A stretch of 63,328 nucleotides of DNA from Candidatus Gastranaerophilales bacterium (GTDB lineage Bacteria > Cyanobacteriota > Vampirovibrionia > Gastranaerophilales > Gastranaerophilaceae): contig CANQMP010000009.1 of NCBI GenBank assembly GCA_947624975.1, forward strand, positions 1-63,328, read 5' to 3'. Position numbers and translations under genes: made by a program. Below are positions 1 to 63,328 of this stretch, one piece after another. The notes below the pieces were generated by a model that was not told the origin of the DNA, ran no database searches, and worked only from the letters and a program-made list of their open reading frames with translations. The stretch's first letter is position 1. Every line of letters begins with the position of its first letter.

Positions 1-352
<352 letters not shown>

Positions 353-467
353 CTAAACAAATTTTTTGTCAAGCGAAAAGACGAATAATTTGGATAGTGA
401 ATAAGTTAGTTAAGATGATTGCGCAAGCTTATAATTTTTATGCAACTTTCAGCGTACAGCAAAAGAT

Positions 468-585
468 TTGCTGGTGACCAAGAGTGAGGAAAACTCCCGT
501 TCCCATCCCGAACACGGTCGAAAAGACTCACATCGGCGACAATACTTGGCGGGCCACCGCCTGGGAAAATAGCTCGTTGCCAGCT
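468..585 (+). rRNA. rrf: 5S rRNA
   Basis: A 118-base 5S rRNA follows the 23S end by about 115 bases. The ends pair (GCTGG at 5', CCAGC at 3'), and the conserved CCCATCCCGAACACGG core is at about 505-520. It is co-transcribed with 23S and followed at once by a terminator. No tRNA is seen in the 23S-5S spacer. Confidence 0.95.
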
Positions 586-594
586 CCTAATTTT

Positions 595-634
595 AAAAAA
601 GAGAATTGAACGAAATGTTTGATTCTCTTTTTTG
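595..634 (+). terminator. rRNA operon terminator
   Basis: The stem AAAAAAGAGAAT / ATTCTCTTTTTT encloses a 15-base loop and ends in a T run, ten bases after the 5S gene. Confidence 0.85.
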
Positions 635-654
635 TTTTCGATGAAATCTGATGT

Positions 655-790
655 TATTGCGAGCGAATGCCTCAGCTAATAAAACCCATCCTAACCTTCC
701 CTTAAAAAGGGAAGGGACTTATTTTTCTCCCTCCCCAGATGGGGAGGGATGGGGTGCAATTATTTCGGAGCTTTAGCACCCGTAACGAAC
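655..790. repeat. Dispersed intergenic repeat, copy 1
   Basis: Contains two modules found again in the other repeat blocks: TTGCGAGCGAATGCCTCAGC and the palindromic CCCTCCCCAGATGGGGAGGG, with the short hairpin CTTCCCTTAAAAAGGGAAG. No coding content is supported. Related blocks are at 1853-2459, 30400-30850, 46320-46660, 57565-58060 and 63160-63328. Confidence 0.75.
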
Positions 791-821
791 TTCTCACTAA
801 AAAAAAAATTCCTCCCCCCTC

Positions 822-849
822 TTGCAATTTTTCATAAATCAGTTATAAT
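822..849 (+). promoter_or_regulatory. Promoter of the poly-G prepilin gene
   Basis: TTGCAA (822-827), 16-base spacer, TATAAT (844-849). It lies 33 bases before ATG 882, with a purine-rich GAAAGGG ribosome site between. Confidence 0.7.
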
Positions 850-881
850 AAAGATGTAAAAAAATAGAAAGGGAAAAAAAT

Positions 882-1845
882 ATGAAAAAGAAGATTACAA
901 GAGTATTAAACGCATCGGGGGGGGGGGGGATTTGCTCCTAGTAAGTGCTTCAGCGGTATCCTAACCTCCAAAACCAAGAAATTATCAACAATTTTTCGGG
1001 TTGAGGGAACTTCCCTCTTACAGAAACCCACTCAAACAGACCTTTTTAAAGGAGAAGGAAATAAATATATTCCTTTTCTCAAAAAAGGAATATTTATATG
1101 GGGTAAAAATAAAAAAGCCGCGTTTACTTTGGCAGAGGTTCTTATCACCCTAGCCGTTATCGGCGTTGTCGCAGCTTTGACAATTCCGACACTAATAAAT
1201 AATTATCAGGAAAAAGTAACCGTTACAAAGCTCAAAAAAACTTATTCTATATTAAGCAATGCTTATCAACTTGCCAAAATTGATTACGGTTCAATTGATA
1301 CGTGGGGGTTTTATGTGTCAAAATCTTACACCGATGATGATGGAAACGTAACTTATAACAATGCTTCTTCAGATAATTCACGAAAATTTTACGATATTAT
1401 GCAAAACTACTTAAAAGTTACATCAGCCTGTCTGCAGGATGATCGTGATTGTTATAGATATAATAATACATCTAATCCAAGATATACTTTAAATGGTTCT
1501 CTATTTTCTTCCGGCGAAACAATACCCATTTTAAATTTGCAGGATGGTGTATCAATTGCCGGTTTTTGGTGGAATGGTACAATCGGGGATTTTGCAGTCG
1601 ACTTAAACGGTATCCATGGAAAACCCAATACTATTGGGCGTGATATATTTTTCTTTGCCATTGACAGAAAATATGGACTTGTCCCTTATGGTAAAATTTT
1701 GTCTGTAAATACGTTTGCAAATACGTGTGTAAGTGCTAATCCGCAAGGGTTTGGCTGTACAGCATGGGTAATCTATAATGAAAACTTGGATTATTTGAAA
1801 TGCCCTGATGAACTCTCATGGGACGGTAAACATAAATGTGATTAA
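882..1845 (+). CDS. Type IV prepilin-like protein, start separated from body by a 13-G tract
   Basis: The body from 1123 has a type IV prepilin N-terminus (KKAA then FTLAEVLITL, hydrophobic helix with Glu at +5), so the mature protein should be cut by prepilin peptidase and enter a pilus or pseudopilus. The frame is open only from 910 and has no ATG, GTG or TTG before a TTG at 1129, which would delete the cleavage site. A good start exists at ATG 882 (promoter 822-849, GAAAGGG ribosome site), but as sequenced it reads MKKKITRVLNASGGGGICS and stops at 941. Removing one G from 917-929 joins this start to the body as a 320-residue protein with an 80-residue leader, much longer than the 14-25 residues of the three other prepilins here. 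Its beginning resembles that of the prepilin at 43445 (KILNSG versus RVLNASG), which supports ATG 882. It lacks the DGWxIKDDYP C-terminus of its paralogues. Confidence 0.8.
917..929 (+). repeat. 13-G homopolymer inside the prepilin start region
   Basis: Thirteen consecutive G, twelve codons into the reading frame from ATG 882. With 12 (or 15) G the start and prepilin body are in frame; with 13 they are not. This is typical of contingency-locus tracts, but it is also a place where sequencing errors concentrate. Confidence 0.9.
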
Positions 1846-1930
1846 TCGTGTAGACCGCACCTCTTCCCCATAATGGGAGGGAGTTGACCCCTCACCCGCA
1901 TTTGTAGCTCGCTTACGCTCACACAACTGC

Positions 1931-2292
1931 TCCCTCTCCCGCAGGGGGAGAGGGGATTATATTATCCGCACGAAGTGCCGAAATGAACCTCTCACCTTTC
2001 ACTTCTCATTTTTCACTTAAATTTATAAGCTGGATTGCTTCGCATTTGCTCGCAATGACGGTTTACCCCTCACCCGAATTTCTAAGTTCACTGCGTTCAC
2101 TAAGAAATTCTTCCCTCTCCCGCAAGGGGAGAGGGGATTATATTATCCGCACGAAGTGCCGAAATGAACCTCTCACCTTTCACTTCTCATTTTTCACTTA
2201 AATTTATAAGCTGGATTGCTTCGCATTTGCTCGCAATGACGGTTTACCCCTCACCCGAATTTCTAAGTTCACTGCGTTCACTAAGAAATTCT
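1931..2292. repeat. 181-bp tandem duplication
   Basis: Two nearly identical 181-bp units (1931-2111, 2112-2292). A third copy of the module TCCCTCTCCCGC begins at 2293 but diverges after an expanded G run. Confidence 0.9.
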
Positions 2293-2313
2293 TCCCTCTC
2301 CCGCAAGGGGAGA

Positions 2314-2322
2314 GGGGGGGGG
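2314..2322. repeat. 9-G run in the repeat block
   Basis: The usual GGGGAGAGGGG module is extended here to nine G. It is not near a recognisable start. Confidence 0.8.
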
Positions 2323-2460
2323 ATTTTTATGCAAGGGACGAATGAAAATCCCACTTTAACGCCATATATTGCGTGCAGGCTCAGCCTGCCACCTTTCACT
2401 TTTCACTTCTCACCTTTTTAACCCAGCCCTAACTCCTCTCTTATAAAGGTAGGAGAATGA

Positions 2461-3252
2461 TTACGGCAGTTTTGTTTCAAGGTGACATTTGCTCTCAAGA
2501 GTTTTTATCCTCTCGTAATCCCGCTTTGACAGAGTTCCGCCAAATATTCCCTTGTTCTTTAACCACGTAATTTCAAACTCGACAGCTCTCATAATCCCTC
2601 TTGAAAGCCCCTCAACGTCCAGAGCAGAACCGTCAAAAATAATTTTTCGGGTTTCAAATGCCGTTATATAAGGTAATTCCTTGAAAAATTCCTGCGAATC
2701 CTCAAATACACCCCCGCCTACTATAAAATCTTTGCCGAATTCTTTCATAGCTTCAGAAACAATTTTTGTTGAATTATAGATTATCTCTGAATTTACATCG
2801 GCTTTTGATAAATTCAATGATGCGGTTAAATCCGCTCTGCCCAAGACTATTCCTGATATGTTCGCAAAAGTTTCATCCGAAATTATGCTTTCAAGATTTT
2901 TTATCCCCGATACGGTTTCGATATTGATAAAAAATTTTTTGTTATCGGCTTCGGAGTCGGGAAAAACGGATTTTACATTTTTAACAAATTTTTTCAACGC
3001 GTAAGATGTTTCAATCATAGGCGCAACAATAATATTCGCATTTATTTTTTTTGCATCAAATAAATCTTTAACCGAACCGCATCCGCCTATTTTCAAGGAC
3101 ATCTTTAAATTCGCGTTCCCTGCAATTTGTGAAAGTGCAAGGGCTTCATCAAAACTTGCGCCTTCATCCTCAAATTCAGACTTCAACCCTAAGATATTAT
3201 AATTCTCTTTTAGGTCTGAAAGTAATTCGGTTAGTTGGTTTAAACAGTTCAT
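2461..3252 (-). CDS. HpcH/HpaI aldolase / citrate lyase-like protein
   Basis: A 263-residue protein with the pattern of the HpcH/HpaI aldolase superfamily (TIM barrel, usually metal-dependent C-C bond cleavage of 2-oxo acids). IIVAPMIET, FINIETVSGI and GIVLGRADL correspond to barrel strands carrying the conserved Glu and Asp. The true substrate cannot be told. ATG 3252 is chosen because GGAGA lies eight bases upstream; a TTG six codons earlier is less likely. It follows the GT-D glycosyltransferase on the same strand by 64 bases, so a role in making a surface sugar or acid decoration is plausible but inferred. Confidence 0.75.
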   Translation of the reverse strand: MNCLNQLTELLSDLKENYNILGLKSEFEDEGASFDEALALSQIAGNANLKMSLKIGGCGSVKDLFDAKKINANIIVAPMIETSYALKKFVKNVKSVFPDSEADNKKFFINIETVSGIKNLESIISDETFANISGIVLGRADLTASLNLSKADVNSEIIYNSTKIVSEAMKEFGKDFIVGGGVFEDSQEFFKELPYITAFETRKIIFDGSALDVEGLSRGIMRAVEFEITWLKNKGIFGGTLSKRDYERIKTLESKCHLETKLP

Positions 3253-3316
3253 GAAATTTCTCCAAAACAATTATAAAACAAATTTTTTGAATAAACCAAT
3301 ATTTTCGATGTCAATT

Positions 3317-4240
3317 TCAGTTTTTGCATCCTATTTTTTTGATGATTTGGCGGTTATAATTTTCGTCTTTGCAAGGCGGAATTTTGTTTCGTTCTTCGTT
3401 AAAAACGACTTTACCTTCTACATGAACAAGTTTATCCGCTTTACGCAGAAACATTTCGTACATAGTGTCAACATGTCCGACATCAAGCGCCCTGTATCCT
3501 TTTAAACATAAATCGTACGCCAAAACCGTTGCCGTCGGCCCGAGAGCAAGAATAAACAGAATATCTTTGTCAAATTTTTCGCATTCTGCGAGGATTTCAT
3601 CGTATCTTGAAAATGCGTCTTTTGCAGGACAAATTATTCTCTTAATTGATTTTGCACCGGAGAAAAGGTCGTTTCCGATACCGAGCCTTGAACCTTCACC
3701 TTCGACAATTACAATATCTTTGATATTCCATAGCTGTTTGATTCTGTCGTAATATTTTTTGCCTTCTTCTTCACTTTTAAATTTGTATAATCTTGTTATG
3801 GCTGAATTGTAATATGTTGTTGAAAAATCAATGTATTGATATAAAAGCTTTCTGCAATTTATTATGACTCTTTTGAAGTAATCACTTTCGCATTTTCCGA
3901 AAATATCAGGCAGTCCGACAGCCAAAGACGGTATTTGATTTTTAATAACTTCCGAAAGTCGAAATGCAAGTTCCCTGTCGGCTTTTTGGAAATTAATGCT
4001 TTCGCCCTTCATAAGTTTAAACTCACCATCGCCAAATCTTGCAAGAGATTTTTCTTGAAGGCTATTAAGCGACTCCTGAAATCCCAATATTTTCGGGAGT
4101 TTTACGTTCGTTTTTGGGTCTGCAAGTTCATATTTAAGATTTTCGATTAAATCTTCGGTTTTTATGGGCTTTCTGAATTTCATACGAAGTCCGAAAAGCT
4201 CGATAATAATTCGTTCGCTGTTTATCTGCACAAATTTCAT
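3317..4240 (-). CDS. GT-D fold glycosyltransferase (DUF1792 / SP_1767 family)
   Basis: A 307-residue protein with ARFGDGEF at about residue 70, the hallmark of the GT-D fold family, whose known member transfers glucose in streptococcal adhesin glycosylation. Later segments IVEGEGSRLGIGND and ILALGPTATVLAYDL fit the conserved nucleotide-sugar core. There is no signal peptide or membrane segment, so it is cytosolic. Probably first gene of a two-gene unit with the aldolase-like gene. It has no Shine-Dalgarno: TATAAT (4247-4252 on this strand) ends exactly six bases before ATG 4240, predicting a leaderless mRNA. The acceptor is unknown. Confidence 0.82.
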   Translation of the reverse strand: MKFVQINSERIIIELFGLRMKFRKPIKTEDLIENLKYELADPKTNVKLPKILGFQESLNSLQEKSLARFGDGEFKLMKGESINFQKADRELAFRLSEVIKNQIPSLAVGLPDIFGKCESDYFKRVIINCRKLLYQYIDFSTTYYNSAITRLYKFKSEEEGKKYYDRIKQLWNIKDIVIVEGEGSRLGIGNDLFSGAKSIKRIICPAKDAFSRYDEILAECEKFDKDILFILALGPTATVLAYDLCLKGYRALDVGHVDTMYEMFLRKADKLVHVEGKVVFNEERNKIPPCKDENYNRQIIKKIGCKN

Positions 4241-4246
4241 AAAAAA

Positions 4247-4300
4247 ATTATATCACAAATTGTTTACAATTTAGCCAAAATAAAATTAATGTTGTTTAAT
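4247..4300. promoter_or_regulatory. Divergent promoters around a 16-bp palindrome
   Basis: TATAAT on the minus strand (4247-4252) serves the GT-D gene, and TTTAAT on the plus strand (4295-4300) serves the gene at 4307. Each is six bases from its ATG. Between them the perfect palindrome AAATTGTTTACAATTT (4257-4272) covers the -35 zones, where no good -35 is visible. A shared operator or activator site is likely. Confidence 0.6.
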
Positions 4301-4306
4301 TAATAT

Positions 4307-4630
4307 ATGACCGATGATATAAACAAAAAAGTTATAGATATATTTTCAAGCCGCAACAAATCGTCTGTTAAGTATTATGCGGGGTTTAGTTACGTCAAAC
4401 TCGGCAGGGATTCTAACGGAAAGAAATTTAATGCGGAACATTTGACTCAATACGCACAAAAATGCCATTATATCGTAAGAGTTATGCGGGAAATTAACGA
4501 TGAAGTTTATTTGTACAGTTATGATGTCCCGAATTCCGAGCTTTTCAAGTTTATAAAGTCATTTGAGAATAATACATTAGACGGGACAATAATTGAAATT
4601 GACAAATATTTCCCTGAGGACTTGGCATAA
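4307..4630 (+). CDS. Hypothetical protein (107 aa)
   Basis: I do not recognise this family. It is a small soluble alpha/beta-looking protein without signal peptide or Cys motif. Its TAA overlaps the ATG of the radical SAM gene (TAATG at 4628-4632), which indicates translational coupling and a shared transcript. No ribosome site is seen; a -10-like TTTAAT ends six bases before the ATG. Confidence 0.7.
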   Translation: MTDDINKKVIDIFSSRNKSSVKYYAGFSYVKLGRDSNGKKFNAEHLTQYAQKCHYIVRVMREINDEVYLYSYDVPNSELFKFIKSFENNTLDGTIIEIDKYFPEDLA

Positions 4631-7143
4631 TGGATTTTTCGGCACTGTATAAATGTAATAAGCCATATCAGTATATCGGCGGGGAACTGCTTTCTTATAA
4701 TAAAGATTTTGACAGTGCGGATTTAAGAGTTGCATTTGCTTTTCCGGACAAGTATGAAATCGGGATTAGTAATCTTGGCGTACGGATACTTTATGATTTG
4801 GTGAACAGACTCGAAGGATGTATGGCAGACAGGGTTTATGCACCTGAACCGGATTTTAAGCCTGAGATTTTATACGGTTTGGAAAGTAAAAAAAGCGTAA
4901 AAGATTTTGATGTTATCGGATTTTCTCTGCAATATGAAATGTCTTATCCCACGGTTTTAAAAATGCTTGAAATGGCTAAAATCCCTTACAGAAACGATGA
5001 AAGAGGCGATAATGATCCGATAATAATTGCGGGCGGGCCGTGTACTTATAATCCGCTTCCTCTGTCGGAGTTTATAGATGTGTTTATGATAGGTGACGGA
5101 GAAGAAAACATCGTTGAAATATGCCAAATACTTAAAGATACGAAGGGAATGCCGAGAGCCGAACGCATAAAAGCTTTGTGCAAATCTCCTCAAAACGGCA
5201 GGTGGTCAGCTTTGACGGGAGGAAAAGTTACAAAACGTATTGCACCTTTGAAATACGAAACGGCTTTAAAATCTTATCCGATACCGTTTTCAACATCGGT
5301 TCAGGACAGAGCTGTTGTGGAAATTCGCAGAGGATGCGGGCGTATGTGCCGCTTTTGCCAACCCGGGCATGTAACCCTACCCGTCAGAGAGCGTTCGGCA
5401 CAAGATATTATAAAAATTACAAAAGAACTCGTCAAAAATACGGGATATGATGAATATTCGCTTTTGTCGCTTTCATCAAACGATTATAAAAGCATTAATG
5501 AGATTATAAAAGAACTTGCTCTTGATTTTAACGAGAAAAAAATCTCTGTTTCTCTGCCGAGTCAAAGGATAGACGGATTTAACCTTGAGCTTGCAAATTT
5601 AGTTCAGAGCGTAAGAAAATCGACCATGACACTCGCTCCGGAAGCGGGAAGTCAGCGGCTAAGAAACGTTATTAAGAAAAATATTACGGAAGATAAAATC
5701 ATTGATGCTGTCACAACGCTTTATGAAAACGGCTGGTCAAGGGTGAAGTTCTATTTCATCTGCGGTTTACCGACCGAAACGATTAAAGATATGGATGAAA
5801 TGGCTGAATTACTCGGCAAAATCAAGTACAAATGCAGAGAAATCAAGCGTGAAAAAGGCTTAAATCACGGAATGGACATAACCTGTACGCTTTCTATTTT
5901 TGTACCAAAACCGTTTACGCCTTTTCAATGGTGTCCTCAAATGCCATTGGATAAGGTTACAGAACATATAAAATACCTGAAAGACAAGATATCACATCTT
6001 AAAGGGGTAAAGATAAATTATCATGAACAGTTTACTTCGCAGATAGAGGCGGTTTTGACACGTGGTGATATTTCACTTTGCAAATATATTGAAGCTTTGT
6101 ACAAAAAAGGCTGCTATTTAGATGCGTGGGGTGAATATTTTAACGAAAACATCTGGCATGAAACAGCGGTTGAACTCGGAATAAATCTTTGTGAACTCGC
6201 TCAAAAGCAGTACAGTCTTGATGAAACTCTGCCTTGGGATTTCATTAATGTCGGGATTGACAAAGAATGGTTTCTAAATGAGTACAAAAACGCTTTTGAA
6301 GATAATTTGCCCGATTTCCGTCCGACCTGTGAAACTCATTGCGTTAATTGCGGTGTCTGCAAAAACCTTAATACCGAAAAAATTATTGCCAAACCCTTTG
6401 AGGCAAGCGAAAAAGCTAAAAATTTAAAAATTGAGGTTAAAGACCCCAAAACTTGCAGCGGTTACGACAGAGAAATTTACAAATACAGAATTAAGCTTAC
6501 AAAAAAAGGAAATTTGAAATATTTTTCTCATCTTGACTGGCAGAATACATTTTTGAAATCACTGGCAAGAACGGGGTTGAATGTCGTCTTCTCTCTGGGT
6601 TATAATCCGATGATGAAGGTTTCAATGGGAATTGCACTGCCCCTGTTTGCTCAAAGCGAGTGCGAATTCGTTGATATTGAGCTTTTTGATAAACTTTCGC
6701 CCGATGAGATTAAGTTAAAATTGCAAAAAGTTTTACCCGAAGGTGCGGAAATTATAAGTATTGTAAATATTGAAAAATCGGCTAAAGCAATAGATGTGAC
6801 AGCTCAATGGGCAGAGTATGAAATAAAAATTTCAGACAAAACACTTTACGATTTTAAAAATTTAGTGTATAATACAGACAAGGTTTTATCTTCCGAAGAA
6901 ATTTTTATAGAGAAGAAAAACAAAAAAGGTTTAATCAAAAAAACAGATATTAAAAAATCCGTAAAATCGTACAGATTTGAGGATGAGAGTCTGTTCACAG
7001 TATTAAAAACAGGTCAATCCGTTGATGATGCAGGAATTCCCGCACTCAGGGCAGATGTTCTGATGGGTTTGATAGCACCGAACGTCAATTTTGACATTGT
7101 GCGTAAACGGTTTTTTGACAAAGATTTAAAAGAGTTAGTTTAA
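4630..7143 (+). CDS. Radical SAM protein (TIGR03960) fused to DUF2344 (TIGR03936)
   Basis: An 837-residue protein. The first ~200 residues resemble a B12-binding-like Rossmann region (IIIAGGPCTYNPLPL, MIGDGEE). The radical SAM cluster motif is Cys236, Cys240, Cys243 in RRGCGRMCRFCQPG, followed by the barrel. Around residue 570 a further Cys cluster occurs (CETHCVNCGVC). The last ~220 residues match DUF2344, with YFSHLDW and GYNPMMKVSMGIALPL. The reaction is not established for the family. Placement directly before an RNase E/G gene is the usual arrangement in cyanobacteria and many Firmicutes and suggests a link to RNA or ribosome maturation. Full length, no defect seen. Confidence 0.9.
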   Translation: MDFSALYKCNKPYQYIGGELLSYNKDFDSADLRVAFAFPDKYEIGISNLGVRILYDLVNRLEGCMADRVYAPEPDFKPEILYGLESKKSVKDFDVIGFSLQYEMSYPTVLKMLEMAKIPYRNDERGDNDPIIIAGGPCTYNPLPLSEFIDVFMIGDGEENIVEICQILKDTKGMPRAERIKALCKSPQNGRWSALTGGKVTKRIAPLKYETALKSYPIPFSTSVQDRAVVEIRRGCGRMCRFCQPGHVTLPVRERSAQDIIKITKELVKNTGYDEYSLLSLSSNDYKSINEIIKELALDFNEKKISVSLPSQRIDGFNLELANLVQSVRKSTMTLAPEAGSQRLRNVIKKNITEDKIIDAVTTLYENGWSRVKFYFICGLPTETIKDMDEMAELLGKIKYKCREIKREKGLNHGMDITCTLSIFVPKPFTPFQWCPQMPLDKVTEHIKYLKDKISHLKGVKINYHEQFTSQIEAVLTRGDISLCKYIEALYKKGCYLDAWGEYFNENIWHETAVELGINLCELAQKQYSLDETLPWDFINVGIDKEWFLNEYKNAFEDNLPDFRPTCETHCVNCGVCKNLNTEKIIAKPFEASEKAKNLKIEVKDPKTCSGYDREIYKYRIKLTKKGNLKYFSHLDWQNTFLKSLARTGLNVVFSLGYNPMMKVSMGIALPLFAQSECEFVDIELFDKLSPDEIKLKLQKVLPEGAEIISIVNIEKSAKAIDVTAQWAEYEIKISDKTLYDFKNLVYNTDKVLSSEEIFIEKKNKKGLIKKTDIKKSVKSYRFEDESLFTVLKTGQSVDDAGIPALRADVLMGLIAPNVNFDIVRKRFFDKDLKELV

Positions 7144-7154
7144 AGGATTTTTTT

Positions 7155-8867
7155 ATGGAAAAACACAACAAAAACAATCAACAAAACGCAGGAAAAAAGA
7201 TTATTATTGCAGAGCGTGATAATATTTCTGCGGTTATGGAAAACGGCAGAGTGTCGGACTTTTTTATCTCCAGAGGCGACGTAATCCTCGGGGATGTTTA
7301 TCTCGCAACCGTCGATAACATTTTGCCGAGTATTGATGCGGCGTTCGTTAACGTCGGAACTGACAAAATGGGATTTTTGCACGCTCAGGATGTTATGGGA
7401 AAAGGGTCTTTGAAAGATAAACTTTCTCCGAAACAAAGACTTATCGTTCAGGTTGAAAAAGAACCCACAGGGCACAAAGGTCCGAGAGTAACCACTCAAA
7501 TCAGCCTTCCGGGAAGATTTTTGGTTCTTATGCCTTATGAACCCGGAATAAGTATGAGTAAAAAAATTGAAAATTCCAAAGAAAGAGCAAGATTAAAAGC
7601 GGTCGTCAGCCTTATAAAGCCCGTAGGTATCGGCGTTATTATAAGAACAGAGGCTGAAGGTCAATCAGAAGCAGATATTCAGGAGGATTTGGAAATTCTT
7701 CTCGAAAAATGGAACAACATTATAACTGCTTCAGAAACCGTAACCGCTCCTAATCTTTTGTATCGTGATCAGGATTTATTGTACAGAACAATAAGAGAGG
7801 CTTGCACGGAAGATGTTACGGAAATTATCGTCGATACGGCTTTTGCACTCCAGAGAGTTCAAAATATTCTGCAAAACTGGCACATGAACAAAAATGTTCA
7901 GGTAACGCTTTACAAAGGCACGGAACCTTTGCTTATCGCAACCGATGTTCACAAAGAAATTAAGGCGGCGTTGAACGTAAAAGTCAATATGCCCTCGGGC
8001 GGTTATCTTTTTGTTCAGCAGACAGAAGCTTTGACCGTAATTGATGTCAACAGCGGTAAATTTACAAGTTCCTCTACGCAAGACGAAACTATTCTGAAAA
8101 CAAATATCGAAGCCGTTCATGAAATCGCAAGACAGCTAAGATTACGTAATATCGGCGGTATGGTTATCATTGACTTTATTGATATGCTGTCCCGTGCCGA
8201 TAAACTCGCAATTATGGAAGAACTTGAAATTGCCCTCGAGCCTGATAAAGCAAAACCGCAAGTCGGACAGTTATCGGATTTGGGACTTGTTGAACTTACA
8301 AGACACAGACAAGGTCAGTCTTTATCGGAAATCTTTACTAAAAAATGCCCGCACTGTCAGGGAACGGGTTACTTTATGAACGAATTTAACTTCGCAACCC
8401 CGACAGCAGAAGGCGAATATAGAGCTAAAGCGGCAAAAATGAAACTTCCCGTAAATAATTTCAAGAAAAATAACAAGAATAACAAAAATCGTGAGCCTGA
8501 ACCTCAGCAGGTTGAAGAAATAATTCAATTACAACCGGAAATTGAGGTAGAAAATCCGTCTGCGGCTGCTATTCAAGAAACGGAAAAACGGGAAACCAAA
8601 AAGAAACGCACAAGAAAGAATTCTAAGTTCGATAAAAAAGCCGAACAACCAAAAGAATTGCCGCAAACAATCGAAACGGCGGAAACGGTTTTGAAACCGA
8701 ACGAAGAAATTAAACCCGTAATCGAAACGGAAATTGTGGCTGAAACTTCGGATGAAAATAAATCGGCGGAAGAAAAACCAAAAAGAACCCGCAGACCAAA
8801 CCGCGGAGCTTCCAAAACAGGAAAATCCCGTACGAAAAAAGCTAAAGAGGAAAAAATTGAAGAATAA
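7155..8867 (+). CDS. Ribonuclease E/G family endoribonuclease
   Basis: A 570-residue single-strand endoribonuclease for rRNA processing and mRNA decay. An S1-like RNA-binding region lies near residues 35-110 (GDVILGDVYLATVDNILP, AAFVNVG). The catalytic metal ligands are Asp297 in VIDVNSGKF and Asp340 in GGMVIIDFIDM. The zinc-link CPHCQGTGYF has Cys398 and Cys401. From about residue 440 the protein becomes a charged, Lys/Glu-rich tail without fixed sequence, probably a partner or RNA-binding tail. It starts eleven bases after the radical SAM gene with AAAGGA upstream. Whether it should be called rne or rng cannot be decided; the domain plan is closer to the short cyanobacterial type. Confidence 0.93.
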   Translation: MEKHNKNNQQNAGKKIIIAERDNISAVMENGRVSDFFISRGDVILGDVYLATVDNILPSIDAAFVNVGTDKMGFLHAQDVMGKGSLKDKLSPKQRLIVQVEKEPTGHKGPRVTTQISLPGRFLVLMPYEPGISMSKKIENSKERARLKAVVSLIKPVGIGVIIRTEAEGQSEADIQEDLEILLEKWNNIITASETVTAPNLLYRDQDLLYRTIREACTEDVTEIIVDTAFALQRVQNILQNWHMNKNVQVTLYKGTEPLLIATDVHKEIKAALNVKVNMPSGGYLFVQQTEALTVIDVNSGKFTSSSTQDETILKTNIEAVHEIARQLRLRNIGGMVIIDFIDMLSRADKLAIMEELEIALEPDKAKPQVGQLSDLGLVELTRHRQGQSLSEIFTKKCPHCQGTGYFMNEFNFATPTAEGEYRAKAAKMKLPVNNFKKNNKNNKNREPEPQQVEEIIQLQPEIEVENPSAAAIQETEKRETKKKRTRKNSKFDKKAEQPKELPQTIETAETVLKPNEEIKPVIETEIVAETSDENKSAEEKPKRTRRPNRGASKTGKSRTKKAKEEKIEE

Positions 8868-9126
8868 AATATTCATACTTCCAATATTACTGTTGTTAAC
8901 GGCAAACAGAGGGCTGTGTGCTACAGCCTCTGCCGTTAATGCGGTTGCGGTCAAATTTTTACTTGCAATGGCAGGAGTTGTCGTTTCATCACTGTTTATT
9001 TATTTCGGACTCGCTCTTTATAATAAATATTTCGTGAAACCGCAAACGGAAGAAGATTTCACAAATTCACCCAAAACGGTCGATGATGCGGTTAAATTTT
9101 TTATTAACAGGAACAAACTCAAATGA
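8857..9126 (+). CDS. Small secreted or inner-membrane protein (89 aa)
   Basis: An unrecognised protein with an N-terminal signal peptide (KNKIFILPILLLLTANRGLC, likely cut near ATA), one further hydrophobic segment (about residues 32-54) and a short charged tail. TTG 8857 is chosen as start because GAGG precedes it by eight bases and the signal peptide starts there. It overlaps the RNase gene by 11 bases and overlaps the next gene by ATGA, so all three are one transcript. Confidence 0.7.
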   Translation: MKNKIFILPILLLLTANRGLCATASAVNAVAVKFLLAMAGVVVSSLFIYFGLALYNKYFVKPQTEEDFTNSPKTVDDAVKFFINRNKLK

Positions 9127-9347
9127 AAAAACACGGATTTGGTGCAATAGATTTGTTAATAAGTCTTTTGGTAATGTCTGCATTGTTCTTGATTTATGCG
9201 AGAATGATTAAAGGCGTTGTGCCGATAAAAACGGAAAGTAATATCGAAAGCATCGAAAAACAGGTTGATGAAACGGTAAACGAGATAGAAAGTCTGAAAA
9301 ATCAGCGAATTGAACTTGAAAATAAGATGTTGGAAAACAATTTTTAA
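9123..9347 (+). CDS. Short prepilin-like protein (74 aa)
   Basis: The N-terminus KKHG then FGAIDLLISLLVMSALFLIY looks like a type IV prepilin: Gly before Phe, then a hydrophobic helix, with Asp in place of the usual Glu5. The rest is a coiled-coil-like Glu/Lys/Asn-rich helix. At 74 residues it is far shorter than the other prepilins here (about 240) and has no globular head. It may be a minor pseudopilin or a simple membrane-anchored coiled coil. Starts in an ATGA overlap. Confidence 0.6.
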   Translation: MKKHGFGAIDLLISLLVMSALFLIYARMIKGVVPIKTESNIESIEKQVDETVNEIESLKNQRIELENKMLENNF

Positions 9348-9355
9348 AGGGAAAT

Positions 9356-10291
9356 ATGGGAGAGTTTAAGCATTACACTGTAATGAAAAATGAGGCGGTT
9401 GATGCACTGGAATGCCGTTCGGGCAAGATTTATGTTGACTGTACTCTTGGCGGAGGCGGACATTCGGAATTAATTTTGAACCGAATTCAACCTGACGGAC
9501 ATCTTATAGCCTTTGATGTTGACGATGATGCTATTGAAGTATCAAAAAAAAGACTTGCAAATTACTCAAATATTACCATTGTAAAAGACTCTTACACTAA
9601 TATTAAAAAAGTTTTACAAAATTTGGGTATAGAAAAAATTACGGGCGGTATTTTGTTTGATTTGGGGGCTTCATATCATCAGTTTAACAAGGGTGAACGC
9701 GGGTTTTCATTCTCAAAAGAAGCACCGCTTGATATGAGATTTAATCAGGATGCCGAATTCACAGCTTATGATGTCGTAAACACTTACAGTGAAAAAGATT
9801 TGGTAAGAATTTTTTCCGAGTACGGAGAAGAAAGATTTTCCAAAAGAATTGCGAAAAAAATTGTTGAAGTCAGAAGGGTTAAAAACATTGAAACGACAAC
9901 CGAACTTGCTAACTTAATTGTAAATTGCACTCCGCATCTGAAATCGTCTATACACCCTGCTACACGTGTGTTTCAGGCAATAAGAATAGAAGTAAATCAA
10001 GAGTTAACAAATGTAAAAAATACTCTGAATGATGTGTTGGAATTATTAGAGTTTGGTGCTATAATAAGTGTAATAAGTTTTCATTCGCTGGAAGACAGAT
10101 TGGTGAAAAACTTATTCAGGTATCACTCGCAGAGGTGTCATTGCGATAAATCACAGATGATTTGCCACTGTCCGCCTCCCGTTTTAGAATTAGTAAACAA
10201 AAAACCGATAACGGCGAGTGATGAGGAGATAGCTCAAAATCCTCCGTCAAGGAGTGCGAAATTGAGAATTGCCAGATACATAAAAAGATAA
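9356..10291 (+). CDS. rsmH: 16S rRNA (cytosine1402-N4)-methyltransferase RsmH
   Basis: A 311-residue SAM-dependent methyltransferase that modifies 16S rRNA C1402. It shows the family's opening (HYTVMKNEAVDAL), the SAM-binding DCTLGGGGHSELIL, DLGASYHQF, the RGFSF...PLDMRF block, and the C-terminal ISFHSLEDRLVKN and PPSRSAKLRIA. Length is normal. Ribosome site AAAGGG. As in most bacteria, an FtsL-like gene follows, but the usual pbp and mur genes are absent here. Confidence 0.97.
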   Translation: MGEFKHYTVMKNEAVDALECRSGKIYVDCTLGGGGHSELILNRIQPDGHLIAFDVDDDAIEVSKKRLANYSNITIVKDSYTNIKKVLQNLGIEKITGGILFDLGASYHQFNKGERGFSFSKEAPLDMRFNQDAEFTAYDVVNTYSEKDLVRIFSEYGEERFSKRIAKKIVEVRRVKNIETTTELANLIVNCTPHLKSSIHPATRVFQAIRIEVNQELTNVKNTLNDVLELLEFGAIISVISFHSLEDRLVKNLFRYHSQRCHCDKSQMICHCPPPVLELVNKKPITASDEEIAQNPPSRSAKLRIARYIKR

Positions 10292-10303
10292 TTGGGGTAA
10301 AAA

Positions 10304-10753
10304 TTGAATACAGCAGTTGTAGAGGATAGTTACAAACGTCGCAAGGACTACGTTGACAGTCCTATAGGACAAGAAAATCAGGTTATTGAAGGGTATTTTC
10401 AAAAGGAGATATCACAAAAGGCTATGGCAATAAGAAAAATTAATAAATCTTTATGTTGTTTGCTTGGTGTTGCGGTGCTTTTCGCATTCGTAAGCTATTA
10501 TTTTGCCATGTCAAATGAGTTGACATTGAATATGTTAAGCCGTCAGATTACGACATTGAACGATGAAAACGGCGAACTTCAAAACCATCTCGACAGATTA
10601 AAATCGTTTAATAACGTTGATGATACGATGATGCAGAACAGTATATTATCCAAAGCCGGTAAAGTTATTGAGGTTCAGGCGGTACATCCTGCCGTTACGG
10701 TTAATGAAAAACCCGAAAAAACAGCTTCTTTCAACTGGGCAATAGGATATTAA
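10304..10753 (+). CDS. FtsL-like cell division protein
   Basis: A 149-residue bitopic membrane protein: about 47 cytosolic residues, one transmembrane helix (LCCLLGVAVLFAFVSYYFA), then a short coiled coil (ITTLNDENGELQNHLDRL). This plan and its place right after rsmH suggest FtsL, a divisome scaffold that binds FtsB. FtsL sequences are poorly conserved, so the name rests on topology and context. Start is TTG 10304 with GGGG upstream. A terminator follows directly. Confidence 0.65.
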   Translation: MNTAVVEDSYKRRKDYVDSPIGQENQVIEGYFQKEISQKAMAIRKINKSLCCLLGVAVLFAFVSYYFAMSNELTLNMLSRQITTLNDENGELQNHLDRLKSFNNVDDTMMQNSILSKAGKVIEVQAVHPAVTVNEKPEKTASFNWAIGY

Positions 10754-10782
10754 AAAAAAGCTCCTTTTGGGAGCTTTTTTTA
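10752..10782 (+). terminator. Terminator after the rsmH-ftsL-like unit
   Basis: Stem AAAGCTCC / GGGAGCTTT with a short TTTT loop and a T run; A run on the other side, so it can also serve thrS on the minus strand. Confidence 0.85.
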
Positions 10783-10797
10783 TGGTCTTGTGAAATT

Positions 10798-12603
10798 TTA
10801 TGATTTAACAAGTTCTGATGCGAACGATTCGGAACTTCTTGATTTTATTTCATCTTTAATCTTTTCGATAAATTCATCAACGTTAAATGTTCCGACCTGT
10901 CCGATTTTTCTTGCACGAACCGCAACGGAATTGCTTTCGATTTCCTTGTCGCCGATTACGCAAACGTAAGGAATTTTCTTATCTTGCAGACTTTCTCTGA
11001 TTTTGTAGTTCATGCTTTCCGAACGGTCGTCGAGAGTTGCTCTAATACCTGCATTACGCATTTTTTCGTAAACGGTTTGTGCAAAATCCGTGTGTTTGTC
11101 GTTTGAAATCGGCACGATAGCAACCTGAACGGGAGAAAGCCATGTCGGGAATGAGCCTGCATAATGTTCAATTAATATACCGTGGAAACGCTCCATAGAA
11201 CCGAAAATTACACGGTGAAGCATAACCGGAGTTTTCATTGAACCGTCTTTATCCTGATATTTTATATCAAAACGTGCGGGCAAGTTGAAATCCAACTGAA
11301 TTGTCGCACATTGCCATGTTCTTCCGATAGCGTCTTTAACTTTAAAGTCGATTTTCGGGCCGTAGAAAGCGCCGTCGCCTTCGTTAATTTCGTATGTCAT
11401 GCCTCGTCTGTCCATCGCCTCTTTCAAGCCGGCTTCGGCTCTGTTCCAGTTTTCGATTTCGCCTACGTAGCTTTCGGGGCGGGTCGAAAGTTCGACTTCA
11501 AAGTTCATGTTAAAGATTTTCATTGTATCGGCAACGAAATCAATAATTTCGTTTATCTCATCAACAAGCTGTTCGGGCGTGCAGAAGATGTGTGCATCGT
11601 CTTGCGTAAAGCCTTGTACACGGGTCAAACCCGCAAGTGCTCCGGATTTTTCTTTTCTATAAACCGTACCCAGCTCAGCCATTCTCAAAGGAAGCGAGCG
11701 GTAGGAATGCCTGTTTGCCTGATAAATCAATATATGGAAAGGACAGTTCATAGGTTTAAGGATGAATTGTTCGTCGCTGTCCTCATCTTTTTGGATAAAG
11801 AACATATTTTCACGATAATGGTCTGCGTGTCCCGATATTTCCCAGAGTTTTGATTTTGCGATATGGGGCGTGTTAACTATCACGTAACCGCGTTTTCTAT
11901 GTTCCGTTCTCCAATAATTTTCGATTTCTTCTCTTACGACAGCCAAATTCGGATGCCAGAGAACAAGTCCTCCGCCGAGTTCATCTCTTGTGGAGAAAAG
12001 GTCTAATTTTGTGCCGAGTTTTCTGTGGTCGCGTTTTTCCGCTTCTTCAAGGAAGTTCAAATAATCCGCTAAATCTTCTTTTGTCCAGAAAGCCGTTGCG
12101 TAAATTCTCTGTAACATTTTGTTTTTTTCGTTACCGCGCCAGTATGCACCTGCGACTTTCAATAATTTAAAAGCATTAGCCTTGATATATGAAGTATTCG
12201 GGAGGTGTGGACCTGCACAAAGGTCGTTAAACATAGCGTTCCCGTCTTTGTCTTTTGTAATATACAGAGTCGGATTATCATTTTTGTGTTCTTCAAGCAA
12301 TTCAGCTTTGTAAATTTCACCTTCCGATTTGAATTCCTGAATTTGTTTTTCAACATCAGGTATGACGTATTTTTCAAAGGTAAGATTTTGTTTAACGATG
12401 TTTTTCATTTCTTCTTCAATTTTCGTCAAATCTTCTTGAGTAAAGGCATGCCCGTCTGTCAAATCAAAGTCATAGTAAAAGCCGTTTTCAATAGAAGGCC
12501 CGATTGCCAACTTTGCAGACGGAAACAATTTCTGAACGGCTTGAGCCATAATGTGTGATGTCGAGTGTCTTAAAATCGACAAAGTTTCACTGTTTTTTTC
12601 CAT
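10798..12603 (-). CDS. thrS: Threonine-tRNA ligase
   Basis: A 601-residue class II synthetase. The N-terminal editing domain shows RHSTSHIMAQAV. The catalytic domain follows from about residue 215 with RPMNCPFH-like KPMNCPFHILIY, YRKEKSGALAGLTRVQGFTQ (motif 2) and MLHRVIFGSMERF (motif 3), and then an anticodon-binding domain. The small N-terminal TGS domain present in longer ThrRS is missing, as in several bacterial lineages, so the protein starts directly in the editing domain. The ribosome site is weak (AAGGATAG, 13 bases upstream). About 200 bases separate it from the divergent FkbM gene. Confidence 0.96.
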   Translation of the reverse strand: MEKNSETLSILRHSTSHIMAQAVQKLFPSAKLAIGPSIENGFYYDFDLTDGHAFTQEDLTKIEEEMKNIVKQNLTFEKYVIPDVEKQIQEFKSEGEIYKAELLEEHKNDNPTLYITKDKDGNAMFNDLCAGPHLPNTSYIKANAFKLLKVAGAYWRGNEKNKMLQRIYATAFWTKEDLADYLNFLEEAEKRDHRKLGTKLDLFSTRDELGGGLVLWHPNLAVVREEIENYWRTEHRKRGYVIVNTPHIAKSKLWEISGHADHYRENMFFIQKDEDSDEQFILKPMNCPFHILIYQANRHSYRSLPLRMAELGTVYRKEKSGALAGLTRVQGFTQDDAHIFCTPEQLVDEINEIIDFVADTMKIFNMNFEVELSTRPESYVGEIENWNRAEAGLKEAMDRRGMTYEINEGDGAFYGPKIDFKVKDAIGRTWQCATIQLDFNLPARFDIKYQDKDGSMKTPVMLHRVIFGSMERFHGILIEHYAGSFPTWLSPVQVAIVPISNDKHTDFAQTVYEKMRNAGIRATLDDRSESMNYKIRESLQDKKIPYVCVIGDKEIESNSVAVRARKIGQVGTFNVDEFIEKIKDEIKSRSSESFASELVKS

Positions 12604-12743
12604 AATAATACTTTCTATCCTTTTGTAGGTAAGCTTTTGATGTATAACAACATTTTATAAATCGGCTCACCCCTGGGGCGGATCCCCCTAACTGATACTC
12701 TTTACAGTGTACTACCGAAATGTTTTTTATTCAAGGTATAAAG

Positions 12744-12772
12744 TTGAAAAAAAATACTTTTTATGATATTAT
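12744..12772 (+). promoter_or_regulatory. Promoter of the FkbM methyltransferase gene
   Basis: TTGAAA (12744-12749), 17-base spacer, TATTAT (12767-12772). It is followed by AAGAAGGAG and ATG 12806. Confidence 0.65.
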
Positions 12773-12824
12773 TCAAAGGTTAGTATCAGTAAGAAGGAGA
12801 AAATAATGGAAGAACTGAAAAAAC

Positions 12825-13778
12825 ATGTTATGGGGGGGGGGGCAGTGGCTCTTTAACCGTGGACATCTGTATTTTGAGCAAAAAAATGTAAAATTTATTG
12901 TTTACACTATTTTAGGTTTTAAGTTTTATTTATTTAAGGGGTATAAAGTTTTACTTTCGACATACGTTGAAAGTTTCAGACAGTATTATAAGAAACATGG
13001 ACGAAATTTACATAAAATCGTAAAAGATTTAAAAGAAGGTATGGATTTGATTTCGTGTGAATATATTGACAAGTTAATTTCCATTTCAAAGTCTTATTAC
13101 ACTTACACTAAAAAGAATTTTAACCTTGGCTGGACTAAATACGATTTGCAGGAAGAAGCGGAGTGTGCAAAAATAAACTTTGAACAGCCGTTTCCCGATA
13201 TTGCGAATTATTCTCCGTTTAAATTTTATAGTTTGTATGGCTTAAAAGACTTACCGAAAGAGGTTTTGGAGAATATTAACGGTAAAGATATAATTGATGC
13301 GGGCGGTTACACAGGCGATACAGCTGTGTTGTTCGCACAAAATTTCAAAAAATCGAAAGTATTTGTTTATGAACCGATTATCGAAAACATAAATACAATA
13401 AAAAATACTATATCAGCAGGAAAATTTGACAATATTATTCCCGTGCCTAAAGGTGTAGGTGACAAAAACGAACGTATTAAATTTTCTTACAATTACGAGA
13501 ATATGGCAGATATCGTAAGATTAGATGATGACTACAAAGGTGAAAATCTCGGACTGATTAAAAGTGATATAGAAGGATTTGAAGGTCAGCTCATTGATGG
13601 AGCTGCAGGCTTGATAAAAAAATACAAACCTGTTTTGACAATTTCATGTTATCATTCGGCAGAAGACTTTTTTGAATTGAAAAGAAGAATTCAGGCAATT
13701 AACCCCGAATATAAATTTATGATAAGAAGAAGTGACAAAACCTACCCTTGTGTTGAACTTGTTTTGGTTGCTTATTAA
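12825..13778 (+). CDS. FkbM family methyltransferase with an 11-G tract at its start
   Basis: A 317-residue SAM-dependent methyltransferase of the FkbM type, which methylates sugars or other small groups, often on surface glycans. The SAM site is IIDAGGYTGDTAVLFA (about residues 157-172), followed by VFVYEPI and IKSDIEGFEGQLIDGA. As sequenced, the open frame begins at ATG 12825. The best start, ATG 12806, lies behind promoter 12744-12772 and an AAGAAGGAG ribosome site, but it reads MEELKKHVMGGGAVAL and stops at 12856. One G less in 12832-12842 would fuse this start to the methyltransferase. So the gene may be switched by tract length, with ATG 12825 giving at most weak expression in the present state. 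It lies alone between thrS and ssb. Confidence 0.82.
   Translation: MLWGGGQWLFNRGHLYFEQKNVKFIVYTILGFKFYLFKGYKVLLSTYVESFRQYYKKHGRNLHKIVKDLKEGMDLISCEYIDKLISISKSYYTYTKKNFNLGWTKYDLQEEAECAKINFEQPFPDIANYSPFKFYSLYGLKDLPKEVLENINGKDIIDAGGYTGDTAVLFAQNFKKSKVFVYEPIIENINTIKNTISAGKFDNIIPVPKGVGDKNERIKFSYNYENMADIVRLDDDYKGENLGLIKSDIEGFEGQLIDGAAGLIKKYKPVLTISCYHSAEDFFELKRRIQAINPEYKFMIRRSDKTYPCVELVLVAY
12832..12842 (+). repeat. 11-G homopolymer at the FkbM start
   Basis: Eleven consecutive G, nine codons after ATG 12806. With 10 or 13 G, ATG 12806 is in frame with the methyltransferase; with 11 it is not. Confidence 0.9.
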
Positions 13779-13851
13779 GTTTACATTTCTTAATCCTGAA
13801 TTTCCATGTCCTATATTTTTTTTGTATAATAGAAAAAAAAGAGGTTATATT

Positions 13852-14181
13852 ATGAATACAGCAGTAATAGTAGGCAGAGCAGGCAAAGACGCCGAAATCA
13901 GGTATTTTGAATCAGGCAAGGTAAAAGCGAGTTTTTCTCTCGCTGTCGGTCGTTGGGATTCAAAGACAAAAGAGGAAGTTACGGATTGGTTTAACATTGA
14001 TGTGTGGGATAAACTTGCCGAATTCGCGGGTGAATACATCAAAAAAGGCACTCAGCTTGTAGTTGACGGCAGAATTATGGTAAATAAATGGACTGATAAA
14101 GCAACAGGCGAAGACAGAGAAAGTTTTTTTGTCGTTGCTAATTCCATAAGGTTATTAGGTTCAAGAAAAGACGTACAATGA
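13852..14181 (+). CDS. ssb: Single-stranded DNA-binding protein
   Basis: A 109-residue OB-fold protein: NTAVIVGRAGKDAEIRYFES, SFSLAV, DWFNIDVWDKLAE, GTQLVVDGRI. It binds single-stranded DNA in replication and repair. It lacks the acidic C-terminal tail (DDDIPF-like) that docks partners in typical bacterial SSB, so it may be a cyanobacterial-type short SSB or an accessory form. ATG 13852 is chosen because the OB fold begins there and GAGG precedes it; TATAAT lies at 13825-13830. Its TGA overlaps the next ATG. Confidence 0.85.
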   Translation: MNTAVIVGRAGKDAEIRYFESGKVKASFSLAVGRWDSKTKEEVTDWFNIDVWDKLAEFAGEYIKKGTQLVVDGRIMVNKWTDKATGEDRESFFVVANSIRLLGSRKDVQ

Positions 14182-15500
14182 TAATAAATTCTAACATAGT
14201 CGGTATTATTGCCGATGATTTGACGGGTGCTAACGATACTGCTTTGCAGTTTCATCTGAAAGGGGCAAGCACGCAGATTCTTCTTTCTGATGACATTGAA
14301 CCCTTGAATATTAAAGGAACTCAAACCTGGGCTATATCAACCGAATCACGTAATGTCGACGGCGAAACGGCTTTTGAAAAGGTTACAAAAACCGCTCAAA
14401 TGATGGCTCAAAAGTTAAATCCCGATTTTTTCTACAAAAAAATTGATTCGACTATCAGAGGAAACATCGGGCTTGAAGTTCTCGGAATTATATCGGCTCT
14501 TGAATATGATGCGTCAATTATTGTTCCCGCATTTCCCGCTGAAAACCGTATAACGGTCGGTGGTTATCATCTTTTAAAGGGCGTTCCGATAGAAAGAACC
14601 GAAATGGCACGGGATCCGCATTTCCCTATTCTTGAATCACATATTCCGACGCTTTTAAAATCGCAGTTACCGCCTCAATATACGGAATTAGTCGGACAAA
14701 TTGAGCTTAGAACGGTTACAAAAGGTGCAGGGCCTATCTTGCAGAGAATTGCGGAACTTATAAAGGCAGGAAAGAAAATTATTGTTGCCGATGCGGTTTC
14801 GACCGTGGATATTGAGCAAATTGCCTTAGCGGTTAAAAAATCCGAATTTAAGATACTTCCGACGGGTGCTGCCGCTTTTGCTCAGGCTTTGAGCGAATAC
14901 TGGTTTGCGGATTTGGACTGCGAACATATCAGAAAAACTTTCCCTTCGCTACCGAAATTTATTGTGTCGGGCAGTGCAACGCAAATTACGGCAAATCAAA
15001 TAGAAAAACTTGAAAACAGCGATGAATACGACAATATTTTGTCAATTTCGCTTGATTTAAAAACGGTTTTGGAAGGTGTAAAAGATGAACTCGTTGAAAG
15101 AGTGGTTTCTAACTTGAAATTTGCCAATACGGTTGTGGTTCACACCTCAAAACTTATCAAGGATTTTGACGGATTTTCCGACGACTCTTTGAATGCGGAA
15201 TTGACAAGAGCAAATCTTGCAAGTGTTATCACGGATTTTTTGGCAGAGCTTACAAGACGTGTTTTAGAGCAGCAGGAAGCTATTTTGATTACGCTCGGCG
15301 GAGAAACCTCTTACAAATGCTGCAGTGCGATTTGTGCATGCCAGTTACAGCTTATTGATGAAGTCGCTCCGGCTATAGCACTTTCTCTTGACCATAACGC
15401 ACAATGGATAGTTACAAAGTCAGGAAATCTCGGCGGAGTCAATACTTTAATTGATATTTTGAAATATTTTGACTCGCACGGCGGTACTCAAGATGAATAA
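14178..15500 (+). CDS. Four-carbon acid sugar kinase family protein (DUF1537)
   Basis: A 440-residue kinase of the DUF1537 family, which phosphorylates threonate, erythronate or similar acid sugars. It shows the opening GIIADDLTGANDTALQF, KKIDSTIRGNIGLEV, the FIVSGSATQITANQ linker, and the ATP-binding LGGETSYKCC and KSGNLGG near the end. Family members usually neighbour a PdxA-like dehydrogenase, and here pdxA follows with an 8-base overlap. The pair is predicted to turn a threonate-like acid into its 4-phosphate and then oxidatively decarboxylate it. The exact substrate is not visible. The usual uptake system and regulator are not next to it. Confidence 0.88.
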   Translation: MIINSNIVGIIADDLTGANDTALQFHLKGASTQILLSDDIEPLNIKGTQTWAISTESRNVDGETAFEKVTKTAQMMAQKLNPDFFYKKIDSTIRGNIGLEVLGIISALEYDASIIVPAFPAENRITVGGYHLLKGVPIERTEMARDPHFPILESHIPTLLKSQLPPQYTELVGQIELRTVTKGAGPILQRIAELIKAGKKIIVADAVSTVDIEQIALAVKKSEFKILPTGAAAFAQALSEYWFADLDCEHIRKTFPSLPKFIVSGSATQITANQIEKLENSDEYDNILSISLDLKTVLEGVKDELVERVVSNLKFANTVVVHTSKLIKDFDGFSDDSLNAELTRANLASVITDFLAELTRRVLEQQEAILITLGGETSYKCCSAICACQLQLIDEVAPAIALSLDHNAQWIVTKSGNLGGVNTLIDILKYFDSHGGTQDE

Positions 15501-16398
15501 AATCGCAATAACCACAGGCGACCCCAACGGTATAGGGGCAGAAATTACCGTCAAAGCTTTAAATAAGCTCGATTTGCCCTCAGATAGCGTTGCTCTGATT
15601 ACAAATAAAAGAGTTTTGGAATTTTACGGGAAATTGAATAAGGATTACGAAATAATTGAAATTCCTTACGATTTCGCCGTTGAACCGGGCAAGATTACCC
15701 CCGAAGCGGGTGAATTTTCTTATTTATCGGTTAAAAAGGCTTGTGAAGTCGGTGCAAAGGCTATTGTTACCGCACCTGTTGCCAAAAACGCACTTTATAT
15801 GGCAGGACATAAGTTCAACGGGCAAACGGAAATTTTACAAAAATATCTCGCACACGATAATCAACTTGCCGAAATGCTTTTTATTGCGGGAAATTTCAGG
15901 GTACTTCTCTTAACCCGTCATGTGGCTTTGAAAGATGTAAATATTAATTATGATATGGTTTGCGAAAAAGTTTTGAACCTTCACAAATTTTTTGTCGAAA
16001 AGCTGAAAATTAAATCTCCTAAGTTTGCTTTGTGTGCTTTTAATCCGCATGCGGGTGAGGACGGAATTTTGGGCAGAGAAGAAATAGAAATTTTAATCCC
16101 TGCCGTTGAAACGCTTTGCAAAAAAGGTATAAATATTACAAATCCTTTGCCTGCGGATACATTGTTTGTGAAAGTGCTTGATTATGACTGTGTAATTGCA
16201 AACTATCACGATCAGGGATTAATTCCTATAAAGACTGTTGCCGGCAATAACACGGTTAACATGACAATAGGGCTTGATATAATAAGAACTTCACCGCCTC
16301 ACGGTACGGCTTTTGATATTGCGGGGAAAAATATTGCCGATGAAACAGGCATGATAGAAGCCATAAAGGCTGTAATTACCACGGATAATCATCTTTGA
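15493..16398 (+). CDS. pdxA: 4-hydroxythreonine-4-phosphate dehydrogenase family protein (PdxA/PdxA2)
   Basis: A 301-residue NAD-dependent decarboxylating dehydrogenase. It shows the opening ITTGDPNGIGAEI, AGHKFNGQTEIL with the metal-site region, FALCAFNPHAGEDG, and the ending PHGTAFDIAGKNIADETGM. PdxA proper works in vitamin B6 synthesis; the PdxA2 branch works in acid-sugar breakdown beside DUF1537 kinases, which fits this position. Either role is possible. ATG 15493 is chosen over 15469 because the family starts there. The last 23 bases overlap the convergent prepilin gene. Confidence 0.88.
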   Translation: MNKIAITTGDPNGIGAEITVKALNKLDLPSDSVALITNKRVLEFYGKLNKDYEIIEIPYDFAVEPGKITPEAGEFSYLSVKKACEVGAKAIVTAPVAKNALYMAGHKFNGQTEILQKYLAHDNQLAEMLFIAGNFRVLLLTRHVALKDVNINYDMVCEKVLNLHKFFVEKLKIKSPKFALCAFNPHAGEDGILGREEIEILIPAVETLCKKGINITNPLPADTLFVKVLDYDCVIANYHDQGLIPIKTVAGNNTVNMTIGLDIIRTSPPHGTAFDIAGKNIADETGMIEAIKAVITTDNHL

Positions 16399-17092
16399 TT
16401 TGCCAGCCGTCGTTCATAATCTTTGCAGCGCATTGAGTGCCTGATTTACTGCAATCTTTAGAAATTTCATCTAATGTCTTATCATAGCCGGTAGGTTTAA
16501 TTGCACCCGAGGCTGTCCTTTCAAAAATAAATAAATCTCTGCCATATTTATTAGGTCCTTTTGAAGCATTTAAATCTACATATATGGAATAATCAGCTCT
16601 AACTTCATCCCCTCCGTATAGAGAAATACTATATAATATACCGTCAGCAGTTATAAAAGCCAGTCTACGGTCTTGGACAACAATAGTATGACCGGTTTTA
16701 TTACCTCCTATGTCAAGAATAGGTTGCGAACTGCTATATCCGCATTCTTGCCCTGTTTTGCATGCTTTTAAAACTTTAAAATACGGATACCAATATTTTT
16801 CATAATATTCGGTTAAGTTTAAAGTTCTGCTATATTGTGGAACTTCCCAGTATGCATACGGCCCGTTATCGACTTCAGACATTCGCAAAGCTTGACTTAA
16901 TGCCGAATAAGCCTTTTTAAGACGGGTAACAGTTTCCTGTTTTTGGTATTTTGCTATAAGATTAGGCATAGTAAGTGCGGCAACAACGCCGATAATTGCC
17001 AGTGTGATTAAAACTTCCGCAAGCGTAAAAGCGGTTTTGTGATTAAGCATAGTCTGCGTGCATTTAGAAACTCTTGATAAACAATTATTCAT
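16376..17092 (-). CDS. Type IV prepilin-like protein, second copy
   Basis: A 238-residue prepilin with a 21-residue leader ending in KTA and the mature start FTLAEVLITLAIIGVVAALT. Ala, not Gly, precedes the cleavage site. The globular part has paired Cys and ends in DGWQIKDDYPW, shared with the copies at 43445 and 62318. Start ATG 17092 is preceded by AAAGG. Two more upstream ATGs are in frame (17107, 17137) but worse placed. Its promoter is a full consensus (17140-17168), and it is divergent from a small XRE regulator. Its 3' end overlaps pdxA by 23 bases. Confidence 0.88.
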   Translation of the reverse strand: MNNCLSRVSKCTQTMLNHKTAFTLAEVLITLAIIGVVAALTMPNLIAKYQKQETVTRLKKAYSALSQALRMSEVDNGPYAYWEVPQYSRTLNLTEYYEKYWYPYFKVLKACKTGQECGYSSSQPILDIGGNKTGHTIVVQDRRLAFITADGILYSISLYGGDEVRADYSIYVDLNASKGPNKYGRDLFIFERTASGAIKPTGYDKTLDEISKDCSKSGTQCAAKIMNDGWQIKDDYPW

Positions 17093-17139
17093 AAAAAAAC
17101 CTTTCATTTTTAATAGCTGAAAAAACTTAGTACACATGT

Positions 17140-17168
17140 ATTATAGCATATTTTTTCCCGACTGTCAA
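17140..17168 (-). promoter_or_regulatory. Consensus promoter of prepilin copy 2
   Basis: On the minus strand TTGACA (17163-17168), 17-base spacer, TATAAT (17140-17145), also with an extended -10 (TGC before TATAAT). All positions match the sigma-70 consensus. Confidence 0.9.
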
Positions 17169-17206
17169 GCGTGGTATTTGTATAAATTATTCGGGAAAAT
17201 TGTTTT

Positions 17207-17416
17207 ATGACAAAGGATGTAAAAAAAATACTCGCAAAAAATATTAAAAAATTACGCAGACAAAAAGGAATAACTCAGGAAGATTTATCCTTTGAACTTG
17301 AACTTGACGGCTCTTATATCGGAAAAATCGAAAATGCAAAAATAAATATAACTATTGATAAAATTATTAAAATCGCCGATTATTTTAAGGTTGATGTGTA
17401 TAAATTATTTCAATAA
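17207..17416 (+). CDS. XRE-family HTH regulator (69 aa)
   Basis: A single helix-turn-helix domain: KKLRRQKGITQEDLSFELEL then DGSYIGKIENAK, covering nearly the whole protein. Such Cro/CI-like proteins bind palindromic operators as dimers. It is transcribed away from prepilin copy 2, and its upstream region overlaps that gene's promoter, so it probably controls itself and the prepilin. Ends at a bidirectional terminator. Confidence 0.88.
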   Translation: MTKDVKKILAKNIKKLRRQKGITQEDLSFELELDGSYIGKIENAKINITIDKIIKIADYFKVDVYKLFQ

Positions 17417-17444
17417 AAAAGACCTCTGATGAGGTCTTTTTTTT
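17415..17444. terminator. Bidirectional terminator
   Basis: AAAAAAGACCTC / GAGGTCTTTTTT with a TGAT loop. It ends the XRE gene on the plus strand and the toxin-antitoxin unit on the minus strand; it overlaps both stop-codon regions. Confidence 0.9.
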
Positions 17445-17742
17445 ACGCTGATTTTAAATCAATAGTATATCCGAGTCCGGATAATATTTTTGCAATGGTT
17501 AAAAGGCTCGGAGTTTTTGTTCTTCCGTGAAGAATATCAACGAGCTGAACCCGATTTATTCCTACTTGTTGAGCGAATTTGCTAACCGTTGTTCTGGCTT
17601 TGATAACTTGTTCCAAAGCTCTGAAAAATTCCACATAATCCCCGTCTTTAGTATATTCAAGAATTGTTTGCCTTAGCCATTCCTGCTGAAATTCGGGATT
17701 TTGCAGCTCTTTGTTTAAATAATCATCAAATCTTATAGTCAT
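17443..17742 (-). CDS. HigA-like antitoxin (HTH, addiction module antidote family)
   Basis: A 99-residue protein with an HTH at about residues 50-80 (TVSKFAQQVGINRVQLVDIL) and the family end LLTIAKILSGLGYTIDL. It should neutralise the toxin encoded just upstream and repress the operon. It overlaps the toxin gene by 17 bases, toxin first, which is the HigBA/RelE-Xre order. Confidence 0.86.
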   Translation of the reverse strand: MTIRFDDYLNKELQNPEFQQEWLRQTILEYTKDGDYVEFFRALEQVIKARTTVSKFAQQVGINRVQLVDILHGRTKTPSLLTIAKILSGLGYTIDLKSA

Positions 17743-18067
17743 TTTGTGTTCTCCTTGTTATAAAATCTTCATAATATTGGTCTGCGAGTTTAATTGTTGC
17801 TTTTTGATTAGATTTGTTACTACCTGCAAGTATGAGAATAATTATGTCGTCAAGTTCCTTATAGTATATACGATAACCTTTGCCGAAATCCATTCTTATT
17901 TCCGATAATTTGCTGTCTTTAAGGTGTTTCCAATCTCCGAAATTTCCGTCTTTTATTCGATTTAATCGTTTGTTAATTCGTACCCTATAATAGGAATCCA
18001 AATTACTAATCCATTCAATAAAAGGACATTTTCCTTCCACTGTGGTATATAATATGATTTCTTTCAT
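17726..18067 (-). CDS. RelE/ParE-family toxin (HigB/Gp49-like)
   Basis: A 113-residue small basic protein. The beta-sheet core is seen in GNFGDWKHLKDSKLSEIRMD then GKGYRIYYKE and IIILILAGSNKSNQ, as in the addiction-module killer family (ribosome-dependent mRNA cleavage). No ribosome site is visible: TACAAT (18074-18079, minus strand) ends six bases before ATG 18067, so a leaderless mRNA is predicted, which would keep toxin translation low. Confidence 0.86.
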   Translation of the reverse strand: MKEIILYTTVEGKCPFIEWISNLDSYYRVRINKRLNRIKDGNFGDWKHLKDSKLSEIRMDFGKGYRIYYKELDDIIILILAGSNKSNQKATIKLADQYYEDFITRRTQNDYKI

Positions 18068-18110
18068 AATATAATTGTAGCATATTTCCTACAGTTAGTC
18101 AAGGCATAAT

Positions 18111-18139
18111 AAAAAACGGAGATTACAACTCCGTTTTTT
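18111..18139 (-). terminator. Terminator after secF
   Basis: AAAAAACGGAG / CTCCGTTTTTT hairpin with T run on the minus strand (and A run on the other side), between secF and the toxin gene. Confidence 0.85.
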
Positions 18140-18155
18140 ATCTGTTTGTGATACT

Positions 18156-19124
18156 TTACGCTGAAACGGGTTGTTTGCCTTTGTCATTCCAGAAGTCAAT
18201 TAACATACTGCAGAAGAAAATACTTGAATATGTTCCGATAGCAATACCTAAAATCATTGCCAAAACGAAATCTCTCGTTGTTACACCACCCCAGAAATAC
18301 AGTGCAAGAAGTGTTATCAACGTGGTTAAGGAAGTGTTGATACTTCTTGTTAATGTCTGATTTACCGATGCATCAACGATTTCACCAAATGACATTTTCT
18401 TCGAGTAGTAACGTAAATTTTCTCTTATTCTGTCAAATACAACGATAGTGTCGTGTACCGAGAAACCTATAACAGTCAAAATCGCCGTGATAAACAATCC
18501 GTCAATTTCAAGTCCCAAAATTGAAAATACACCGACTACAAAAACTACATCGTGGAAAATTCCGAGAATTGCCGCCAAAGCGTAATCAAACCTAAATCTG
18601 AACGACAGGTAAGCGATAATTCCCAAGAACGCAAGTGCCAGTGCAATGAGCGAATTTTTGAACAACTCTTTACCCATTGTCGGGCCGACAGAACTGACAG
18701 AAATCAGCTCGGGATTTGTATAAGTCTTTTGAAGTTCCTCCGTAATTTTGTCCGATTCTTCCGAATTTTCCGCAATAAATTTTGTTCTTATTGAAATTAT
18801 TGAGTTAATGTTTGACTTTGTGTTTTCCTGCTGAGAGGTATTTACGTTCAAAATCTGTATGTAAGGATTTTCAACACCGACACTTTCCAGTGCCTCTCTT
18901 GTTTTTGTAACATCACTGTTTTCAAGCTTTTGTTCCAAACCGTACTGCAAAATCGTTCCGCCCGTGTAGTCGATACCGACTTTCAGCGGTGAATGATTAG
19001 GATAGGTTACGGCTGAATATATCATCGCAATAATACCGGGGATTAAAAGAATTGATGTTAAAATCATCCAAATCCATCTGTATTTTACGACGTGAACTAA
19101 ATGTTTTCTTCCTGTATTAATCAT
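18156..19124 (-). CDS. secF: Protein translocase subunit SecF
   Basis: A 322-residue inner-membrane protein with six expected helices: one near residue 20, a periplasmic domain with GIDYTGGTILQYG, then five helices from about residue 160, including the signature GFSVHDTIVVFDRIREN. It works with SecD to drive late steps of protein export with the proton gradient. It lies 14 bases behind secD with a strong AAAGGAGA ribosome site. Confidence 0.96.
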   Translation of the reverse strand: MINTGRKHLVHVVKYRWIWMILTSILLIPGIIAMIYSAVTYPNHSPLKVGIDYTGGTILQYGLEQKLENSDVTKTREALESVGVENPYIQILNVNTSQQENTKSNINSIISIRTKFIAENSEESDKITEELQKTYTNPELISVSSVGPTMGKELFKNSLIALALAFLGIIAYLSFRFRFDYALAAILGIFHDVVFVVGVFSILGLEIDGLFITAILTVIGFSVHDTIVVFDRIRENLRYYSKKMSFGEIVDASVNQTLTRSINTSLTTLITLLALYFWGGVTTRDFVLAMILGIAIGTYSSIFFCSMLIDFWNDKGKQPVSA

Positions 19125-19138
19125 TTTATCTTTCTCCT

Positions 19139-20446
19139 TTAATCCAATATTCCGAAACGTGCTTTTTCACGTTTGGTTTCGACTGCTTCATAGCTTTGTC
19201 CGATTTCATCTTTCTTTAATCCGAATAATTCGGGGTGTTTAAGTTCGCCCGTACCGAATATCAAGTGCATAAAGTTTTTGGTAACGGTTATTGCTGAGAA
19301 CATTGAAACCGCAACACCTATTGCAAGTGTCAGGGCAAAACCTTTGACTACACTTGTTCCCAAAAGATACAAGATAGTACAAGTTATGATTGTTGTCATA
19401 TTGGAGTCAAAAATACTTGTAAATGCTCTGTCAAAACCTGAATTAATCGCCGTAAACAAATTTCTTCCCGCTCGTAATTCTTCCTTTGTTCTTTCAAAAA
19501 TAAGAATGTTAGCATCAACCGCCATACCGATAGAAAGGATGAAACCCGCAATACCCGCAAGTGTCAATGTAACAGGAATTGTTTTGAACAGTGCAAAAAG
19601 AATTAAACTGTAAATTATTAATGCAATATCTGCGATAACACCGGGGACACGATAGTACAAAATCATAAACAGCATAACGGCAGAAAGACCTATCATGCCT
19701 GCTTTTTTGGATTTTGCAACGCTGTCTGCACCGAGTGTCGGGCCTACCGTGTTTTCTTCTACGATTTTAGCGGGAACAGGCAATGCACCTGCGTTTAAAA
19801 GATTAACCATTCTTTCTGCTTCATCGTAAGCAAAACCGCTTTCTCCGCCGGAAATTTGTGCTTTACCACCGTAAATCGCCTCGTTTACACGCGGTGCGGA
19901 CTGAAGTTCGCCGTCAAAGAATATTGCCATTTGCTGACCGACGAGTTCTTTTGTCAGGTCTGCAAATTTCTTTGCACCTTCTGCGTTAAAGTCTAACGAT
20001 ACAACCCATTGACCCGTTGCATCAGTGCTTAAAGTAGATTTGGCAAGGTCACGTCCCGTTAATCCCGTGGATTCCCAAATCGGTGTGCCGTCAGCCGCTT
20101 TGCCTTCACGTTTGAATTCCAGTTGTGCCGTTTCGCCGATAAATGCTTTTGCTTCTTTTAAATCGGTCACGTTTGGAATTTCGATTAAAAGTCTTTTTTC
20201 ACCCACCTGTTGAACGACGGTTTCCGCAACACCGAGTTTGTTAACACGCTGTTCAATGGCAAATTGAAGTCTGTTCATTACGTCAGGTGTAATTTTGGCG
20301 ATAGTGTCCGTTGTTTCGGCTTCTAAAAGTAATCTTGAACCGCCGACAAGATCAAGCCCCAATTTTGTCGGTTTAACAAATATTAGTGCTGTGGATACTA
20401 TCACAACTAATACGATAAACCAGAACATTAAAATTTTGTTTTTCAC
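19139..20446 (-). CDS. secD: Protein translocase subunit SecD
   Basis: A 435-residue partner of SecF. It has an N-terminal helix, GLDLVGGSRLLLEAE, a periplasmic head (about residues 60-240), then five helices with IGMAVDANILIFERTKEELR. Length is on the short side for SecD but all landmarks are present. Ribosome site GAGG. It follows dapA by 62 bases on the same strand, so a dapA-secD-secF unit is possible. Confidence 0.96.
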   Translation of the reverse strand: MKNKILMFWFIVLVVIVSTALIFVKPTKLGLDLVGGSRLLLEAETTDTIAKITPDVMNRLQFAIEQRVNKLGVAETVVQQVGEKRLLIEIPNVTDLKEAKAFIGETAQLEFKREGKAADGTPIWESTGLTGRDLAKSTLSTDATGQWVVSLDFNAEGAKKFADLTKELVGQQMAIFFDGELQSAPRVNEAIYGGKAQISGGESGFAYDEAERMVNLLNAGALPVPAKIVEENTVGPTLGADSVAKSKKAGMIGLSAVMLFMILYYRVPGVIADIALIIYSLILFALFKTIPVTLTLAGIAGFILSIGMAVDANILIFERTKEELRAGRNLFTAINSGFDRAFTSIFDSNMTTIITCTILYLLGTSVVKGFALTLAIGVAVSMFSAITVTKNFMHLIFGTGELKHPELFGLKKDEIGQSYEAVETKREKARFGILD

Positions 20447-20508
20447 TTTTTTATTCCTCTTTTACTTATTATTATTTTAATAAAGATTTTTTGTATAGTT
20501 CAACAAGG

Positions 20509-21402
20509 TTAATTTTTGAGAACTTTGTCGACAACTTTTATCAATTCGGATTTTTCTTTATCCGTAAGTTCGGTAAGCGGACGTCTTACAAATTCTTCTA
20601 TCAAGCCTGTATGAGCCAAAACCGCCTTAATCGGAACGGGATTTGGTGCTGAGAACAACTTTTTAACGGCAGGATAGAGTTTTTTGTGCATATTCAGCGA
20701 CGCAACGAACTCGCCTGTTTTGTAGTTTCTAATCATTGATTTAATTTCGTTTCCGAAAATGTGTGATGCGACAGACACAACACCCCTTGCCCCCAGTGCC
20801 ATCATTGGAAGTGTCAGGCTGTCATCGCCCGAATAAATCGAAAAATCGTCAGGACAGCACAGTTTCATTTCCGTAACGGCGTCCATATCGGGATAGCTTT
20901 GTTTAACGGCAACGATGTTCGTGTATTTTTCAGCCAGAGCCGCAACGGTTTCGGGTAACATGTTAACTCCCGTTCTGCCGGGGATATTATAAATTATAAT
21001 CGGTAAATTTGTGCATTCGGCAACCGCGGAGAAATGTTCAATCATTCCTTGCTGTGAAGGTTTGTTGTAGTAAGGAACAACGGATAAAATTGCATCGACT
21101 TCCTCTTTTTGAGCCCATTTAGCAGCCATTACGGCTGTTTCCGTCGAATTTGAACCCGCATTCATTATAACTTTTGCACGATTTGCAACCGCTCTTTTTA
21201 CGGTGCTTAAAAGTTCAAATTCTTCTTCATGAGTTAAAGTCGGACCTTCTCCTGTTGTACCGGCAACCAAAACGGCATCCGTTCCGTTTGTGATTAAGTG
21301 TTTGGCAAGTTCTTCCGCCCTGTTGTAGTCGATTTCTCTTTTGTTGTTAAACGGTGTAACCATTGCGGTAATAACTTCACCCGCATCATATCTGAGTGCC
21401 AT
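20509..21402 (-). CDS. dapA: 4-hydroxy-tetrahydrodipicolinate synthase
   Basis: A 297-residue TIM-barrel aldolase joining pyruvate and aspartate semialdehyde, the first step to diaminopimelate and lysine. GTTGEGPTL, the catalytic-Tyr region YYNKPSQQGM, PGRTGVNM and the Schiff-base Lys in IVAVKQSYPD are visible; the residue after the Lys is Gln where Glu is common. ATG 21402 is chosen because AAAGAGG precedes it; the longer frame to 21432 adds ten unlikely residues. Confidence 0.95.
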   Translation of the reverse strand: MALRYDAGEVITAMVTPFNNKREIDYNRAEELAKHLITNGTDAVLVAGTTGEGPTLTHEEEFELLSTVKRAVANRAKVIMNAGSNSTETAVMAAKWAQKEEVDAILSVVPYYNKPSQQGMIEHFSAVAECTNLPIIIYNIPGRTGVNMLPETVAALAEKYTNIVAVKQSYPDMDAVTEMKLCCPDDFSIYSGDDSLTLPMMALGARGVVSVASHIFGNEIKSMIRNYKTGEFVASLNMHKKLYPAVKKLFSAPNPVPIKAVLAHTGLIEEFVRRPLTELTDKEKSELIKVVDKVLKN

Positions 21403-21542
21403 AAAAAACCTCTTTCCCTTATTTGTCTGCATTTTGATTATAATACAAAGATATGAAAATGTATCAAAATGTTAAGTTATTTATTAATAATTAGCAAAAA
21501 ATCCCGTTTTATATCGTTTAATAATATGTAGGTAATTGTGGT

Positions 21543-23777
21543 ATGAGTCAATTTTTTAATTCTTTAAAAGAAGTAAATAAAAATTATTCAAGATATGATG
21601 ATTGGGAACAACGTCAAGCCGATGAAAGAGCCAAAAAAGAATGGCTTTCTCAGAATGTTGATATTCCGAAAGATAAATTGGAATTGACTAAAAACAAGGC
21701 GGAAGCCGTTGTCAGAGCCACAGAGATTATGGATGCCCGCTCGGAAGATAATTGCGAGGATATGGAACAGTATTACGGATTTCTTTCAATATTTCCCGCT
21801 ATAGCTATTATAGCGGCACAAGCCCCTTTAATAAAATTCTTTGATAAAAAAATTTCTAAAAAATTTGAAAATAAAATTAATAAATTAAAAGACCAACAAA
21901 TCGGTCAGGAAGAATTACTAAAAAAGTTAAAAATCATAAATGAAAAAAAATACAAAATATCTGCAAAACTCCCGATATACGTTTCTTTAGGGGTGATTTT
22001 AGCTTCTCTTTTAAGTGCCGTGGGAATGACGCTTTACAGTAATGCCAAACAAAAACAAGCTTCCCGTATAGGACGATTTCAGGCAAAGCAAAATGAACTT
22101 AAAGACCTGAAAAATTTCGTAATCTATACTCCGGAGCAACTCGCAAAAGCCGAAGAAATTGCAAAAAATATTCCAGATGAAAAAGAACGTAACAGTTTTG
22201 CCAAAATTGTTAAAGAACTTAAAAACATTCAAAAAGATAAAAAAGCGTATAAAAATTGGTTAAAATCCAAAGACCCCGAAGAAATTGAAAAACTTAAAAA
22301 GCTTGAATTATCTCCCGAACAGCTTAAAATCGGCGAGGAAGACAAAGAACTTATTGTCGATGCTGTGAAAGAGATAAACATTAAGGCGGAAGAATATTCG
22401 GAAAATATTGAAAACGCCTATGATACATTAGGAACGTTATCCTGGCTTGTCGCTGCACCTATTGGAATGCTGCTCAACAAAATCTTGAAGCTTTGCAAAG
22501 TTTCACCGAAAATTAACACAGCTGTGTCCTTGTGCGTTCCGACATTAACGGCACTCGGAATTTCATTATCCGGAACGGTGGTACAGAAAAAAGCCGCAAG
22601 AGTCGGAAGATTTAAAGCAAGAGAAGAAATTTTGCAAAATCCGTCGAGGTTGTTGGCGTTCTCAAAAGAAGAAATGGAAAAAGCCGAAGATATTAAAGCT
22701 CCAAAACAAAAACAGGGATTTTTCAAAAAAATAGGTCAAAGTTTCTCATTTATAGCAAAATATCAAAAAGATTCCAAAGAATATTCAATATACAGAAAAG
22801 AAACTCACAAGCAAAACGAAAAACTTTACAAAGCCTTAAATCAGTTAGAAATAACGGATAAGCAAAAAGTTGATGCTGAAAGGTTACAGAAGAATGTTTT
22901 CAGGGCGTTTGACGAAGTCGATGAAATGTCACAAAGATACTCCGAAGATATTGAAGCGGGATGTGATATTGCAAAACAGCTTGCGGGAACTATTTGGAAT
23001 ATCGGTTCTCTTTTGGGAACAGCGTTATTAACAGCATCTATCATGAAAGGTAAATTCCCGATTTCAAAGATTATTAATAAGCTTACAAATATGACGTTTA
23101 AAAAGGAATCTTCCATAAGAAAAAGCGTTAACACGGTTTATGATGTTCTGAAATCAAAAGACAAAAAAGTTGTCACGGAATTTCAAAAATCATTCTTTAA
23201 CGGAGATTTTTCATATTTCCTGAACAAGTCATCAAATAAAGACCTTAAAGACGCAATAACTCCGTTGTTAGGAGAACTGGAAAAATTAAGCAATGAGGGT
23301 GTTGCAGCTTCAGAAGGTAAAAATCTCGGAGCGGCACTGTCCAACTTGCTGAAGGAACATTTTAAACAGTCAGCTCCCGCAAAATGGGCACGCAATTTGC
23401 TTTCGCAAAGTTTGAAATTGTGGTTAAAATCAAAATCTTCAAAGATGGGAATATCGTTAGATAAAGAAATTCAGGAAACTATGGGGCTGAACTTCAATTA
23501 CAAAAACTACAAAACATTAATAAATACCGCTGCAATTCTCGGTTTGCCCGTTTTGGGAATGATATTTTCCGTTCCTTATGCATTCAACGCATTTTTAACC
23601 AATGTTCAAAAGAAGTCAGGCAAAATCGGTATTATGAAAGCTATGGATAAAATTGATGATGCAAGAGTGTTTGCACCTGAAAAAGTCGAGAAAGCCGAAC
23701 AAGCAGGACAAACCGAAAAAACTTCCGTATCAGCCGCCGAAAGCAATTTAATTAAAAGAAAACTCAATGCCGCATAG
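21543..23777 (+). CDS. Large membrane protein with three internal repeats (744 aa, function unknown)
   Basis: I do not recognise a family. Hydrophobic helices at about 78-97, 140-163, 298-350, 480-505 and 655-682 alternate with long Lys/Glu-rich coiled-coil stretches. A repeated motif follows a helix three times: ASRIGRFQAKQNEL at residue 172, AARVGRFKAREEIL at 350, and SGKIGIMKAMDKI near 691, each followed after 10-20 residues by a PE(Q/K)xxKAE-type element. The second is the closest match to the first. This suggests an ancient triplication. No signal peptide. It begins 140 bases after divergent dapA; the ribosome site is poor. Confidence 0.75.
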   Translation: MSQFFNSLKEVNKNYSRYDDWEQRQADERAKKEWLSQNVDIPKDKLELTKNKAEAVVRATEIMDARSEDNCEDMEQYYGFLSIFPAIAIIAAQAPLIKFFDKKISKKFENKINKLKDQQIGQEELLKKLKIINEKKYKISAKLPIYVSLGVILASLLSAVGMTLYSNAKQKQASRIGRFQAKQNELKDLKNFVIYTPEQLAKAEEIAKNIPDEKERNSFAKIVKELKNIQKDKKAYKNWLKSKDPEEIEKLKKLELSPEQLKIGEEDKELIVDAVKEINIKAEEYSENIENAYDTLGTLSWLVAAPIGMLLNKILKLCKVSPKINTAVSLCVPTLTALGISLSGTVVQKKAARVGRFKAREEILQNPSRLLAFSKEEMEKAEDIKAPKQKQGFFKKIGQSFSFIAKYQKDSKEYSIYRKETHKQNEKLYKALNQLEITDKQKVDAERLQKNVFRAFDEVDEMSQRYSEDIEAGCDIAKQLAGTIWNIGSLLGTALLTASIMKGKFPISKIINKLTNMTFKKESSIRKSVNTVYDVLKSKDKKVVTEFQKSFFNGDFSYFLNKSSNKDLKDAITPLLGELEKLSNEGVAASEGKNLGAALSNLLKEHFKQSAPAKWARNLLSQSLKLWLKSKSSKMGISLDKEIQETMGLNFNYKNYKTLINTAAILGLPVLGMIFSVPYAFNAFLTNVQKKSGKIGIMKAMDKIDDARVFAPEKVEKAEQAGQTEKTSVSAAESNLIKRKLNAA

Positions 23778-23782
23778 AATTT

Positions 23783-24427
23783 TTACTTCATCGCAGGGAA
23801 GAAATATTTTTCTCCGTTTTCCGAACGCCACTTGATATATCCCGTTTTCGGGGTTCTGTCAATGTCATAAACGCTTACCAGTGCCCAATTTCCCCTTATT
23901 GCAGTAAGATTAATCTTTTGGGGCATGTTGATAGTACCGATAATTTTTGAGTTATCATCCGTTGAAACATGGATATTTTTAGCACTTTCGGGAATTTCTT
24001 TCATCATATTAAGCCCGTATTTCCTGCCGTAAGTGTTGTAAAACATTACCCAGCTCATAAACCTGTACGGGTCGTCTTTTTTGAGCCAGCCCCTTGCACC
24101 TGTTCTGTTATTGTAAATAACCTCCACCCAGTCTTCGGTTTCATCGTAAACCGCCAAAAATCCGAGATTTTTCGACGGAATATGCACAACAAACAAATCC
24201 TTCGCTTTAACCGTATCAGGATAAACCGTTTCCCCGATCCAGCTTATATTTTGAACAACATTTGATACTTCGTCAGGTTCTTTGTACAACACAATTTCAT
24301 TAGGCACCTGATAAACGCCGAGCGTGCGAGTATCTTCTATACTTACGTATTGAGGAATAATGTCCGTACAAAAAACTTTTAGAGGCATTAAAAAAAGAAT
24401 TAATGCTGTGAACAAAAATTTATTCAT
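23783..24427 (-). CDS. Secreted SH3-like domain protein
   Basis: A 214-residue protein with a signal peptide (MNKFLFTALILFLMPLKVFC). It contains bacterial SH3-like pieces: DWVEVIYNNRTGARGWLKKDD at about 115-135, and a second partial one near 170-205 with WALVSVYDIDRTPKTGYIKW. Such domains often bind cell wall. It starts eight bases after pheT on the same strand with AGGAGA, so it is probably co-transcribed with it, though no functional link is obvious. Confidence 0.8.
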   Translation of the reverse strand: MNKFLFTALILFLMPLKVFCTDIIPQYVSIEDTRTLGVYQVPNEIVLYKEPDEVSNVVQNISWIGETVYPDTVKAKDLFVVHIPSKNLGFLAVYDETEDWVEVIYNNRTGARGWLKKDDPYRFMSWVMFYNTYGRKYGLNMMKEIPESAKNIHVSTDDNSKIIGTINMPQKINLTAIRGNWALVSVYDIDRTPKTGYIKWRSENGEKYFFPAMK

Positions 24428-24435
24428 AATTTCTC

Positions 24436-26910
24436 CTATTCGCGGAAACTGATTTCCGAATATGTTTTTTGAAGCTTGGAGCGAAGATTCGACATTTGAT
24501 GTTCAATTACTTCATCGGTCAAAGTTGCGTTTTCATCCTGCATTTTTATGTGGAATGCAAGACTCTTGAAGCCTTTATCAATGTTTTCGCCCTGATAAAC
24601 ATCAAAAACTTCGCTTCCTTTAAAGATATTTTGTTGAATTGAGCCCTTTATAACCTTTTGAATATCCTCAAAGCTTACATCCTCGTTAATTACAAACGCC
24701 AAATCACGTCTGACTTCAGGGAATTGCGGAAGTTTTTTGTATCTTTGTGTCTGTTCTTTATATACGGCAATGATTTCATCCATGTCGACATTGAAAATAT
24801 AAGCATCCTGATTAAGTTTCAGCTTATCTTTAAGCAAAGGATGAATTTGTCCGTAAAAACCTATCGGTGTCGGATTTTTGCCCAAAAGGGTAATTACAGC
24901 CGATTTATACGGGTGCAAAATCGCATAATCAAGATTTGATTTGTCTAACGGGACGATTTTAATGCGTTTTGCTATATTTAACTCATCAAACAGCTTATCT
25001 AAAATGCCTTTAACCGTGTAAAAGTCTAAGTTTGCGGTCTTTTGCCATTTTGAATTTTGGATTTCGCCCGTCAAAATACCCGTTAAAACTCTTGTTTCTT
25101 TTACGCCCGTGTGTTTTTCGTCTGCCGGTGCGACTTTCTGATAAGTTTTTCCGATTTCGTAAGCCCAAAAATTCTTTTGACCGTTGTCAAAATTGTATTT
25201 CATGCAGTTCAAAACGCTTGCGGTAAGTGTCTGTCTTAGCATTGAGTATTCTTCACTTGCGGGATTTTTGACCCAGACGGCTTTTTCTTCCTCAAACGAA
25301 ACCATATACTTGTCAAGGAGTGATTTTCCGATAAGTGAAGATGTTATAATTTCGTCCAAGCCTGATGAAAGCATGAGTTTATTAACTTTATCAAGGACTT
25401 TTTCTTCGACGGTTATTTCGGGGAGCTGATTTTTTTCGGGCAATGTCGGCGTAATCTTGTCATAGCCGTTAATTCTTGCGATTTCTTCTATCAAATCAAT
25501 TTCCCTTGTAACATCGTTAACCCTGAATGAGGGAACTAAAAACTTCACAGCCATTTCGTTTCCGCCGAGCTTTGTAAATCCGAGGTTTTCAAGGATCGAG
25601 ATGCATTTTTCAGCCGAAATTTCACATCCGAGCATACGTTTAATTTGTGCGTATCTTAGCGTAATTTCAACGGGTTCAAGTTTATTTTTCCCTGTTTCGA
25701 CAACGCCTGCGGGTTTTGCGTCTGCAAGTTCTACCATAAGCTGCATCGCACGCATAAGGGCAGGTTTAATAGCCTCGATATCCACACCGCGTTCAAATCT
25801 TGCACAAGCTTCCGAGCGGTATCCGACACTTCGTGCGGATTTTCTGTTACTTTGAGGGGTGAAATAAGCTGCTTCAAGTGCAATATTTTTTGTATTGTCA
25901 TCAATTTCGGAATTTTCACCGCCGAAAACGCCTGCTAGACAAACGCCTTTTTCTCTGTCTGCGATTAGAACGCTGTCAGTTGTGAGAGTTCTTTCAACGC
26001 TGTCGAGTGTAACGATTTTTTCGCCTTCTTTTGCACGTCTTACACACAAATAGCCGTCGAGTTTGTCCAAATCGAAAGCGTGGAAAGGAGTTCCGTACTC
26101 CAGCATAACGTAATTCGTTATATCAACAACGTTATTTATCGCACGAACACCTGAAGATATAAGTCTTTTTTGCATCCACTCGGGAGAAGGTTTAATTGTC
26201 AAGTCTTTTAAAATCCCCAATGAATAGTATTTGCAGACGTCTTCGTCAATAATTTCGACCTTAAATTCATCTGTGGACAAATCTTTGGTCGCTTCAAGCG
26301 GGGAGAAGTTCAACGGTTTATCAAAAATTGCACTCAACTCTCTTGCCACGCCTATAACAGACATTTCATCGCCTCTGTTTGCCGTAGGAGCAACGTCAAG
26401 CACATAATCTTTATCAAAACCAAGCACATCTTCAACGTTTTCGCCAACTTTAACATCGGGGAAAATTCTGTTAAGGATTAAAATTCCGTCCTCCTCTTGA
26501 TAGTTTCTTTCGCTCACACCGAGTTCGTCATCGGAACACAGCATGCCCTGCGATTCGACACCGCGGATAACGGCGGGTGTCAGAGTAAACATTTCTCCTG
26601 TTTTTCTGTCCAGAACCTGTGAACCGACCGAGGCATAAGGTACGATTTGCCCTTCATTAATATTTTGAGCTCCGCAAACGACCGTTTTGACTCCACTGCC
26701 TGTGTTTACGGTAACAAGGTGAAGTCTGTCGGAGTTTGGATGTGCGTCAATTTTTTCAATTTTAACGGTTTTTATATTTGTAAATTTCGGTTTGACTTCT
26801 TCGATGGCTTCGACTTCAAGTCCGCTCATGGTAAGCTCATGAGCAATTCTTTCTACCTCAATATCCGATAAATCAACAAATTCGTTCAGCCAGTTCAATG
26901 ATATTTGCAT
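24436..26910 (-). CDS. pheT: Phenylalanine-tRNA ligase beta subunit
   Basis: An 824-residue protein with the complete PheT plan: the N-terminal ISLNWLNEFVDL, an EMAP/tRNA-binding domain (HPNSDRLHLVTVNTG, VVCGAQNI), a B3/B4 editing region (VLDVAPTANRGDEMSVIGVA), the B5 and synthetase-like core, and the C-terminal anticodon-binding fold (FPEVRRDLAFV). It acts with PheS, which is not adjacent here. ATG 26910 is chosen over the frame's far start 27000 because GGGGAAG precedes it and homologues begin MQISLNWL. Confidence 0.96.
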   Translation of the reverse strand: MQISLNWLNEFVDLSDIEVERIAHELTMSGLEVEAIEEVKPKFTNIKTVKIEKIDAHPNSDRLHLVTVNTGSGVKTVVCGAQNINEGQIVPYASVGSQVLDRKTGEMFTLTPAVIRGVESQGMLCSDDELGVSERNYQEEDGILILNRIFPDVKVGENVEDVLGFDKDYVLDVAPTANRGDEMSVIGVARELSAIFDKPLNFSPLEATKDLSTDEFKVEIIDEDVCKYYSLGILKDLTIKPSPEWMQKRLISSGVRAINNVVDITNYVMLEYGTPFHAFDLDKLDGYLCVRRAKEGEKIVTLDSVERTLTTDSVLIADREKGVCLAGVFGGENSEIDDNTKNIALEAAYFTPQSNRKSARSVGYRSEACARFERGVDIEAIKPALMRAMQLMVELADAKPAGVVETGKNKLEPVEITLRYAQIKRMLGCEISAEKCISILENLGFTKLGGNEMAVKFLVPSFRVNDVTREIDLIEEIARINGYDKITPTLPEKNQLPEITVEEKVLDKVNKLMLSSGLDEIITSSLIGKSLLDKYMVSFEEEKAVWVKNPASEEYSMLRQTLTASVLNCMKYNFDNGQKNFWAYEIGKTYQKVAPADEKHTGVKETRVLTGILTGEIQNSKWQKTANLDFYTVKGILDKLFDELNIAKRIKIVPLDKSNLDYAILHPYKSAVITLLGKNPTPIGFYGQIHPLLKDKLKLNQDAYIFNVDMDEIIAVYKEQTQRYKKLPQFPEVRRDLAFVINEDVSFEDIQKVIKGSIQQNIFKGSEVFDVYQGENIDKGFKSLAFHIKMQDENATLTDEVIEHQMSNLRSKLQKTYSEISFRE

Positions 26911-27276
26911 AATTTCTTCCCCTTCTGCGAAAAATTTTATAACAAAATAAATTTCTTGTAAATATGACCCCGTTGATAGGGATTTGCATAGATTTTGCAA
27001 AATTATCGAAAATAACGGAAAAAAACGGACTTTAAAACTTTTGTTTTTCTCAAGGAAAATTCGGATTTATAAATTGTTACAATTACACTTTAATCCCCTG
27101 ATAATCAGGGATTTGGGGCTTTCTGTCAAGCTTTCGTCCACCTGTACGACTTGAAAAAAAATTTTTTTTGTTATACGATGTATATACAATAATTCTTAAA
27201 AGTTTTTGATTTCGTTGAAGAAACGGGTCGTTAGGGAATTTTTAGGAACTACAATTTACAACAAGAGGATTACATT
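26911..27276. promoter_or_regulatory. Intergenic region with two palindromes before the transglycosylase
   Basis: This 366-base gap holds no supportable ORF. It has a perfect 6-1-6 palindrome AATTGTTACAATT (27072-27084), a 7-1-7 palindrome CCCTGATAATCAGGG (27096-27110), and a weak promoter TTGAAA (27151) with TATACG 15 bases later (27172). The 5' end of pheT transcription must also lie here. Confidence 0.4.
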
Positions 27277-27894
27277 TTGAAAAAACTGTTACTGTTAGCT
27301 TTTACGTTAATATGCGTATTTTGCGTTCAAACTGCCTCTCAGGCAGCTGATGTTAATACCGTAAAAGCAACAATAGTAAAACATGCTATTGAAATGGGAG
27401 TTGATCCTGCGATTGCGTTGTCTATTGCACGTACGGAATCAGGGTTCAGACACGAGGCAAGGAGCTGCCACGGAGCTGTGGGCGTATTTCAGCTTATGCC
27501 TTCTACCGCAAGAAGAATGGGGCTTAATCCGTACTCTTTGAACGATAATATCAAAGGCGGAATTATGTATTACAAGAAAATGTATAACATGTTCGGTTCT
27601 GTTGAACTTGCACTTGCTGCATATAACGCAGGTCCGGGAAATGTTAAAAGATTTAACAACAAAGTACCTCCCTATGCGGAAACAAGACGTTTTGTAAACA
27701 AAATCATGACCGATGTCAGAAACCAGAAGGTTCATCCTGATCCGGTCGTTGCGAAAGTTAAATCAGGCTCATATTCACACCTGAACGCAAAAGCTCCCGC
27801 ACCTGCAGTTGTTGATGCAAAAGAGTTAAATGTTGAAGTGCTTGAAGAAAAGCCGATAGAACTTAAACTTGAAACTTTAACTGTTTCTATTTAA
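27277..27894 (+). CDS. Lytic transglycosylase (SLT domain)
   Basis: A 205-residue secreted enzyme that cuts peptidoglycan between MurNAc and GlcNAc. A signal peptide (LLLLAFTLICVFCVQTASQA) is followed by the SLT domain: SIARTESGFRHEA with the catalytic Glu, GAVGVFQLMPSTA, and ALAAYNAGPGNV. The last ~45 residues are a flexible tail. Start TTG 27277 is supported by the signal peptide and AAGAGG upstream. Confidence 0.93.
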   Translation: MKKLLLLAFTLICVFCVQTASQAADVNTVKATIVKHAIEMGVDPAIALSIARTESGFRHEARSCHGAVGVFQLMPSTARRMGLNPYSLNDNIKGGIMYYKKMYNMFGSVELALAAYNAGPGNVKRFNNKVPPYAETRRFVNKIMTDVRNQKVHPDPVVAKVKSGSYSHLNAKAPAPAVVDAKELNVEVLEEKPIELKLETLTVSI

Positions 27895-27925
27895 AAAAAA
27901 GAACCGATTTCGGTTCTTTTTTTTA
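27895..27925. terminator. Bidirectional terminator
   Basis: AAAAAAGAACCGA / TCGGTTCTTTTTT hairpin between the convergent transglycosylase and M20 peptidase genes. Confidence 0.9.
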
Positions 27926-29086
27926 TTTGTTATATGCGATGAAAAATTCTTCCAATAACCTGTGACCTTTCAGAATGCTTTCGTATTCAAGGTATTCGTT
28001 TTTTGAGTGCATATTGTGAACCGTTGCAAGTCCGACAAGATACGGAATAAATTTTTCACCTTTTGCGTTTGTTTCATTTGCGTAAATATGAGTTTCCGCA
28101 CCGGCATGAAACGAAGTTATATCGGGTTCAACTCCTGCTTTTCTTGCGGCGGTTTCAAAAAGTATCGGAATATAATCGTCGTCAACTTTTTCAAACGGTG
28201 GAAGATGTTCTTCAAACTCTATTGATGCTTTAGCGATATCGGAATGTGTTTTGTTAAATTCATCAATTACGAGTGACATTTTAAGTTTCAATTCTTCTTC
28301 ATATTTTCTGCTTGAACTTCTGATGGAATAACTTACCGCCGCATCGGGGTTAATTATGTTTGTAACTTTAATATTTCCGGCACTTATTCCGCCTAAGTTG
28401 CAGGAAGTCACGACCATGCCGTTTTCTTCATAAAAAACGCCCTGCGGAAGTTTTGAAATTATGTCAGCGATAAGTTTTGCGGCATTTGCTCTTGTTTTAT
28501 CGCCGATGTCAATACCTGAATGACCGCCTTTGTGACTGTGAACATCAATTTTTACAAGCGTATAGCTTGCACCTGAAACCTCTAACTGTCCGAGAGTGTC
28601 GCTGTCGCATACCAAAAGATATTTTGATTTAATATCTTTAAAGTTAACGTGTCTGATTCCTGACATTCCGGATTCTTCATCACGTGTAAAGACGCATTCA
28701 AGTCCGCCGTGTTTCATGTCGGAATTTGCGATTTCTTTTGCAAAAAGTAATGCGTTTGCAACACCTGCTTTGTCATCTCCGCCGAGTGTTCTTTCTTGTG
28801 CGTGAATATTTCCTTCATCATCAAGATAAGGATTTACGGGGCTGTCATCTCCTATAACGTCCATGTGAGCCGACAAAAGCAGCGGTTCTTTTGTTGTATC
28901 CGTTGCGGGAACATCGATAAAAACATTTCCGTAATCGTCAAGTCTGCAATTCATGTTGTTTTTAGCACAATAATCCTTAATATATTGTGCGACATTTTCT
29001 TCGTGAAGCGACGGTGACGGGATTTGCGCAAGCGAGCAGAAAAGGTCGATAAGTTCGTGTTTTTTTCTCAATTCTTCTAAATTCAT
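27923..29086 (-). CDS. M20 family metallopeptidase (PepT-like)
   Basis: A 387-residue two-zinc aminopeptidase. SAHMDVIGDD carries the first zinc His and catalytic Asp, TLGGDDKAGVA the bridging Asp, FTRDEESGMSG the catalytic Glu pair, and LVGLATVHNMHSKNEY the last His. The dimerisation domain lies between (HSHKGGHSGIDIG). Most like tripeptidase T or close M20 relatives; the substrate is probably small peptides. Ribosome site AAGGAAGG. Confidence 0.9.
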   Translation of the reverse strand: MNLEELRKKHELIDLFCSLAQIPSPSLHEENVAQYIKDYCAKNNMNCRLDDYGNVFIDVPATDTTKEPLLLSAHMDVIGDDSPVNPYLDDEGNIHAQERTLGGDDKAGVANALLFAKEIANSDMKHGGLECVFTRDEESGMSGIRHVNFKDIKSKYLLVCDSDTLGQLEVSGASYTLVKIDVHSHKGGHSGIDIGDKTRANAAKLIADIISKLPQGVFYEENGMVVTSCNLGGISAGNIKVTNIINPDAAVSYSIRSSSRKYEEELKLKMSLVIDEFNKTHSDIAKASIEFEEHLPPFEKVDDDYIPILFETAARKAGVEPDITSFHAGAETHIYANETNAKGEKFIPYLVGLATVHNMHSKNEYLEYESILKGHRLLEEFFIAYNK

Positions 29087-29178
29087 AATTTTTTCCTTCC
29101 TTTTACAAGAATTATTTTATCACTTTTAAAAAATTTGGCAACAGAATAAATCGGATGATTTGTTAATAAAATTTAATA

Positions 29179-29247
29179 TTGTAACGAATTGTTAATCCAT
29201 TTTACACATGCCCGAAACCCTTGCTATAATTGCTCATAGCATAGCAT
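29179..29247 (+). promoter_or_regulatory. Composite promoter block, copy A
   Basis: TTGTAA and TTGTTA ten bases apart (29179, 29189), then TTTACA (29201-29206), 18 bases, TATAAT (29225-29230) with an extended TGC -10, then CATAG twice (29235-29247). The same order is found at 47205 and 58091. It precedes the gene at 29322. Confidence 0.75.
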
Positions 29248-29321
29248 TTTTGCGCCTATAGCAATAATTTCCGCCTAAATGTTTTAATATATATACATTT
29301 CATATTAAGAAAGGAGTATAT

Positions 29322-30296
29322 ATGACTGAAGTGAACAATGTAAATGGTGCAAATGGCGGAAATAATCAACCGTCAACAACAAAATTGACGATTAAGAAAA
29401 ATCAAGGTATCACTCAAGCCTTGTTTGACCTTGTAAAACAGATGAAAAGCGAAGGCAAGGCGGAAATTTCAGACGGAAAAATAACCGCACAAGAATGGAA
29501 TCAGACAATTAATAAAATTGCCGAGTTACAGCGAATGCGTGAAGAAATCGGCGGACAAAAAATTTACAGCGGCGGAAGTGACCGAAAAGATTATCACGGT
29601 AGTTTTATAGTTCACCCCAACCAGGAGATAGAATTTACTGCCGAGGAAATGAATGCCTTGTACGAGGCTATGGGCGTGACTATTAAATCGAATGCGCCGG
29701 CTGCACCACCGGCTCCTGCAGCACCTGCAGCACCACCAGCACCCACAGCTCCCGCAGCACCCGCAGCACCTGCTGCACCACCAGCGCCCGTAGCACCCGC
29801 TGCGCCCGAAACGCCTCAGGTTTCTTCGGATAATATTCCGCAAGATGATGCAAATCCGCCAAAGGCTATTAATCTTTCTAAAAGTTCTTTAACCAATATA
29901 GAACAAACAAAAGATATGTCTAATTGCGGGAAATCAATGGTAAAAGATTCAGCAAGCGGTAATAGTTATAATTATGATGAAGCCGGTTATGTGACACATA
30001 CTTATGACGAAAATGGCAACTGTACAAGAAGGATTGCTCGTGTTTTTGGCGAAACGGTAGATTTCTATTTCGACTATGAATACGACAAAGACGGTAACAG
30101 AACAAGAGAAATTACCCGTAATGCAGACGGAAAGGTAAAGAATTATACCGACTTTGAACCCGATAAAGACGGCATCATGACTGGAGTTACCCATAACGCT
30201 GACGGAACGGTAAATAACGACAACAAACAAAAAGGAGATGTGATTTCAAATGCGATTTCAAAAGCGGTTTCAAATATGGAAGAGATGATGTGGTGA
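29322..30296 (+). CDS. Hypothetical protein with Ala/Pro linker (324 aa)
   Basis: Function unknown. Three parts are seen: an N-terminal domain (1-120) with DGKITAQEWNQTINKIAEL and KIYSGGSDRKDY, weakly like one half of an EF-hand; an Ala/Pro linker (about 127-167) coded by repeated nine-base units; and a C-terminal part with YDENGNCTRRI, YDKDGNRTREIT and NADGKVKN, reminiscent of YD/RHS strands. The first domain resembles the protein at 58265 (VSETQMNTILQKVAKF, SIFDGGSKYK), and both genes have the same unusual promoter block. No signal peptide. Ribosome site AAAGGAG. Confidence 0.75.
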   Translation: MTEVNNVNGANGGNNQPSTTKLTIKKNQGITQALFDLVKQMKSEGKAEISDGKITAQEWNQTINKIAELQRMREEIGGQKIYSGGSDRKDYHGSFIVHPNQEIEFTAEEMNALYEAMGVTIKSNAPAAPPAPAAPAAPPAPTAPAAPAAPAAPPAPVAPAAPETPQVSSDNIPQDDANPPKAINLSKSSLTNIEQTKDMSNCGKSMVKDSASGNSYNYDEAGYVTHTYDENGNCTRRIARVFGETVDFYFDYEYDKDGNRTREITRNADGKVKNYTDFEPDKDGIMTGVTHNADGTVNNDNKQKGDVISNAISKAVSNMEEMMW

Positions 30297-30327
30297 CGTA
30301 TGGCAGAGCATATTGCAGAAAATAAAT

Positions 30328-30357
30328 AAAAAAACGGGCATTAAAGCCCGTTTTTTT
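30328..30357 (+). terminator. Terminator
   Basis: AAAACGGGC / GCCCGTTTTTTT hairpin 32 bases after the stop of the Ala/Pro-rich gene. Confidence 0.88.
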
Positions 30358-30365
30358 ACATAAAT

Positions 30366-30850
30366 AAAGTAGGATGGGTGGAACAATTGTCATTCCACCC
30401 ATCAATAATTTTTTCTACTATTTTTTGCAAGCAGTGCCATTTAATTTAACCCCTCACCCGAATTTCTAAGTTCACTGCGTTCACTAAGAAATTCTTCCCT
30501 CTCCCGCACGAAGGTCAATTCGACGGGGAGAGGGATTTGGTTGCACCCCATCTGTCCTACGGACATCTTCCCCATTTGGGGAAGAAATGTTAGACCCTTA
30601 AATATACATTTAGGGTAACAGAAAAGTAAAGTAGGATGGGTGGAACAATTGTCATTCCACCCATCAATCTAAAATATAGTGAAAGGTGAGAAGTTCATTA
30701 CGACACTATGTGCGAAAAATATAACCCCTCACCCTAGCCCTCTCCCGCAAGAAGGTCAATTCGACAGGGAGAGGGGAAAATCGCGCCCCAGCCATTACAA
30801 ATGGAGGGGAAAACTACACCCCAACCCTCGCATTGAGGAGGGAATCACCC
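30366..30850. repeat. Mosaic intergenic repeat block, copy 3
   Basis: No gene in this stretch. A 41-base hairpin element (stem GATGGGTGGAA / TTCCACCCATC) occurs twice, at 30366-30406 and 30628-30668. Between and after them are the dispersed modules CCCCTCACCCG, TCCCTCTCCCGC and the AATTTCTAAG / AAGAAATT half-sites. Confidence 0.8.
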
Positions 30851-32161
30851 TCAAATTACCGTTGTATAAAACCCGAAAGCCTCAAGGGTTTCTGAAAAAT
30901 AATCCTTTCTAAGCCCCGCTTTTTGTTTTAGTTCTTCCATAAATTTTTTCCTGTCAGGCAAGTAAACCCAAACTTCAGGCAAAAACGCAGCCTTATGTAG
31001 TCCGTCACGGATAAAAACACCCTGTGCATAAGGTCTTAACTTTTCTTCCAATTCGGTTTCACTTTCAAATAAAATCCGCTCAGGCTTTGTAAGTAATGAA
31101 ACTTTTATCTCAATTTTTTCAAACTCTTTTTCAGTTAACGGCGGAAATCGGTCATCCATATACGCACATTTATAAGCGTTTTCGTACAAATTTTTAATCA
31201 GCGGTTGAGATGAATTAACCGAACCCACGCAACCGCGTAAAATTCCGTCAAGTTCTATCGTTACAAACGATGCTCCGCTTTGCTCAAACACGCAGTCATA
31301 CTCCGTGATATTGTAAGTTTCAGCCTGAATTGAACCTCTGACAAGAGTTTTTACAAAATCCGAATAATAATTTTTTATGTACCGATTTTTTTCACCCTCG
31401 TACAAAAACCAGCTCCCGTAACCCACAACCCTTGAACTGTCACCTGTTACGGCTGATGAATTCATCATTCCGATACGTATAAGAGAGTATTTTTTATTTT
31501 TAGCGAAATTAACAAGTCCGCAAATCCCGACAGCTCCGCACGCCATGTCAGCTTCAAAGTTCGCGGTTTCGTTTTCTTCTATCATTTTGGCGGTGTAACT
31601 GTCGATTTTCGAGGCTTCTCGCTCGGGATAAAAATGACTTAAATCACTTGAAATTACAAAAACATTTTTATCATCATCAAAAAAATGTTCTATCGTTTCG
31701 GTTAAATTAGTAAAATTTTCACATCCGTATATTATGGGTATAACCTTAGCTTCAGGCAGGAAATATTTTATCAGCGGAAGTAAAACGCCGATAGAGTGTT
31801 CGTTTTCAAACACAAAATTATTGACAACGCAGTCACACAAGCCTGAAACCTTTTTTGAAAGTTCCGAATTAACTTTGCTATCACCGAGCGGGGTTTGAAA
31901 AGCCTCGCAGGATGTACTCACACAGCCAAAAATCCTTTCGTAATGCGACGGAGAAAATATAAAAACATTTTCAGCGTCGCGTTTGAGCCTTTTTATACCG
32001 TTTGCACAGAGCTTTCCGGAGTATTTGTAACCTGCATGCGGAACAATTACCGCACGGGTGTAGTATTTCGGCTCGGGTAAATTGCATTCCCTAATAAATT
32101 TTTCAAATTCTGTTTTTTCGGCAGGATAAAAAGTTCCCGCACCAAAGGCTTTAATTTTCAT
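30851..32161 (-). CDS. Memo-AMMECR1 fusion (AmmeMemoRadiSam proteins B and A)
   Basis: A 436-residue fusion. Residues 1-260 are a Memo domain: VIVPHAGYKYSG, IFSPSHY, FENEHSIGVLLPLIKYF and VISSDLSHFYP carry the candidate metal ligands. Residues 275-436 are an AMMECR1 domain with the motif LRGCVGS. Elsewhere these occur with a radical SAM protein as the AmmeMemoRadiSam system of unknown function; that third member is not next to it. No ribosome site: TATAAT (32168-32173, minus strand) ends six bases before ATG, predicting a leaderless mRNA. Confidence 0.9.
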   Translation of the reverse strand: MKIKAFGAGTFYPAEKTEFEKFIRECNLPEPKYYTRAVIVPHAGYKYSGKLCANGIKRLKRDAENVFIFSPSHYERIFGCVSTSCEAFQTPLGDSKVNSELSKKVSGLCDCVVNNFVFENEHSIGVLLPLIKYFLPEAKVIPIIYGCENFTNLTETIEHFFDDDKNVFVISSDLSHFYPEREASKIDSYTAKMIEENETANFEADMACGAVGICGLVNFAKNKKYSLIRIGMMNSSAVTGDSSRVVGYGSWFLYEGEKNRYIKNYYSDFVKTLVRGSIQAETYNITEYDCVFEQSGASFVTIELDGILRGCVGSVNSSQPLIKNLYENAYKCAYMDDRFPPLTEKEFEKIEIKVSLLTKPERILFESETELEEKLRPYAQGVFIRDGLHKAAFLPEVWVYLPDRKKFMEELKQKAGLRKDYFSETLEAFGFYTTVI

Positions 32162-32181
32162 AAGATTATTATAATATTTTT

Positions 32182-33207
32182 TTAATTTTCGGATATGGGG
32201 TAACAGGTTAATAGAATATCGGGTGAAAAATTTTCAACAGATGCAATTTCAAATTTCAAACTTTCGTTAATATCGGTGATTTTTCTGAAATCATAGCAGG
32301 ATTTGCAGGAATTGTCGCCTGTTATTTTCGGAGCTATGAACTGATAAATTTTATCGGCAAATTTCAATACAGAGCCGTTTAAAATTCCTCCGCTTTCGAC
32401 CAAAACGCTCATAATCCCCATTTCATAAAGCTTTGAAAAAACAAATTCCAAATCCAATTTACCGTCTTTAACGGGAGTTTTTATACAGCGTTCATCATCG
32501 GAATTTTTTGCACAAAAGACATAAACTTTGCCGGATTTATAAATTTTTGAATTGAAATCTGTTTTAAGTTCTCTATCCAAGACAATTTTTATTTCATGTT
32601 CCATTGAAGGGTTATCGGCAATAACCGTTGAGGATGAAGTCAATATTGCATCGTATCTTTTTCGGATATTTTTGACTTCATTTCGTGCAGACTCGGATGT
32701 TATCCATTTTGATGAACCTTGAGCCGTAGCAATTTTTCCGTCAAGCGTAACTGCCGTTTTCAAGGCAACAAAAGTCTTTTTCTCTTTCATATTTTTTATA
32801 AAAACTTCATTAAGCCTTTCACATTCTTCTTTCAAGACCCCGTCAATAACTTCAATACCTGCTTTTTTCAGAATTTCGATACCGCTGACTTTCGGGTTAA
32901 CGTCTTTCATGCCGATTACAACACGTTTTATGCCCCGTTCAATAATCAAATCCGTACATGGCGGAGTTTTTCCCCAATGCGAACAGGGTTCAAGGTTTAC
33001 GATTAAAGTTCCGCCGAAATCCTCTCCGTTTTTTATTTTTAAAAGTGCATCACGTTCCGCATGGTTTTCACCGCATTTTCTGTGAAATCCTGATGAAATT
33101 TCCCTTCCATCTTTGTCCAAGACTACACAACCCACCATCGGATTTGGTGAGGTTTTTCCGTTTCGGGCAAGTTCTATACACTTTTTCATATAATGTTCAT
33201 AATCCAT
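32182..33207 (-). CDS. ribD: Bifunctional riboflavin biosynthesis deaminase/reductase RibD
   Basis: A 341-residue protein doing two steps of riboflavin synthesis. The deaminase (1-145) has the zinc site HAERDAL and PCSHWGKTPPC and the opening MKKCIELARNG. The reductase follows with VALKTAVTLDGKIA, SKWITSE and VLVESGGILNGS. The other rib genes are not nearby and no FMN riboswitch fits: TACAAT (33214-33219, minus strand) is six bases before ATG 33207, so there is no leader. The start at 33207 is chosen for this and for homology; the longer frame to 33297 runs through the neighbour's promoter. Confidence 0.93.
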   Translation of the reverse strand: MDYEHYMKKCIELARNGKTSPNPMVGCVVLDKDGREISSGFHRKCGENHAERDALLKIKNGEDFGGTLIVNLEPCSHWGKTPPCTDLIIERGIKRVVIGMKDVNPKVSGIEILKKAGIEVIDGVLKEECERLNEVFIKNMKEKKTFVALKTAVTLDGKIATAQGSSKWITSESARNEVKNIRKRYDAILTSSSTVIADNPSMEHEIKIVLDRELKTDFNSKIYKSGKVYVFCAKNSDDERCIKTPVKDGKLDLEFVFSKLYEMGIMSVLVESGGILNGSVLKFADKIYQFIAPKITGDNSCKSCYDFRKITDINESLKFEIASVENFSPDILLTCYPISEN

Positions 33208-33213
33208 ATTTAT

Positions 33214-33223
33214 ATTGTATAAT
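33214..33223. promoter_or_regulatory. Overlapping divergent -10 elements
   Basis: TACAAT for ribD (33214-33219, minus) and TATAAT for the UPF0173 gene (33218-33223, plus) share two bases, so RNA polymerase could hardly occupy both at once. Confidence 0.55.
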
Positions 33224-33244
33224 AAAAGAAAAGGAGAAAAAATT

Positions 33245-33904
33245 ATGGATTTAAAGTACATAGGACACAGTGCATTTGAAATAGGGCTTGAAAACAATGC
33301 TGTTTTAATTGACCCTTACGTTGCACGGAACAAAAAATATAACTGGCATGACTCAAATATTACGGATATTTTTGTAACTCATGCACACGGCGACCATTTG
33401 GGTGACGCGATAGAAATAGCAAAGGAAAAAGACGCTACAATTACCGCAGTCGTTGAGCTTGCCAACTATTGCAGAGAACAGGGCTGCAAAGTTCGTTCGG
33501 TAAACTTTGGCGGATGGATTAATTACGACTGGGGCAGAGTGGTTTTTGTTCCGTCTTTCCATACGAGTTCACTACCTGACGGAAGGTACGGCGGTGAAGC
33601 CGCAGGCATTATTTTCGATGTCGAAAACGTAAGAATTTATCATGCCGGTGATACTTCTCTTACCTCAGAAATGAAAACAATAAAAGAATTATACAGACCA
33701 AACATTGCACTTTTACCGATAGGCGGTAATTATACGATGGATGTTGAACATGCTGCCGTTGCGGCTCAATGGCTCGGAGCACAAACCGTTGTGCCGATGC
33801 ATTACGGAACTTTCCCTGAAATTCAGGCAGATGTTGAAAAATTCCTCAACCTTATCAAGATGAACAACACAAACTGTATGGTTCTTGACCCTGATAAAAT
33901 TTAG
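33245..33904 (+). CDS. UPF0173 metal-dependent hydrolase (metallo-beta-lactamase fold)
   Basis: A 219-residue protein of the UPF0173/YtkL family. The fold's ligands are visible: YIGHSAFEI, VTHAHGDHLGDA (HxHxDH), FHTSSLPDG, YHAGDTSL and VVPMHYGTFPE. Substrate unknown. Start ATG 33245 with AAAGGAGA. Confidence 0.92.
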   Translation: MDLKYIGHSAFEIGLENNAVLIDPYVARNKKYNWHDSNITDIFVTHAHGDHLGDAIEIAKEKDATITAVVELANYCREQGCKVRSVNFGGWINYDWGRVVFVPSFHTSSLPDGRYGGEAAGIIFDVENVRIYHAGDTSLTSEMKTIKELYRPNIALLPIGGNYTMDVEHAAVAAQWLGAQTVVPMHYGTFPEIQADVEKFLNLIKMNNTNCMVLDPDKI

Positions 33905-33918
33905 AAAAATTCAATAAT

Positions 33919-34006
33919 AAAAAAAGACCGATTTGAACTGAAACCATAAAATCGATTTTTTTACTTTGTCCGGTTTTCAGGAGACAGTTCGATTAGTCTT
34001 TTTTTT
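33919..34006. terminator. Long imperfect bidirectional hairpin
   Basis: AAAAAAAGACCGATTTGAAC and GTTCGATTAGTCTTTTTTTT pair imperfectly over about 17 positions across a 44-base loop, which contains a small AAAATCGATTTT palindrome. It lies between convergent genes. Confidence 0.6.
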
Positions 34007-34631
34007 ATGCTCCTTTTTTGGTGAAACCCGCTGCAAAATTGAGAACTAACGCCACAGCAGCCGCGATACCGCCGTAAATCAACGCCATTTTTCCTCTTTG
34101 ACCTTTCGGGAACAGTTTTTTAATTTTTCCGAAAGCCGTTTTGTATTCCTGATCTCCCGCAAGTTCGCTTATCTTTGCGGCTCTTTTGGATTTTACAGTT
34201 TCAACGGCTCTATCGTACTCATCCGTAATCTGCTTTAAGTTTTTATCTGTTCTGACCGCTTCTTTAGCAGCTCTGAGTTCATCCTCCGAAGCGTCGGTAA
34301 ATCTTGTGATTCGTGATGAATTATCTTTTGTTTCATTTATTTTTTTCAAAACTTCCGCATCAAATTTTGAGCTGTCGGCAACAAATTCGCCTTCATTTAA
34401 AATATTAATCTTTTCACCGATTTTTGTCGCCGCTTCTTTGACGCTTTTGTCTGTAACATCTTCCACTACTTTGTGAAAAGAATCAGGTTCTAATGCAAAT
34501 ACTTCTTCCAAAGTGGGACGTTTACCTATAACCGCACCGGCTATTGCTCCGACTGTACCTAAACCTGCGGCACTAGCCGTCATACGTATAATCTTATCCT
34601 TTGTTGTTTCTCCTACTGCATTAACAGGCAT
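34005..34631 (-). CDS. Hypothetical membrane protein (208 aa)
   Basis: Not recognised. It has a Gly-zipper-like hydrophobic stretch near the N-terminus (SAAGLGTVGAIAGAVIG), a charged helical middle, and a C-terminal transmembrane helix (ALIYGGIAAAVALVLNFAAG). This two-anchor plan with a coiled middle recalls the 744-aa protein at 21543, without sequence identity I can show. Ribosome site AAAGGA. Confidence 0.7.
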   Translation of the reverse strand: MPVNAVGETTKDKIIRMTASAAGLGTVGAIAGAVIGKRPTLEEVFALEPDSFHKVVEDVTDKSVKEAATKIGEKINILNEGEFVADSSKFDAEVLKKINETKDNSSRITRFTDASEDELRAAKEAVRTDKNLKQITDEYDRAVETVKSKRAAKISELAGDQEYKTAFGKIKKLFPKGQRGKMALIYGGIAAAVALVLNFAAGFTKKGA

Positions 34632-34730
34632 ATATTTATCCTTTCGTTTTCTTTAATTTAAGTCACAATAACATGCCAAATATAATACTCCTGAATAAAA
34701 AATTTTGCCAATTTAGCTTTAAATATTAAG

Positions 34731-34745
34731 AATTGTTAAACAATT
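34731..34745. promoter_or_regulatory. Perfect 7-1-7 palindrome upstream of gshB
   Basis: AATTGTTAAACAATT, 60 bases before the gshB start. Same core (AATTGT...ACAATT) as at 4257 and 27072. Confidence 0.5.
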
Positions 34746-34804
34746 TATTCGGCTAACTTATTGCTTATTTTTATTCAGCGGATAATCTATAACTTGGAGG
34801 GTAT

Positions 34805-35770
34805 ATGAACATATTATTTGTAATTGACAGACTTGAACTTAAATATTTTGAATACAACAACCTTGTAACTAATTTTGAACTTATAAAAGAAATGCTTGGA
34901 AGAAATGCCGAAGTTTGGATTACGACCATTGATAATCTCGGAGTGAAAGCGAAAAAAGCTTATACAAACTGTTTCAAATCTTTTGAGAAAGAGGGCAATA
35001 TATTTTATGATAAAACGCAAATTAAAAAAGATATCGAAAGTTTTGATTTGGTAATGTTTCGTCCCGATCCGCCCGTTGATTTGGATTATATAAACGCAAC
35101 TTACGTATTTGATTTTGTCGACAGGGAAAAAACCGTTATACTGAACGACCCCAAAGCCATTCGCAATTTCAACGAAAAACTTCATGCCTGCCTTTTTAGC
35201 GATTTGATGCCCGAGTATATCGTAACAGCTTCAAAGCAGGATATTCTGGAATTTTTAAACCAAAATGAAGAAATTGTTCTGAAGCCTTTAAACAACTGTT
35301 TTGGCTCGGGTGTTATGACGTTGAAAAAAGGTGATAAAAATACCGCCGTGATAATAAATTCGATGACCAAAAGCGGTTCTCAAACCGTAATGGTTCAAAA
35401 ATATATTGAAAAAGCCCGATTTGGCGACAAAAGAGTTTTGTTCCTCGGCGATAAGGTTTTGGATGTCTGCATTCAAAAGCTTCCCTCAAACAATGATTTT
35501 AAATTCAACGAACACTGCGACAGCAATATTGTCAAAGCCGAACTGACAAATTCCGAAAAGGAAAAATTTTCACTCGTTGCAAAAGAGTTAAACAAAATGG
35601 GTTTGCCAATGGCGGGGCTTGATGTTATTGATGAAAAAATCATCGAAATTAACGTGACAAGCCCGTGTTACTTTATCAAAGAGATAAACAGCCGTCACGG
35701 CGTGCATTTGGAAAAAGAAATTACCGATTTTATTTTCTCTAATGTACTCGTGAAAACACTTCAACATTAA
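34805..35770 (+). CDS. gshB: Glutathione synthetase (prokaryotic type, ATP-grasp)
   Basis: A 321-residue ATP-grasp ligase adding glycine to gamma-glutamylcysteine. The family landmarks are FRPDPPVDLDYINATYVFD, LNDPKAIRNFNEKL, VLKPLNNCFGSGV, GDKRVLFLGDK and EINVTSP...IKEI. No gshA lies nearby, so the source of gamma-glutamylcysteine is unknown; a related ligase role cannot be excluded. Ribosome site GGAGGG. The last 32 bases overlap tsaD on the other strand. Confidence 0.85.
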   Translation: MNILFVIDRLELKYFEYNNLVTNFELIKEMLGRNAEVWITTIDNLGVKAKKAYTNCFKSFEKEGNIFYDKTQIKKDIESFDLVMFRPDPPVDLDYINATYVFDFVDREKTVILNDPKAIRNFNEKLHACLFSDLMPEYIVTASKQDILEFLNQNEEIVLKPLNNCFGSGVMTLKKGDKNTAVIINSMTKSGSQTVMVQKYIEKARFGDKRVLFLGDKVLDVCIQKLPSNNDFKFNEHCDSNIVKAELTNSEKEKFSLVAKELNKMGLPMAGLDVIDEKIIEINVTSPCYFIKEINSRHGVHLEKEITDFIFSNVLVKTLQH

Positions 35771-36776
35771 CATCATCAAAGGTGTTTGTGTTGAAATAGG
35801 CACAAGAGGCAACCATTGAGGCATTATCGGTACAGTATTTCATCGGCGGTGCAAAGACTTTATATCCTTCGTTTTCGAGTGAAAAGACTTTTTTGCGAAT
35901 TTCGGAATTTGCCGCAACTCCGCCTGCAATAACCACCTGTTTATAACCTTTTTCTTCAAGTGCGGATTTTAATTTTTTCAAAAGTGTTGAAGATACCGTT
36001 TCCTGAAAACTTGCACAAACATCTTTGACGGGAACTTCATCAAATGATTTTACGAGCCTCAGAACGGCGGTTTTTAAGCCGCTGAAACTGAAATTGTAGC
36101 CGTCAACTTTGCCTTCGGGAAGTTTAAACGCAAAAGGATTTCCCTCCTGAGCTAGTTTATCGAGCTTAGGACCTCCCGGATAAGGCAGACCGATAAGCCT
36201 TGCAACCTTGTCGTAAGCCTCTCCGACTGCATCATCAATGGTTTCGCCTAAAATTGTCTGTTCGTCATAAGATTTTACGTCGATAATCTGTGTATGTCCG
36301 CCACTTACCAGAAGTGCCATAAATGGCGGTTTTAAATCCGTATCTATATAATTTGCACAGATGTGAGCATTCAGGTGATTTACGCCTATAAACGGTTTGT
36401 CATAAGTCAAAGCGAGAGTTTTTGCGGCATTAAGTCCGACCAAAAGACAGCCGACTAATCCGGGACCGACAGTTGCCGAAAACGCCGTAATATCTTCGGG
36501 GTTAAGGTTTGCATTTTCTTTTGCCTCTCTGAAAGCCTCATCAATAACCACATTAACCGCATCGAGATGCTCTCTTGCCGCAATTTCAGGGATTACACCG
36601 CCGAATTTTTCATGGGTTTTTATCTGCGATGCCACTACATTTGCAATAACTTCTCTGCCGTTTTTGACTATTGCACAAGCCGTTTCATCACAACTCGATT
36701 CCAATGCCATAATGTAACAGTCCCCGCTTAATTCTACGGGTTCTTTTGAAAACAATTTGTATTTAAGCTTTTTCAT
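35739..36776 (-). CDS. tsaD: tRNA N6-adenosine threonylcarbamoyltransferase
   Basis: A 345-residue ASKHA-fold protein that transfers the threonylcarbamoyl group to A37 of ANN-decoding tRNAs with TsaB and TsaE (not here). It shows LESSCDETACAIV, the metal-binding HLNAHICANY, LVSGGHTQI and VIAGGVAANSEIR. Start ATG 36776 is chosen; TATAAT lies nine bases upstream on its strand, leaving at most a 2-3 base leader. Confidence 0.96.
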   Translation of the reverse strand: MKKLKYKLFSKEPVELSGDCYIMALESSCDETACAIVKNGREVIANVVASQIKTHEKFGGVIPEIAAREHLDAVNVVIDEAFREAKENANLNPEDITAFSATVGPGLVGCLLVGLNAAKTLALTYDKPFIGVNHLNAHICANYIDTDLKPPFMALLVSGGHTQIIDVKSYDEQTILGETIDDAVGEAYDKVARLIGLPYPGGPKLDKLAQEGNPFAFKLPEGKVDGYNFSFSGLKTAVLRLVKSFDEVPVKDVCASFQETVSSTLLKKLKSALEEKGYKQVVIAGGVAANSEIRKKVFSLENEGYKVFAPPMKYCTDNASMVASCAYFNTNTFDDVNVEVFSRVH

Positions 36777-36809
36777 AGTACAATCATTATAGAACAAAGT
36801 ATAAAAAAA

Positions 36810-38093
36810 ATGAAATTTATTGATAAATCAAAAATAAGAGTCGTGTCAGGACGCGGCGGTAACGGAATGGTTGCGTGGCGTCGGGAAAAATATGTTGATA
36901 AAGGCGGACCGGCTGGCGGTGACGGCGGTTCAGGCGGTGATGTTTATCTAATTGCCGATGAAAATATGTCAACCCTGATGGATTTCAAGCACAAATCCGT
37001 TTTCAAAGCCGAAGCGGGCGAAAACGGCGGAATAAAAAACATGCACGGGCGTTGTGCAAAGGATTTATACATAAAAGTTCCCGTCGGAACGGTTGTCATT
37101 GATGTTAAAACAGGCAGCATAATCGCCGATTTAACCCGACATGAACAAAAGGTTCTTGCGGCAAAGGGAGGCAGAGGCGGCAGAGGCAACGCACGATTTG
37201 CAACCGCCCAAAAACGAGCTCCTCAATTCTGCGAACCCGGAGAACCGCCGATTGAACGTGAATTATTTCTGGAATTAAAGCTTATAGCCGATGTAGGGCT
37301 TTTGGGTATGCCAAACGCAGGTAAATCAACGCTTATAAGCAGAATAAGTTCCGCAAAACCCAAAATTGCGGATTATCCGTTTACAACACTTGTTCCAAAC
37401 CTCGGTGTAGTAAGGAAACATTCAGGTGACGGGTACGTTGTTGCCGATATTCCGGGGTTAATTGAGGGTGCATCGGAGGGCGTCGGCTTGGGACACGATT
37501 TTTTACGGCATGTGGAAAGATGCAGATTTCTCGTTCACCTCGTCGATTTGACGGAAGAAAACCCCATTGAAAATTACAAAAAAATTAATTTTGAGCTGAA
37601 AAAATATTCGCAGCATCTTGCAAATCTTTATCAGATAGTCGCACTTAACAAAATTGACGCGGTTAATGATGAGAAAAAAACGAAGCTTCTTGACGAATTT
37701 AAAAAACTTAACCCCGGTGTTTTTGAAATTTCCGCCGTAACAGGTGAAAACTTAGACAAATTAACCGATTTTATGGGCTTAAAGGTTGATGAAATTCCCA
37801 AACCCGAATATCAGCTTGTCGTTGAAGAAGATTTAGGCGCGTATAACAATGATGACAGTGCATTTGAAATATACAAAGCTGCCAAAGATGTTTACATAAT
37901 TCAAGGCGGAAAAATTGAGCGAATTGCGGGCGTAACCGATGAACGCAACTCCGAACAGGTAATTCGTTTCCAAAACATTATGAAAGGAATGGGAGTATTT
38001 GAGGAGTTATCCAAAAAAGGCATTAAAGACGGCGACACAATTATCATCGGAAATTTGGAATTCGTTTTTTACGCCGATGAAATGTACGGATAA
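36810..38093 (+). CDS. obgE: GTPase ObgE/CgtA
   Basis: A 427-residue ribosome-assembly GTPase. The Gly-rich Obg fold (VVSGRGGNGMVAWRRE, GGPAGGDGGSGGDVYL) fills residues 1-158. The G domain has GMPNAGKSTL (G1), PFTTLVP (G2), DIPGLIEGA (G3), NKID (G4) and SAVTG (G5). A C-terminal OCT domain follows from about 340. Divergent from tsaD with only 33 bases between starts. No Shine-Dalgarno; TATAAA ends four bases before the ATG. Confidence 0.97.
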   Translation: MKFIDKSKIRVVSGRGGNGMVAWRREKYVDKGGPAGGDGGSGGDVYLIADENMSTLMDFKHKSVFKAEAGENGGIKNMHGRCAKDLYIKVPVGTVVIDVKTGSIIADLTRHEQKVLAAKGGRGGRGNARFATAQKRAPQFCEPGEPPIERELFLELKLIADVGLLGMPNAGKSTLISRISSAKPKIADYPFTTLVPNLGVVRKHSGDGYVVADIPGLIEGASEGVGLGHDFLRHVERCRFLVHLVDLTEENPIENYKKINFELKKYSQHLANLYQIVALNKIDAVNDEKKTKLLDEFKKLNPGVFEISAVTGENLDKLTDFMGLKVDEIPKPEYQLVVEEDLGAYNNDDSAFEIYKAAKDVYIIQGGKIERIAGVTDERNSEQVIRFQNIMKGMGVFEELSKKGIKDGDTIIIGNLEFVFYADEMYG

Positions 38094-38120
38094 ATACTTG
38101 TTTTTTCAAATATTATTATC

Positions 38121-38126
38121 TATAAT
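38121..38126 (+). promoter_or_regulatory. -10 element of a leaderless gene
   Basis: TATAAT exactly six bases before ATG 38133, with no ribosome site between. Confidence 0.6.
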
Positions 38127-38132
38127 AGACCT

Positions 38133-39434
38133 ATGAAATGTTACAAGGCTAAATGGATTTTAACATCTGCGGGAAATGTTCTTGAGGATTATGCAGTCGT
38201 TGTGGATGAAGGTAAATTCGTCGACATAATTCCGCATTCCGACGTTAATTTTGACGAAAAGTACATCAAAGATTTCGGCAATTCCGTTATAACCGCGGGA
38301 TTTATTGATTTGCTTACACAATATCAGTATACGGATATTCTTGAAGCCGTACCGCAAGATTTCAAAAGCAAATTAAAAGAATTTTTCAAAATCGTTTCGC
38401 TCAAATACACTTTTGCAGGCGTCAGACAGGATAATTATTCCCGCAAATGGGCAGGAATTCTGAGCAGATACTTTGTTCTCGACAGAAATCATAAGATAAA
38501 TTCCTTTAAACACGGGGTTATTGAAAGTATTAAAGCCGGAACAACTTGTGTTGCACAGGTTTCAAAAGAGTTTAAATATTTTGAAATTATTAACAAACTT
38601 CCGATAAAAAATTATCTTTTCTTTGAAGTTTTCGCCGACAGCAAAGACAGCAGCAAAAAAACTTTCAAAAATCTCAGAGCAAAAGTTGAAGATTTAGTTC
38701 TTCATAAGGGTGAAAACACTCATATCGGCATAATGATGAATTCGATTTCGGGTGTTCACAGAAAACTCTGGGCATTGTTTTCAAAATACTGCCGTAAGCA
38801 CAACATGCTTATTATGACTCGCTTTGCGGAATCTCAGGATGAAATGGAGTGGCTGGAACACGGATTTTCCGATATTGATTTACTCCACAAATTTATGGGA
38901 ATGCACAAAATCAGCCCCTATGAAAAAGACCTTTCGCCCGTTCAGTATTTGAACAATTTGAAAGTCTTATCGAAAAATGTTTTGGCTGCAAATGCTTGTT
39001 ACGACGCCGATGAACTCAGGGAGCTGGCTCAAACGGGTGCGAAGTTTATCTATCAACCGCACTACAGTGAAGAAATTTGCAACAGAAAACTTGATTTTGA
39101 AATGGTTATGAAATGTTTTCCGCAGAATTTCGGATTATCCACCCAAAGTTTTACTAACAACAGAAGTTTCAGCCTGCTAAAACTCGCCGACAGCTTAAAC
39201 AGCGGACTTCCTATTGAAGAATTAATCAAATATATTACCATCTGTCCCGCAAAAATTTTGCGGTTAGAAAGTTCTACAGGCTCAATAGAAAAGGGCAAAG
39301 ATGCGGATTTCAACGTATTTAAGCTCTCAGACGGCGAAGATTATAATGCAATACTTAAAAACCCGATACCGTACGCCGTTTACGGCAAAGGCAAAAAACT
39401 TGTGAAGGACGGAAATTTAAGGTTCAGCTTATGA
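38133..39434 (+). CDS. Amidohydrolase-family protein lacking the metal ligands
   Basis: A 433-residue protein with the amidohydrolase outline of the ATZ/TRZ-guanine deaminase type: the N-terminal beta sandwich (KAKWILTSAGNVLEDYAVVV), VITAGFIDL, and the C-terminal ILRLESSTGSIEKGKDADF. Yet the usual ligands are gone. The HxH after PGFxxxH is replaced by LLTQYQYTD, the barrel His position by NACYDADEL, and the (G)TD of the last ligand by LSTQSFTNN. So it is either a pseudoenzyme or a very different catalyst. It begins leaderless (TATAAT-N6-ATG) and overlaps yjbQ by ATGA. The shared transcript yjbQ-folC hints at folate or cofactor housekeeping but proves nothing. Confidence 0.8.
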   Translation: MKCYKAKWILTSAGNVLEDYAVVVDEGKFVDIIPHSDVNFDEKYIKDFGNSVITAGFIDLLTQYQYTDILEAVPQDFKSKLKEFFKIVSLKYTFAGVRQDNYSRKWAGILSRYFVLDRNHKINSFKHGVIESIKAGTTCVAQVSKEFKYFEIINKLPIKNYLFFEVFADSKDSSKKTFKNLRAKVEDLVLHKGENTHIGIMMNSISGVHRKLWALFSKYCRKHNMLIMTRFAESQDEMEWLEHGFSDIDLLHKFMGMHKISPYEKDLSPVQYLNNLKVLSKNVLAANACYDADELRELAQTGAKFIYQPHYSEEICNRKLDFEMVMKCFPQNFGLSTQSFTNNRSFSLLKLADSLNSGLPIEELIKYITICPAKILRLESSTGSIEKGKDADFNVFKLSDGEDYNAILKNPIPYAVYGKGKKLVKDGNLRFSL

Positions 39435-39847
39435 CAGTAATTAACGATAAATTTACGGTAAATACAAAGGGAAATTCCGATATTACAGACATTACTCAGA
39501 TGGTTAAACACTCCGTTTACAGCCATTCTCTGCAAAATGCGGTTGTGCATGTTTACGTTGCGGGAAGCACGGTATCTGTTACCAATATTGAATTTGAACC
39601 GGGTTTGCTTGTGGACTTGCCCGAAGCACTTGAAAAAATTGCACCGTCGGATGCGGAGTATCATCACGATGCAATGTGGCATGACGGCAACGGTTACGCA
39701 CATGTAAGAGCTTCTATCATCGGTAATTCAACAATGGTACCGCTAATTGACGGAGCTTTACAGCTCGGACAGTGGCAGCAAATAGTTTTAGTCGATTTTG
39801 ACAACAAAGCAAGAACAAGAACGGTTTATGTCCAAATTGTGTACTGA
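39431..39847 (+). CDS. YjbQ family protein (UPF0047, secondary thiamine-phosphate synthase type)
   Basis: A 138-residue protein with the family core EYHHDAMWHDGNGYAHVRAS and QIVLVDFDNKARTRTVYVQI. Family members have weak thiamine-phosphate synthase activity in vitro, but their true role is unsettled. Starts in an ATGA overlap with the amidohydrolase-like gene. Confidence 0.92.
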   Translation: MTVINDKFTVNTKGNSDITDITQMVKHSVYSHSLQNAVVHVYVAGSTVSVTNIEFEPGLLVDLPEALEKIAPSDAEYHHDAMWHDGNGYAHVRASIIGNSTMVPLIDGALQLGQWQQIVLVDFDNKARTRTVYVQIVY

Positions 39848-39848
39848 T

Positions 39849-41006
39849 ATGAATTACGATGACACTTTAAAACTCTTAACCTCAAAGGGTAAATTTTATA
39901 TAAACCTCGGACTTGAAAGGATTTCCAAAGTCTTAGAGCTTTTGGGCAGTCCGCAGGACGGGCTGAAATGTATTCATGTTGCGGGAACTAACGGTAAAGG
40001 TTCAGTTTGTGCAATAATTTCAGCTATTCTTGAAAATGCGGGAATAAAAACCGGACTTTACACAAGCCCGCACATTTTCAAGTACAACGAACGCATAAAA
40101 ATTAACGGCAAAGACATTTCTGATGAAGATTTTTGCAAATACACAGAAAAAATTTGCAAAATCGCCGATGAAAATGAAATTCATCTGACAGAATTTGAAA
40201 TTCTTACAGCCGTAATGTTTAAATATTTTTTCGACAATAATGTAGAAGTTGTTGTTCTGGAAACGGGGCTTGGCGGACGATTTGATGCAACAAACGTTAT
40301 CAAATCAAATCTCTGTGCGATAATTACCCACATAGATTTAGACCACACGGAGCGTTTGGGCAAAACCAAAGGCGAAATAGCGTTTGAAAAAGCGGGAATT
40401 ATAAAACCGGACTGCCCGATATTCACAAGCGAAGGCTACGAAGAAATTAAGGATAAAGCGGATGAATGTAATTCACTGTTTTCGCTTGTTCCGCTGTTTG
40501 AAAACACGGAAAACCTTTCGCTTAAAGGCACATGCCAGACGGAAAACCTTTCGCTCGCACTTGCTGCTGTCAGATTTTTGTTTCCGCAAATAAGCGAGGA
40601 TTTAATACAGTCGGCTTTAAAAAAAGTTAAACATCCGTGCAGATTTCAGATTTGCCGAAACGACCTGATAGTTGATGCCTCGCACAACCCGAACGGAATT
40701 CTCGCACTCAAAGAAAGCTTGGATTTGTATTATCCGAATAAAAAACGCTGTTTTGTTTTCGGATGTTTGAGAAATAAAGATTACACGCAGATGATGAAAA
40801 TTCTTTTTTCAAAGGGCGATGAAATTTATTTTTATCATTTTGCAAACCCGAATTCATGCACCGTTGACGAACTTCGATCCGCCTGCAAATTCCCGTCAAA
40901 AATTTTCAAATCTTTAGACGAGCTTGACAAAGACCGATTAAAGATAGTTTGCGGTTCGTTTTACATGTTGAATGAAATTATTCCGCAATCTCTTGTTCTT
41001 TCGTGA
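39849..41006 (+). CDS. folC: Folylpolyglutamate / dihydrofolate synthase
   Basis: A 385-residue Mur-ligase-like enzyme adding glutamate to folates. It shows KFYINLGLERI, the P-loop HVAGTNGKGSVCA, LYTSPHIFKYNERI, ETGLGGRFDATN, ITHIDLDHTERLG, and the C-terminal LIVDASHNPNG. It is shorter than the ~420 residues common for FolC. ATG 39849 fits homologous starts; ATG 39828 is an alternative. Its last 29 bases overlap the convergent glycosyltransferase. Confidence 0.93.
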   Translation: MNYDDTLKLLTSKGKFYINLGLERISKVLELLGSPQDGLKCIHVAGTNGKGSVCAIISAILENAGIKTGLYTSPHIFKYNERIKINGKDISDEDFCKYTEKICKIADENEIHLTEFEILTAVMFKYFFDNNVEVVVLETGLGGRFDATNVIKSNLCAIITHIDLDHTERLGKTKGEIAFEKAGIIKPDCPIFTSEGYEEIKDKADECNSLFSLVPLFENTENLSLKGTCQTENLSLALAAVRFLFPQISEDLIQSALKKVKHPCRFQICRNDLIVDASHNPNGILALKESLDLYYPNKKRCFVFGCLRNKDYTQMMKILFSKGDEIYFYHFANPNSCTVDELRSACKFPSKIFKSLDELDKDRLKIVCGSFYMLNEIIPQSLVLS

Positions 41007-42543
41007 TTTCATTGATTAAATTAGTCAATTCAGCCGGTTCAAAGTCCGAACATGAATTCCAAATCAAAGTCGCACGGCGTTCCTTGATGGACGGACTCGG
41101 ATAATCACTGTCACAGAAACCTTTCAAAAGGTTTGAAGAACCGTCAACATCTGTCGTGTAATACTTACAGCAGCTGCAAATCTTCAAAACAAAACCGTAA
41201 TCGTAAAGTTTCTGTCTGATTTCCTGCAAAGCATCTATCATTCTAAGATATCTGTCGGTGACAAATTTTTTATTTTTATATAAGAATTTTATTTTTGAAA
41301 GCCCGCCTTCCGAAATAAATTCCACCGTACAAGGTAATTCTCTGCCTTCGGCATCCGCAACAAACGCATCAATACTGAGTTTTTGGGTATCGTCAGGCAG
41401 TTCTTCCCTTTGAGCAATTTTATTTCTGACTAATCTCACAGGCGGAAGGTTTTTCACAATATGGCACAGCGAATATATCGGATACAAGCACAAAAGCCCG
41501 ACTTCCTTGAGCGTAAGCCTTGAATTTATAATACTTATACCAAATCCCGCAAGCAAAATAAGCAGCGTGAAAACTACAATTTTAAAATCAACAAAGAAAT
41601 AATATCTGTAAGAGTGCTTAATTATTATTGCGTAAATCAATGCCAAAAGCCAAATATTGGGATTTAAGAGTGAAAATGTGTGTTCCGCAAAAACAAAGTT
41701 TTTCGACCAAATCCTTGTAAAACAGTCTTTAAAAAGATTTAATCTTGCAGAAAGCCTAGGTTTGCGAAACTCGTAATTTGCCGTATCCACGTAAGTTTGA
41801 ATATTCGGATTAAAAATACATGGACATCCGACTTTTGACAAAAGCATGCTGTATTTCAGCTCAGTATTAATGTCTTTAAAATCAACCGCCCCGATTTCAT
41901 CAACGACATTTTTTTTGATAACAAAAATTCCCGAATCGGCAATAGAAGCCAAACCAAAAAGCGAACGGGATTTTCTGAGAAAATTCATGTGATATTTTTG
42001 ATATACGGCCTTAATTTTATCAACAAGCCCGAAATTATCGGTAAGCATAAGGGTTTCACCGCTAAGAGCACTGTTTTTGACTAATCCTGCATTAACCGAA
42101 GCCAAAAAGTTTGCGGGAATACTTCTGTCAGCATCAGCAAAAACGTAAGCGTCAATAGTGGAATCCTCTTTCAGCCTTTCGACAAGCATGGAAACTGCTT
42201 GATCCTTGCCGACGGTTCCGACATCTTTAATGTTTATAAGATTTACAAAACTTTCCTGTTCAAAAAGCTGTTCCGAGCCGTCCGAACAATTATCAAGAAT
42301 TACAAACACCCTGAAATTGTTTACGGGATAATCCTGCATTTTGAGTTCTTTTATAAGATTTTCCAGCGCAGGCTTGTTGTTTCTCGCATAAATAACGACT
42401 GCAAGATTAATTTTATCAGCATATTGAGCGTACCTTTTTTCAATTCTAAAAGGCTTGTCGTTCAAACTTCTCGAAGCTAAAATCATGAAATAAAACGAAT
42501 AAATCGCAACATATATAAATAAAATATCTAAAATGAATTCCAT
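40978..42543 (-). CDS. Membrane glycosyltransferase family 2 with Cys-rich tail
   Basis: A 521-residue protein. An N-terminal helix (FILDILFIYVAIYSFYFMIL) is followed by a GT2 domain: VVIYARNN, FVILDNCSDGSE, and the DxD motif FADADRS near residue 137. Further membrane helices lie at about 293-345 (NIWLLALIYAIIIKH, IVVFTLLILLAGFG). From about residue 400 an extra soluble domain includes a Cys cluster KICSCCKYY, GFCDSDYP and WNSCSDFEP, which could bind zinc or an Fe-S cluster. This tail is unusual for GT2. It probably builds or exports a surface polysaccharide. Strong ribosome site GAAGGGGA. Confidence 0.85.
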   Translation of the reverse strand: MEFILDILFIYVAIYSFYFMILASRSLNDKPFRIEKRYAQYADKINLAVVIYARNNKPALENLIKELKMQDYPVNNFRVFVILDNCSDGSEQLFEQESFVNLINIKDVGTVGKDQAVSMLVERLKEDSTIDAYVFADADRSIPANFLASVNAGLVKNSALSGETLMLTDNFGLVDKIKAVYQKYHMNFLRKSRSLFGLASIADSGIFVIKKNVVDEIGAVDFKDINTELKYSMLLSKVGCPCIFNPNIQTYVDTANYEFRKPRLSARLNLFKDCFTRIWSKNFVFAEHTFSLLNPNIWLLALIYAIIIKHSYRYYFFVDFKIVVFTLLILLAGFGISIINSRLTLKEVGLLCLYPIYSLCHIVKNLPPVRLVRNKIAQREELPDDTQKLSIDAFVADAEGRELPCTVEFISEGGLSKIKFLYKNKKFVTDRYLRMIDALQEIRQKLYDYGFVLKICSCCKYYTTDVDGSSNLLKGFCDSDYPSPSIKERRATLIWNSCSDFEPAELTNLINEITKEQEIAE

Positions 42544-42686
42544 AACATTCCCCTTCAGGCAACATGTTATAGAAAAAAAGAAAAAAAATCCATTTAATGT
42601 AAATAAAGATTAATTTTAAATCATGCTCCGTCACTTTTTTAGCCTGATGACTAATGCGTGAATCAGGCGTAAAATCAGGCTAACTC

Positions 42687-42893
42687 CTAATTTTCTTTCG
42701 TAAATTCAAGAATATCAGAAATATCACAATTAAAATAAATGCATAATTTATTTATAATATCCAAACCAACATTCGTTCTTTTGTTATGAATAATTTCCGA
42801 AAGTATTGATGAGCTTATACCCGTAGCGCGATGAACGGCAGCAGCGGTCGTGTCATTATCCCAAAGTAATTGTCTAAGTTTAATTTTAATCAT
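42687..42893 (-). CDS. XRE-family HTH regulator A of a paralogous pair (68 aa)
   Basis: One HTH domain: IKLRQLLWDNDTTAAAVHRA, TGISSSILSEIIHNKR, LDIINKLCIYFNCDISDIL. It is closely similar over its length to the protein at 43123. TATAAT (42900-42905, minus strand) ends six bases before the ATG, and no ribosome site is seen. Confidence 0.87.
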   Translation of the reverse strand: MIKIKLRQLLWDNDTTAAAVHRATGISSSILSEIIHNKRTNVGLDIINKLCIYFNCDISDILEFTKEN

Positions 42894-43019
42894 TTATACA
42901 TTATAAAATGATTATTTATAATATTGACAAATTATTTAATATAATATATTATTATATAAAATATTATATGAATATTTAATATTTTGTATTAATTTGTTAA
43001 AGAAAGGATAAAAAAGTAT

Positions 43020-43052
43020 GAAAAACGATAACATGCACAAATCGCAATGAAA
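43020..43052 (+). pseudogene. Possible gene remnant: start region with ribosome site, 10 codons
   Basis: AAAGGA lies eight bases before an ATG that reads MKNDNMHKSQ and stops. The site looks like a real translation start that has lost its gene, inside a 229-base gap between two XRE paralogues. Alternatively it is a leader peptide. The overlapping 61-codon frame from 43047 has no start signal. Confidence 0.3.
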
Positions 43053-43122
43053 ATTGCATTCACTTCGCGCAAAGTGCTGCAGACGCAGCCCTGTCGAACA
43101 ACAAATGTAAACACAAAACAAT

Positions 43123-43332
43123 TTAATAAACATCGGGAGTATATTGTAATAAATCACATGGCGTGCAATGAAGGTAATTGCAGAGAGTATTTATCGTATC
43201 GAGTTCAATATTTTTACGTTTTCCGTGAATAATTTCCGAGATGGTAGATGTACTTATGCCTGTATCTTTGCTGAGAGCTTTTGCCGTAACAAATCTATCC
43301 CACATTATTTCCCGTAACATAATCTTTATCAT
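43123..43332 (-). CDS. XRE-family HTH regulator B of a paralogous pair (69 aa)
   Basis: One HTH domain: IMLREIMWDRFVTAKALSKD, TGISTSTISEIIHGKR, LDTINTLCNYLHCTPCDLL. It is divergent from the prepilin gene at 43445. TATAAT (43339-43344, minus strand) is six bases from the ATG, so its mRNA should be leaderless. Likely autoregulatory and able to act on the adjoining prepilin promoter. Confidence 0.88.
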   Translation of the reverse strand: MIKIMLREIMWDRFVTAKALSKDTGISTSTISEIIHGKRKNIELDTINTLCNYLHCTPCDLLQYTPDVY

Positions 43333-43362
43333 AAATTTATTATAATAATTTTCGGCGCGGGG

Positions 43363-43391
43363 TTGACAAATGGTACTGTATAAAGTATAAT
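43363..43391 (+). promoter_or_regulatory. Consensus promoter of prepilin copy 3
   Basis: TTGACA (43363-43368), 17-base spacer, TATAAT (43386-43391). Perfect match to the sigma-70 consensus. Confidence 0.9.
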
Positions 43392-43444
43392 AATACTATA
43401 AAGAGTAATTATATGTTGTATAAATTAATATGATGAGGTATAAA

Positions 43445-44158
43445 ATGGCAAATAAAACATTCAAAATTTTGAATAGCGGAATAAACAACAATAATTTCAC
43501 AACTCCTAAAATTAAAGCTTTTACTTTGGCAGAGGTCTTAATCACCCTTGCCATAATAGGTGTGGTTGCCGCATTGACAATTCCGACACTTATACAAAAA
43601 TACAAAAAACATGAAGTTATTTCCAAATTAAAAAAAATATCTTCAGAAATAAGTCAGGCTTATCAGTTAGGTCTGTTAAATGAAAGTTATATCGGCTCAA
43701 ATCCCACAGGCGGATTTAAAGGTGATGATCCTGATTTAGCGGAAGAAATGTTTAAAAGATTTTATCCCAATTTAAAAACATTAAAAATAGAAAAGGGCGA
43801 AAAGGGTGTGTTCGCCTATTTAACGGATGGAATTGTATTATATTTCAGAAAAACTACGGTGTGCAGTAATAAATCCACGGAAGCATGGGGAGGCTGCGCA
43901 TATTTCTTTGCTTGTTTAAATAATAAAGCATGTGACAAGATTAAAGAAAATGAATCTTACGCTAATTTATTCAGAATTGTGGGAAAAGACATTTTTGTTT
44001 TTTATACAGACGGTTCTTTACCGACTTATTCAATAAAAAATTATGACAGAGATACTTTATTGGATTATTGCAAAAAAAATGAATCTATTGAAGCTTGTTC
44101 GTCTTTAATTTATCTTGACGGCTGGGAAATCAAAGACGATTATCCGTTTAAATTCTAA
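43445..44158 (+). CDS. Type IV prepilin-like protein, third copy
   Basis: A 237-residue prepilin: 25-residue leader ending KIKA, then FTLAEVLITLAIIGVVAALT. The head carries several Cys (TVCSNKST, GCAYFFACLNNKAC, LLDYCKKN, EACSSL) and ends with DGWEIKDDYPFKF. Start ATG 43445 is chosen because GAGG precedes it; ATGs at 43430 and 43433 overlap that site. Divergent from XRE regulator B. Confidence 0.88.
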   Translation: MANKTFKILNSGINNNNFTTPKIKAFTLAEVLITLAIIGVVAALTIPTLIQKYKKHEVISKLKKISSEISQAYQLGLLNESYIGSNPTGGFKGDDPDLAEEMFKRFYPNLKTLKIEKGEKGVFAYLTDGIVLYFRKTTVCSNKSTEAWGGCAYFFACLNNKACDKIKENESYANLFRIVGKDIFVFYTDGSLPTYSIKNYDRDTLLDYCKKNESIEACSSLIYLDGWEIKDDYPFKF

Positions 44159-44204
44159 TAAAAATCCGTAAATAAACGTGGCTTTACCTAAGGATTAACT
44201 GAAA

Positions 44205-46202
44205 TTATTCCTCTTTTTCCTTGAGAACATCTGCAAAATGTTTGAGTTTTTCAAGAACAGGATCAGCTTTTGAGTGAATTTCATGTTTGAATTCGGGGTC
44301 GTAATTATGGGCTTTTATTTCAGAATCAATCTTTGATATAAGTGCGTCATGCAAAATTTCGGGAATATTAAGGGCGGTCGGGTTATCACTCGACAGGTTT
44401 TCGTAATACTTATCCAAAAAATCGGAACTTATTCTCGCAGTCCAGTTGTCGGCGTTTTCAGTCCCGGGAATATTATAAATTACATCGGTAATTCCCAAAA
44501 TGTCGTCAAAAGATATCTGAAATTTAGGAGTAGTCAAAAGTTCGGCAAATTTTGCCATAACTATTGCTCTGTCATCATTTTCATACAAATTTTTTTTGTT
44601 TTTTCGGATTTCTTCAATATTTTTTTGCGTATCGTCAGGATTCAGATATTTAGCAAGATATTCACTGTTCCATGATGCCTGACCTCTTGTATATTTAATC
44701 TCTCTGCCGTTTTCATCAGTTCCTTTTCTGTCAGGGTAGCGTATAACGGGAATATTATCGTGACTTCCCAATATAAACCAGTTGTCAGGCTCTTTATTAA
44801 CGACATCCGAAGCCTTTGTCCAGTCCAGATTTGTAATTCTCGGCAGGTTTAGTTCATCATAAACCTTTACAAACCGCGAAGGATAAGAACATAAATCTTC
44901 CCAAATAGGGTCATTCTTTTCAATTCCGTGTTCTGCAAGCACAGGCAAGACCAATTTTTCGATAAGTTTCGGGTAATCCCAGTAATGGTCATATTCTTCA
45001 TTCGGATTTTCAGGGTTTCTCAACTCGGAAATATATTTTTCGACATCTTTTCTTTTCAAATACAAAGGATTATTTATCAAGTCTTCATCTTTAGCGTTTT
45101 TTGAAATAAGATAAGGTTCAACTAATCCCGCGACATGATCTATCCTGAGGTTTTCGCAAAACTCCAGCGCCGATTCGATTTTTTCTCTGATAAATTGACC
45201 GCCGATATTAAGTTCATAATCCGAATTCTTAAAAATCTTTTTCGGGTTAACAACCGGAATATGCCACCTTTGAGAAACTCCGTTTCCTTCATAAGCACCC
45301 ATCTCCCACTCAGGTAAAAAAGCGTCCCTGTAACGCCATTCATCCATCTTTGAACAACCGACAAGCAAATCATTTATGTACTTAAAACCTTGTTCTTCTC
45401 TCCATTTTTTGTGTTCTTTTATCTGTTTTACGGCAAGAAATTGTTCAAATTTGTACCGTTCAATTTCCTCGTTATTGGCAAAATACATTTCGTCGAAACG
45501 TTTGCGGGCTGTGGCATCACCCTTGTTCAAATCCGAAATAAGTTCCCCATCCGATTCCCAGCGCGAAAAATCATCAGTTCCGTAAATATCTGACAAAACT
45601 TTAAAAACACCTTCTTCATCAAGCCTTTTTTCGTTCTTTTCAACGAATTTTTGAAATTCATCATTCAGTTCAACAGCTTGAGGGTCTTGCATTTTTAAAT
45701 TAGTTTTAAAATTTTTATAAGCCTCTTTGAGAGCCGTGTCATAGATTTCGGAAGCTTTTTGAAAATCGGTTTTTGAATAATTTTTTTCGGTTTTGCTAAG
45801 CGGTCGGGTAATTTTTTCATAAGTTTCATGTGACAATATATTGCCGTATTTTTCCGTTGTAAGTTCATCAAGATTTATAAACAACCGATTTTGAGCAAAT
45901 GCAGACGACTTATAAGGCGAATTAACATCTTTTTGAAGTTCTCCTCCGGGACCGAGCTGAATTGAATTAAACCCGTATAAAGATAAAAATTTTATATACT
46001 CTTTAGCTGAATTACCGTATGGAGAGCCTATAAAAGTTTCTCTCATATACGCAGGAAAACACGACCCGTGCGTAATTGACGAACGTTCCTTTGTCCCCAT
46101 TAGCTCATAAGCTTTGTCAACTGCAGAAGCAAGTTCAACTTGCTCTTTCCGAGTCGGGCGCCGTTGAAAACTTGTTGTATAACTTATCCCTGATACGCGC
46201 AT
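44205..46202 (-). CDS. malQ: 4-alpha-glucanotransferase (GH77, amylomaltase-like)
   Basis: A 665-residue GH77 enzyme that moves maltodextrin units, used in glycogen or maltodextrin turnover. Residues near 350 (LRIDHVAGLVEPYL) carry the nucleophile Asp. DPIWEDLCSYP holds the likely acid/base Glu in place of the usual AEDLG. GSHDNIPVIRYPDR and NIPGTENADNWTARI complete the site. It is divergent in the N-terminal half, with a Lys/Glu-rich helical insertion at about 130-250 where typical amylomaltases are shorter. No clear ribosome site or other glycogen genes nearby. Confidence 0.85.
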   Translation of the reverse strand: MRVSGISYTTSFQRRPTRKEQVELASAVDKAYELMGTKERSSITHGSCFPAYMRETFIGSPYGNSAKEYIKFLSLYGFNSIQLGPGGELQKDVNSPYKSSAFAQNRLFINLDELTTEKYGNILSHETYEKITRPLSKTEKNYSKTDFQKASEIYDTALKEAYKNFKTNLKMQDPQAVELNDEFQKFVEKNEKRLDEEGVFKVLSDIYGTDDFSRWESDGELISDLNKGDATARKRFDEMYFANNEEIERYKFEQFLAVKQIKEHKKWREEQGFKYINDLLVGCSKMDEWRYRDAFLPEWEMGAYEGNGVSQRWHIPVVNPKKIFKNSDYELNIGGQFIREKIESALEFCENLRIDHVAGLVEPYLISKNAKDEDLINNPLYLKRKDVEKYISELRNPENPNEEYDHYWDYPKLIEKLVLPVLAEHGIEKNDPIWEDLCSYPSRFVKVYDELNLPRITNLDWTKASDVVNKEPDNWFILGSHDNIPVIRYPDRKGTDENGREIKYTRGQASWNSEYLAKYLNPDDTQKNIEEIRKNKKNLYENDDRAIVMAKFAELLTTPKFQISFDDILGITDVIYNIPGTENADNWTARISSDFLDKYYENLSSDNPTALNIPEILHDALISKIDSEIKAHNYDPEFKHEIHSKADPVLEKLKHFADVLKEKEE

Positions 46203-46319
46203 ACTTCAGAATTAACTTTCCGTCCTAAAAAAGAACTAAATCTATCCCCATCAAATGAATATTTATATTATTAAACGCTGAAAAACGAAAAACAAGTATT
46301 TGCAATCTTTTGTAAAATA

Positions 46320-46660
46320 AATTCCCTCTCCCCGTCGAATTGACCTTCGTGCGGGAGAAGGTTAGGGGGCAACTCCATCCACAAACAGTGAGGGGAAATT
46401 GTCCGTCATTGCGAGCGAATGCGAAGCAATCCAGCTTATTATTTTGCACGAAGTGCCGTAATATTTCTCCCTCCCCAGACGGGGAGGGCAGGGGTGGGGT
46501 GCGGTATCCCCATCCCTTTGTAAGACTCTGCCGAGCGGAACAATCCGGTGAATTGTTCCGCGAGAGGGAAATTTCTTAATGAGCATGCGAATTTAGAAAT
46601 TTCGGATGGGGTGGGTTTGTCCCCTCTCCCGCGGGGGAGAGGGGATTATATTATCTGTAC
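46320..46660. repeat. Mosaic intergenic repeat block, copy 4
   Basis: Part of an 833-base stretch without protein genes (46203-47035). It contains CCCTCTCCCCGTCGAATTGA, CATTGCGAGCGAATGCGAAG, CCCTCCCCAGACGGGGAGGG, a nested hairpin GCGGAACAATCC...GGAATTGTTCCGC-like element, and AATTTCTTAATGAGCATGCG. The last two recur at 57720-57810. Short ORFs here are not genes. Confidence 0.8.
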
Positions 46661-46830
46661 GAAGTGCCGAAACGGTCTGCTTGCTCACTCGCATTAAACG
46701 GGTCTGCGGTTGAGTGTTTCAAGAATTTCATTCTTTTCACACTCAAGCCTTCACCCTCTGCTCGTTCACGCCGAACCCACGGACAAGACTTCGTCTTGTG
46801 CGAGTTCTTGATGCCTCGTTCCCATGCGAT

Positions 46831-46862
46831 AAAAAAGCCATCCCGAATGGGATAGCTTTTTT
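46831..46862. terminator. Terminator-like hairpin
   Basis: AAAAAAGCCATCCC / GGGATAGCTTTTTT with a GAAT loop; A and T runs on both sides make it bidirectional. It lies downstream (minus strand) of the tRNA-like relic. Confidence 0.75.
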
Positions 46863-46865
46863 ATA

Positions 46866-46994
46866 CGGAGAGGGTGGGATTCTGCTTAGTCGTAGGCGAG
46901 AATATGAAATTTGAGCCTTACGAATAAGTATGCAGAGCTTACCCTTGTTATTCCGACAACGAGAGGAATAACAAGGGTCGAATCACTCCTCTCC
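46866..46994 (-). pseudogene. tRNA-Ser-like relic
   Basis: On the minus strand the segment starts GGAGAGG and ends CCTCTCC plus G, the same acceptor arms as the tRNA-Ser gene next to it. Its last 17 bases (CGGAGAGGGTGGGATTC on the plus strand, 46866-46882) are identical to the tRNA-Ser 3' end. The inside, 129 bases overall, does not fold as a tRNA: it holds a 14-bp perfect hairpin (46941-46978). Probably a decayed or interrupted tRNA copy. Confidence 0.45.
46941..46978. repeat. 14-bp perfect inverted repeat
   Basis: ACCCTTGTTATTCC and GGAATAACAAGGGT separated by ten bases. No T run follows, so it is not a standard terminator. Confidence 0.85.
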
Positions 46995-47035
46995 TTACAA
47001 AAAAACGGACCAGCACAAGCTAACCCGTTTTAATT

Positions 47036-47122
47036 CGGAGAGGGTGGGATTCGAACCCACGGTGAGCTTTCGCCCACATAGACTTTCGAGGTCCACACCT
47101 TAAACCGCTCGGACACCTCTCC
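47036..47122 (-). tRNA. tRNA-Ser (anticodon CGA)
   Basis: An 87-base class II tRNA. Acceptor GGAGAGG pairs with CCTCTCC, discriminator G, CCA not encoded. The anticodon arm TGGAC-CTCGAAA-GTCTA gives anticodon CGA, reading UCG. A long variable arm follows, then the T loop TTCGAAT. Confidence 0.96.
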
Positions 47123-47204
47123 ATATCTCCTATTCTATCACAAAAAAAATTTCCCCTAGCTTTTTTTATAAAAAATCTTCAAAAAAACTCCTCTTTTACC
47201 TAAA

Positions 47205-47284
47205 TTGTAACGAATTGTAAAGAAATTTACAAACCCCCGAAACCCTTGCTATAATTGCTCATAGCATAGCATAGCATAGCATAG
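47205..47284 (+). promoter_or_regulatory. Composite promoter block, copy B
   Basis: TTGTAA repeated ten bases apart (47205, 47215), TTTACA (47226-47231), 18 bases, TATAAT (47250-47255) with TGC extended -10, then five CATAG units (47260-47284). No protein gene follows on this strand before a terminator at 47373. Confidence 0.75.
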
Positions 47285-47406
47285 CAAAATTATGCCCTTT
47301 TTTAAAAATTCCCCTAAAGTTTTACAAAATTTTGCCGTTATATAACATGAAAGGAAACAAAATACTTTTTTTAAGCACAAAATCTATGGTTTTGTGCTTT
47401 TCTTTT
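47262..47406 (+). ncRNA. Candidate small RNA between promoter block B and its terminator
   Basis: The predicted transcript runs about 145 bases from just after TATAAT 47250-47255 to the T run at 47406. It begins with the CATAG array. No convincing ORF is inside: ATG 47347 has no ribosome site and reads through the terminator. It may be a small RNA, or the leader and terminator left when a gene like those at 29322 and 58265 was lost. Confidence 0.4.
47373..47406 (+). terminator. Plus-strand terminator
   Basis: AAGCACAAAA / TTTTGTGCTT, 7-base loop, T-rich tail. The tail is on the plus strand only, so it is not the terminator of proA on the minus strand. Confidence 0.8.
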
Positions 47407-47408
47407 GT

Positions 47409-48659
47409 CTACAAAATATCTCTGTGGCGGAATTTCTTTTTCCCCGACACGTAATCCTCAACTATATTGCCGTTTCCGATAAGTTTATACTTGTAAATGG
47501 TTAACCCATCCAAACCCACAGGCCCTCTGGCATGGGTTTTGTTTGTTGAAATGCCGACTTCCGCCCCGAAACCGTATCTGAAACCGTCTGCAAATCGGGT
47601 CGAAACGTTAAAATAAACCCCGGCTGAATCCGTTTTGTTCATAAATTTTTCCGCATTTTCAACATTTTGGGTAATTATACAGTCAGTATGCCCCGAACCG
47701 TAAGTGTTTATATGCTCTATCGCCTCATCAAGCCCGCTAACAATCTTGTAAGAAAGGATTTTATCGCCGTATTCAAACGCCCAGCTTTCCGGACTATCCG
47801 TAAGTTTAATTTCGGATAACTGCAAAGACGCCAAAAGACTGTCTTTTCCCTTGAAATTTTTGTGTATAAGCAGTGTTTCAACGGAATTGCAGGCACTCGG
47901 ATATTGGGTTTTTGCATCTGTAACAACGTTTATTGCCATATCTAAATCTGCCGTTTCATCGACAAAAATATGGCAAATTCCGTCGGCATGCCCGAGTACG
48001 GGGATTTTGGTGTTCTCTTTTACAAATTTAACAAGATTTTTTCCGCCTCTCGGGATAATCAAATTGATATATTTATCGCATTTAAGCATTTCTGCCACAT
48101 CGTCACGGCTGAAAACCTGTTGTATAACGTTTTTCGGAAAGCCTTTGACCTGTTCCAGTGCGGAATTTATGACGGAAAGGATTTTTTTATTCGTGTTAAC
48201 GCTTTCTTTTCCGCCTTTTAGTATAACTGCGTTAGCTGATTTTACGGCAAGTGATGAAATCTGTGCGATAACATCGGGGCGAGCCTCAAAAATTATCCCT
48301 AAAACTCCGATAGGGCAAGAAACTTTATACAAAGTTAAGCCTTCATCCAGCTCTCTGACGAGCAATTTTCTGTTTACGGGGTCTTGAAGCTTTGCAATAT
48401 CTCTAATTCCCTGAAGCATGTCACGCATTTTATTTTCGTCAAGTTTCAGACGATTAAATGCCGATTTTGTGAGTTCACCCGACCTCACAAGCTTTTCAGC
48501 CTCGGATAAATCCTGTTTATTGGCGTCAAAAACTTCCGTAGAACGGGTTTCAAGCTCATCAGCGATTTTATACAGAGCCTCATTTCTAATCTCTGTCGAT
48601 AAATCCGAAATTTTCAAGGAAGCTTCTTTTGCGTTTTTTGCTATTTGCGTGAAATCCAT
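47409..48659 (-). CDS. proA: Glutamate-5-semialdehyde dehydrogenase (gamma-glutamyl phosphate reductase)
   Basis: A 416-residue enzyme reducing gamma-glutamyl phosphate in proline synthesis. It shows IGVLGIIFEARPDVIAQI, VILKGGKESVNTN, the catalytic Cys region KTQYPSACNSVETLL, and ISTNKTHARGPVGLDGL. Last gene of the dxr-proB-proA unit, six bases after proB, with GAGG upstream. Confidence 0.97.
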   Translation of the reverse strand: MDFTQIAKNAKEASLKISDLSTEIRNEALYKIADELETRSTEVFDANKQDLSEAEKLVRSGELTKSAFNRLKLDENKMRDMLQGIRDIAKLQDPVNRKLLVRELDEGLTLYKVSCPIGVLGIIFEARPDVIAQISSLAVKSANAVILKGGKESVNTNKKILSVINSALEQVKGFPKNVIQQVFSRDDVAEMLKCDKYINLIIPRGGKNLVKFVKENTKIPVLGHADGICHIFVDETADLDMAINVVTDAKTQYPSACNSVETLLIHKNFKGKDSLLASLQLSEIKLTDSPESWAFEYGDKILSYKIVSGLDEAIEHINTYGSGHTDCIITQNVENAEKFMNKTDSAGVYFNVSTRFADGFRYGFGAEVGISTNKTHARGPVGLDGLTIYKYKLIGNGNIVEDYVSGKKKFRHRDIL

Positions 48660-48665
48660 ATTTCC

Positions 48666-49805
48666 TCACAGTAAAGTAATATTATCTCTTGTAATTATTG
48701 CATCGTAGTTTTTAAATCCGAGAATTTCCATAATGTTGTCGGAGTGGCAACCGATAACTTTTTGGCATGAATCCGAACCGTAATTGACTATTCCGCGTCC
48801 GATTTCGTTTTTCTGTTCGTCCAGAATAGAAACGACATCACCTTTTTTAAAGTCGTTAATAACTTCGCAAACACCGATGGGAAGCAGGCTTTTTTGTGCC
48901 AAAAGTGCCTGTTTTGCACCATCGTTCACTACGATTTTGCCGATAATGTTTGTTGCATAGCCTATCCAGCGTTTTTTATCCGAAAGTCCTTCGTTTTGCG
49001 GTAAAAACATTGTTCCGAGTTCTTCACCGGCAAATATTTTGTTAATTACGTAAGGTATTTTACCGTTTGCGATTAGGACTTTGCCTCCGAAGCGTGTAAC
49101 CATTCTTGCCGCCTCGAGTTTAGTTCTCATGCCGCCTCTGCCGCCTGCCGATGCGTCTGTTCCGAGTGCTAAAATCTCGTCTGTCACTTCATTAACCGTT
49201 CTTATTATGTTTGCATCGGGGTTAACTTTCGGGTTTTCATCGTAAAGTCCCTCAATATCCGAAAGTATTACGAGCAAATCGGCATCAAGTTCGCTCGCAA
49301 CGAGGGCTGACAGTTTATCATTGTCGGAAAAACATACCTGCATGTGTTCGTACTGAGGGTCGACTTCCACGGTTGAAACGGTGTCATTCTGGTTAATTAT
49401 CGGCACAACACCGAGTTCCAAAAGCTTGTTTAAAGTCGTTCTAAGGCTCAGATAGCGTTTTCTGAGCGAAAAATCGTCCTCTGTCAAAAGGATTTGCGAT
49501 GATACAATTCCGTAAGTGTCAAATCCTTCCTCATAAATCGACATTAATTTTCCCTGACCTATTGCCGCACAAGCCTGTTTGAGTGCAACACCTTCCGTAC
49601 TTTCAAGCCCCAAACGCTTTTTGCCTAATCCGACAGCACCCGAAGTTACAACGATAACTTCTTTTCCTTGTCTTACAAGGCGTGACAAATCCTCAATAAA
49701 TGAAAACACCCTCGGGAGTGAAACATAGCCGTCATCTCCCCTTAAAATGTTTGTTCCGAACTTAAATACAATTCGTTTTGCGTTTATAAATTCTTCTCTG
49801 TTCAT
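48666..49805 (-). CDS. proB: Glutamate 5-kinase
   Basis: A 379-residue protein: amino-acid kinase domain (VFKFGTNIL, VTSGAVGLGKKRL, QNDTVSTVEV, SDIEGLYDENP, GGMRTKLEAARM) plus a C-terminal PUA domain from about 285. It phosphorylates glutamate, usually under proline feedback. A TATAAT overlapping the end of dxr (49812-49817, minus strand) lies six bases before the ATG, and no ribosome site is seen, so an internal leaderless start is possible besides read-through from dxr. Confidence 0.97.
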   Translation of the reverse strand: MNREEFINAKRIVFKFGTNILRGDDGYVSLPRVFSFIEDLSRLVRQGKEVIVVTSGAVGLGKKRLGLESTEGVALKQACAAIGQGKLMSIYEEGFDTYGIVSSQILLTEDDFSLRKRYLSLRTTLNKLLELGVVPIINQNDTVSTVEVDPQYEHMQVCFSDNDKLSALVASELDADLLVILSDIEGLYDENPKVNPDANIIRTVNEVTDEILALGTDASAGGRGGMRTKLEAARMVTRFGGKVLIANGKIPYVINKIFAGEELGTMFLPQNEGLSDKKRWIGYATNIIGKIVVNDGAKQALLAQKSLLPIGVCEVINDFKKGDVVSILDEQKNEIGRGIVNYGSDSCQKVIGCHSDNIMEILGFKNYDAIITRDNITLL

Positions 49806-49812
49806 AGTTTTA

Positions 49813-50910
49813 TTATATTACAAATTTATGAGATTGAATTAAATTTTTGGTTTTTTCTCGAACAAATTTATCGATTTCAAAAATTTCGTCCAAACTCGGG
49901 TTTTTAACGGGTTCGTGTTCATCGCACATTTTTTTGGTAATTTCATAAATATTACACAATTTTATTTCACCTGCAAGAAATGCCATAACTGCTTCTTCGT
50001 TGGCGGCGTTCATGCAAACCGTTGCACTTCCGCCGATTTTGCCCATATCGTAAGCAAGCTTAACGGAGGGAAATTTTTCAAAATCGGGTTTTTCAAAATC
50101 CAGTCTTGCGATATCGGAGAAACTGAAACTTTTTGATTTAATCCCTTCAAAGCGTTCGGGGTATGTAATTGCGTACTGTATGGGGATGTGCATACTCGGA
50201 AGTCCGAGCTGGGCTATTACACTGCCGTCTTTGTACTCGACTGCGGAATGAATAATGCTTTGCGGATGAACAACGACTTCAATGTTATCGTAATCAAATC
50301 CGAAAAGGTAATGAGCTTCAATAACTTCAAGTCCTTTATTCATCAATGTTGCGGAGTCAACTGTAATTTTTTTTCCCATATTCCAGCGGGGATGAGCCAG
50401 GGTTTGTTCAACGGTTGCACTTTTCATCTCATCTGTTGACTTATGCAGAAAAGGACCTCCCGATGCGGTTATAATGAGTTTGTCGACCTGATTTATGTCT
50501 TTAATACATTGGTGGATAGCACAGTGTTCGCTGTCGACGGGAACTATGTTAACGCCGTATTTTTTCGCCTCTGCCATTACCAAATCGCCTGCCATAACAA
50601 GAGTTTCCTTGTTTGCAAGTGCAATATCAATTCCGTTTCTTATTGCTTTAAGTGTCGGTTTAAGTCCGATTTTACCCGAGCATGCGACAAGAATTATATC
50701 GTTTTCCTTATCGGAGCAGATTTTTTCAAGTCCTTCTTCTCCCAAAACGGTGTAGCGGGGTTTAAATTTTTCCGCCTGTTGTTTTAAAAGTTCCGCATTA
50801 TGTCCGCAGGCAAGGGCAATAATTTCAAACTTATCGGGAAGTTTTTCAATAACTTCCAAAGCCTGACGCCCGATAGAACCCGTTGAACCTATTATACTGA
50901 TTTTTCTCAT
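49813..50910 (-). CDS. dxr: 1-deoxy-D-xylulose 5-phosphate reductoisomerase
   Basis: A 365-residue NADPH enzyme of the MEP isoprenoid pathway. It shows SIIGSTGSIGRQALEVIE, ALANKETLVMAGDLV, PVDSEHCAI, ITASGGPF, PRWNMGKKITVDSATLMNKGLE-type core, and VMAFLAGEIKLCNI. Slightly short at the C-terminus. TATAAT (50917-50922, minus strand) is exactly six bases before the ATG, predicting a leaderless mRNA. Pairing with proline genes is unusual and probably only a shared transcript. Confidence 0.96.
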   Translation of the reverse strand: MRKISIIGSTGSIGRQALEVIEKLPDKFEIIALACGHNAELLKQQAEKFKPRYTVLGEEGLEKICSDKENDIILVACSGKIGLKPTLKAIRNGIDIALANKETLVMAGDLVMAEAKKYGVNIVPVDSEHCAIHQCIKDINQVDKLIITASGGPFLHKSTDEMKSATVEQTLAHPRWNMGKKITVDSATLMNKGLEVIEAHYLFGFDYDNIEVVVHPQSIIHSAVEYKDGSVIAQLGLPSMHIPIQYAITYPERFEGIKSKSFSFSDIARLDFEKPDFEKFPSVKLAYDMGKIGGSATVCMNAANEEAVMAFLAGEIKLCNIYEITKKMCDEHEPVKNPSLDEIFEIDKFVREKTKNLIQSHKFVI

Positions 50911-50995
50911 AGAATTATTATATTACAAATTATTTGTTATTAAAACTGTTGCCATAAAAATATTTGTATTATAATATATTTTAAGTGAGGAGATT

Positions 50996-51241
50996 ATGGC
51001 AAAAATTAATATAACCGTATGTATGGGAAGTTCATGTTTTGCGAGAGGAAATCAGCAAAACTTGGCATTTATCGAAAATTACATAAAAGAACACGGGCTT
51101 GATGCGGATGTTGATTTGGCGGGAAAAAGATGCGAAAACAAATGCGAACATGGTCCGAATATCATAATTAACGGAGTTGAATATAAAGAAGTTACGGAAG
51201 AAAAAATCGAAGAAATTTTGAGCGGTCTTGCCGTAAAATAA
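50996..51241 (+). CDS. Thioredoxin-like [2Fe-2S] ferredoxin (NuoE/HydC-like)
   Basis: An 81-residue protein with the four Cys of the NuoE-type cluster: CMGSSC at 9-14, and CENKC at about 46-50. It probably passes electrons to or from the hydrogenase-like protein encoded 15 bases downstream. Ribosome site GAGGAG and a TATAAT region at about 50970. Confidence 0.88.
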   Translation: MAKINITVCMGSSCFARGNQQNLAFIENYIKEHGLDADVDLAGKRCENKCEHGPNIIINGVEYKEVTEEKIEEILSGLAVK

Positions 51242-51256
51242 GTTGGAGTTTAAAAA

Positions 51257-52969
51257 ATGAATAATCAGTATCCGGTCTACACACTTACAAATGAATGTCA
51301 CGACTGTTACAAGTGCATTAGGGAATGTCCTGTCAAGGCAATTAAAATAGAAAACGGGCATGCCTCGGTTATTCCCGAAAAATGTATTGCCTGCGGAAAC
51401 TGCGTAAAAGCTTGTCCTTCCAACGCAAAAAGGGTGCGAAGCGACATTGACAAGGTGAAAAACCTTATACTTGCACAGAAAGATGTTTATGTGTCATTAG
51501 CACCTTCTTGGAGAGCGTCTTTTGAGAATTCTGCGGAAAAAATGATAGCACTTTTAAAGCGTTTGGGATTTAAAGATGTGTCGGAAACCGCTTTAGGTGC
51601 TCAGGAAGTGTCGATTAAGACCGCACAAATTCTTAATAACAGTGAAAAAGGCCTTTTTATATCCAGTGCATGTCCCGTTATTGTGGATTATATAAGGCTT
51701 TACATGTCCGATTTTACCAAATATATTACTCCCATTGGCTCGCCTTTAATGACACATGCCAAACTGCTCAAAGAAACTTACGGCGATGATATTGCGATAG
51801 TTTTCATCGGGCCTTGTATCGGAAAGAAAAACGAAGCGGCTTATTCCGATTTGATAGATGCGGCGTTGACTTTTGAAGAACTTCGCATGTGGTTTAACGA
51901 CGAAATCATTGATATTTCAAAAGTTGCGAAGGATGACAAGTTTAAATTTGTTCCTGAATCCGCTTATGAAGGCACTTTGTACCCGATAGACGGCGGAATG
52001 AACCAAATTATCAGAAAATCGGGCGTTAATGATAATGTACAGCTTTTGGAGGTTTGCGGTTTAAACTCACTTAAACGTGCTTTGAATAATCTTGATGCGG
52101 AAAAGGTTGAAAAAACGATTTTTATTGAGGCTCTGGCATGTGAGGGCGGTTGTGTCGGCGGGCCTTGTATTTCGTCTGAAAAAGCAGGAATTACAATGGT
52201 TTCGGATATTCTTACCAAAGAAAAGAAACGTGATAAAATTCCCGAAGAACCTAAAGTTGTTTACGATTACAAAATTGTACCGAAAAGGGTTGTGGATACG
52301 GATTATCCGATAGAAGATATCCTGAAAACCTTGAAACGTATCGGTAAACATTCCGTTGATGACGAGTTAAACTGCGGCGGATGCGGTTATGCGACTTGCC
52401 GTGATTTGGCAAAGGCTTTACTTGACGGAGAGGCGGAAACTTCGATGTGCGTTTCTTATATGCGTAAAATTGCCGTAAGAAAGGCTGCCGCAATGTTCAG
52501 ATGTATGCCCGCAGCCGTTGTTATGGTTGATAATAACTTAAACATACTTGAGGCAAACGACAGTTTCATGAAGATGTTTACGGGCGATATGTATGAGGTG
52601 TTTAAGGCTCGTCCTGACGGGCTTACCGGTGCGGCACTCGACAGAATTGTGGATTTTTCGGATTTGTTTAAAACAATTCTTAAAACAGGTAAAGACTTAC
52701 ACAAAGAGCGTTTCCACGTTAAAAACAGGCTTTATAACATTTCTGCGTTTACCGTTGAGGAAAACGAAATCGTCGGAGCGGTTATCACTGACGTAACTTC
52801 CGCCGAAACTAACAGAGAAAAAATTTCGCAAAAAGCTCATGAAGTTATTTCCAAAAATATTTCCATCGTACAAGAGATCGCATGCCTTCTTGGCGAACAC
52901 ATGGTTGAAACGGAAACTCTGTTAAGCTCTATCGCGGAAGATTACGATGAAAAAGACGGAGAAGTATAA
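51257..52969 (+). CDS. Sensory-type [FeFe] hydrogenase with PAS domain
   Basis: A 570-residue protein. Two 4Fe-4S motifs open it (CHDCYKCIRECP, CIACGNCVKACP). The H-cluster domain has SSACPVI (about 136), GPCIGKKNE (about 186) and ALACEGGCVGG (about 294), so the cluster Cys are kept, but the usual TSCCP has Ala where the proton-relay Cys sits. Then a four-Cys Fe-S domain (LNCGGCGYATC, TSMCVSY) and a PAS domain (PAAVVMVDNNLNILEANDSF). This is the group C plan, proposed to sense hydrogen rather than turn it over. Co-transcribed with the phosphatase next to it, which is its likely output. Confidence 0.9.
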   Translation: MNNQYPVYTLTNECHDCYKCIRECPVKAIKIENGHASVIPEKCIACGNCVKACPSNAKRVRSDIDKVKNLILAQKDVYVSLAPSWRASFENSAEKMIALLKRLGFKDVSETALGAQEVSIKTAQILNNSEKGLFISSACPVIVDYIRLYMSDFTKYITPIGSPLMTHAKLLKETYGDDIAIVFIGPCIGKKNEAAYSDLIDAALTFEELRMWFNDEIIDISKVAKDDKFKFVPESAYEGTLYPIDGGMNQIIRKSGVNDNVQLLEVCGLNSLKRALNNLDAEKVEKTIFIEALACEGGCVGGPCISSEKAGITMVSDILTKEKKRDKIPEEPKVVYDYKIVPKRVVDTDYPIEDILKTLKRIGKHSVDDELNCGGCGYATCRDLAKALLDGEAETSMCVSYMRKIAVRKAAAMFRCMPAAVVMVDNNLNILEANDSFMKMFTGDMYEVFKARPDGLTGAALDRIVDFSDLFKTILKTGKDLHKERFHVKNRLYNISAFTVEENEIVGAVITDVTSAETNREKISQKAHEVISKNISIVQEIACLLGEHMVETETLLSSIAEDYDEKDGEV

Positions 52970-52971
52970 AA

Positions 52972-54135
52972 ATGTTCATTGACATTGACTGCTCTCAGAC
53001 AAAAAAGTATAACCAAAACGCTTACGGGGATTATTTTGTTTCCAAAAGATATCCCGATGAGGCAAAATTAATTGCCGTTTTATCAGATGGTTTGGGAAGC
53101 GGTATTAAGGCAAACATTTTGTCTTGCATGACATCTACCATGCTTTTAAAATTTATTGAGGGTGATCAAATACCTATCGGAAAAGCTGCGGAAATCGTTA
53201 TGAACTCTCTGCCTGTATGTAAGGTCAGAAAGATTAGTTATTCGACTTTTTCGGCTATAGAGGTTGACGATGAGGGTAATGCAAAAATCGTTGAAGAAGG
53301 AAACCCTGAATTTATCTGGATTAGGGGTGGTGAAGTTTTACATCCCGAATATGAATCCGTTCCGTCAAAGACTTTTAAAAACAGATGTATGAAGGTTTAT
53401 AAAATAAAGCTTAAACTCGGTGACAGACTGATTTTTTGCTCGGACGGAGTTACTCAGTCGGGATTAGGAGGAGGACGGCTTAAACTCGGTTTACGCAGAG
53501 AAGGTTTGATTATTCTTTTGAAAGACAAACTCAAAGAATTTCCCGATATTTCAAGCACAGAGCTTTCTCAGTACATTATTAATCAGGCAAGAAATATTGA
53601 AACCGACAGGCTTCCGAAAGATGATATTTCGGCATGCGTTCTTTATTTCAGAGAACCTCGCGAGTCTTTGGTGTTCACAGGCCCTCCTTATCATCAGAAT
53701 AAAGATGCCGAATATGCAAAAATGTTTGATAACTTCAAAGGTAAAAAGGCGATAGCTGGCGGAACTACGGCGAATTTGATTTCAAGAGAATTAAACCGTC
53801 CGATTATGATGGATACGACAATAAGTATCGGTAAACTTCCGGCATGCTCGTATATGGATGGTGTAGATTTGGTTACGGAGGGAATTTTAACCCTGACAAA
53901 GACTTTGGAGTATCTTGAAAGTAATTCGTATGATATTGACAATGCAGCCGGAAAGTTGGTAAAATTTTTATTAGATAGTGATTGTATATCTTTCATGGTA
54001 GGTGCAAAACTTAATCAGGCTCACTATGATCCGGCACTCCCGATTGAAATTGAAATACGTAAAAACATTATCAAGAAAATCGCAAATGTGCTTCAGGACC
54101 GATATTTCAAAAAAGTTAGTGTACAGTATATGTAG
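52972..54135 (+). CDS. SpoIIE-type PP2C serine phosphatase
   Basis: A 387-residue protein whose first ~230 residues are a PP2C/SpoIIE domain: AVLSDGLGSGIKA, KISYSTFSAIEV, RLIFCSDGVTQ and KDDISACVL carry the metal Asp residues. The remaining ~150 residues (from FTGPPYHQNKDAEYAKMF) are not recognised and contain AIAGGTTANLI. Two bases after the sensory hydrogenase. It should dephosphorylate a Ser/Thr target, perhaps an anti-sigma antagonist, in answer to redox or hydrogen. Confidence 0.9.
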   Translation: MFIDIDCSQTKKYNQNAYGDYFVSKRYPDEAKLIAVLSDGLGSGIKANILSCMTSTMLLKFIEGDQIPIGKAAEIVMNSLPVCKVRKISYSTFSAIEVDDEGNAKIVEEGNPEFIWIRGGEVLHPEYESVPSKTFKNRCMKVYKIKLKLGDRLIFCSDGVTQSGLGGGRLKLGLRREGLIILLKDKLKEFPDISSTELSQYIINQARNIETDRLPKDDISACVLYFREPRESLVFTGPPYHQNKDAEYAKMFDNFKGKKAIAGGTTANLISRELNRPIMMDTTISIGKLPACSYMDGVDLVTEGILTLTKTLEYLESNSYDIDNAAGKLVKFLLDSDCISFMVGAKLNQAHYDPALPIEIEIRKNIIKKIANVLQDRYFKKVSVQYM

Positions 54136-54148
54136 AAGAGGATATGAA

Positions 54149-54409
54149 ATGGACAAAAAAATTAGTGTTAAAGTTTGTTTAGGTACAACATGTTTCGTAA
54201 TGGGTTCGTCGAATTTACAGGAATTAATCGAAACCGTTCCCGCAAAATACGGTGACAGAGTGGAGGTTTCAGGTGTTCCCTGCCTCGGATTATGCTCTAT
54301 TGACTGGGAATTTTCAAAAGCACCTTATGTAAAGGTTGATGACGAGGTTATAAAAGAAGCCACTGTTGAAAAAGTTTTGAAAGCTATTGATGAAAAATTA
54401 AAAGCATAA
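54149..54409 (+). CDS. Second thioredoxin-like [2Fe-2S] ferredoxin
   Basis: An 86-residue NuoE-like protein with CLGTTC at 9-14 and CLGLC at about 45-49. It is related to the protein at 50996 in Cys spacing, so the sensory hydrogenase and phosphatase are bracketed by two such carriers. ATG 54149 follows AGAAGAGG. Ends at a terminator. Confidence 0.86.
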   Translation: MDKKISVKVCLGTTCFVMGSSNLQELIETVPAKYGDRVEVSGVPCLGLCSIDWEFSKAPYVKVDDEVIKEATVEKVLKAIDEKLKA

Positions 54410-54435
54410 AAAATCGGGAATTTCCCGATTTTTTT
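54408..54435. terminator. Bidirectional terminator
   Basis: AAAAAATCGGGAA / TTCCCGATTTTTT, between the ferredoxin gene and a convergent XRE gene. Confidence 0.9.
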
Positions 54436-54763
54436 ATTTATCTTCGACCAAATCTCTCAAAATTTTATAAACCAATTCGAGTGTTTTGGAATCCTTTTTT
54501 GCAATGTCAATATAAGAATTTATCCCCTCAATAAGCTCATTATCGGATTTAATATGGTCATTTGCAAATAATTCCTCTGTTGATATTTCCAAAGCATTCA
54601 GCAATTTTTCAAGGGTTTCGGTTTTCGGAAAATTTACACCGATTTCTATATTACTGAGATTTCTTGAAGAAATATCAATAATTTCTGCCAGTTTTTCCTG
54701 TGTTAAGCCTTTTTTCTTACGTATTCTTTTAATTTTTTCACCTAACTGTTGTTTAATGTTCAT
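54434..54763 (-). CDS. XRE-family HTH regulator (109 aa)
   Basis: An N-terminal HTH (KIKRIRKKKGLTQEKLAEII, ISSRNLSNIEIGVNFP, TLEKLLNALEISTEELF) and a helical C-terminal half that may dimerise. Ribosome site AAGGA. It lies between the two hydrogenase units and may regulate one of them; this is only positional. Confidence 0.88.
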   Translation of the reverse strand: MNIKQQLGEKIKRIRKKKGLTQEKLAEIIDISSRNLSNIEIGVNFPKTETLEKLLNALEISTEELFANDHIKSDNELIEGINSYIDIAKKDSKTLELVYKILRDLVEDK

Positions 54764-54983
54764 AGAATTCCTTAATATATATCAAATTTTGTTTAAAATC
54801 AGAACCGCTACATCATAATATATTAACTTTTGTAAACGTGAAATGTCGCTCTACATCTATATAATAAAAAATTTCTATTCTTTACATTGAATTTTTGGCA
54901 ATTTTTTAGTAGAATATTTTTTTATATAAGAGTGATATGTGCACATCAATATGTTAGAAAGAAAGTATAAAGGAGATCGTATT

Positions 54984-55661
54984 ATGACAGAACCCGTAAA
55001 ACCGATAGGTAAAAACACGCCTGCAGCACCCGCAGCACCCGCAAAAACTGAAGCGGAAAAAGAAAAATCAAATAAAATAAAGATTGGCGGAGTAATATTT
55101 GACAAAAATCAAATAGAAGCCGATAAAACAACTTCTTACACGGAAAACGGCAAAAAGATGAATACCGTTTTTGTAAAGCCCGGTGTACGAATTGATTTTC
55201 CCGACCAGAAAAATACGGATAAAAATCCTTCCGTAGAAAGCCGCGGACTTTACGATAAATGGTATAATCCCGACGATTCGTATATTACAATTACTGATAT
55301 TGAAGATGCAAAAATATACGGAAATCCTAATAAATCAGATTTTATTGATTTAGAGGGAAAATCACGCAATAATGAAGTCTTTGTTGACAAAAAAGAAAGC
55401 TGGTATATAAACGGAGATATGCGAAAAGACTATGTTACATTGTATGGTACCACTGAAAATAACACCGTTCACATGGATGAAAAAGACAAAACCGATATCT
55501 GGTATAATCAATCGGGAGTCGTAGTGAACGGAGAAACATACAAAGATGAAACAGATGTGATTCAAGTTGAAGGTAAAGGCGAAAGTGCTCAGGAAGAACA
55601 GTTAAAAGGGTATTTGGGCGACAACAAATATGACGAGCATAAATTTCGTCAGGAAAGATAA
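54984..55661 (+). CDS. Hypothetical repeat protein (225 aa)
   Basis: Not recognised. An Ala/Pro/Lys N-terminus (NTPAAPAAPAKTEAEKEK) recalls the linker of the protein at 29322. The rest has at least two copies of a ~35-residue unit: DFIDLEGKSRNNEVFVDKK with WYINGD, and DYVTLYGTTENNTVHMDEKD with WYNQSG; a WYNPDD earlier may be a third. This looks like stacked beta strands. No signal peptide. ATG 54984 chosen for AAAGGAG. Confidence 0.72.
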   Translation: MTEPVKPIGKNTPAAPAAPAKTEAEKEKSNKIKIGGVIFDKNQIEADKTTSYTENGKKMNTVFVKPGVRIDFPDQKNTDKNPSVESRGLYDKWYNPDDSYITITDIEDAKIYGNPNKSDFIDLEGKSRNNEVFVDKKESWYINGDMRKDYVTLYGTTENNTVHMDEKDKTDIWYNQSGVVVNGETYKDETDVIQVEGKGESAQEEQLKGYLGDNKYDEHKFRQER

Positions 55662-55754
55662 TCAATAAAATAATGCGGCTTAAAAATTAAGCCCCTTATT
55701 TTGAAAAATTTTATGTTCGTGCCATAATATAACTAAAGGATGAGGTGAATAAAT

Positions 55755-57233
55755 ATGGCAATGGACAGCAATACCCCCAAACAGACATCACATATAAAAA
55801 GAGAAATACTCGTAAGATTAATAAAAGCATTTTTAAGCGATAATTTTGAAGAAAGAACGAGGCTTATACCTTTTGACATGCGTCCGAAAGGTCATGAAGT
55901 GCCTTACAGATGTTGTATATACAAAGAAAGGGCAATTCTTCGCGACAGAACGATAGCGGGTTTGGGTTGTTCCATCGAAGATACGGACGACAGTACACTT
56001 TTATCGGAAGTTGCGGCAAAATCTCTTGAACGTGAAAAACCCGATGAAAAACCGCTTACCGTACTTACAACGGCTTGTAAAGGCTGTGTACCCGCAAGAG
56101 TTTACGTAACGGATTTGTGTCAGGGGTGTGTTGCAAGACCTTGCGAGAACACTTGTAAATTCGGGGCAATAAAAGTTATTAACGGTAAATCAACTATAGA
56201 TACCTCAAAGTGCAAAAACTGCGGTATGTGTGCTCAGGTTTGTCCTTATCAGGCTATCCAAAGAATTATTGTTCCTTGCGAAAGTGCCTGCCCTGTCGGT
56301 GCAATTCAAAAGGATGACAACGGAAACGCAAAAATTGACTTTGATATGTGTATTTCTTGCGGAAAGTGCGTGGCTGCGTGTCCTTTCGGTGCCGTGCATG
56401 AAAAAAGCCAGATTATTGACGTTTTAAAAAGTATTAAGAGTAAGAAAAAAGTTATAGCAATGGTTGCTCCCGCAATAATGGGTCAGCTTCCCTGTACGCC
56501 ATTGCAGCTTAAAAAAGCAATTCTCGATTTAGGATTTGCCGAAGTGTATGAAGTTGCACAAGGTGCGGATATTACGACCAAAACCGAGGCGAACGAATTT
56601 GTCGAAAGACTTGAAAATGGCGAAGAATTCATGACGACTTCATGCTGTGCGGGTTACAACGAGCTTGTAGAAAGACATATTCCCGAGATGAAACCTTTCC
56701 GCTCGGATACAAAGACGCCAATGTATTACACGGCAGAAATTGTGAAGCGTGAACATCCCGATGCTGTTACGGTATTTTTCTCACCCTGTGTTGCAAAACG
56801 CCGTGAAGCACTGAAAAATCCCAATGTTGATTATGTAATCAATTACGAAGAACTCGGTGCGTGGTTTGTTGCTCTCGGAGTTCAGGTGGCTGAATGCAAG
56901 GAAAGCTCGTTTAAAAATGAGGCTTCCGCCGAGGCAAGAAATTATGCGGTAATCGGCGGTGTTGCAAAAGCCGTTCAAACACTTTTGCCCGAAGAAATTC
57001 CCGCACATCCCGTTATCATTGACGGATTAAATAAACAGTCCATACGTGATTTGAAACGTTACGCAAAGACAGGCATGTGCGAATTGGGTAATTTAATAGA
57101 GGTCATGGCATGTCAGGGCGGTTGTTTAGGTGGTAACGCAACGGTTAACGCATATAAACCAGCCTTAAAACAGCTTACAAACTATGTTAACGGAAGTAAA
57201 CCGCTTGTTGAACACGAAAAAATTTCGGGCTAA
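55755..57233 (+). CDS. [FeFe] hydrogenase, group B type
   Basis: A 492-residue hydrogenase matching the B group. A Cys-rich N-terminal part (CKGCVPARVYVTDLCQGC) is followed by two 4Fe-4S motifs (CKNCGMCAQVCP, CISCGKCVAACP), with a CESACPVGA between. The H-cluster domain has TTSCCAGYNELVE (about 294), SPCVAKRREA (about 342) and VMACQGGCLGG (about 449). Both Cys of the first motif are kept; Pro is replaced by Ala. It probably reduces protons with ferredoxin during fermentation. Maturation genes hydEFG are not in this window. Ribosome site AAAGGATGAGG. Confidence 0.92.
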   Translation: MAMDSNTPKQTSHIKREILVRLIKAFLSDNFEERTRLIPFDMRPKGHEVPYRCCIYKERAILRDRTIAGLGCSIEDTDDSTLLSEVAAKSLEREKPDEKPLTVLTTACKGCVPARVYVTDLCQGCVARPCENTCKFGAIKVINGKSTIDTSKCKNCGMCAQVCPYQAIQRIIVPCESACPVGAIQKDDNGNAKIDFDMCISCGKCVAACPFGAVHEKSQIIDVLKSIKSKKKVIAMVAPAIMGQLPCTPLQLKKAILDLGFAEVYEVAQGADITTKTEANEFVERLENGEEFMTTSCCAGYNELVERHIPEMKPFRSDTKTPMYYTAEIVKREHPDAVTVFFSPCVAKRREALKNPNVDYVINYEELGAWFVALGVQVAECKESSFKNEASAEARNYAVIGGVAKAVQTLLPEEIPAHPVIIDGLNKQSIRDLKRYAKTGMCELGNLIEVMACQGGCLGGNATVNAYKPALKQLTNYVNGSKPLVEHEKISG

Positions 57234-57235
57234 CT

Positions 57236-57508
57236 TCACTGTTCGATAATGTGAAAATCCTTGCCCAAATCGTCTTCAAGCATTTTTATTAACTCCGAAA
57301 GCTTTATCCCCAAGGCCTCCGAAACTCTCCAAAGCATGGTTAATTTGGGGTCGATCAGTCCTGTTTCAATTCTGCTTAAATTTCCCGAGTCCAAATCATA
57401 TTCAAACGCAAGCATTCTTTGGGATTTGTTGAGTTTTTCTCTATTTTTTTTAACCTGCCCGCCGAATGTTTTGATTAAATGTAAAGTTGTTTCGTTTTTG
57501 TATTGCAT
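57236..57508 (-). CDS. XRE-family HTH regulator (90 aa)
   Basis: One HTH domain at about 18-75: QVKKNREKLNKSQRMLAFEY, DLDSGNLSRIETG, MLWRVSEALGIKLSELI. Convergent with the hydrogenase gene, two bases from its stop. TATACT (57515-57520, minus strand) lies six bases before the ATG; no ribosome site. Confidence 0.87.
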   Translation of the reverse strand: MQYKNETTLHLIKTFGGQVKKNREKLNKSQRMLAFEYDLDSGNLSRIETGLIDPKLTMLWRVSEALGIKLSELIKMLEDDLGKDFHIIEQ

Positions 57509-57564
57509 ATATACAGTATAAGTTCAATAATGTTATTGCAACTATGTATATATACATAACAAAA

Positions 57565-58060
57565 ACATTTGTCATTGTGAATGAATGCAAAGGAGAAGGT
57601 GTGATTTGTCATTGCGAGCGAATGCCTCAGCTAGTCCCCTCTCCCCCTGAGGGAGAGGGAAGAATTTCTTAGTGAACGTAGTGAACTTAGAAATTCGGGT
57701 GAGGGGTAGCTCCCTCTCCTAATGGACTCTGCCGAGCAAAACGATTAATTATCGTTTTGCGAGAGGGAAATTTCTTAATGAGCATGCGAATTTAGAAATT
57801 TCGGTTAGGGTGGGGTGCAAACCGTCATTGCGAGCGAATGCCTCAGCCTATTATTAGCACGCAGTACCGATTTATTAGACCCCTCACCCGCATTTGTGGT
57901 TCGCTTACGCTCACACAACTGCTCCCTCTCCCGCAAGGGGAGAGGGGATTTTTATGCAAGGGGCGAGGAAAAATCTCACGTTAACCCCATATATTGCGTG
58001 CAGACTCAGTCTGCCACTTTTCACCTCTCACTTTTTAAAAATTTGTTGGGGTAAAACCCC
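57565..58060. repeat. Mosaic intergenic repeat block, copy 5
   Basis: The main part of a 756-base stretch without genes (57509-58264). It has three CATTGCGAGCGAATGC-type modules, CCCTCTCCCCCTGAGGGAGA, the AATTTCTTAG / AAATT palindrome, a hairpin CAAAACGATTAATTATCGTT nested in another module, and ATATTGCGTGCAGACTCAGT, also seen at 2365. Confidence 0.8.
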
Positions 58061-58090
58061 AACTTACAGTTTTATTAATAAAATTTAACA

Positions 58091-58171
58091 TTGTAACGAA
58101 TTGTAAATCCATTTTACACATGCCCGAAACCCTTGATATAATTACTCATAGCATAGCATAGCATAGCATAG
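58091..58171 (+). promoter_or_regulatory. Composite promoter block, copy C
   Basis: TTGTAA repeated ten bases apart (58091, 58101), TTTACA (58113-58118), 18 bases, TATAAT (58137-58142), then five CATAG units (58147-58171). Nearly identical to copy A upstream of 29322. Confidence 0.75.
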
Positions 58172-58264
58172 CAGTAATTTTTCGCCTAATTTCGATTTTT
58201 CTGAAAATTTTCCTCGGCGTTTGTTTTTATATAAATAAGAGAGTATAAAAATGAGGAGAACTTT

Positions 58265-58774
58265 ATGTCATCGATTTTGCAACCGTCAATTACCGTAAGT
58301 AAAAACCTTGCTTCTTCTATCAGAAATTTTATTAAAGCACGGGGCGGTAAAAATGTCAGTGAAACTCAGATGAATACTATTTTGCAAAAGGTGGCAAAAT
58401 TTGATGCCGAACGTGATTCGGGAGCTCGTGCCGGTGGTTCAATATTTGACGGCGGAAGTAAATATAAATTTTTGTCATCCGATATGGATGCCGGGTTGAA
58501 GGATTTACTTGATAAAGTTAATTCGCAGTCGTCTAAAGCATTTGTTTATAATCAAGATGGAGATATTGTTTTTTATAGCGATTTGACGTGTACTTATGAT
58601 GAATTTGGTGAGAAAGAATATCATTTTAGAAATGCAAACAATGAAATAATCTCTCTTGAAGATGCTATAAAATTATTCAAAGATAATAATATTCAAAAAA
58701 TAGAAATGCAAAAAGATTATGATATTGATTATCATAAGGAAAACTGTACGCTAAACAATGTAATAAAACATTAA
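58265..58774 (+). CDS. Hypothetical protein (169 aa), relative of the 29322 product
   Basis: Not recognised. The region VSETQMNTILQKVAKF...SIFDGGSKYKFLSSDM aligns by eye with the N-terminal domain of the protein at 29322, but there is no Ala/Pro linker. The C-terminal half (FVYNQDGDIVFYSD, YDEFGEKEYHF) has short beta-like units. Ribosome site GAGGAG. Its stop overlaps mutS2 by four bases. Confidence 0.72.
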   Translation: MSSILQPSITVSKNLASSIRNFIKARGGKNVSETQMNTILQKVAKFDAERDSGARAGGSIFDGGSKYKFLSSDMDAGLKDLLDKVNSQSSKAFVYNQDGDIVFYSDLTCTYDEFGEKEYHFRNANNEIISLEDAIKLFKDNNIQKIEMQKDYDIDYHKENCTLNNVIKH

Positions 58775-61131
58775 TTCACATCAATAACGCTGACGCCGTC
58801 GCCGCCTTCGCTGTCGTTTCCGGGGCGGAATTTGGCGACATAAGGCGATGTGGACAGAAAATCCCTTACGGCTGATTTTAACGCACCCGTGCCGTGTCCG
58901 TGAATTACCGTCACGCAAGCAAGATTTGCAAGGCTCGCTTTGTCAAGATAGGATTCAAGGCTGTCTAAAGCTTCTTCAACCTTGTAACCCCTTAAATCAA
59001 GCGTGTTTGAGATGTTGACTTTCCTAAGTTCAAAATTTTCAAATGATTTAAGCTGATAAACCTTTGGTTTTTTATCATAAGATGCATCATAAGGTGCAAG
59101 TTTTTCGCATTTAATTTTCGTTTTCATATTGCCCATTTGAACGGTTGCATAATGGTTTTTGTCAGGCATGGAAAGCAGAATCACAGGTTGATTTAATTCT
59201 TTTAAAATCAATTTGTCGTTAATTTTAACATTTTCCCAATTTATGTCGTCGTATTTTTGTTTTTCATCATATTGGGCTAAATCCGCTCTGAAAGTGCTTT
59301 CCGCTTTTGCAAGTCTTGCATAAGACCGTCTTGCAATTTTTTCTGTCTTTTCACGTCTGAGTTCATCAAGAATATCTTTAATTTCTGCTTTAACTTCAAG
59401 AAGTTCACCGTCGAATTTATCTTTTATGTTTTTTACCGTTTTTTTCTTGTCTTTTCGGGCATTTTCAAGTGCAATTTCGCATTCCCGCTTGATTTCTTCG
59501 GATTTTTCCCTGATTTCTTCGGCTTCTTTAAGCTGTTGGGCAAGTTTTGCCTGTGTTTCCTGAAGTTTTTCGACCACAAGTATTGACGGGTCTTTGGTTG
59601 AAACGACAATTTCTTTTGCTTTTTTGGCAAGTTCTTTGTCAAGTCCGAGATTTGAGGCGATAGAAATCGCGTTGCTTAACCCCGGAATGCCGATAAGCAG
59701 CTTGTAAGTCGGTTTAAGAGTTTCGGTATCAAATTCGACCGAGGCATTTTTGAAATAAGGGTTTGTGTATTCAAGAGCTTTCAACTCGCCGTAATGAGTC
59801 GTAATCGTTGACATTACATCATTTTCGGCAAGTTTTTCCAGTATAACCTGAGCCAAAACTGCGCCTTCGACAGGATCTGTTCCCGCACATATTTCATCAA
59901 GAATTACGAAGGTTTTTTGACTGCTTTCCTTTAAAATCTCAATAATATTGGTCATGTGGGACGAAAAAGTCGACAAATTCTGCAATATACTCTGGTCATC
60001 GCCGATATCGGCAAAAACATCTTCAAACGGATAAATTTTTGCGTGCGTGCAGGGCAGGAACATTCCCGTTTCCGCCATAAGAATAAATAGCCCGATAGTC
60101 TTAATTGTTACGGTTTTTCCGCCGGTGTTTGAGCCTGTAATTATTACGGATTTAAAATCTTTTCCGATTTCAAAATTGTTTGTCACGATGTTTTCCACAT
60201 TCAAAAGCGGATGACGCATATTTTCAAGCTCAATGAGCCTTCTCGTAACGATTTCGGGTTCAACTGCGTTAAATTTAACCGCATAACGAGCTTTTGCGAA
60301 ATGATAGTCTATCGTCGCCAAAATCCCTTCACTGTACGACAATTCCTTTATCGAAACTTTCACCATCCCTGTGAGTTCCGTCAAAATCCTGACGATTTCC
60401 GAGTGGATTTTTGAATTTATCTCGCGAATTTTGTTATTAAGCGGTACGATTTGAGCAGGCTCAATGTAAAACGTTTTGTTCGTAGCCGAAACATCGTGAA
60501 CAATGCCGTCAATTTTGCTTTTTGAAGATGCCATTACCTGAAAAACTATTCTGTCATCGCGCGTTGTGTAAATATTTTCCTGAAGATGTTTTGCAAAATC
60601 AGGCGTGTTTAAAAGTGCGGAAACGGTGTTTCTCAAGTTTTTTTCGGTGTCTTTCAATGACGAATAAAGCCCTTTAAGCTCGGGAGTTGCATCCTGCCTG
60701 ATATTCAAATTTTCATCAAATGTTTTGAAAATCTTTTCTTCAAGAATTTTATCCGAAATCAATTCACCCGCAGCCTGGTACAAAATCGCATCTTCGGGAA
60801 GATTTTCGTACATAAATTTTTTCACAAGCCTTGAAGATTTGAGGGTTTTTGCAACATCGACAAGCTGTTGTTCCGATAAATAATTTCCGTTCAAATCGTT
60901 TTTAATTTTTTCAATATCCGCAAGAAATTCTATCGGAATATCACTCGGCAAATCCAGTATAAACTTCGCCTCACGCGTGCATTGAAGTTCTTTGTTTATC
61001 CTTACGATGTCCTCAAACGGCAAAGCTTCAAGGCAAATTCGCCGACTTTGAGGGGTTTTTGCGAAGTTTGCAAGCTGTTCGGTTATTTTATCAAATTCCA
61101 ATGCTTTTCGGCTTTTTTCGGTTATGTTCAT
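58771..61131 (-). CDS. mutS2: Endonuclease MutS2
   Basis: A 786-residue MutS-family protein. A helical clamp domain leads to the ATPase: Walker A GSNTGGKTVTIKT near residue 335, FADIGDDQSILQNLSTFSSH, FVILDEICAGTDPVEGA, TITTHYGELK. A long coiled coil (about 515-640) follows, then a C-terminal Smr nuclease domain with LDLRGYKVEEA and IHGHGTGALK. It acts in recombination control or ribosome rescue, not classical mismatch repair. ATG 61131 chosen: TATATT ends six bases upstream on its strand; no ribosome site. Confidence 0.96.
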   Translation of the reverse strand: MNITEKSRKALEFDKITEQLANFAKTPQSRRICLEALPFEDIVRINKELQCTREAKFILDLPSDIPIEFLADIEKIKNDLNGNYLSEQQLVDVAKTLKSSRLVKKFMYENLPEDAILYQAAGELISDKILEEKIFKTFDENLNIRQDATPELKGLYSSLKDTEKNLRNTVSALLNTPDFAKHLQENIYTTRDDRIVFQVMASSKSKIDGIVHDVSATNKTFYIEPAQIVPLNNKIREINSKIHSEIVRILTELTGMVKVSIKELSYSEGILATIDYHFAKARYAVKFNAVEPEIVTRRLIELENMRHPLLNVENIVTNNFEIGKDFKSVIITGSNTGGKTVTIKTIGLFILMAETGMFLPCTHAKIYPFEDVFADIGDDQSILQNLSTFSSHMTNIIEILKESSQKTFVILDEICAGTDPVEGAVLAQVILEKLAENDVMSTITTHYGELKALEYTNPYFKNASVEFDTETLKPTYKLLIGIPGLSNAISIASNLGLDKELAKKAKEIVVSTKDPSILVVEKLQETQAKLAQQLKEAEEIREKSEEIKRECEIALENARKDKKKTVKNIKDKFDGELLEVKAEIKDILDELRREKTEKIARRSYARLAKAESTFRADLAQYDEKQKYDDINWENVKINDKLILKELNQPVILLSMPDKNHYATVQMGNMKTKIKCEKLAPYDASYDKKPKVYQLKSFENFELRKVNISNTLDLRGYKVEEALDSLESYLDKASLANLACVTVIHGHGTGALKSAVRDFLSTSPYVAKFRPGNDSEGGDGVSVIDVN

Positions 61132-61172
61132 ATTGTTAATATAATATAAAAATGTCATGGTATAATTATTTT

Positions 61173-61985
61173 ATGAAGAAATATGTAATTACGGGTTCAA
61201 CATCAGGTATAGGTAAAGCCTTAACGGAGTTTTTTTCAAAAGAAAATTTTGTTTTTGCAGGCTACAGGAACGAAAAATTTCTTGAAGATTTGAAAAAAAA
61301 TGAAAATGTAATCCCTTTTTACATTGATATGACGAAAAAAGACACGATTAAGGATGCCGCAGAGCTTATCAAATCGCAAACAGACAGAATTGATACGCTT
61401 ATAAACGTTGCAGGATGTGTTGCCGCAGGTGTTACGGAAAATATTGACGTCGATAAGGTTCGCACCCAGTTTGAAGTTAACACTTTTTCGCACCTCGATT
61501 TTACCCAAAGGCTTTTGAATATTTTAGATGACGGAAAAATTATAAACATAAGTTCAATGGCAAGTTTCGGGATATTCCCTTTTGTCGCACCGTATTGTGC
61601 CTCGAAAAGAGCCTTAGACATTCTGTTTAACGCCATGTCCATAGAATCCGGAATTAAAGTCGTGTCGGTGAAACCCGGAGTTATAGCGACACCGCTGTGG
61701 GATAAGTCGGTTGAGTTAAACAAAGATTCCATTGAAAATTCGCAAGGTTACGAAAAACAGATGAAATATATGGTTGCAAACGCTCATAAAAACGGTGAAA
61801 AAGGTTTGAACGTCAATAAAGTTGTTGATTTAATTGCAAAAATAGACAGACTCGATAACCCCAAACCCTCTTATACCGTCGGAAAGGACGCCATAATTGC
61901 CCAATTTATATCGAAATTGCCCTTTGAATTACAAAACAGGCTGATAAAATTCGGATTAAAAAAGAAATTAAGATCTTTTGTATAA
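61173..61985 (+). CDS. Short-chain dehydrogenase/reductase
   Basis: A 270-residue classical SDR: cofactor loop TGSTSGIGKAL, NVAGCVAAG, catalytic Ser in INISSMASFG, then APYCASKRALD with the YxxxK pair, and VKPGVIATPLWDK. Substrate unknown. TATAAT (61161-61166) is six bases before ATG 61173, and the starts of this gene and mutS2 are only 41 bases apart, each with its own -10. Confidence 0.92.
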   Translation: MKKYVITGSTSGIGKALTEFFSKENFVFAGYRNEKFLEDLKKNENVIPFYIDMTKKDTIKDAAELIKSQTDRIDTLINVAGCVAAGVTENIDVDKVRTQFEVNTFSHLDFTQRLLNILDDGKIINISSMASFGIFPFVAPYCASKRALDILFNAMSIESGIKVVSVKPGVIATPLWDKSVELNKDSIENSQGYEKQMKYMVANAHKNGEKGLNVNKVVDLIAKIDRLDNPKPSYTVGKDAIIAQFISKLPFELQNRLIKFGLKKKLRSFV

Positions 61986-62204
61986 GTAAATATCGTATCC
62001 CAAAACATCCGCAATTTCAGCAAGTTCGGACACTCTGAAAGTTTTTTTACGCAGTTTGTTACTCAAATTCCTGTTGCTGTCGGTCTTATTGTACTTCTTG
62101 TTGACAAGTGATTTGACTTTCGTAATCGTCAAACCCTCCATTGCCGCTAAGTACTTTAATTGCAGAGCTAATTTTTCAGTTTCCAGTTTTATATCTCTAT
62201 CCAT
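61968..62204 (-). CDS. Small HTH-like protein divergent from prepilin copy 4
   Basis: About 78 residues, start uncertain (ATG 62204, 62216 or an upstream one). The sequence LAAMEGLTITKVKSLVNKKY then NLSNKLRKKTFRVSELAEIA and DVLGYDIYL has the rhythm of an XRE-like HTH for short repressors. TATGAT lies seven bases before ATG 62204. Its 3' end overlaps the SDR gene by 18 bases. Confidence 0.68.
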   Translation of the reverse strand: MDRDIKLETEKLALQLKYLAAMEGLTITKVKSLVNKKYNKTDSNRNLSNKLRKKTFRVSELAEIADVLGYDIYLYKRS

Positions 62205-62247
62205 TAGTGTAATCATACTACTTTTTGGTGTATCAGTTAAAGGTATA

Positions 62248-62276
62248 TTGACAAAATTCATTATATAGTGTATAAT
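62248..62276 (+). promoter_or_regulatory. Consensus promoter of prepilin copy 4
   Basis: TTGACA (62248-62253), 17-base spacer, TATAAT (62271-62276). Perfect consensus, same layout as at 17140 and 43363. Confidence 0.9.
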
Positions 62277-62317
62277 ATGCAATAAACGATGAATAATAAT
62301 TAATCAAAGGAGGGATG

Positions 62318-63058
62318 ATGAAAGGTTTATCAAATTTTAACACGAGGTTTTTGTGCGGATTTACATTAGCAGAGGTTTTAATTACTTTGGCTGTAATCGG
62401 CGTTGTTGCCGCGTTGACAATACCGACACTTATACAAAGCTATCAAAAGAAAGTTACGGCAACAAAACTTGAAAAGGCTTATACTGATATTTATAAGGCA
62501 GTTATAGCCGCGCAGGCAGAGCATGGAATGATGAGCGAGTGGAGTGGACTAGACTCTATAGATGGTGCAAAGAATTTTCTTGAAAATTATATAGGAAGTT
62601 CTATGAAATTTATAAAAGTTTGTGCTCCTGCGAAAAATGAATGTTTTAAAGAAAATATTACTTATATGAATGGTGAAATAGATTCTTTAATAAAACAAAA
62701 TTATTCAACTTCTGTTTCTGCGATAACACAAAACGGATATTCAATTTTTCTTTGGGTGAATACTGAATATATAATAGATGGTGTAAGAATCCCTCATGCT
62801 CAATTCAGAATTGATTTGGACGGACCGAATAAAGGTGAAAATATGATCGGGAAAGATGTGTTTGGTATGATTTGTTATTTCCAGAAAGTTGGAGATACTA
62901 ACGCAGGATGCTATCTTTCAGGAGCAGATCAGGGATTTAGTCGAGAAGAACTTTTGAACGATAAAACAAACGGATGTAATAAAAACGGCACCGGACTGTT
63001 TTGCGGAGCGTTAATTCAGGCAGACGGCTGGCAAATAAAAGACGATTATCCATGGTAA
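62318..63058 (+). CDS. Type IV prepilin-like protein, fourth copy
   Basis: A 246-residue prepilin with a 14-residue leader ending in CG, the only copy here with the standard Gly before FTLAEVLITLAVIGVVAALT. The head has CAPAKNEC, MICYF, GCYL and CNKNGTGLFC, and ends with DGWQIKDDYPW. AAAGGAGG lies four bases before ATG 62318. Confidence 0.88.
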   Translation: MKGLSNFNTRFLCGFTLAEVLITLAVIGVVAALTIPTLIQSYQKKVTATKLEKAYTDIYKAVIAAQAEHGMMSEWSGLDSIDGAKNFLENYIGSSMKFIKVCAPAKNECFKENITYMNGEIDSLIKQNYSTSVSAITQNGYSIFLWVNTEYIIDGVRIPHAQFRIDLDGPNKGENMIGKDVFGMICYFQKVGDTNAGCYLSGADQGFSREELLNDKTNGCNKNGTGLFCGALIQADGWQIKDDYPW

Positions 63059-63094
63059 ATTTCCAAGATCTTTTTCATAACATTTAATAAATAA

Positions 63095-63116
63095 GTCGGG
63101 TTGAAACCCGACCTTT
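63095..63116 (+). terminator. Terminator of prepilin copy 4
   Basis: GTCGGGTT / AACCCGAC with a GA loop and a short T run. Confidence 0.8.
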
Positions 63117-63159
63117 TGTTGTATAATGCCTTTCCTAAGAAATGGAGTGCTGGGAGTGC

Positions 63160-63328
63160 AATTTGTCATTACGAGCGAATGCCTCAGCCTATTATTAGCA
63201 CGAAGTGCCGATATAAAATTAACCCCTCACCCGAATTTCTAAGTTCACTGTGTTCACTAAGAAATTCTTCCCTCTCCCGCAGGGGGCGAGGGTGAATCTT
63301 TTGTTCCCTCCCCTAACGGGGAGGGTTG
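63160..63328. repeat. Mosaic intergenic repeat block, copy 6 (runs out of the window)
   Basis: CATTACGAGCGAATGCCTCA, CCTATTATTAGCACGAAGTG, CCCCTCACCCGAATTTCTAA and TCCCTCTCCCGC modules in the same order as in copies 2 and 5. No gene. Confidence 0.8.

Follow-up and report, generated by a model that had tools for sequence, protein, structure and literature searches.

Can a run of 11 G nucleotides near the 5' end of a gene for a putative FkbM-family methyltransferase switch the expression of that gene, and does the run belong to a larger set of such elements? The gene is located in a stretch of DNA, hereafter called the window, that spans positions 1 to 63,328 of contig CANQMP010000009.1 in the Candidatus Gastranaerophilales bacterium assembly GCA_947624975.1, and all window coordinates refer to this contig. 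The host group consists of gut bacteria that are non-photosynthetic relatives of cyanobacteria. From the tract, its reading frames, the gene family, and the placing of comparable tracts throughout the genome, we infer slippage, switching in cells, a substrate, and a benefit, and we consider it probable that the G11 tract is a contingency (phase-variation) switch that operates by slipped-strand mispairing within a genome-wide set.

In the proposed mechanism, slipped-strand mispairing during replication would add or drop a G in the tract, which would bring the reading frame of an ATG at position 12806 into line with that of an FkbM-type O-methyltransferase or take it out again. With 10 or 13 G, the enzyme would be made from ATG 12806, whereas with 11 or 14 G it would be made only weakly, from a second ATG at 12825. 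Tracts of 9, 12, or 15 G would yield no enzyme. The enzyme is envisaged to methylate a sugar of a surface glycan, and the switch would cause a random change of the cell surface. Roughly 65 such switches appear to be present in the genome, the rest being mainly in prepilin leaders and glycosyltransferase-type genes.

Reading frames and start signals of the FkbM gene

The 5' region of the gene includes the following features.

12744..12772, + strand, promoter-like site TTGAAA-17-TATTAT, with TG before the second hexamer
12791..12799, + strand, ribosome-binding site AAGAAGGAG, 6 bases before ATG 12806
12806..12856, + strand, reading frame of ATG 12806 at 11 G, 16 codons followed by TAA
12825..12827, + strand, second ATG, in register with the methyltransferase at 8, 11, or 14 G, good ribosome-binding site absent
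12832..12842, + strand, G11 tract (proposed switch), with its first G 26 nt downstream of the A of ATG 12806
12843..13778, + strand, FkbM-family methyltransferase body, 311 codons plus stop, with IIDAGGYTGDTA and IKSDIEGFEG motifs

The original prediction, made from the DNA of the window, held that ATG 12806 is halted after 16 codons at 11 G and is fused to the methyltransferase by 10 G. Both statements agree with the frames that we computed for each tract length. Translation from ATG 12806 at 11 G yields MEELKKHVMGGGAVAL and ends at the TAA at 12854-12856, and 10 G joins this start to the 311-codon body, as does 13 G. More generally, ATG 12806 is open to the stop at 13778 with 7, 10, 13, or 16 G, and the full product is 323 amino acids long at 10 G. 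The first G of the tract is also the G of an ATG at 12830.

ATG 12806 is out of frame at 11 G, but ATG 12825 sits in the methyltransferase frame and begins an open ORF of 317 codons (317 amino acids), so 11 G is not a clean OFF. At 8, 11, or 14 G, full protein can be read from ATG 12825 only, and 9, 12, or 15 G alone shut both starts. The present 11 G state, judged from these frames, may be 'low' rather than 'off' for the methyltransferase.

The start signals that had been assigned to ATG 12806 stand in part. The ribosome-binding site is present, but promoter-like sites in a regional scan were no more common than in shuffled sequence (6 versus 5.9), leaving its sensible position as the argument for the site at 12744-12772. 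The distance of a single G from fusion had also been offered as evidence, but this property holds for every out-of-frame tract and adds nothing.

The FkbM methyltransferase product

The 317-amino acid product matches TIGR01444 with a score of 58.6 bits (cut-off 37.7) and PF05050 with a score of 22.8, which is just above the cut-off of 22.7. The N-terminal portion of about 155 residues lies outside the TIGR01444 match. An AlphaFold2 model of the protein has a mean pLDDT of 70.7 and a pTM of 0.72, and its best fold match in the PDB is 2py6, an FkbM methyltransferase (E = 2.4e-9). By its profile score above the curated cut-off and its modeled SAM-dependent methyltransferase fold, the product can be assigned to the FkbM family (TIGR01444, PF05050, 2py6), with which it has domain, motifs, and fold in common.

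Residues 1-9 of the model, including those encoded by the tract, are of low confidence and adopt no secondary structure, suggesting that extra residues at this N-terminus should be tolerated. Downstream of the tract, the ORF is intact and the family motifs are conserved. The most likely substrate is a sugar of a surface glycan. This candidate is a guess, because the gene stands alone between thrS and a gene of the single-stranded-DNA-binding (SSB) type, outside any glycan cluster.

A variable interval and the orthologues it holds

These two neighbors border an interval that differs among species.

10798..12603, - strand, thrS (threonyl-tRNA synthetase), flanking the FkbM-bearing variable interval on one side
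13852..14181, + strand, SSB-type gene, 109 amino acids, the other border, named by motif rather than by family search

The SSB-type gene is present in 33 of 33 genomes of the genus. The thrS-SSB interval (window 12604-13851; L134-L162) varies within the genus, being empty or occupied by prepilin genes with or without tracts or by FkbM genes. Some of the prepilins at this position in other species carry 10-base tracts.

A search of relatives' contigs, in which the matches that bear names come from Candidatus Gastranaerophilales bacteria, gave as the closest syntenic orthologue L193, which shares 51% identity and is also located beside thrS. This gene carries G8 at codons 13-15, in frame, and encodes 328 amino acids with a similar leader. 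A separate G10 lies in frame in the middle of the same FkbM gene in genome G010 (L194). The remaining FkbM orthologues, which are the majority, are tract-free, giving lengths across relatives of G11 here, G8 in L193, and none in the others. Within the genus there is no orthologue of high DNA identity for a length comparison, the best protein identity being about 49%; the contig search gave 51%. On these comparisons, the 5' tract would be either old in one branch or gained twice at the same place, and the G010 tract appears to have been gained separately, elsewhere in the same gene family. We count both L193, with G8 at the same place and in frame, and the G10 of L194 in favor of a phase-variation switch.

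The same orthologues bear on a different view of the gene, in which translation naturally starts at ATG 12825, the gene is ON at present, and the Gs merely encode three glycines. The 317-amino acid ORF at 11 G is compatible with this view, and the length that precedes the conserved part is near that of the orthologues. However, ATG 12825 lacks the good ribosome-binding site that ATG 12806 has, and the L193 tract falls inside the frame of a well-served start. Even if ATG 12825 were the true start, gain or loss of one G would still break the frame. We regard this explanation as very unlikely.

One might also suppose that the gene is a pseudogene or a recently disabled copy whose tract is neutral, given that it is out of frame from its best start in the assembly and that many orthologues are tract-free. 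With 311 open codons that retain conserved motifs, and with tracts concentrated genome-wide in surface genes (see below), this seems highly improbable to us.

Excess of long G runs

The window has 12 occurrences of the G8 word compared with 0.43 expected. The 1.9 Mb genome has 76 G/C runs of at least 9, of which 74 were found by pattern search and two more at contig starts. Low-order Markov models (orders 1-3), fitted to the window and then applied to 1.91 Mb, predict approximately 0.8-2.4 such runs over both strands. Thus, G runs of such length are not due to chance.

For the tract survey, the genome was read as stretches around runs of 8 or more. Tract lengths range from 8 to 16, plus one of 26, with a mode of 12, and several tracts sit at contig ends. 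The 26-G run (L058:1204-1229, contig C18) is by far the longest, resides in a GT-D glycosyltransferase gene, and is either real or a sequencing artefact.

Three other observations concern repeats in the window. A/T runs of at least 9 are rarer than expected, with one present compared with about 15-20 predicted by low-order models. A 181-bp tandem repeat of 2.1 copies that are 99% alike (1931-2317) lies within a non-coding repeat that ends in G9 (2314-2322). Perfect 5.4-copy CATAG arrays occur at 47260-47286 and 58147-58173, each immediately preceded by a closely similar promoter-like sequence, ccgaaacccttgNtataattNct.

Tracts in prepilin leaders

The largest class of tracts is found in prepilin leaders, with 37 recognized by leader and about 40 when copies at contig ends and in C sense are included. 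The first switch to be proposed in the window belongs to this class.

882..1845, + strand, prepilin gene whose leader carries an out-of-frame G13 tract (917-929)

The leaders follow the pattern ATGAARAAR...CATC and then G8-16, and in nearly every one the distance from the ATG to the start of the tract is 35 nt. Since the tract lies upstream of the FTLAEV processing motif, the residues it encodes should be removed on maturation. There are 103 prepilin motif matches in the genome. We considered the leader of this genome as a genus-wide element and rejected this idea, with 32 copies here and a single chance-like match in 32 other species. A scan of viral contigs for the leader gave seven matches.

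Among the prepilins of this genome, the shift needed is +2 in 19 and +1 in five, and five are in frame. In-frame tracts make up 5/29 here, 6/63 in genome G014, and 2/15 in genome G150. The pooled value of 13/107 is below one third with a binomial p of 9e-7, a figure that overstates independence because paralogues share ancestry.

The regularity of this class is relevant to whether the tracts could be assembly or sequencing artefacts of G homopolymers. Such errors would fit the tracts at contig ends and the run of 26 G, but they would not be expected to yield gene-specific placing and the constant ATG-to-tract spacing of dozens of prepilins, and the independently assembled relative L193 has G8 at the same place as the FkbM tract. 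We therefore consider an artefact extremely improbable, although the exact FkbM tract length of 11 could be off by one.

Tracts in glycan genes

The coding tracts outside prepilins are mostly (24/29) in glycosyltransferase, sugar-modification, or FkbM genes. Families represented include GT2, GT6, GT8, GT10, GT52/polysialyltransferase-like, GT61, GT-D, and DUF4422, along with TupA, epimerase, GDSL, deacetylase, pyruvyltransferase, and FkbM. The other five tracts are in genes for a histidine kinase (G8 only), a KAS III, a HAD-like protein, a Pfam-less methyltransferase-like protein, and one unknown. One locus (L053) has two adjacent FkbM genes with C12 and C14 at codon 9, 26 nt after the ATG, as in the window gene.

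Tracts are placed early in only about 7/27 glycan-type genes and otherwise lie mid-gene or near the 3' end, where by analogy they would change the C-terminus of the product. Glycan-gene tracts are in frame in about 8/22 readable cases, which is near the one in three expected if phase is random.

The tracts are concentrated in genes for surface structures. This is the outcome that the original prediction had looked for in a search of the genome for G runs of at least 9, namely clustering in pilus and glycan genes, and it is borne out by the approximately 40 prepilin leaders and by the 24 of 29 other coding tracts. The further expectation that tracts lie within the first 20 codons holds for prepilins, usually at 35 nt after the ATG, but fails for most glycan genes. 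The broader proposal of a genome-wide contingency system gains support from the placing of tracts, as well as from the excess of runs in related genomes described below.

Distribution in the lineage and behavior of tracts in sister species

An excess of G/C runs is evident in 126 of the 146 genomes of the family, with counts that range from none to about 130 per genome. Genome G011 has 176 runs. Genomes from a sister family of the same class have 3-4 runs, and most other cyanobacterial genomes have fewer runs per megabase, though they differ in base composition.

Loss of the mismatch repair protein MutS was considered as a cause and rejected, as MutS1 was found in 146/146 genomes of the family. 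Genera g3, g21, g26, g36, g37, and g39 have a shorter MutS1 (about 770-830 amino acids, below the family cut-off) than the usual length of about 860 amino acids or more. In several of these genera, G runs are few or absent.

Tracts of two further lineages were compared, using G014 loci L163-L192 and L224-L263 and stretches L324-L339 from G011 and G001. Between G011 and G001, which are about 91% identical, 13 or 14 of 15 matched tracts are equal in length, at 10, which argues that tracts in this clade are not freely variable. The G014 tracts are likewise uniform, with a length of exactly 10 in 64 of the 72 that were read. Prepilin leaders account for 63, and 55 of these 63 need exactly one added base. 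The frame at the start of the tract varies between genes, and the coding-sense tract consists of Gs in some and of Cs in others. In the G014 clade, the tract Gs keep to a single strand along almost every contig (85 versus 16 overall), with opposite-strand genes carrying Cs, and the local GC skew in G014 leans toward the same strand as the tract Gs.

Around the tract, two near-identical prepilin paralogues of G014 agree at 192 of some 197 positions. One (L188) has G11 and is in frame (ON), and the other (L189) has G10 and is out of frame (OFF). This difference of a single G suggests that one-base changes do occur. In both this pair and L257/L258, the two copies show complete or near-complete identity across about 200 bases surrounding the tract and diverge beyond them, as gene conversion would leave.

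The G014 pattern could reflect either a narrow equilibrium of tract length, with frames such that this length is OFF, or expression via RNA slippage. Homopolymers this long can slip at the levels of both RNA polymerase and the ribosome. Applied to the FkbM gene, this raises the prospect that the DNA tract is fixed and that slipping by the RNA polymerase or ribosome yields the full enzyme at a steady low level. The prevalence of length 10 and of a +1 requirement in G014 prepilins is in keeping with such a process, and so is the agreement in tract length between the sister species G011 and G001. However, lengths in the window genome vary from 8 to 16 (one 26) with a mixed need for shifts, for which a single programmed shift is inadequate. 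The G014 lengths also fit a narrow equilibrium near 10, comparable to the peak at 9-10 in Campylobacter (PMC6321876). Overall, we consider slippage at the RNA or ribosome level an unlikely basis for the FkbM tract.

Phase variation by DNA slippage remains our preferred reading, against which we count the presence of MutS1, the equal lengths in G011 and G001, and the mostly tract-free orthologues. As a tentative extension, the tracts could serve to maintain a large and mostly silent prepilin repertoire, in which the favored length is OFF by one base and a rare G gain or RNA slippage turns on a few prepilins at a time. The one-strand Gs of the G014 clade would hint at a replication- or recombination-linked role atop slippage.

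Comparison with known contingency systems

The most familiar poly-G contingency systems are those of host-adapted Campylobacter, Helicobacter, and Neisseria. The mechanism proposed here is already known from the first two genera, whereas its occurrence in this lineage and the large number of prepilins involved appear to be new. No link between the Gastranaerophilales group and phase variation was found in the open-access literature searched. If our reading is true, a contingency set of comparable or larger size arose in an unrelated lineage of uncultured gut relatives of cyanobacteria. This would account for the apparent frameshifts of many metagenome-assembled genomes, and existing reads would then allow the diversity of pili and sugar coats in the group to be tested.

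Among the contingency loci of Neisseria and Haemophilus, pilC has a tract in its signal-peptide region and lic1 has alternative starts in different frames. The leader of a pilus gene is thus a shared location, and the use of starts in multiple frames to give graded states is reminiscent of ATG 12806 and ATG 12825. The genes are unrelated, however, and here dozens of paralogous prepilin genes themselves carry the tract, at a position that precedes the processing site.

The Campylobacter phasome has many poly-G/C tracts, mostly in ORFs and with a narrow length peak at 9-10, and the affected genes include SAM-dependent methyltransferases and sugar transferases (PMC6321876). Many tracts in ORFs and the involvement of methyltransferase and sugar-transferase genes are common to both systems. 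In contrast, the present lineage belongs to a different phylum, its largest class is prepilin leaders, and tracts in the window genome are longer, with a mode of 12 rather than 9-10.

Helicobacter canadensis has tracts of G9 to G16 in genes that include methyltransferases, and late tracts swap the C-terminus (PMC2823697). The GT2, GT10, and polysialyltransferase-like genes of the present genome are similar in having tracts close to their 3' ends. Compared with the 29 annotated tract-associated coding regions of that species (PMC2823697), there are more tracts here, and they occur in a MutS-bearing lineage.
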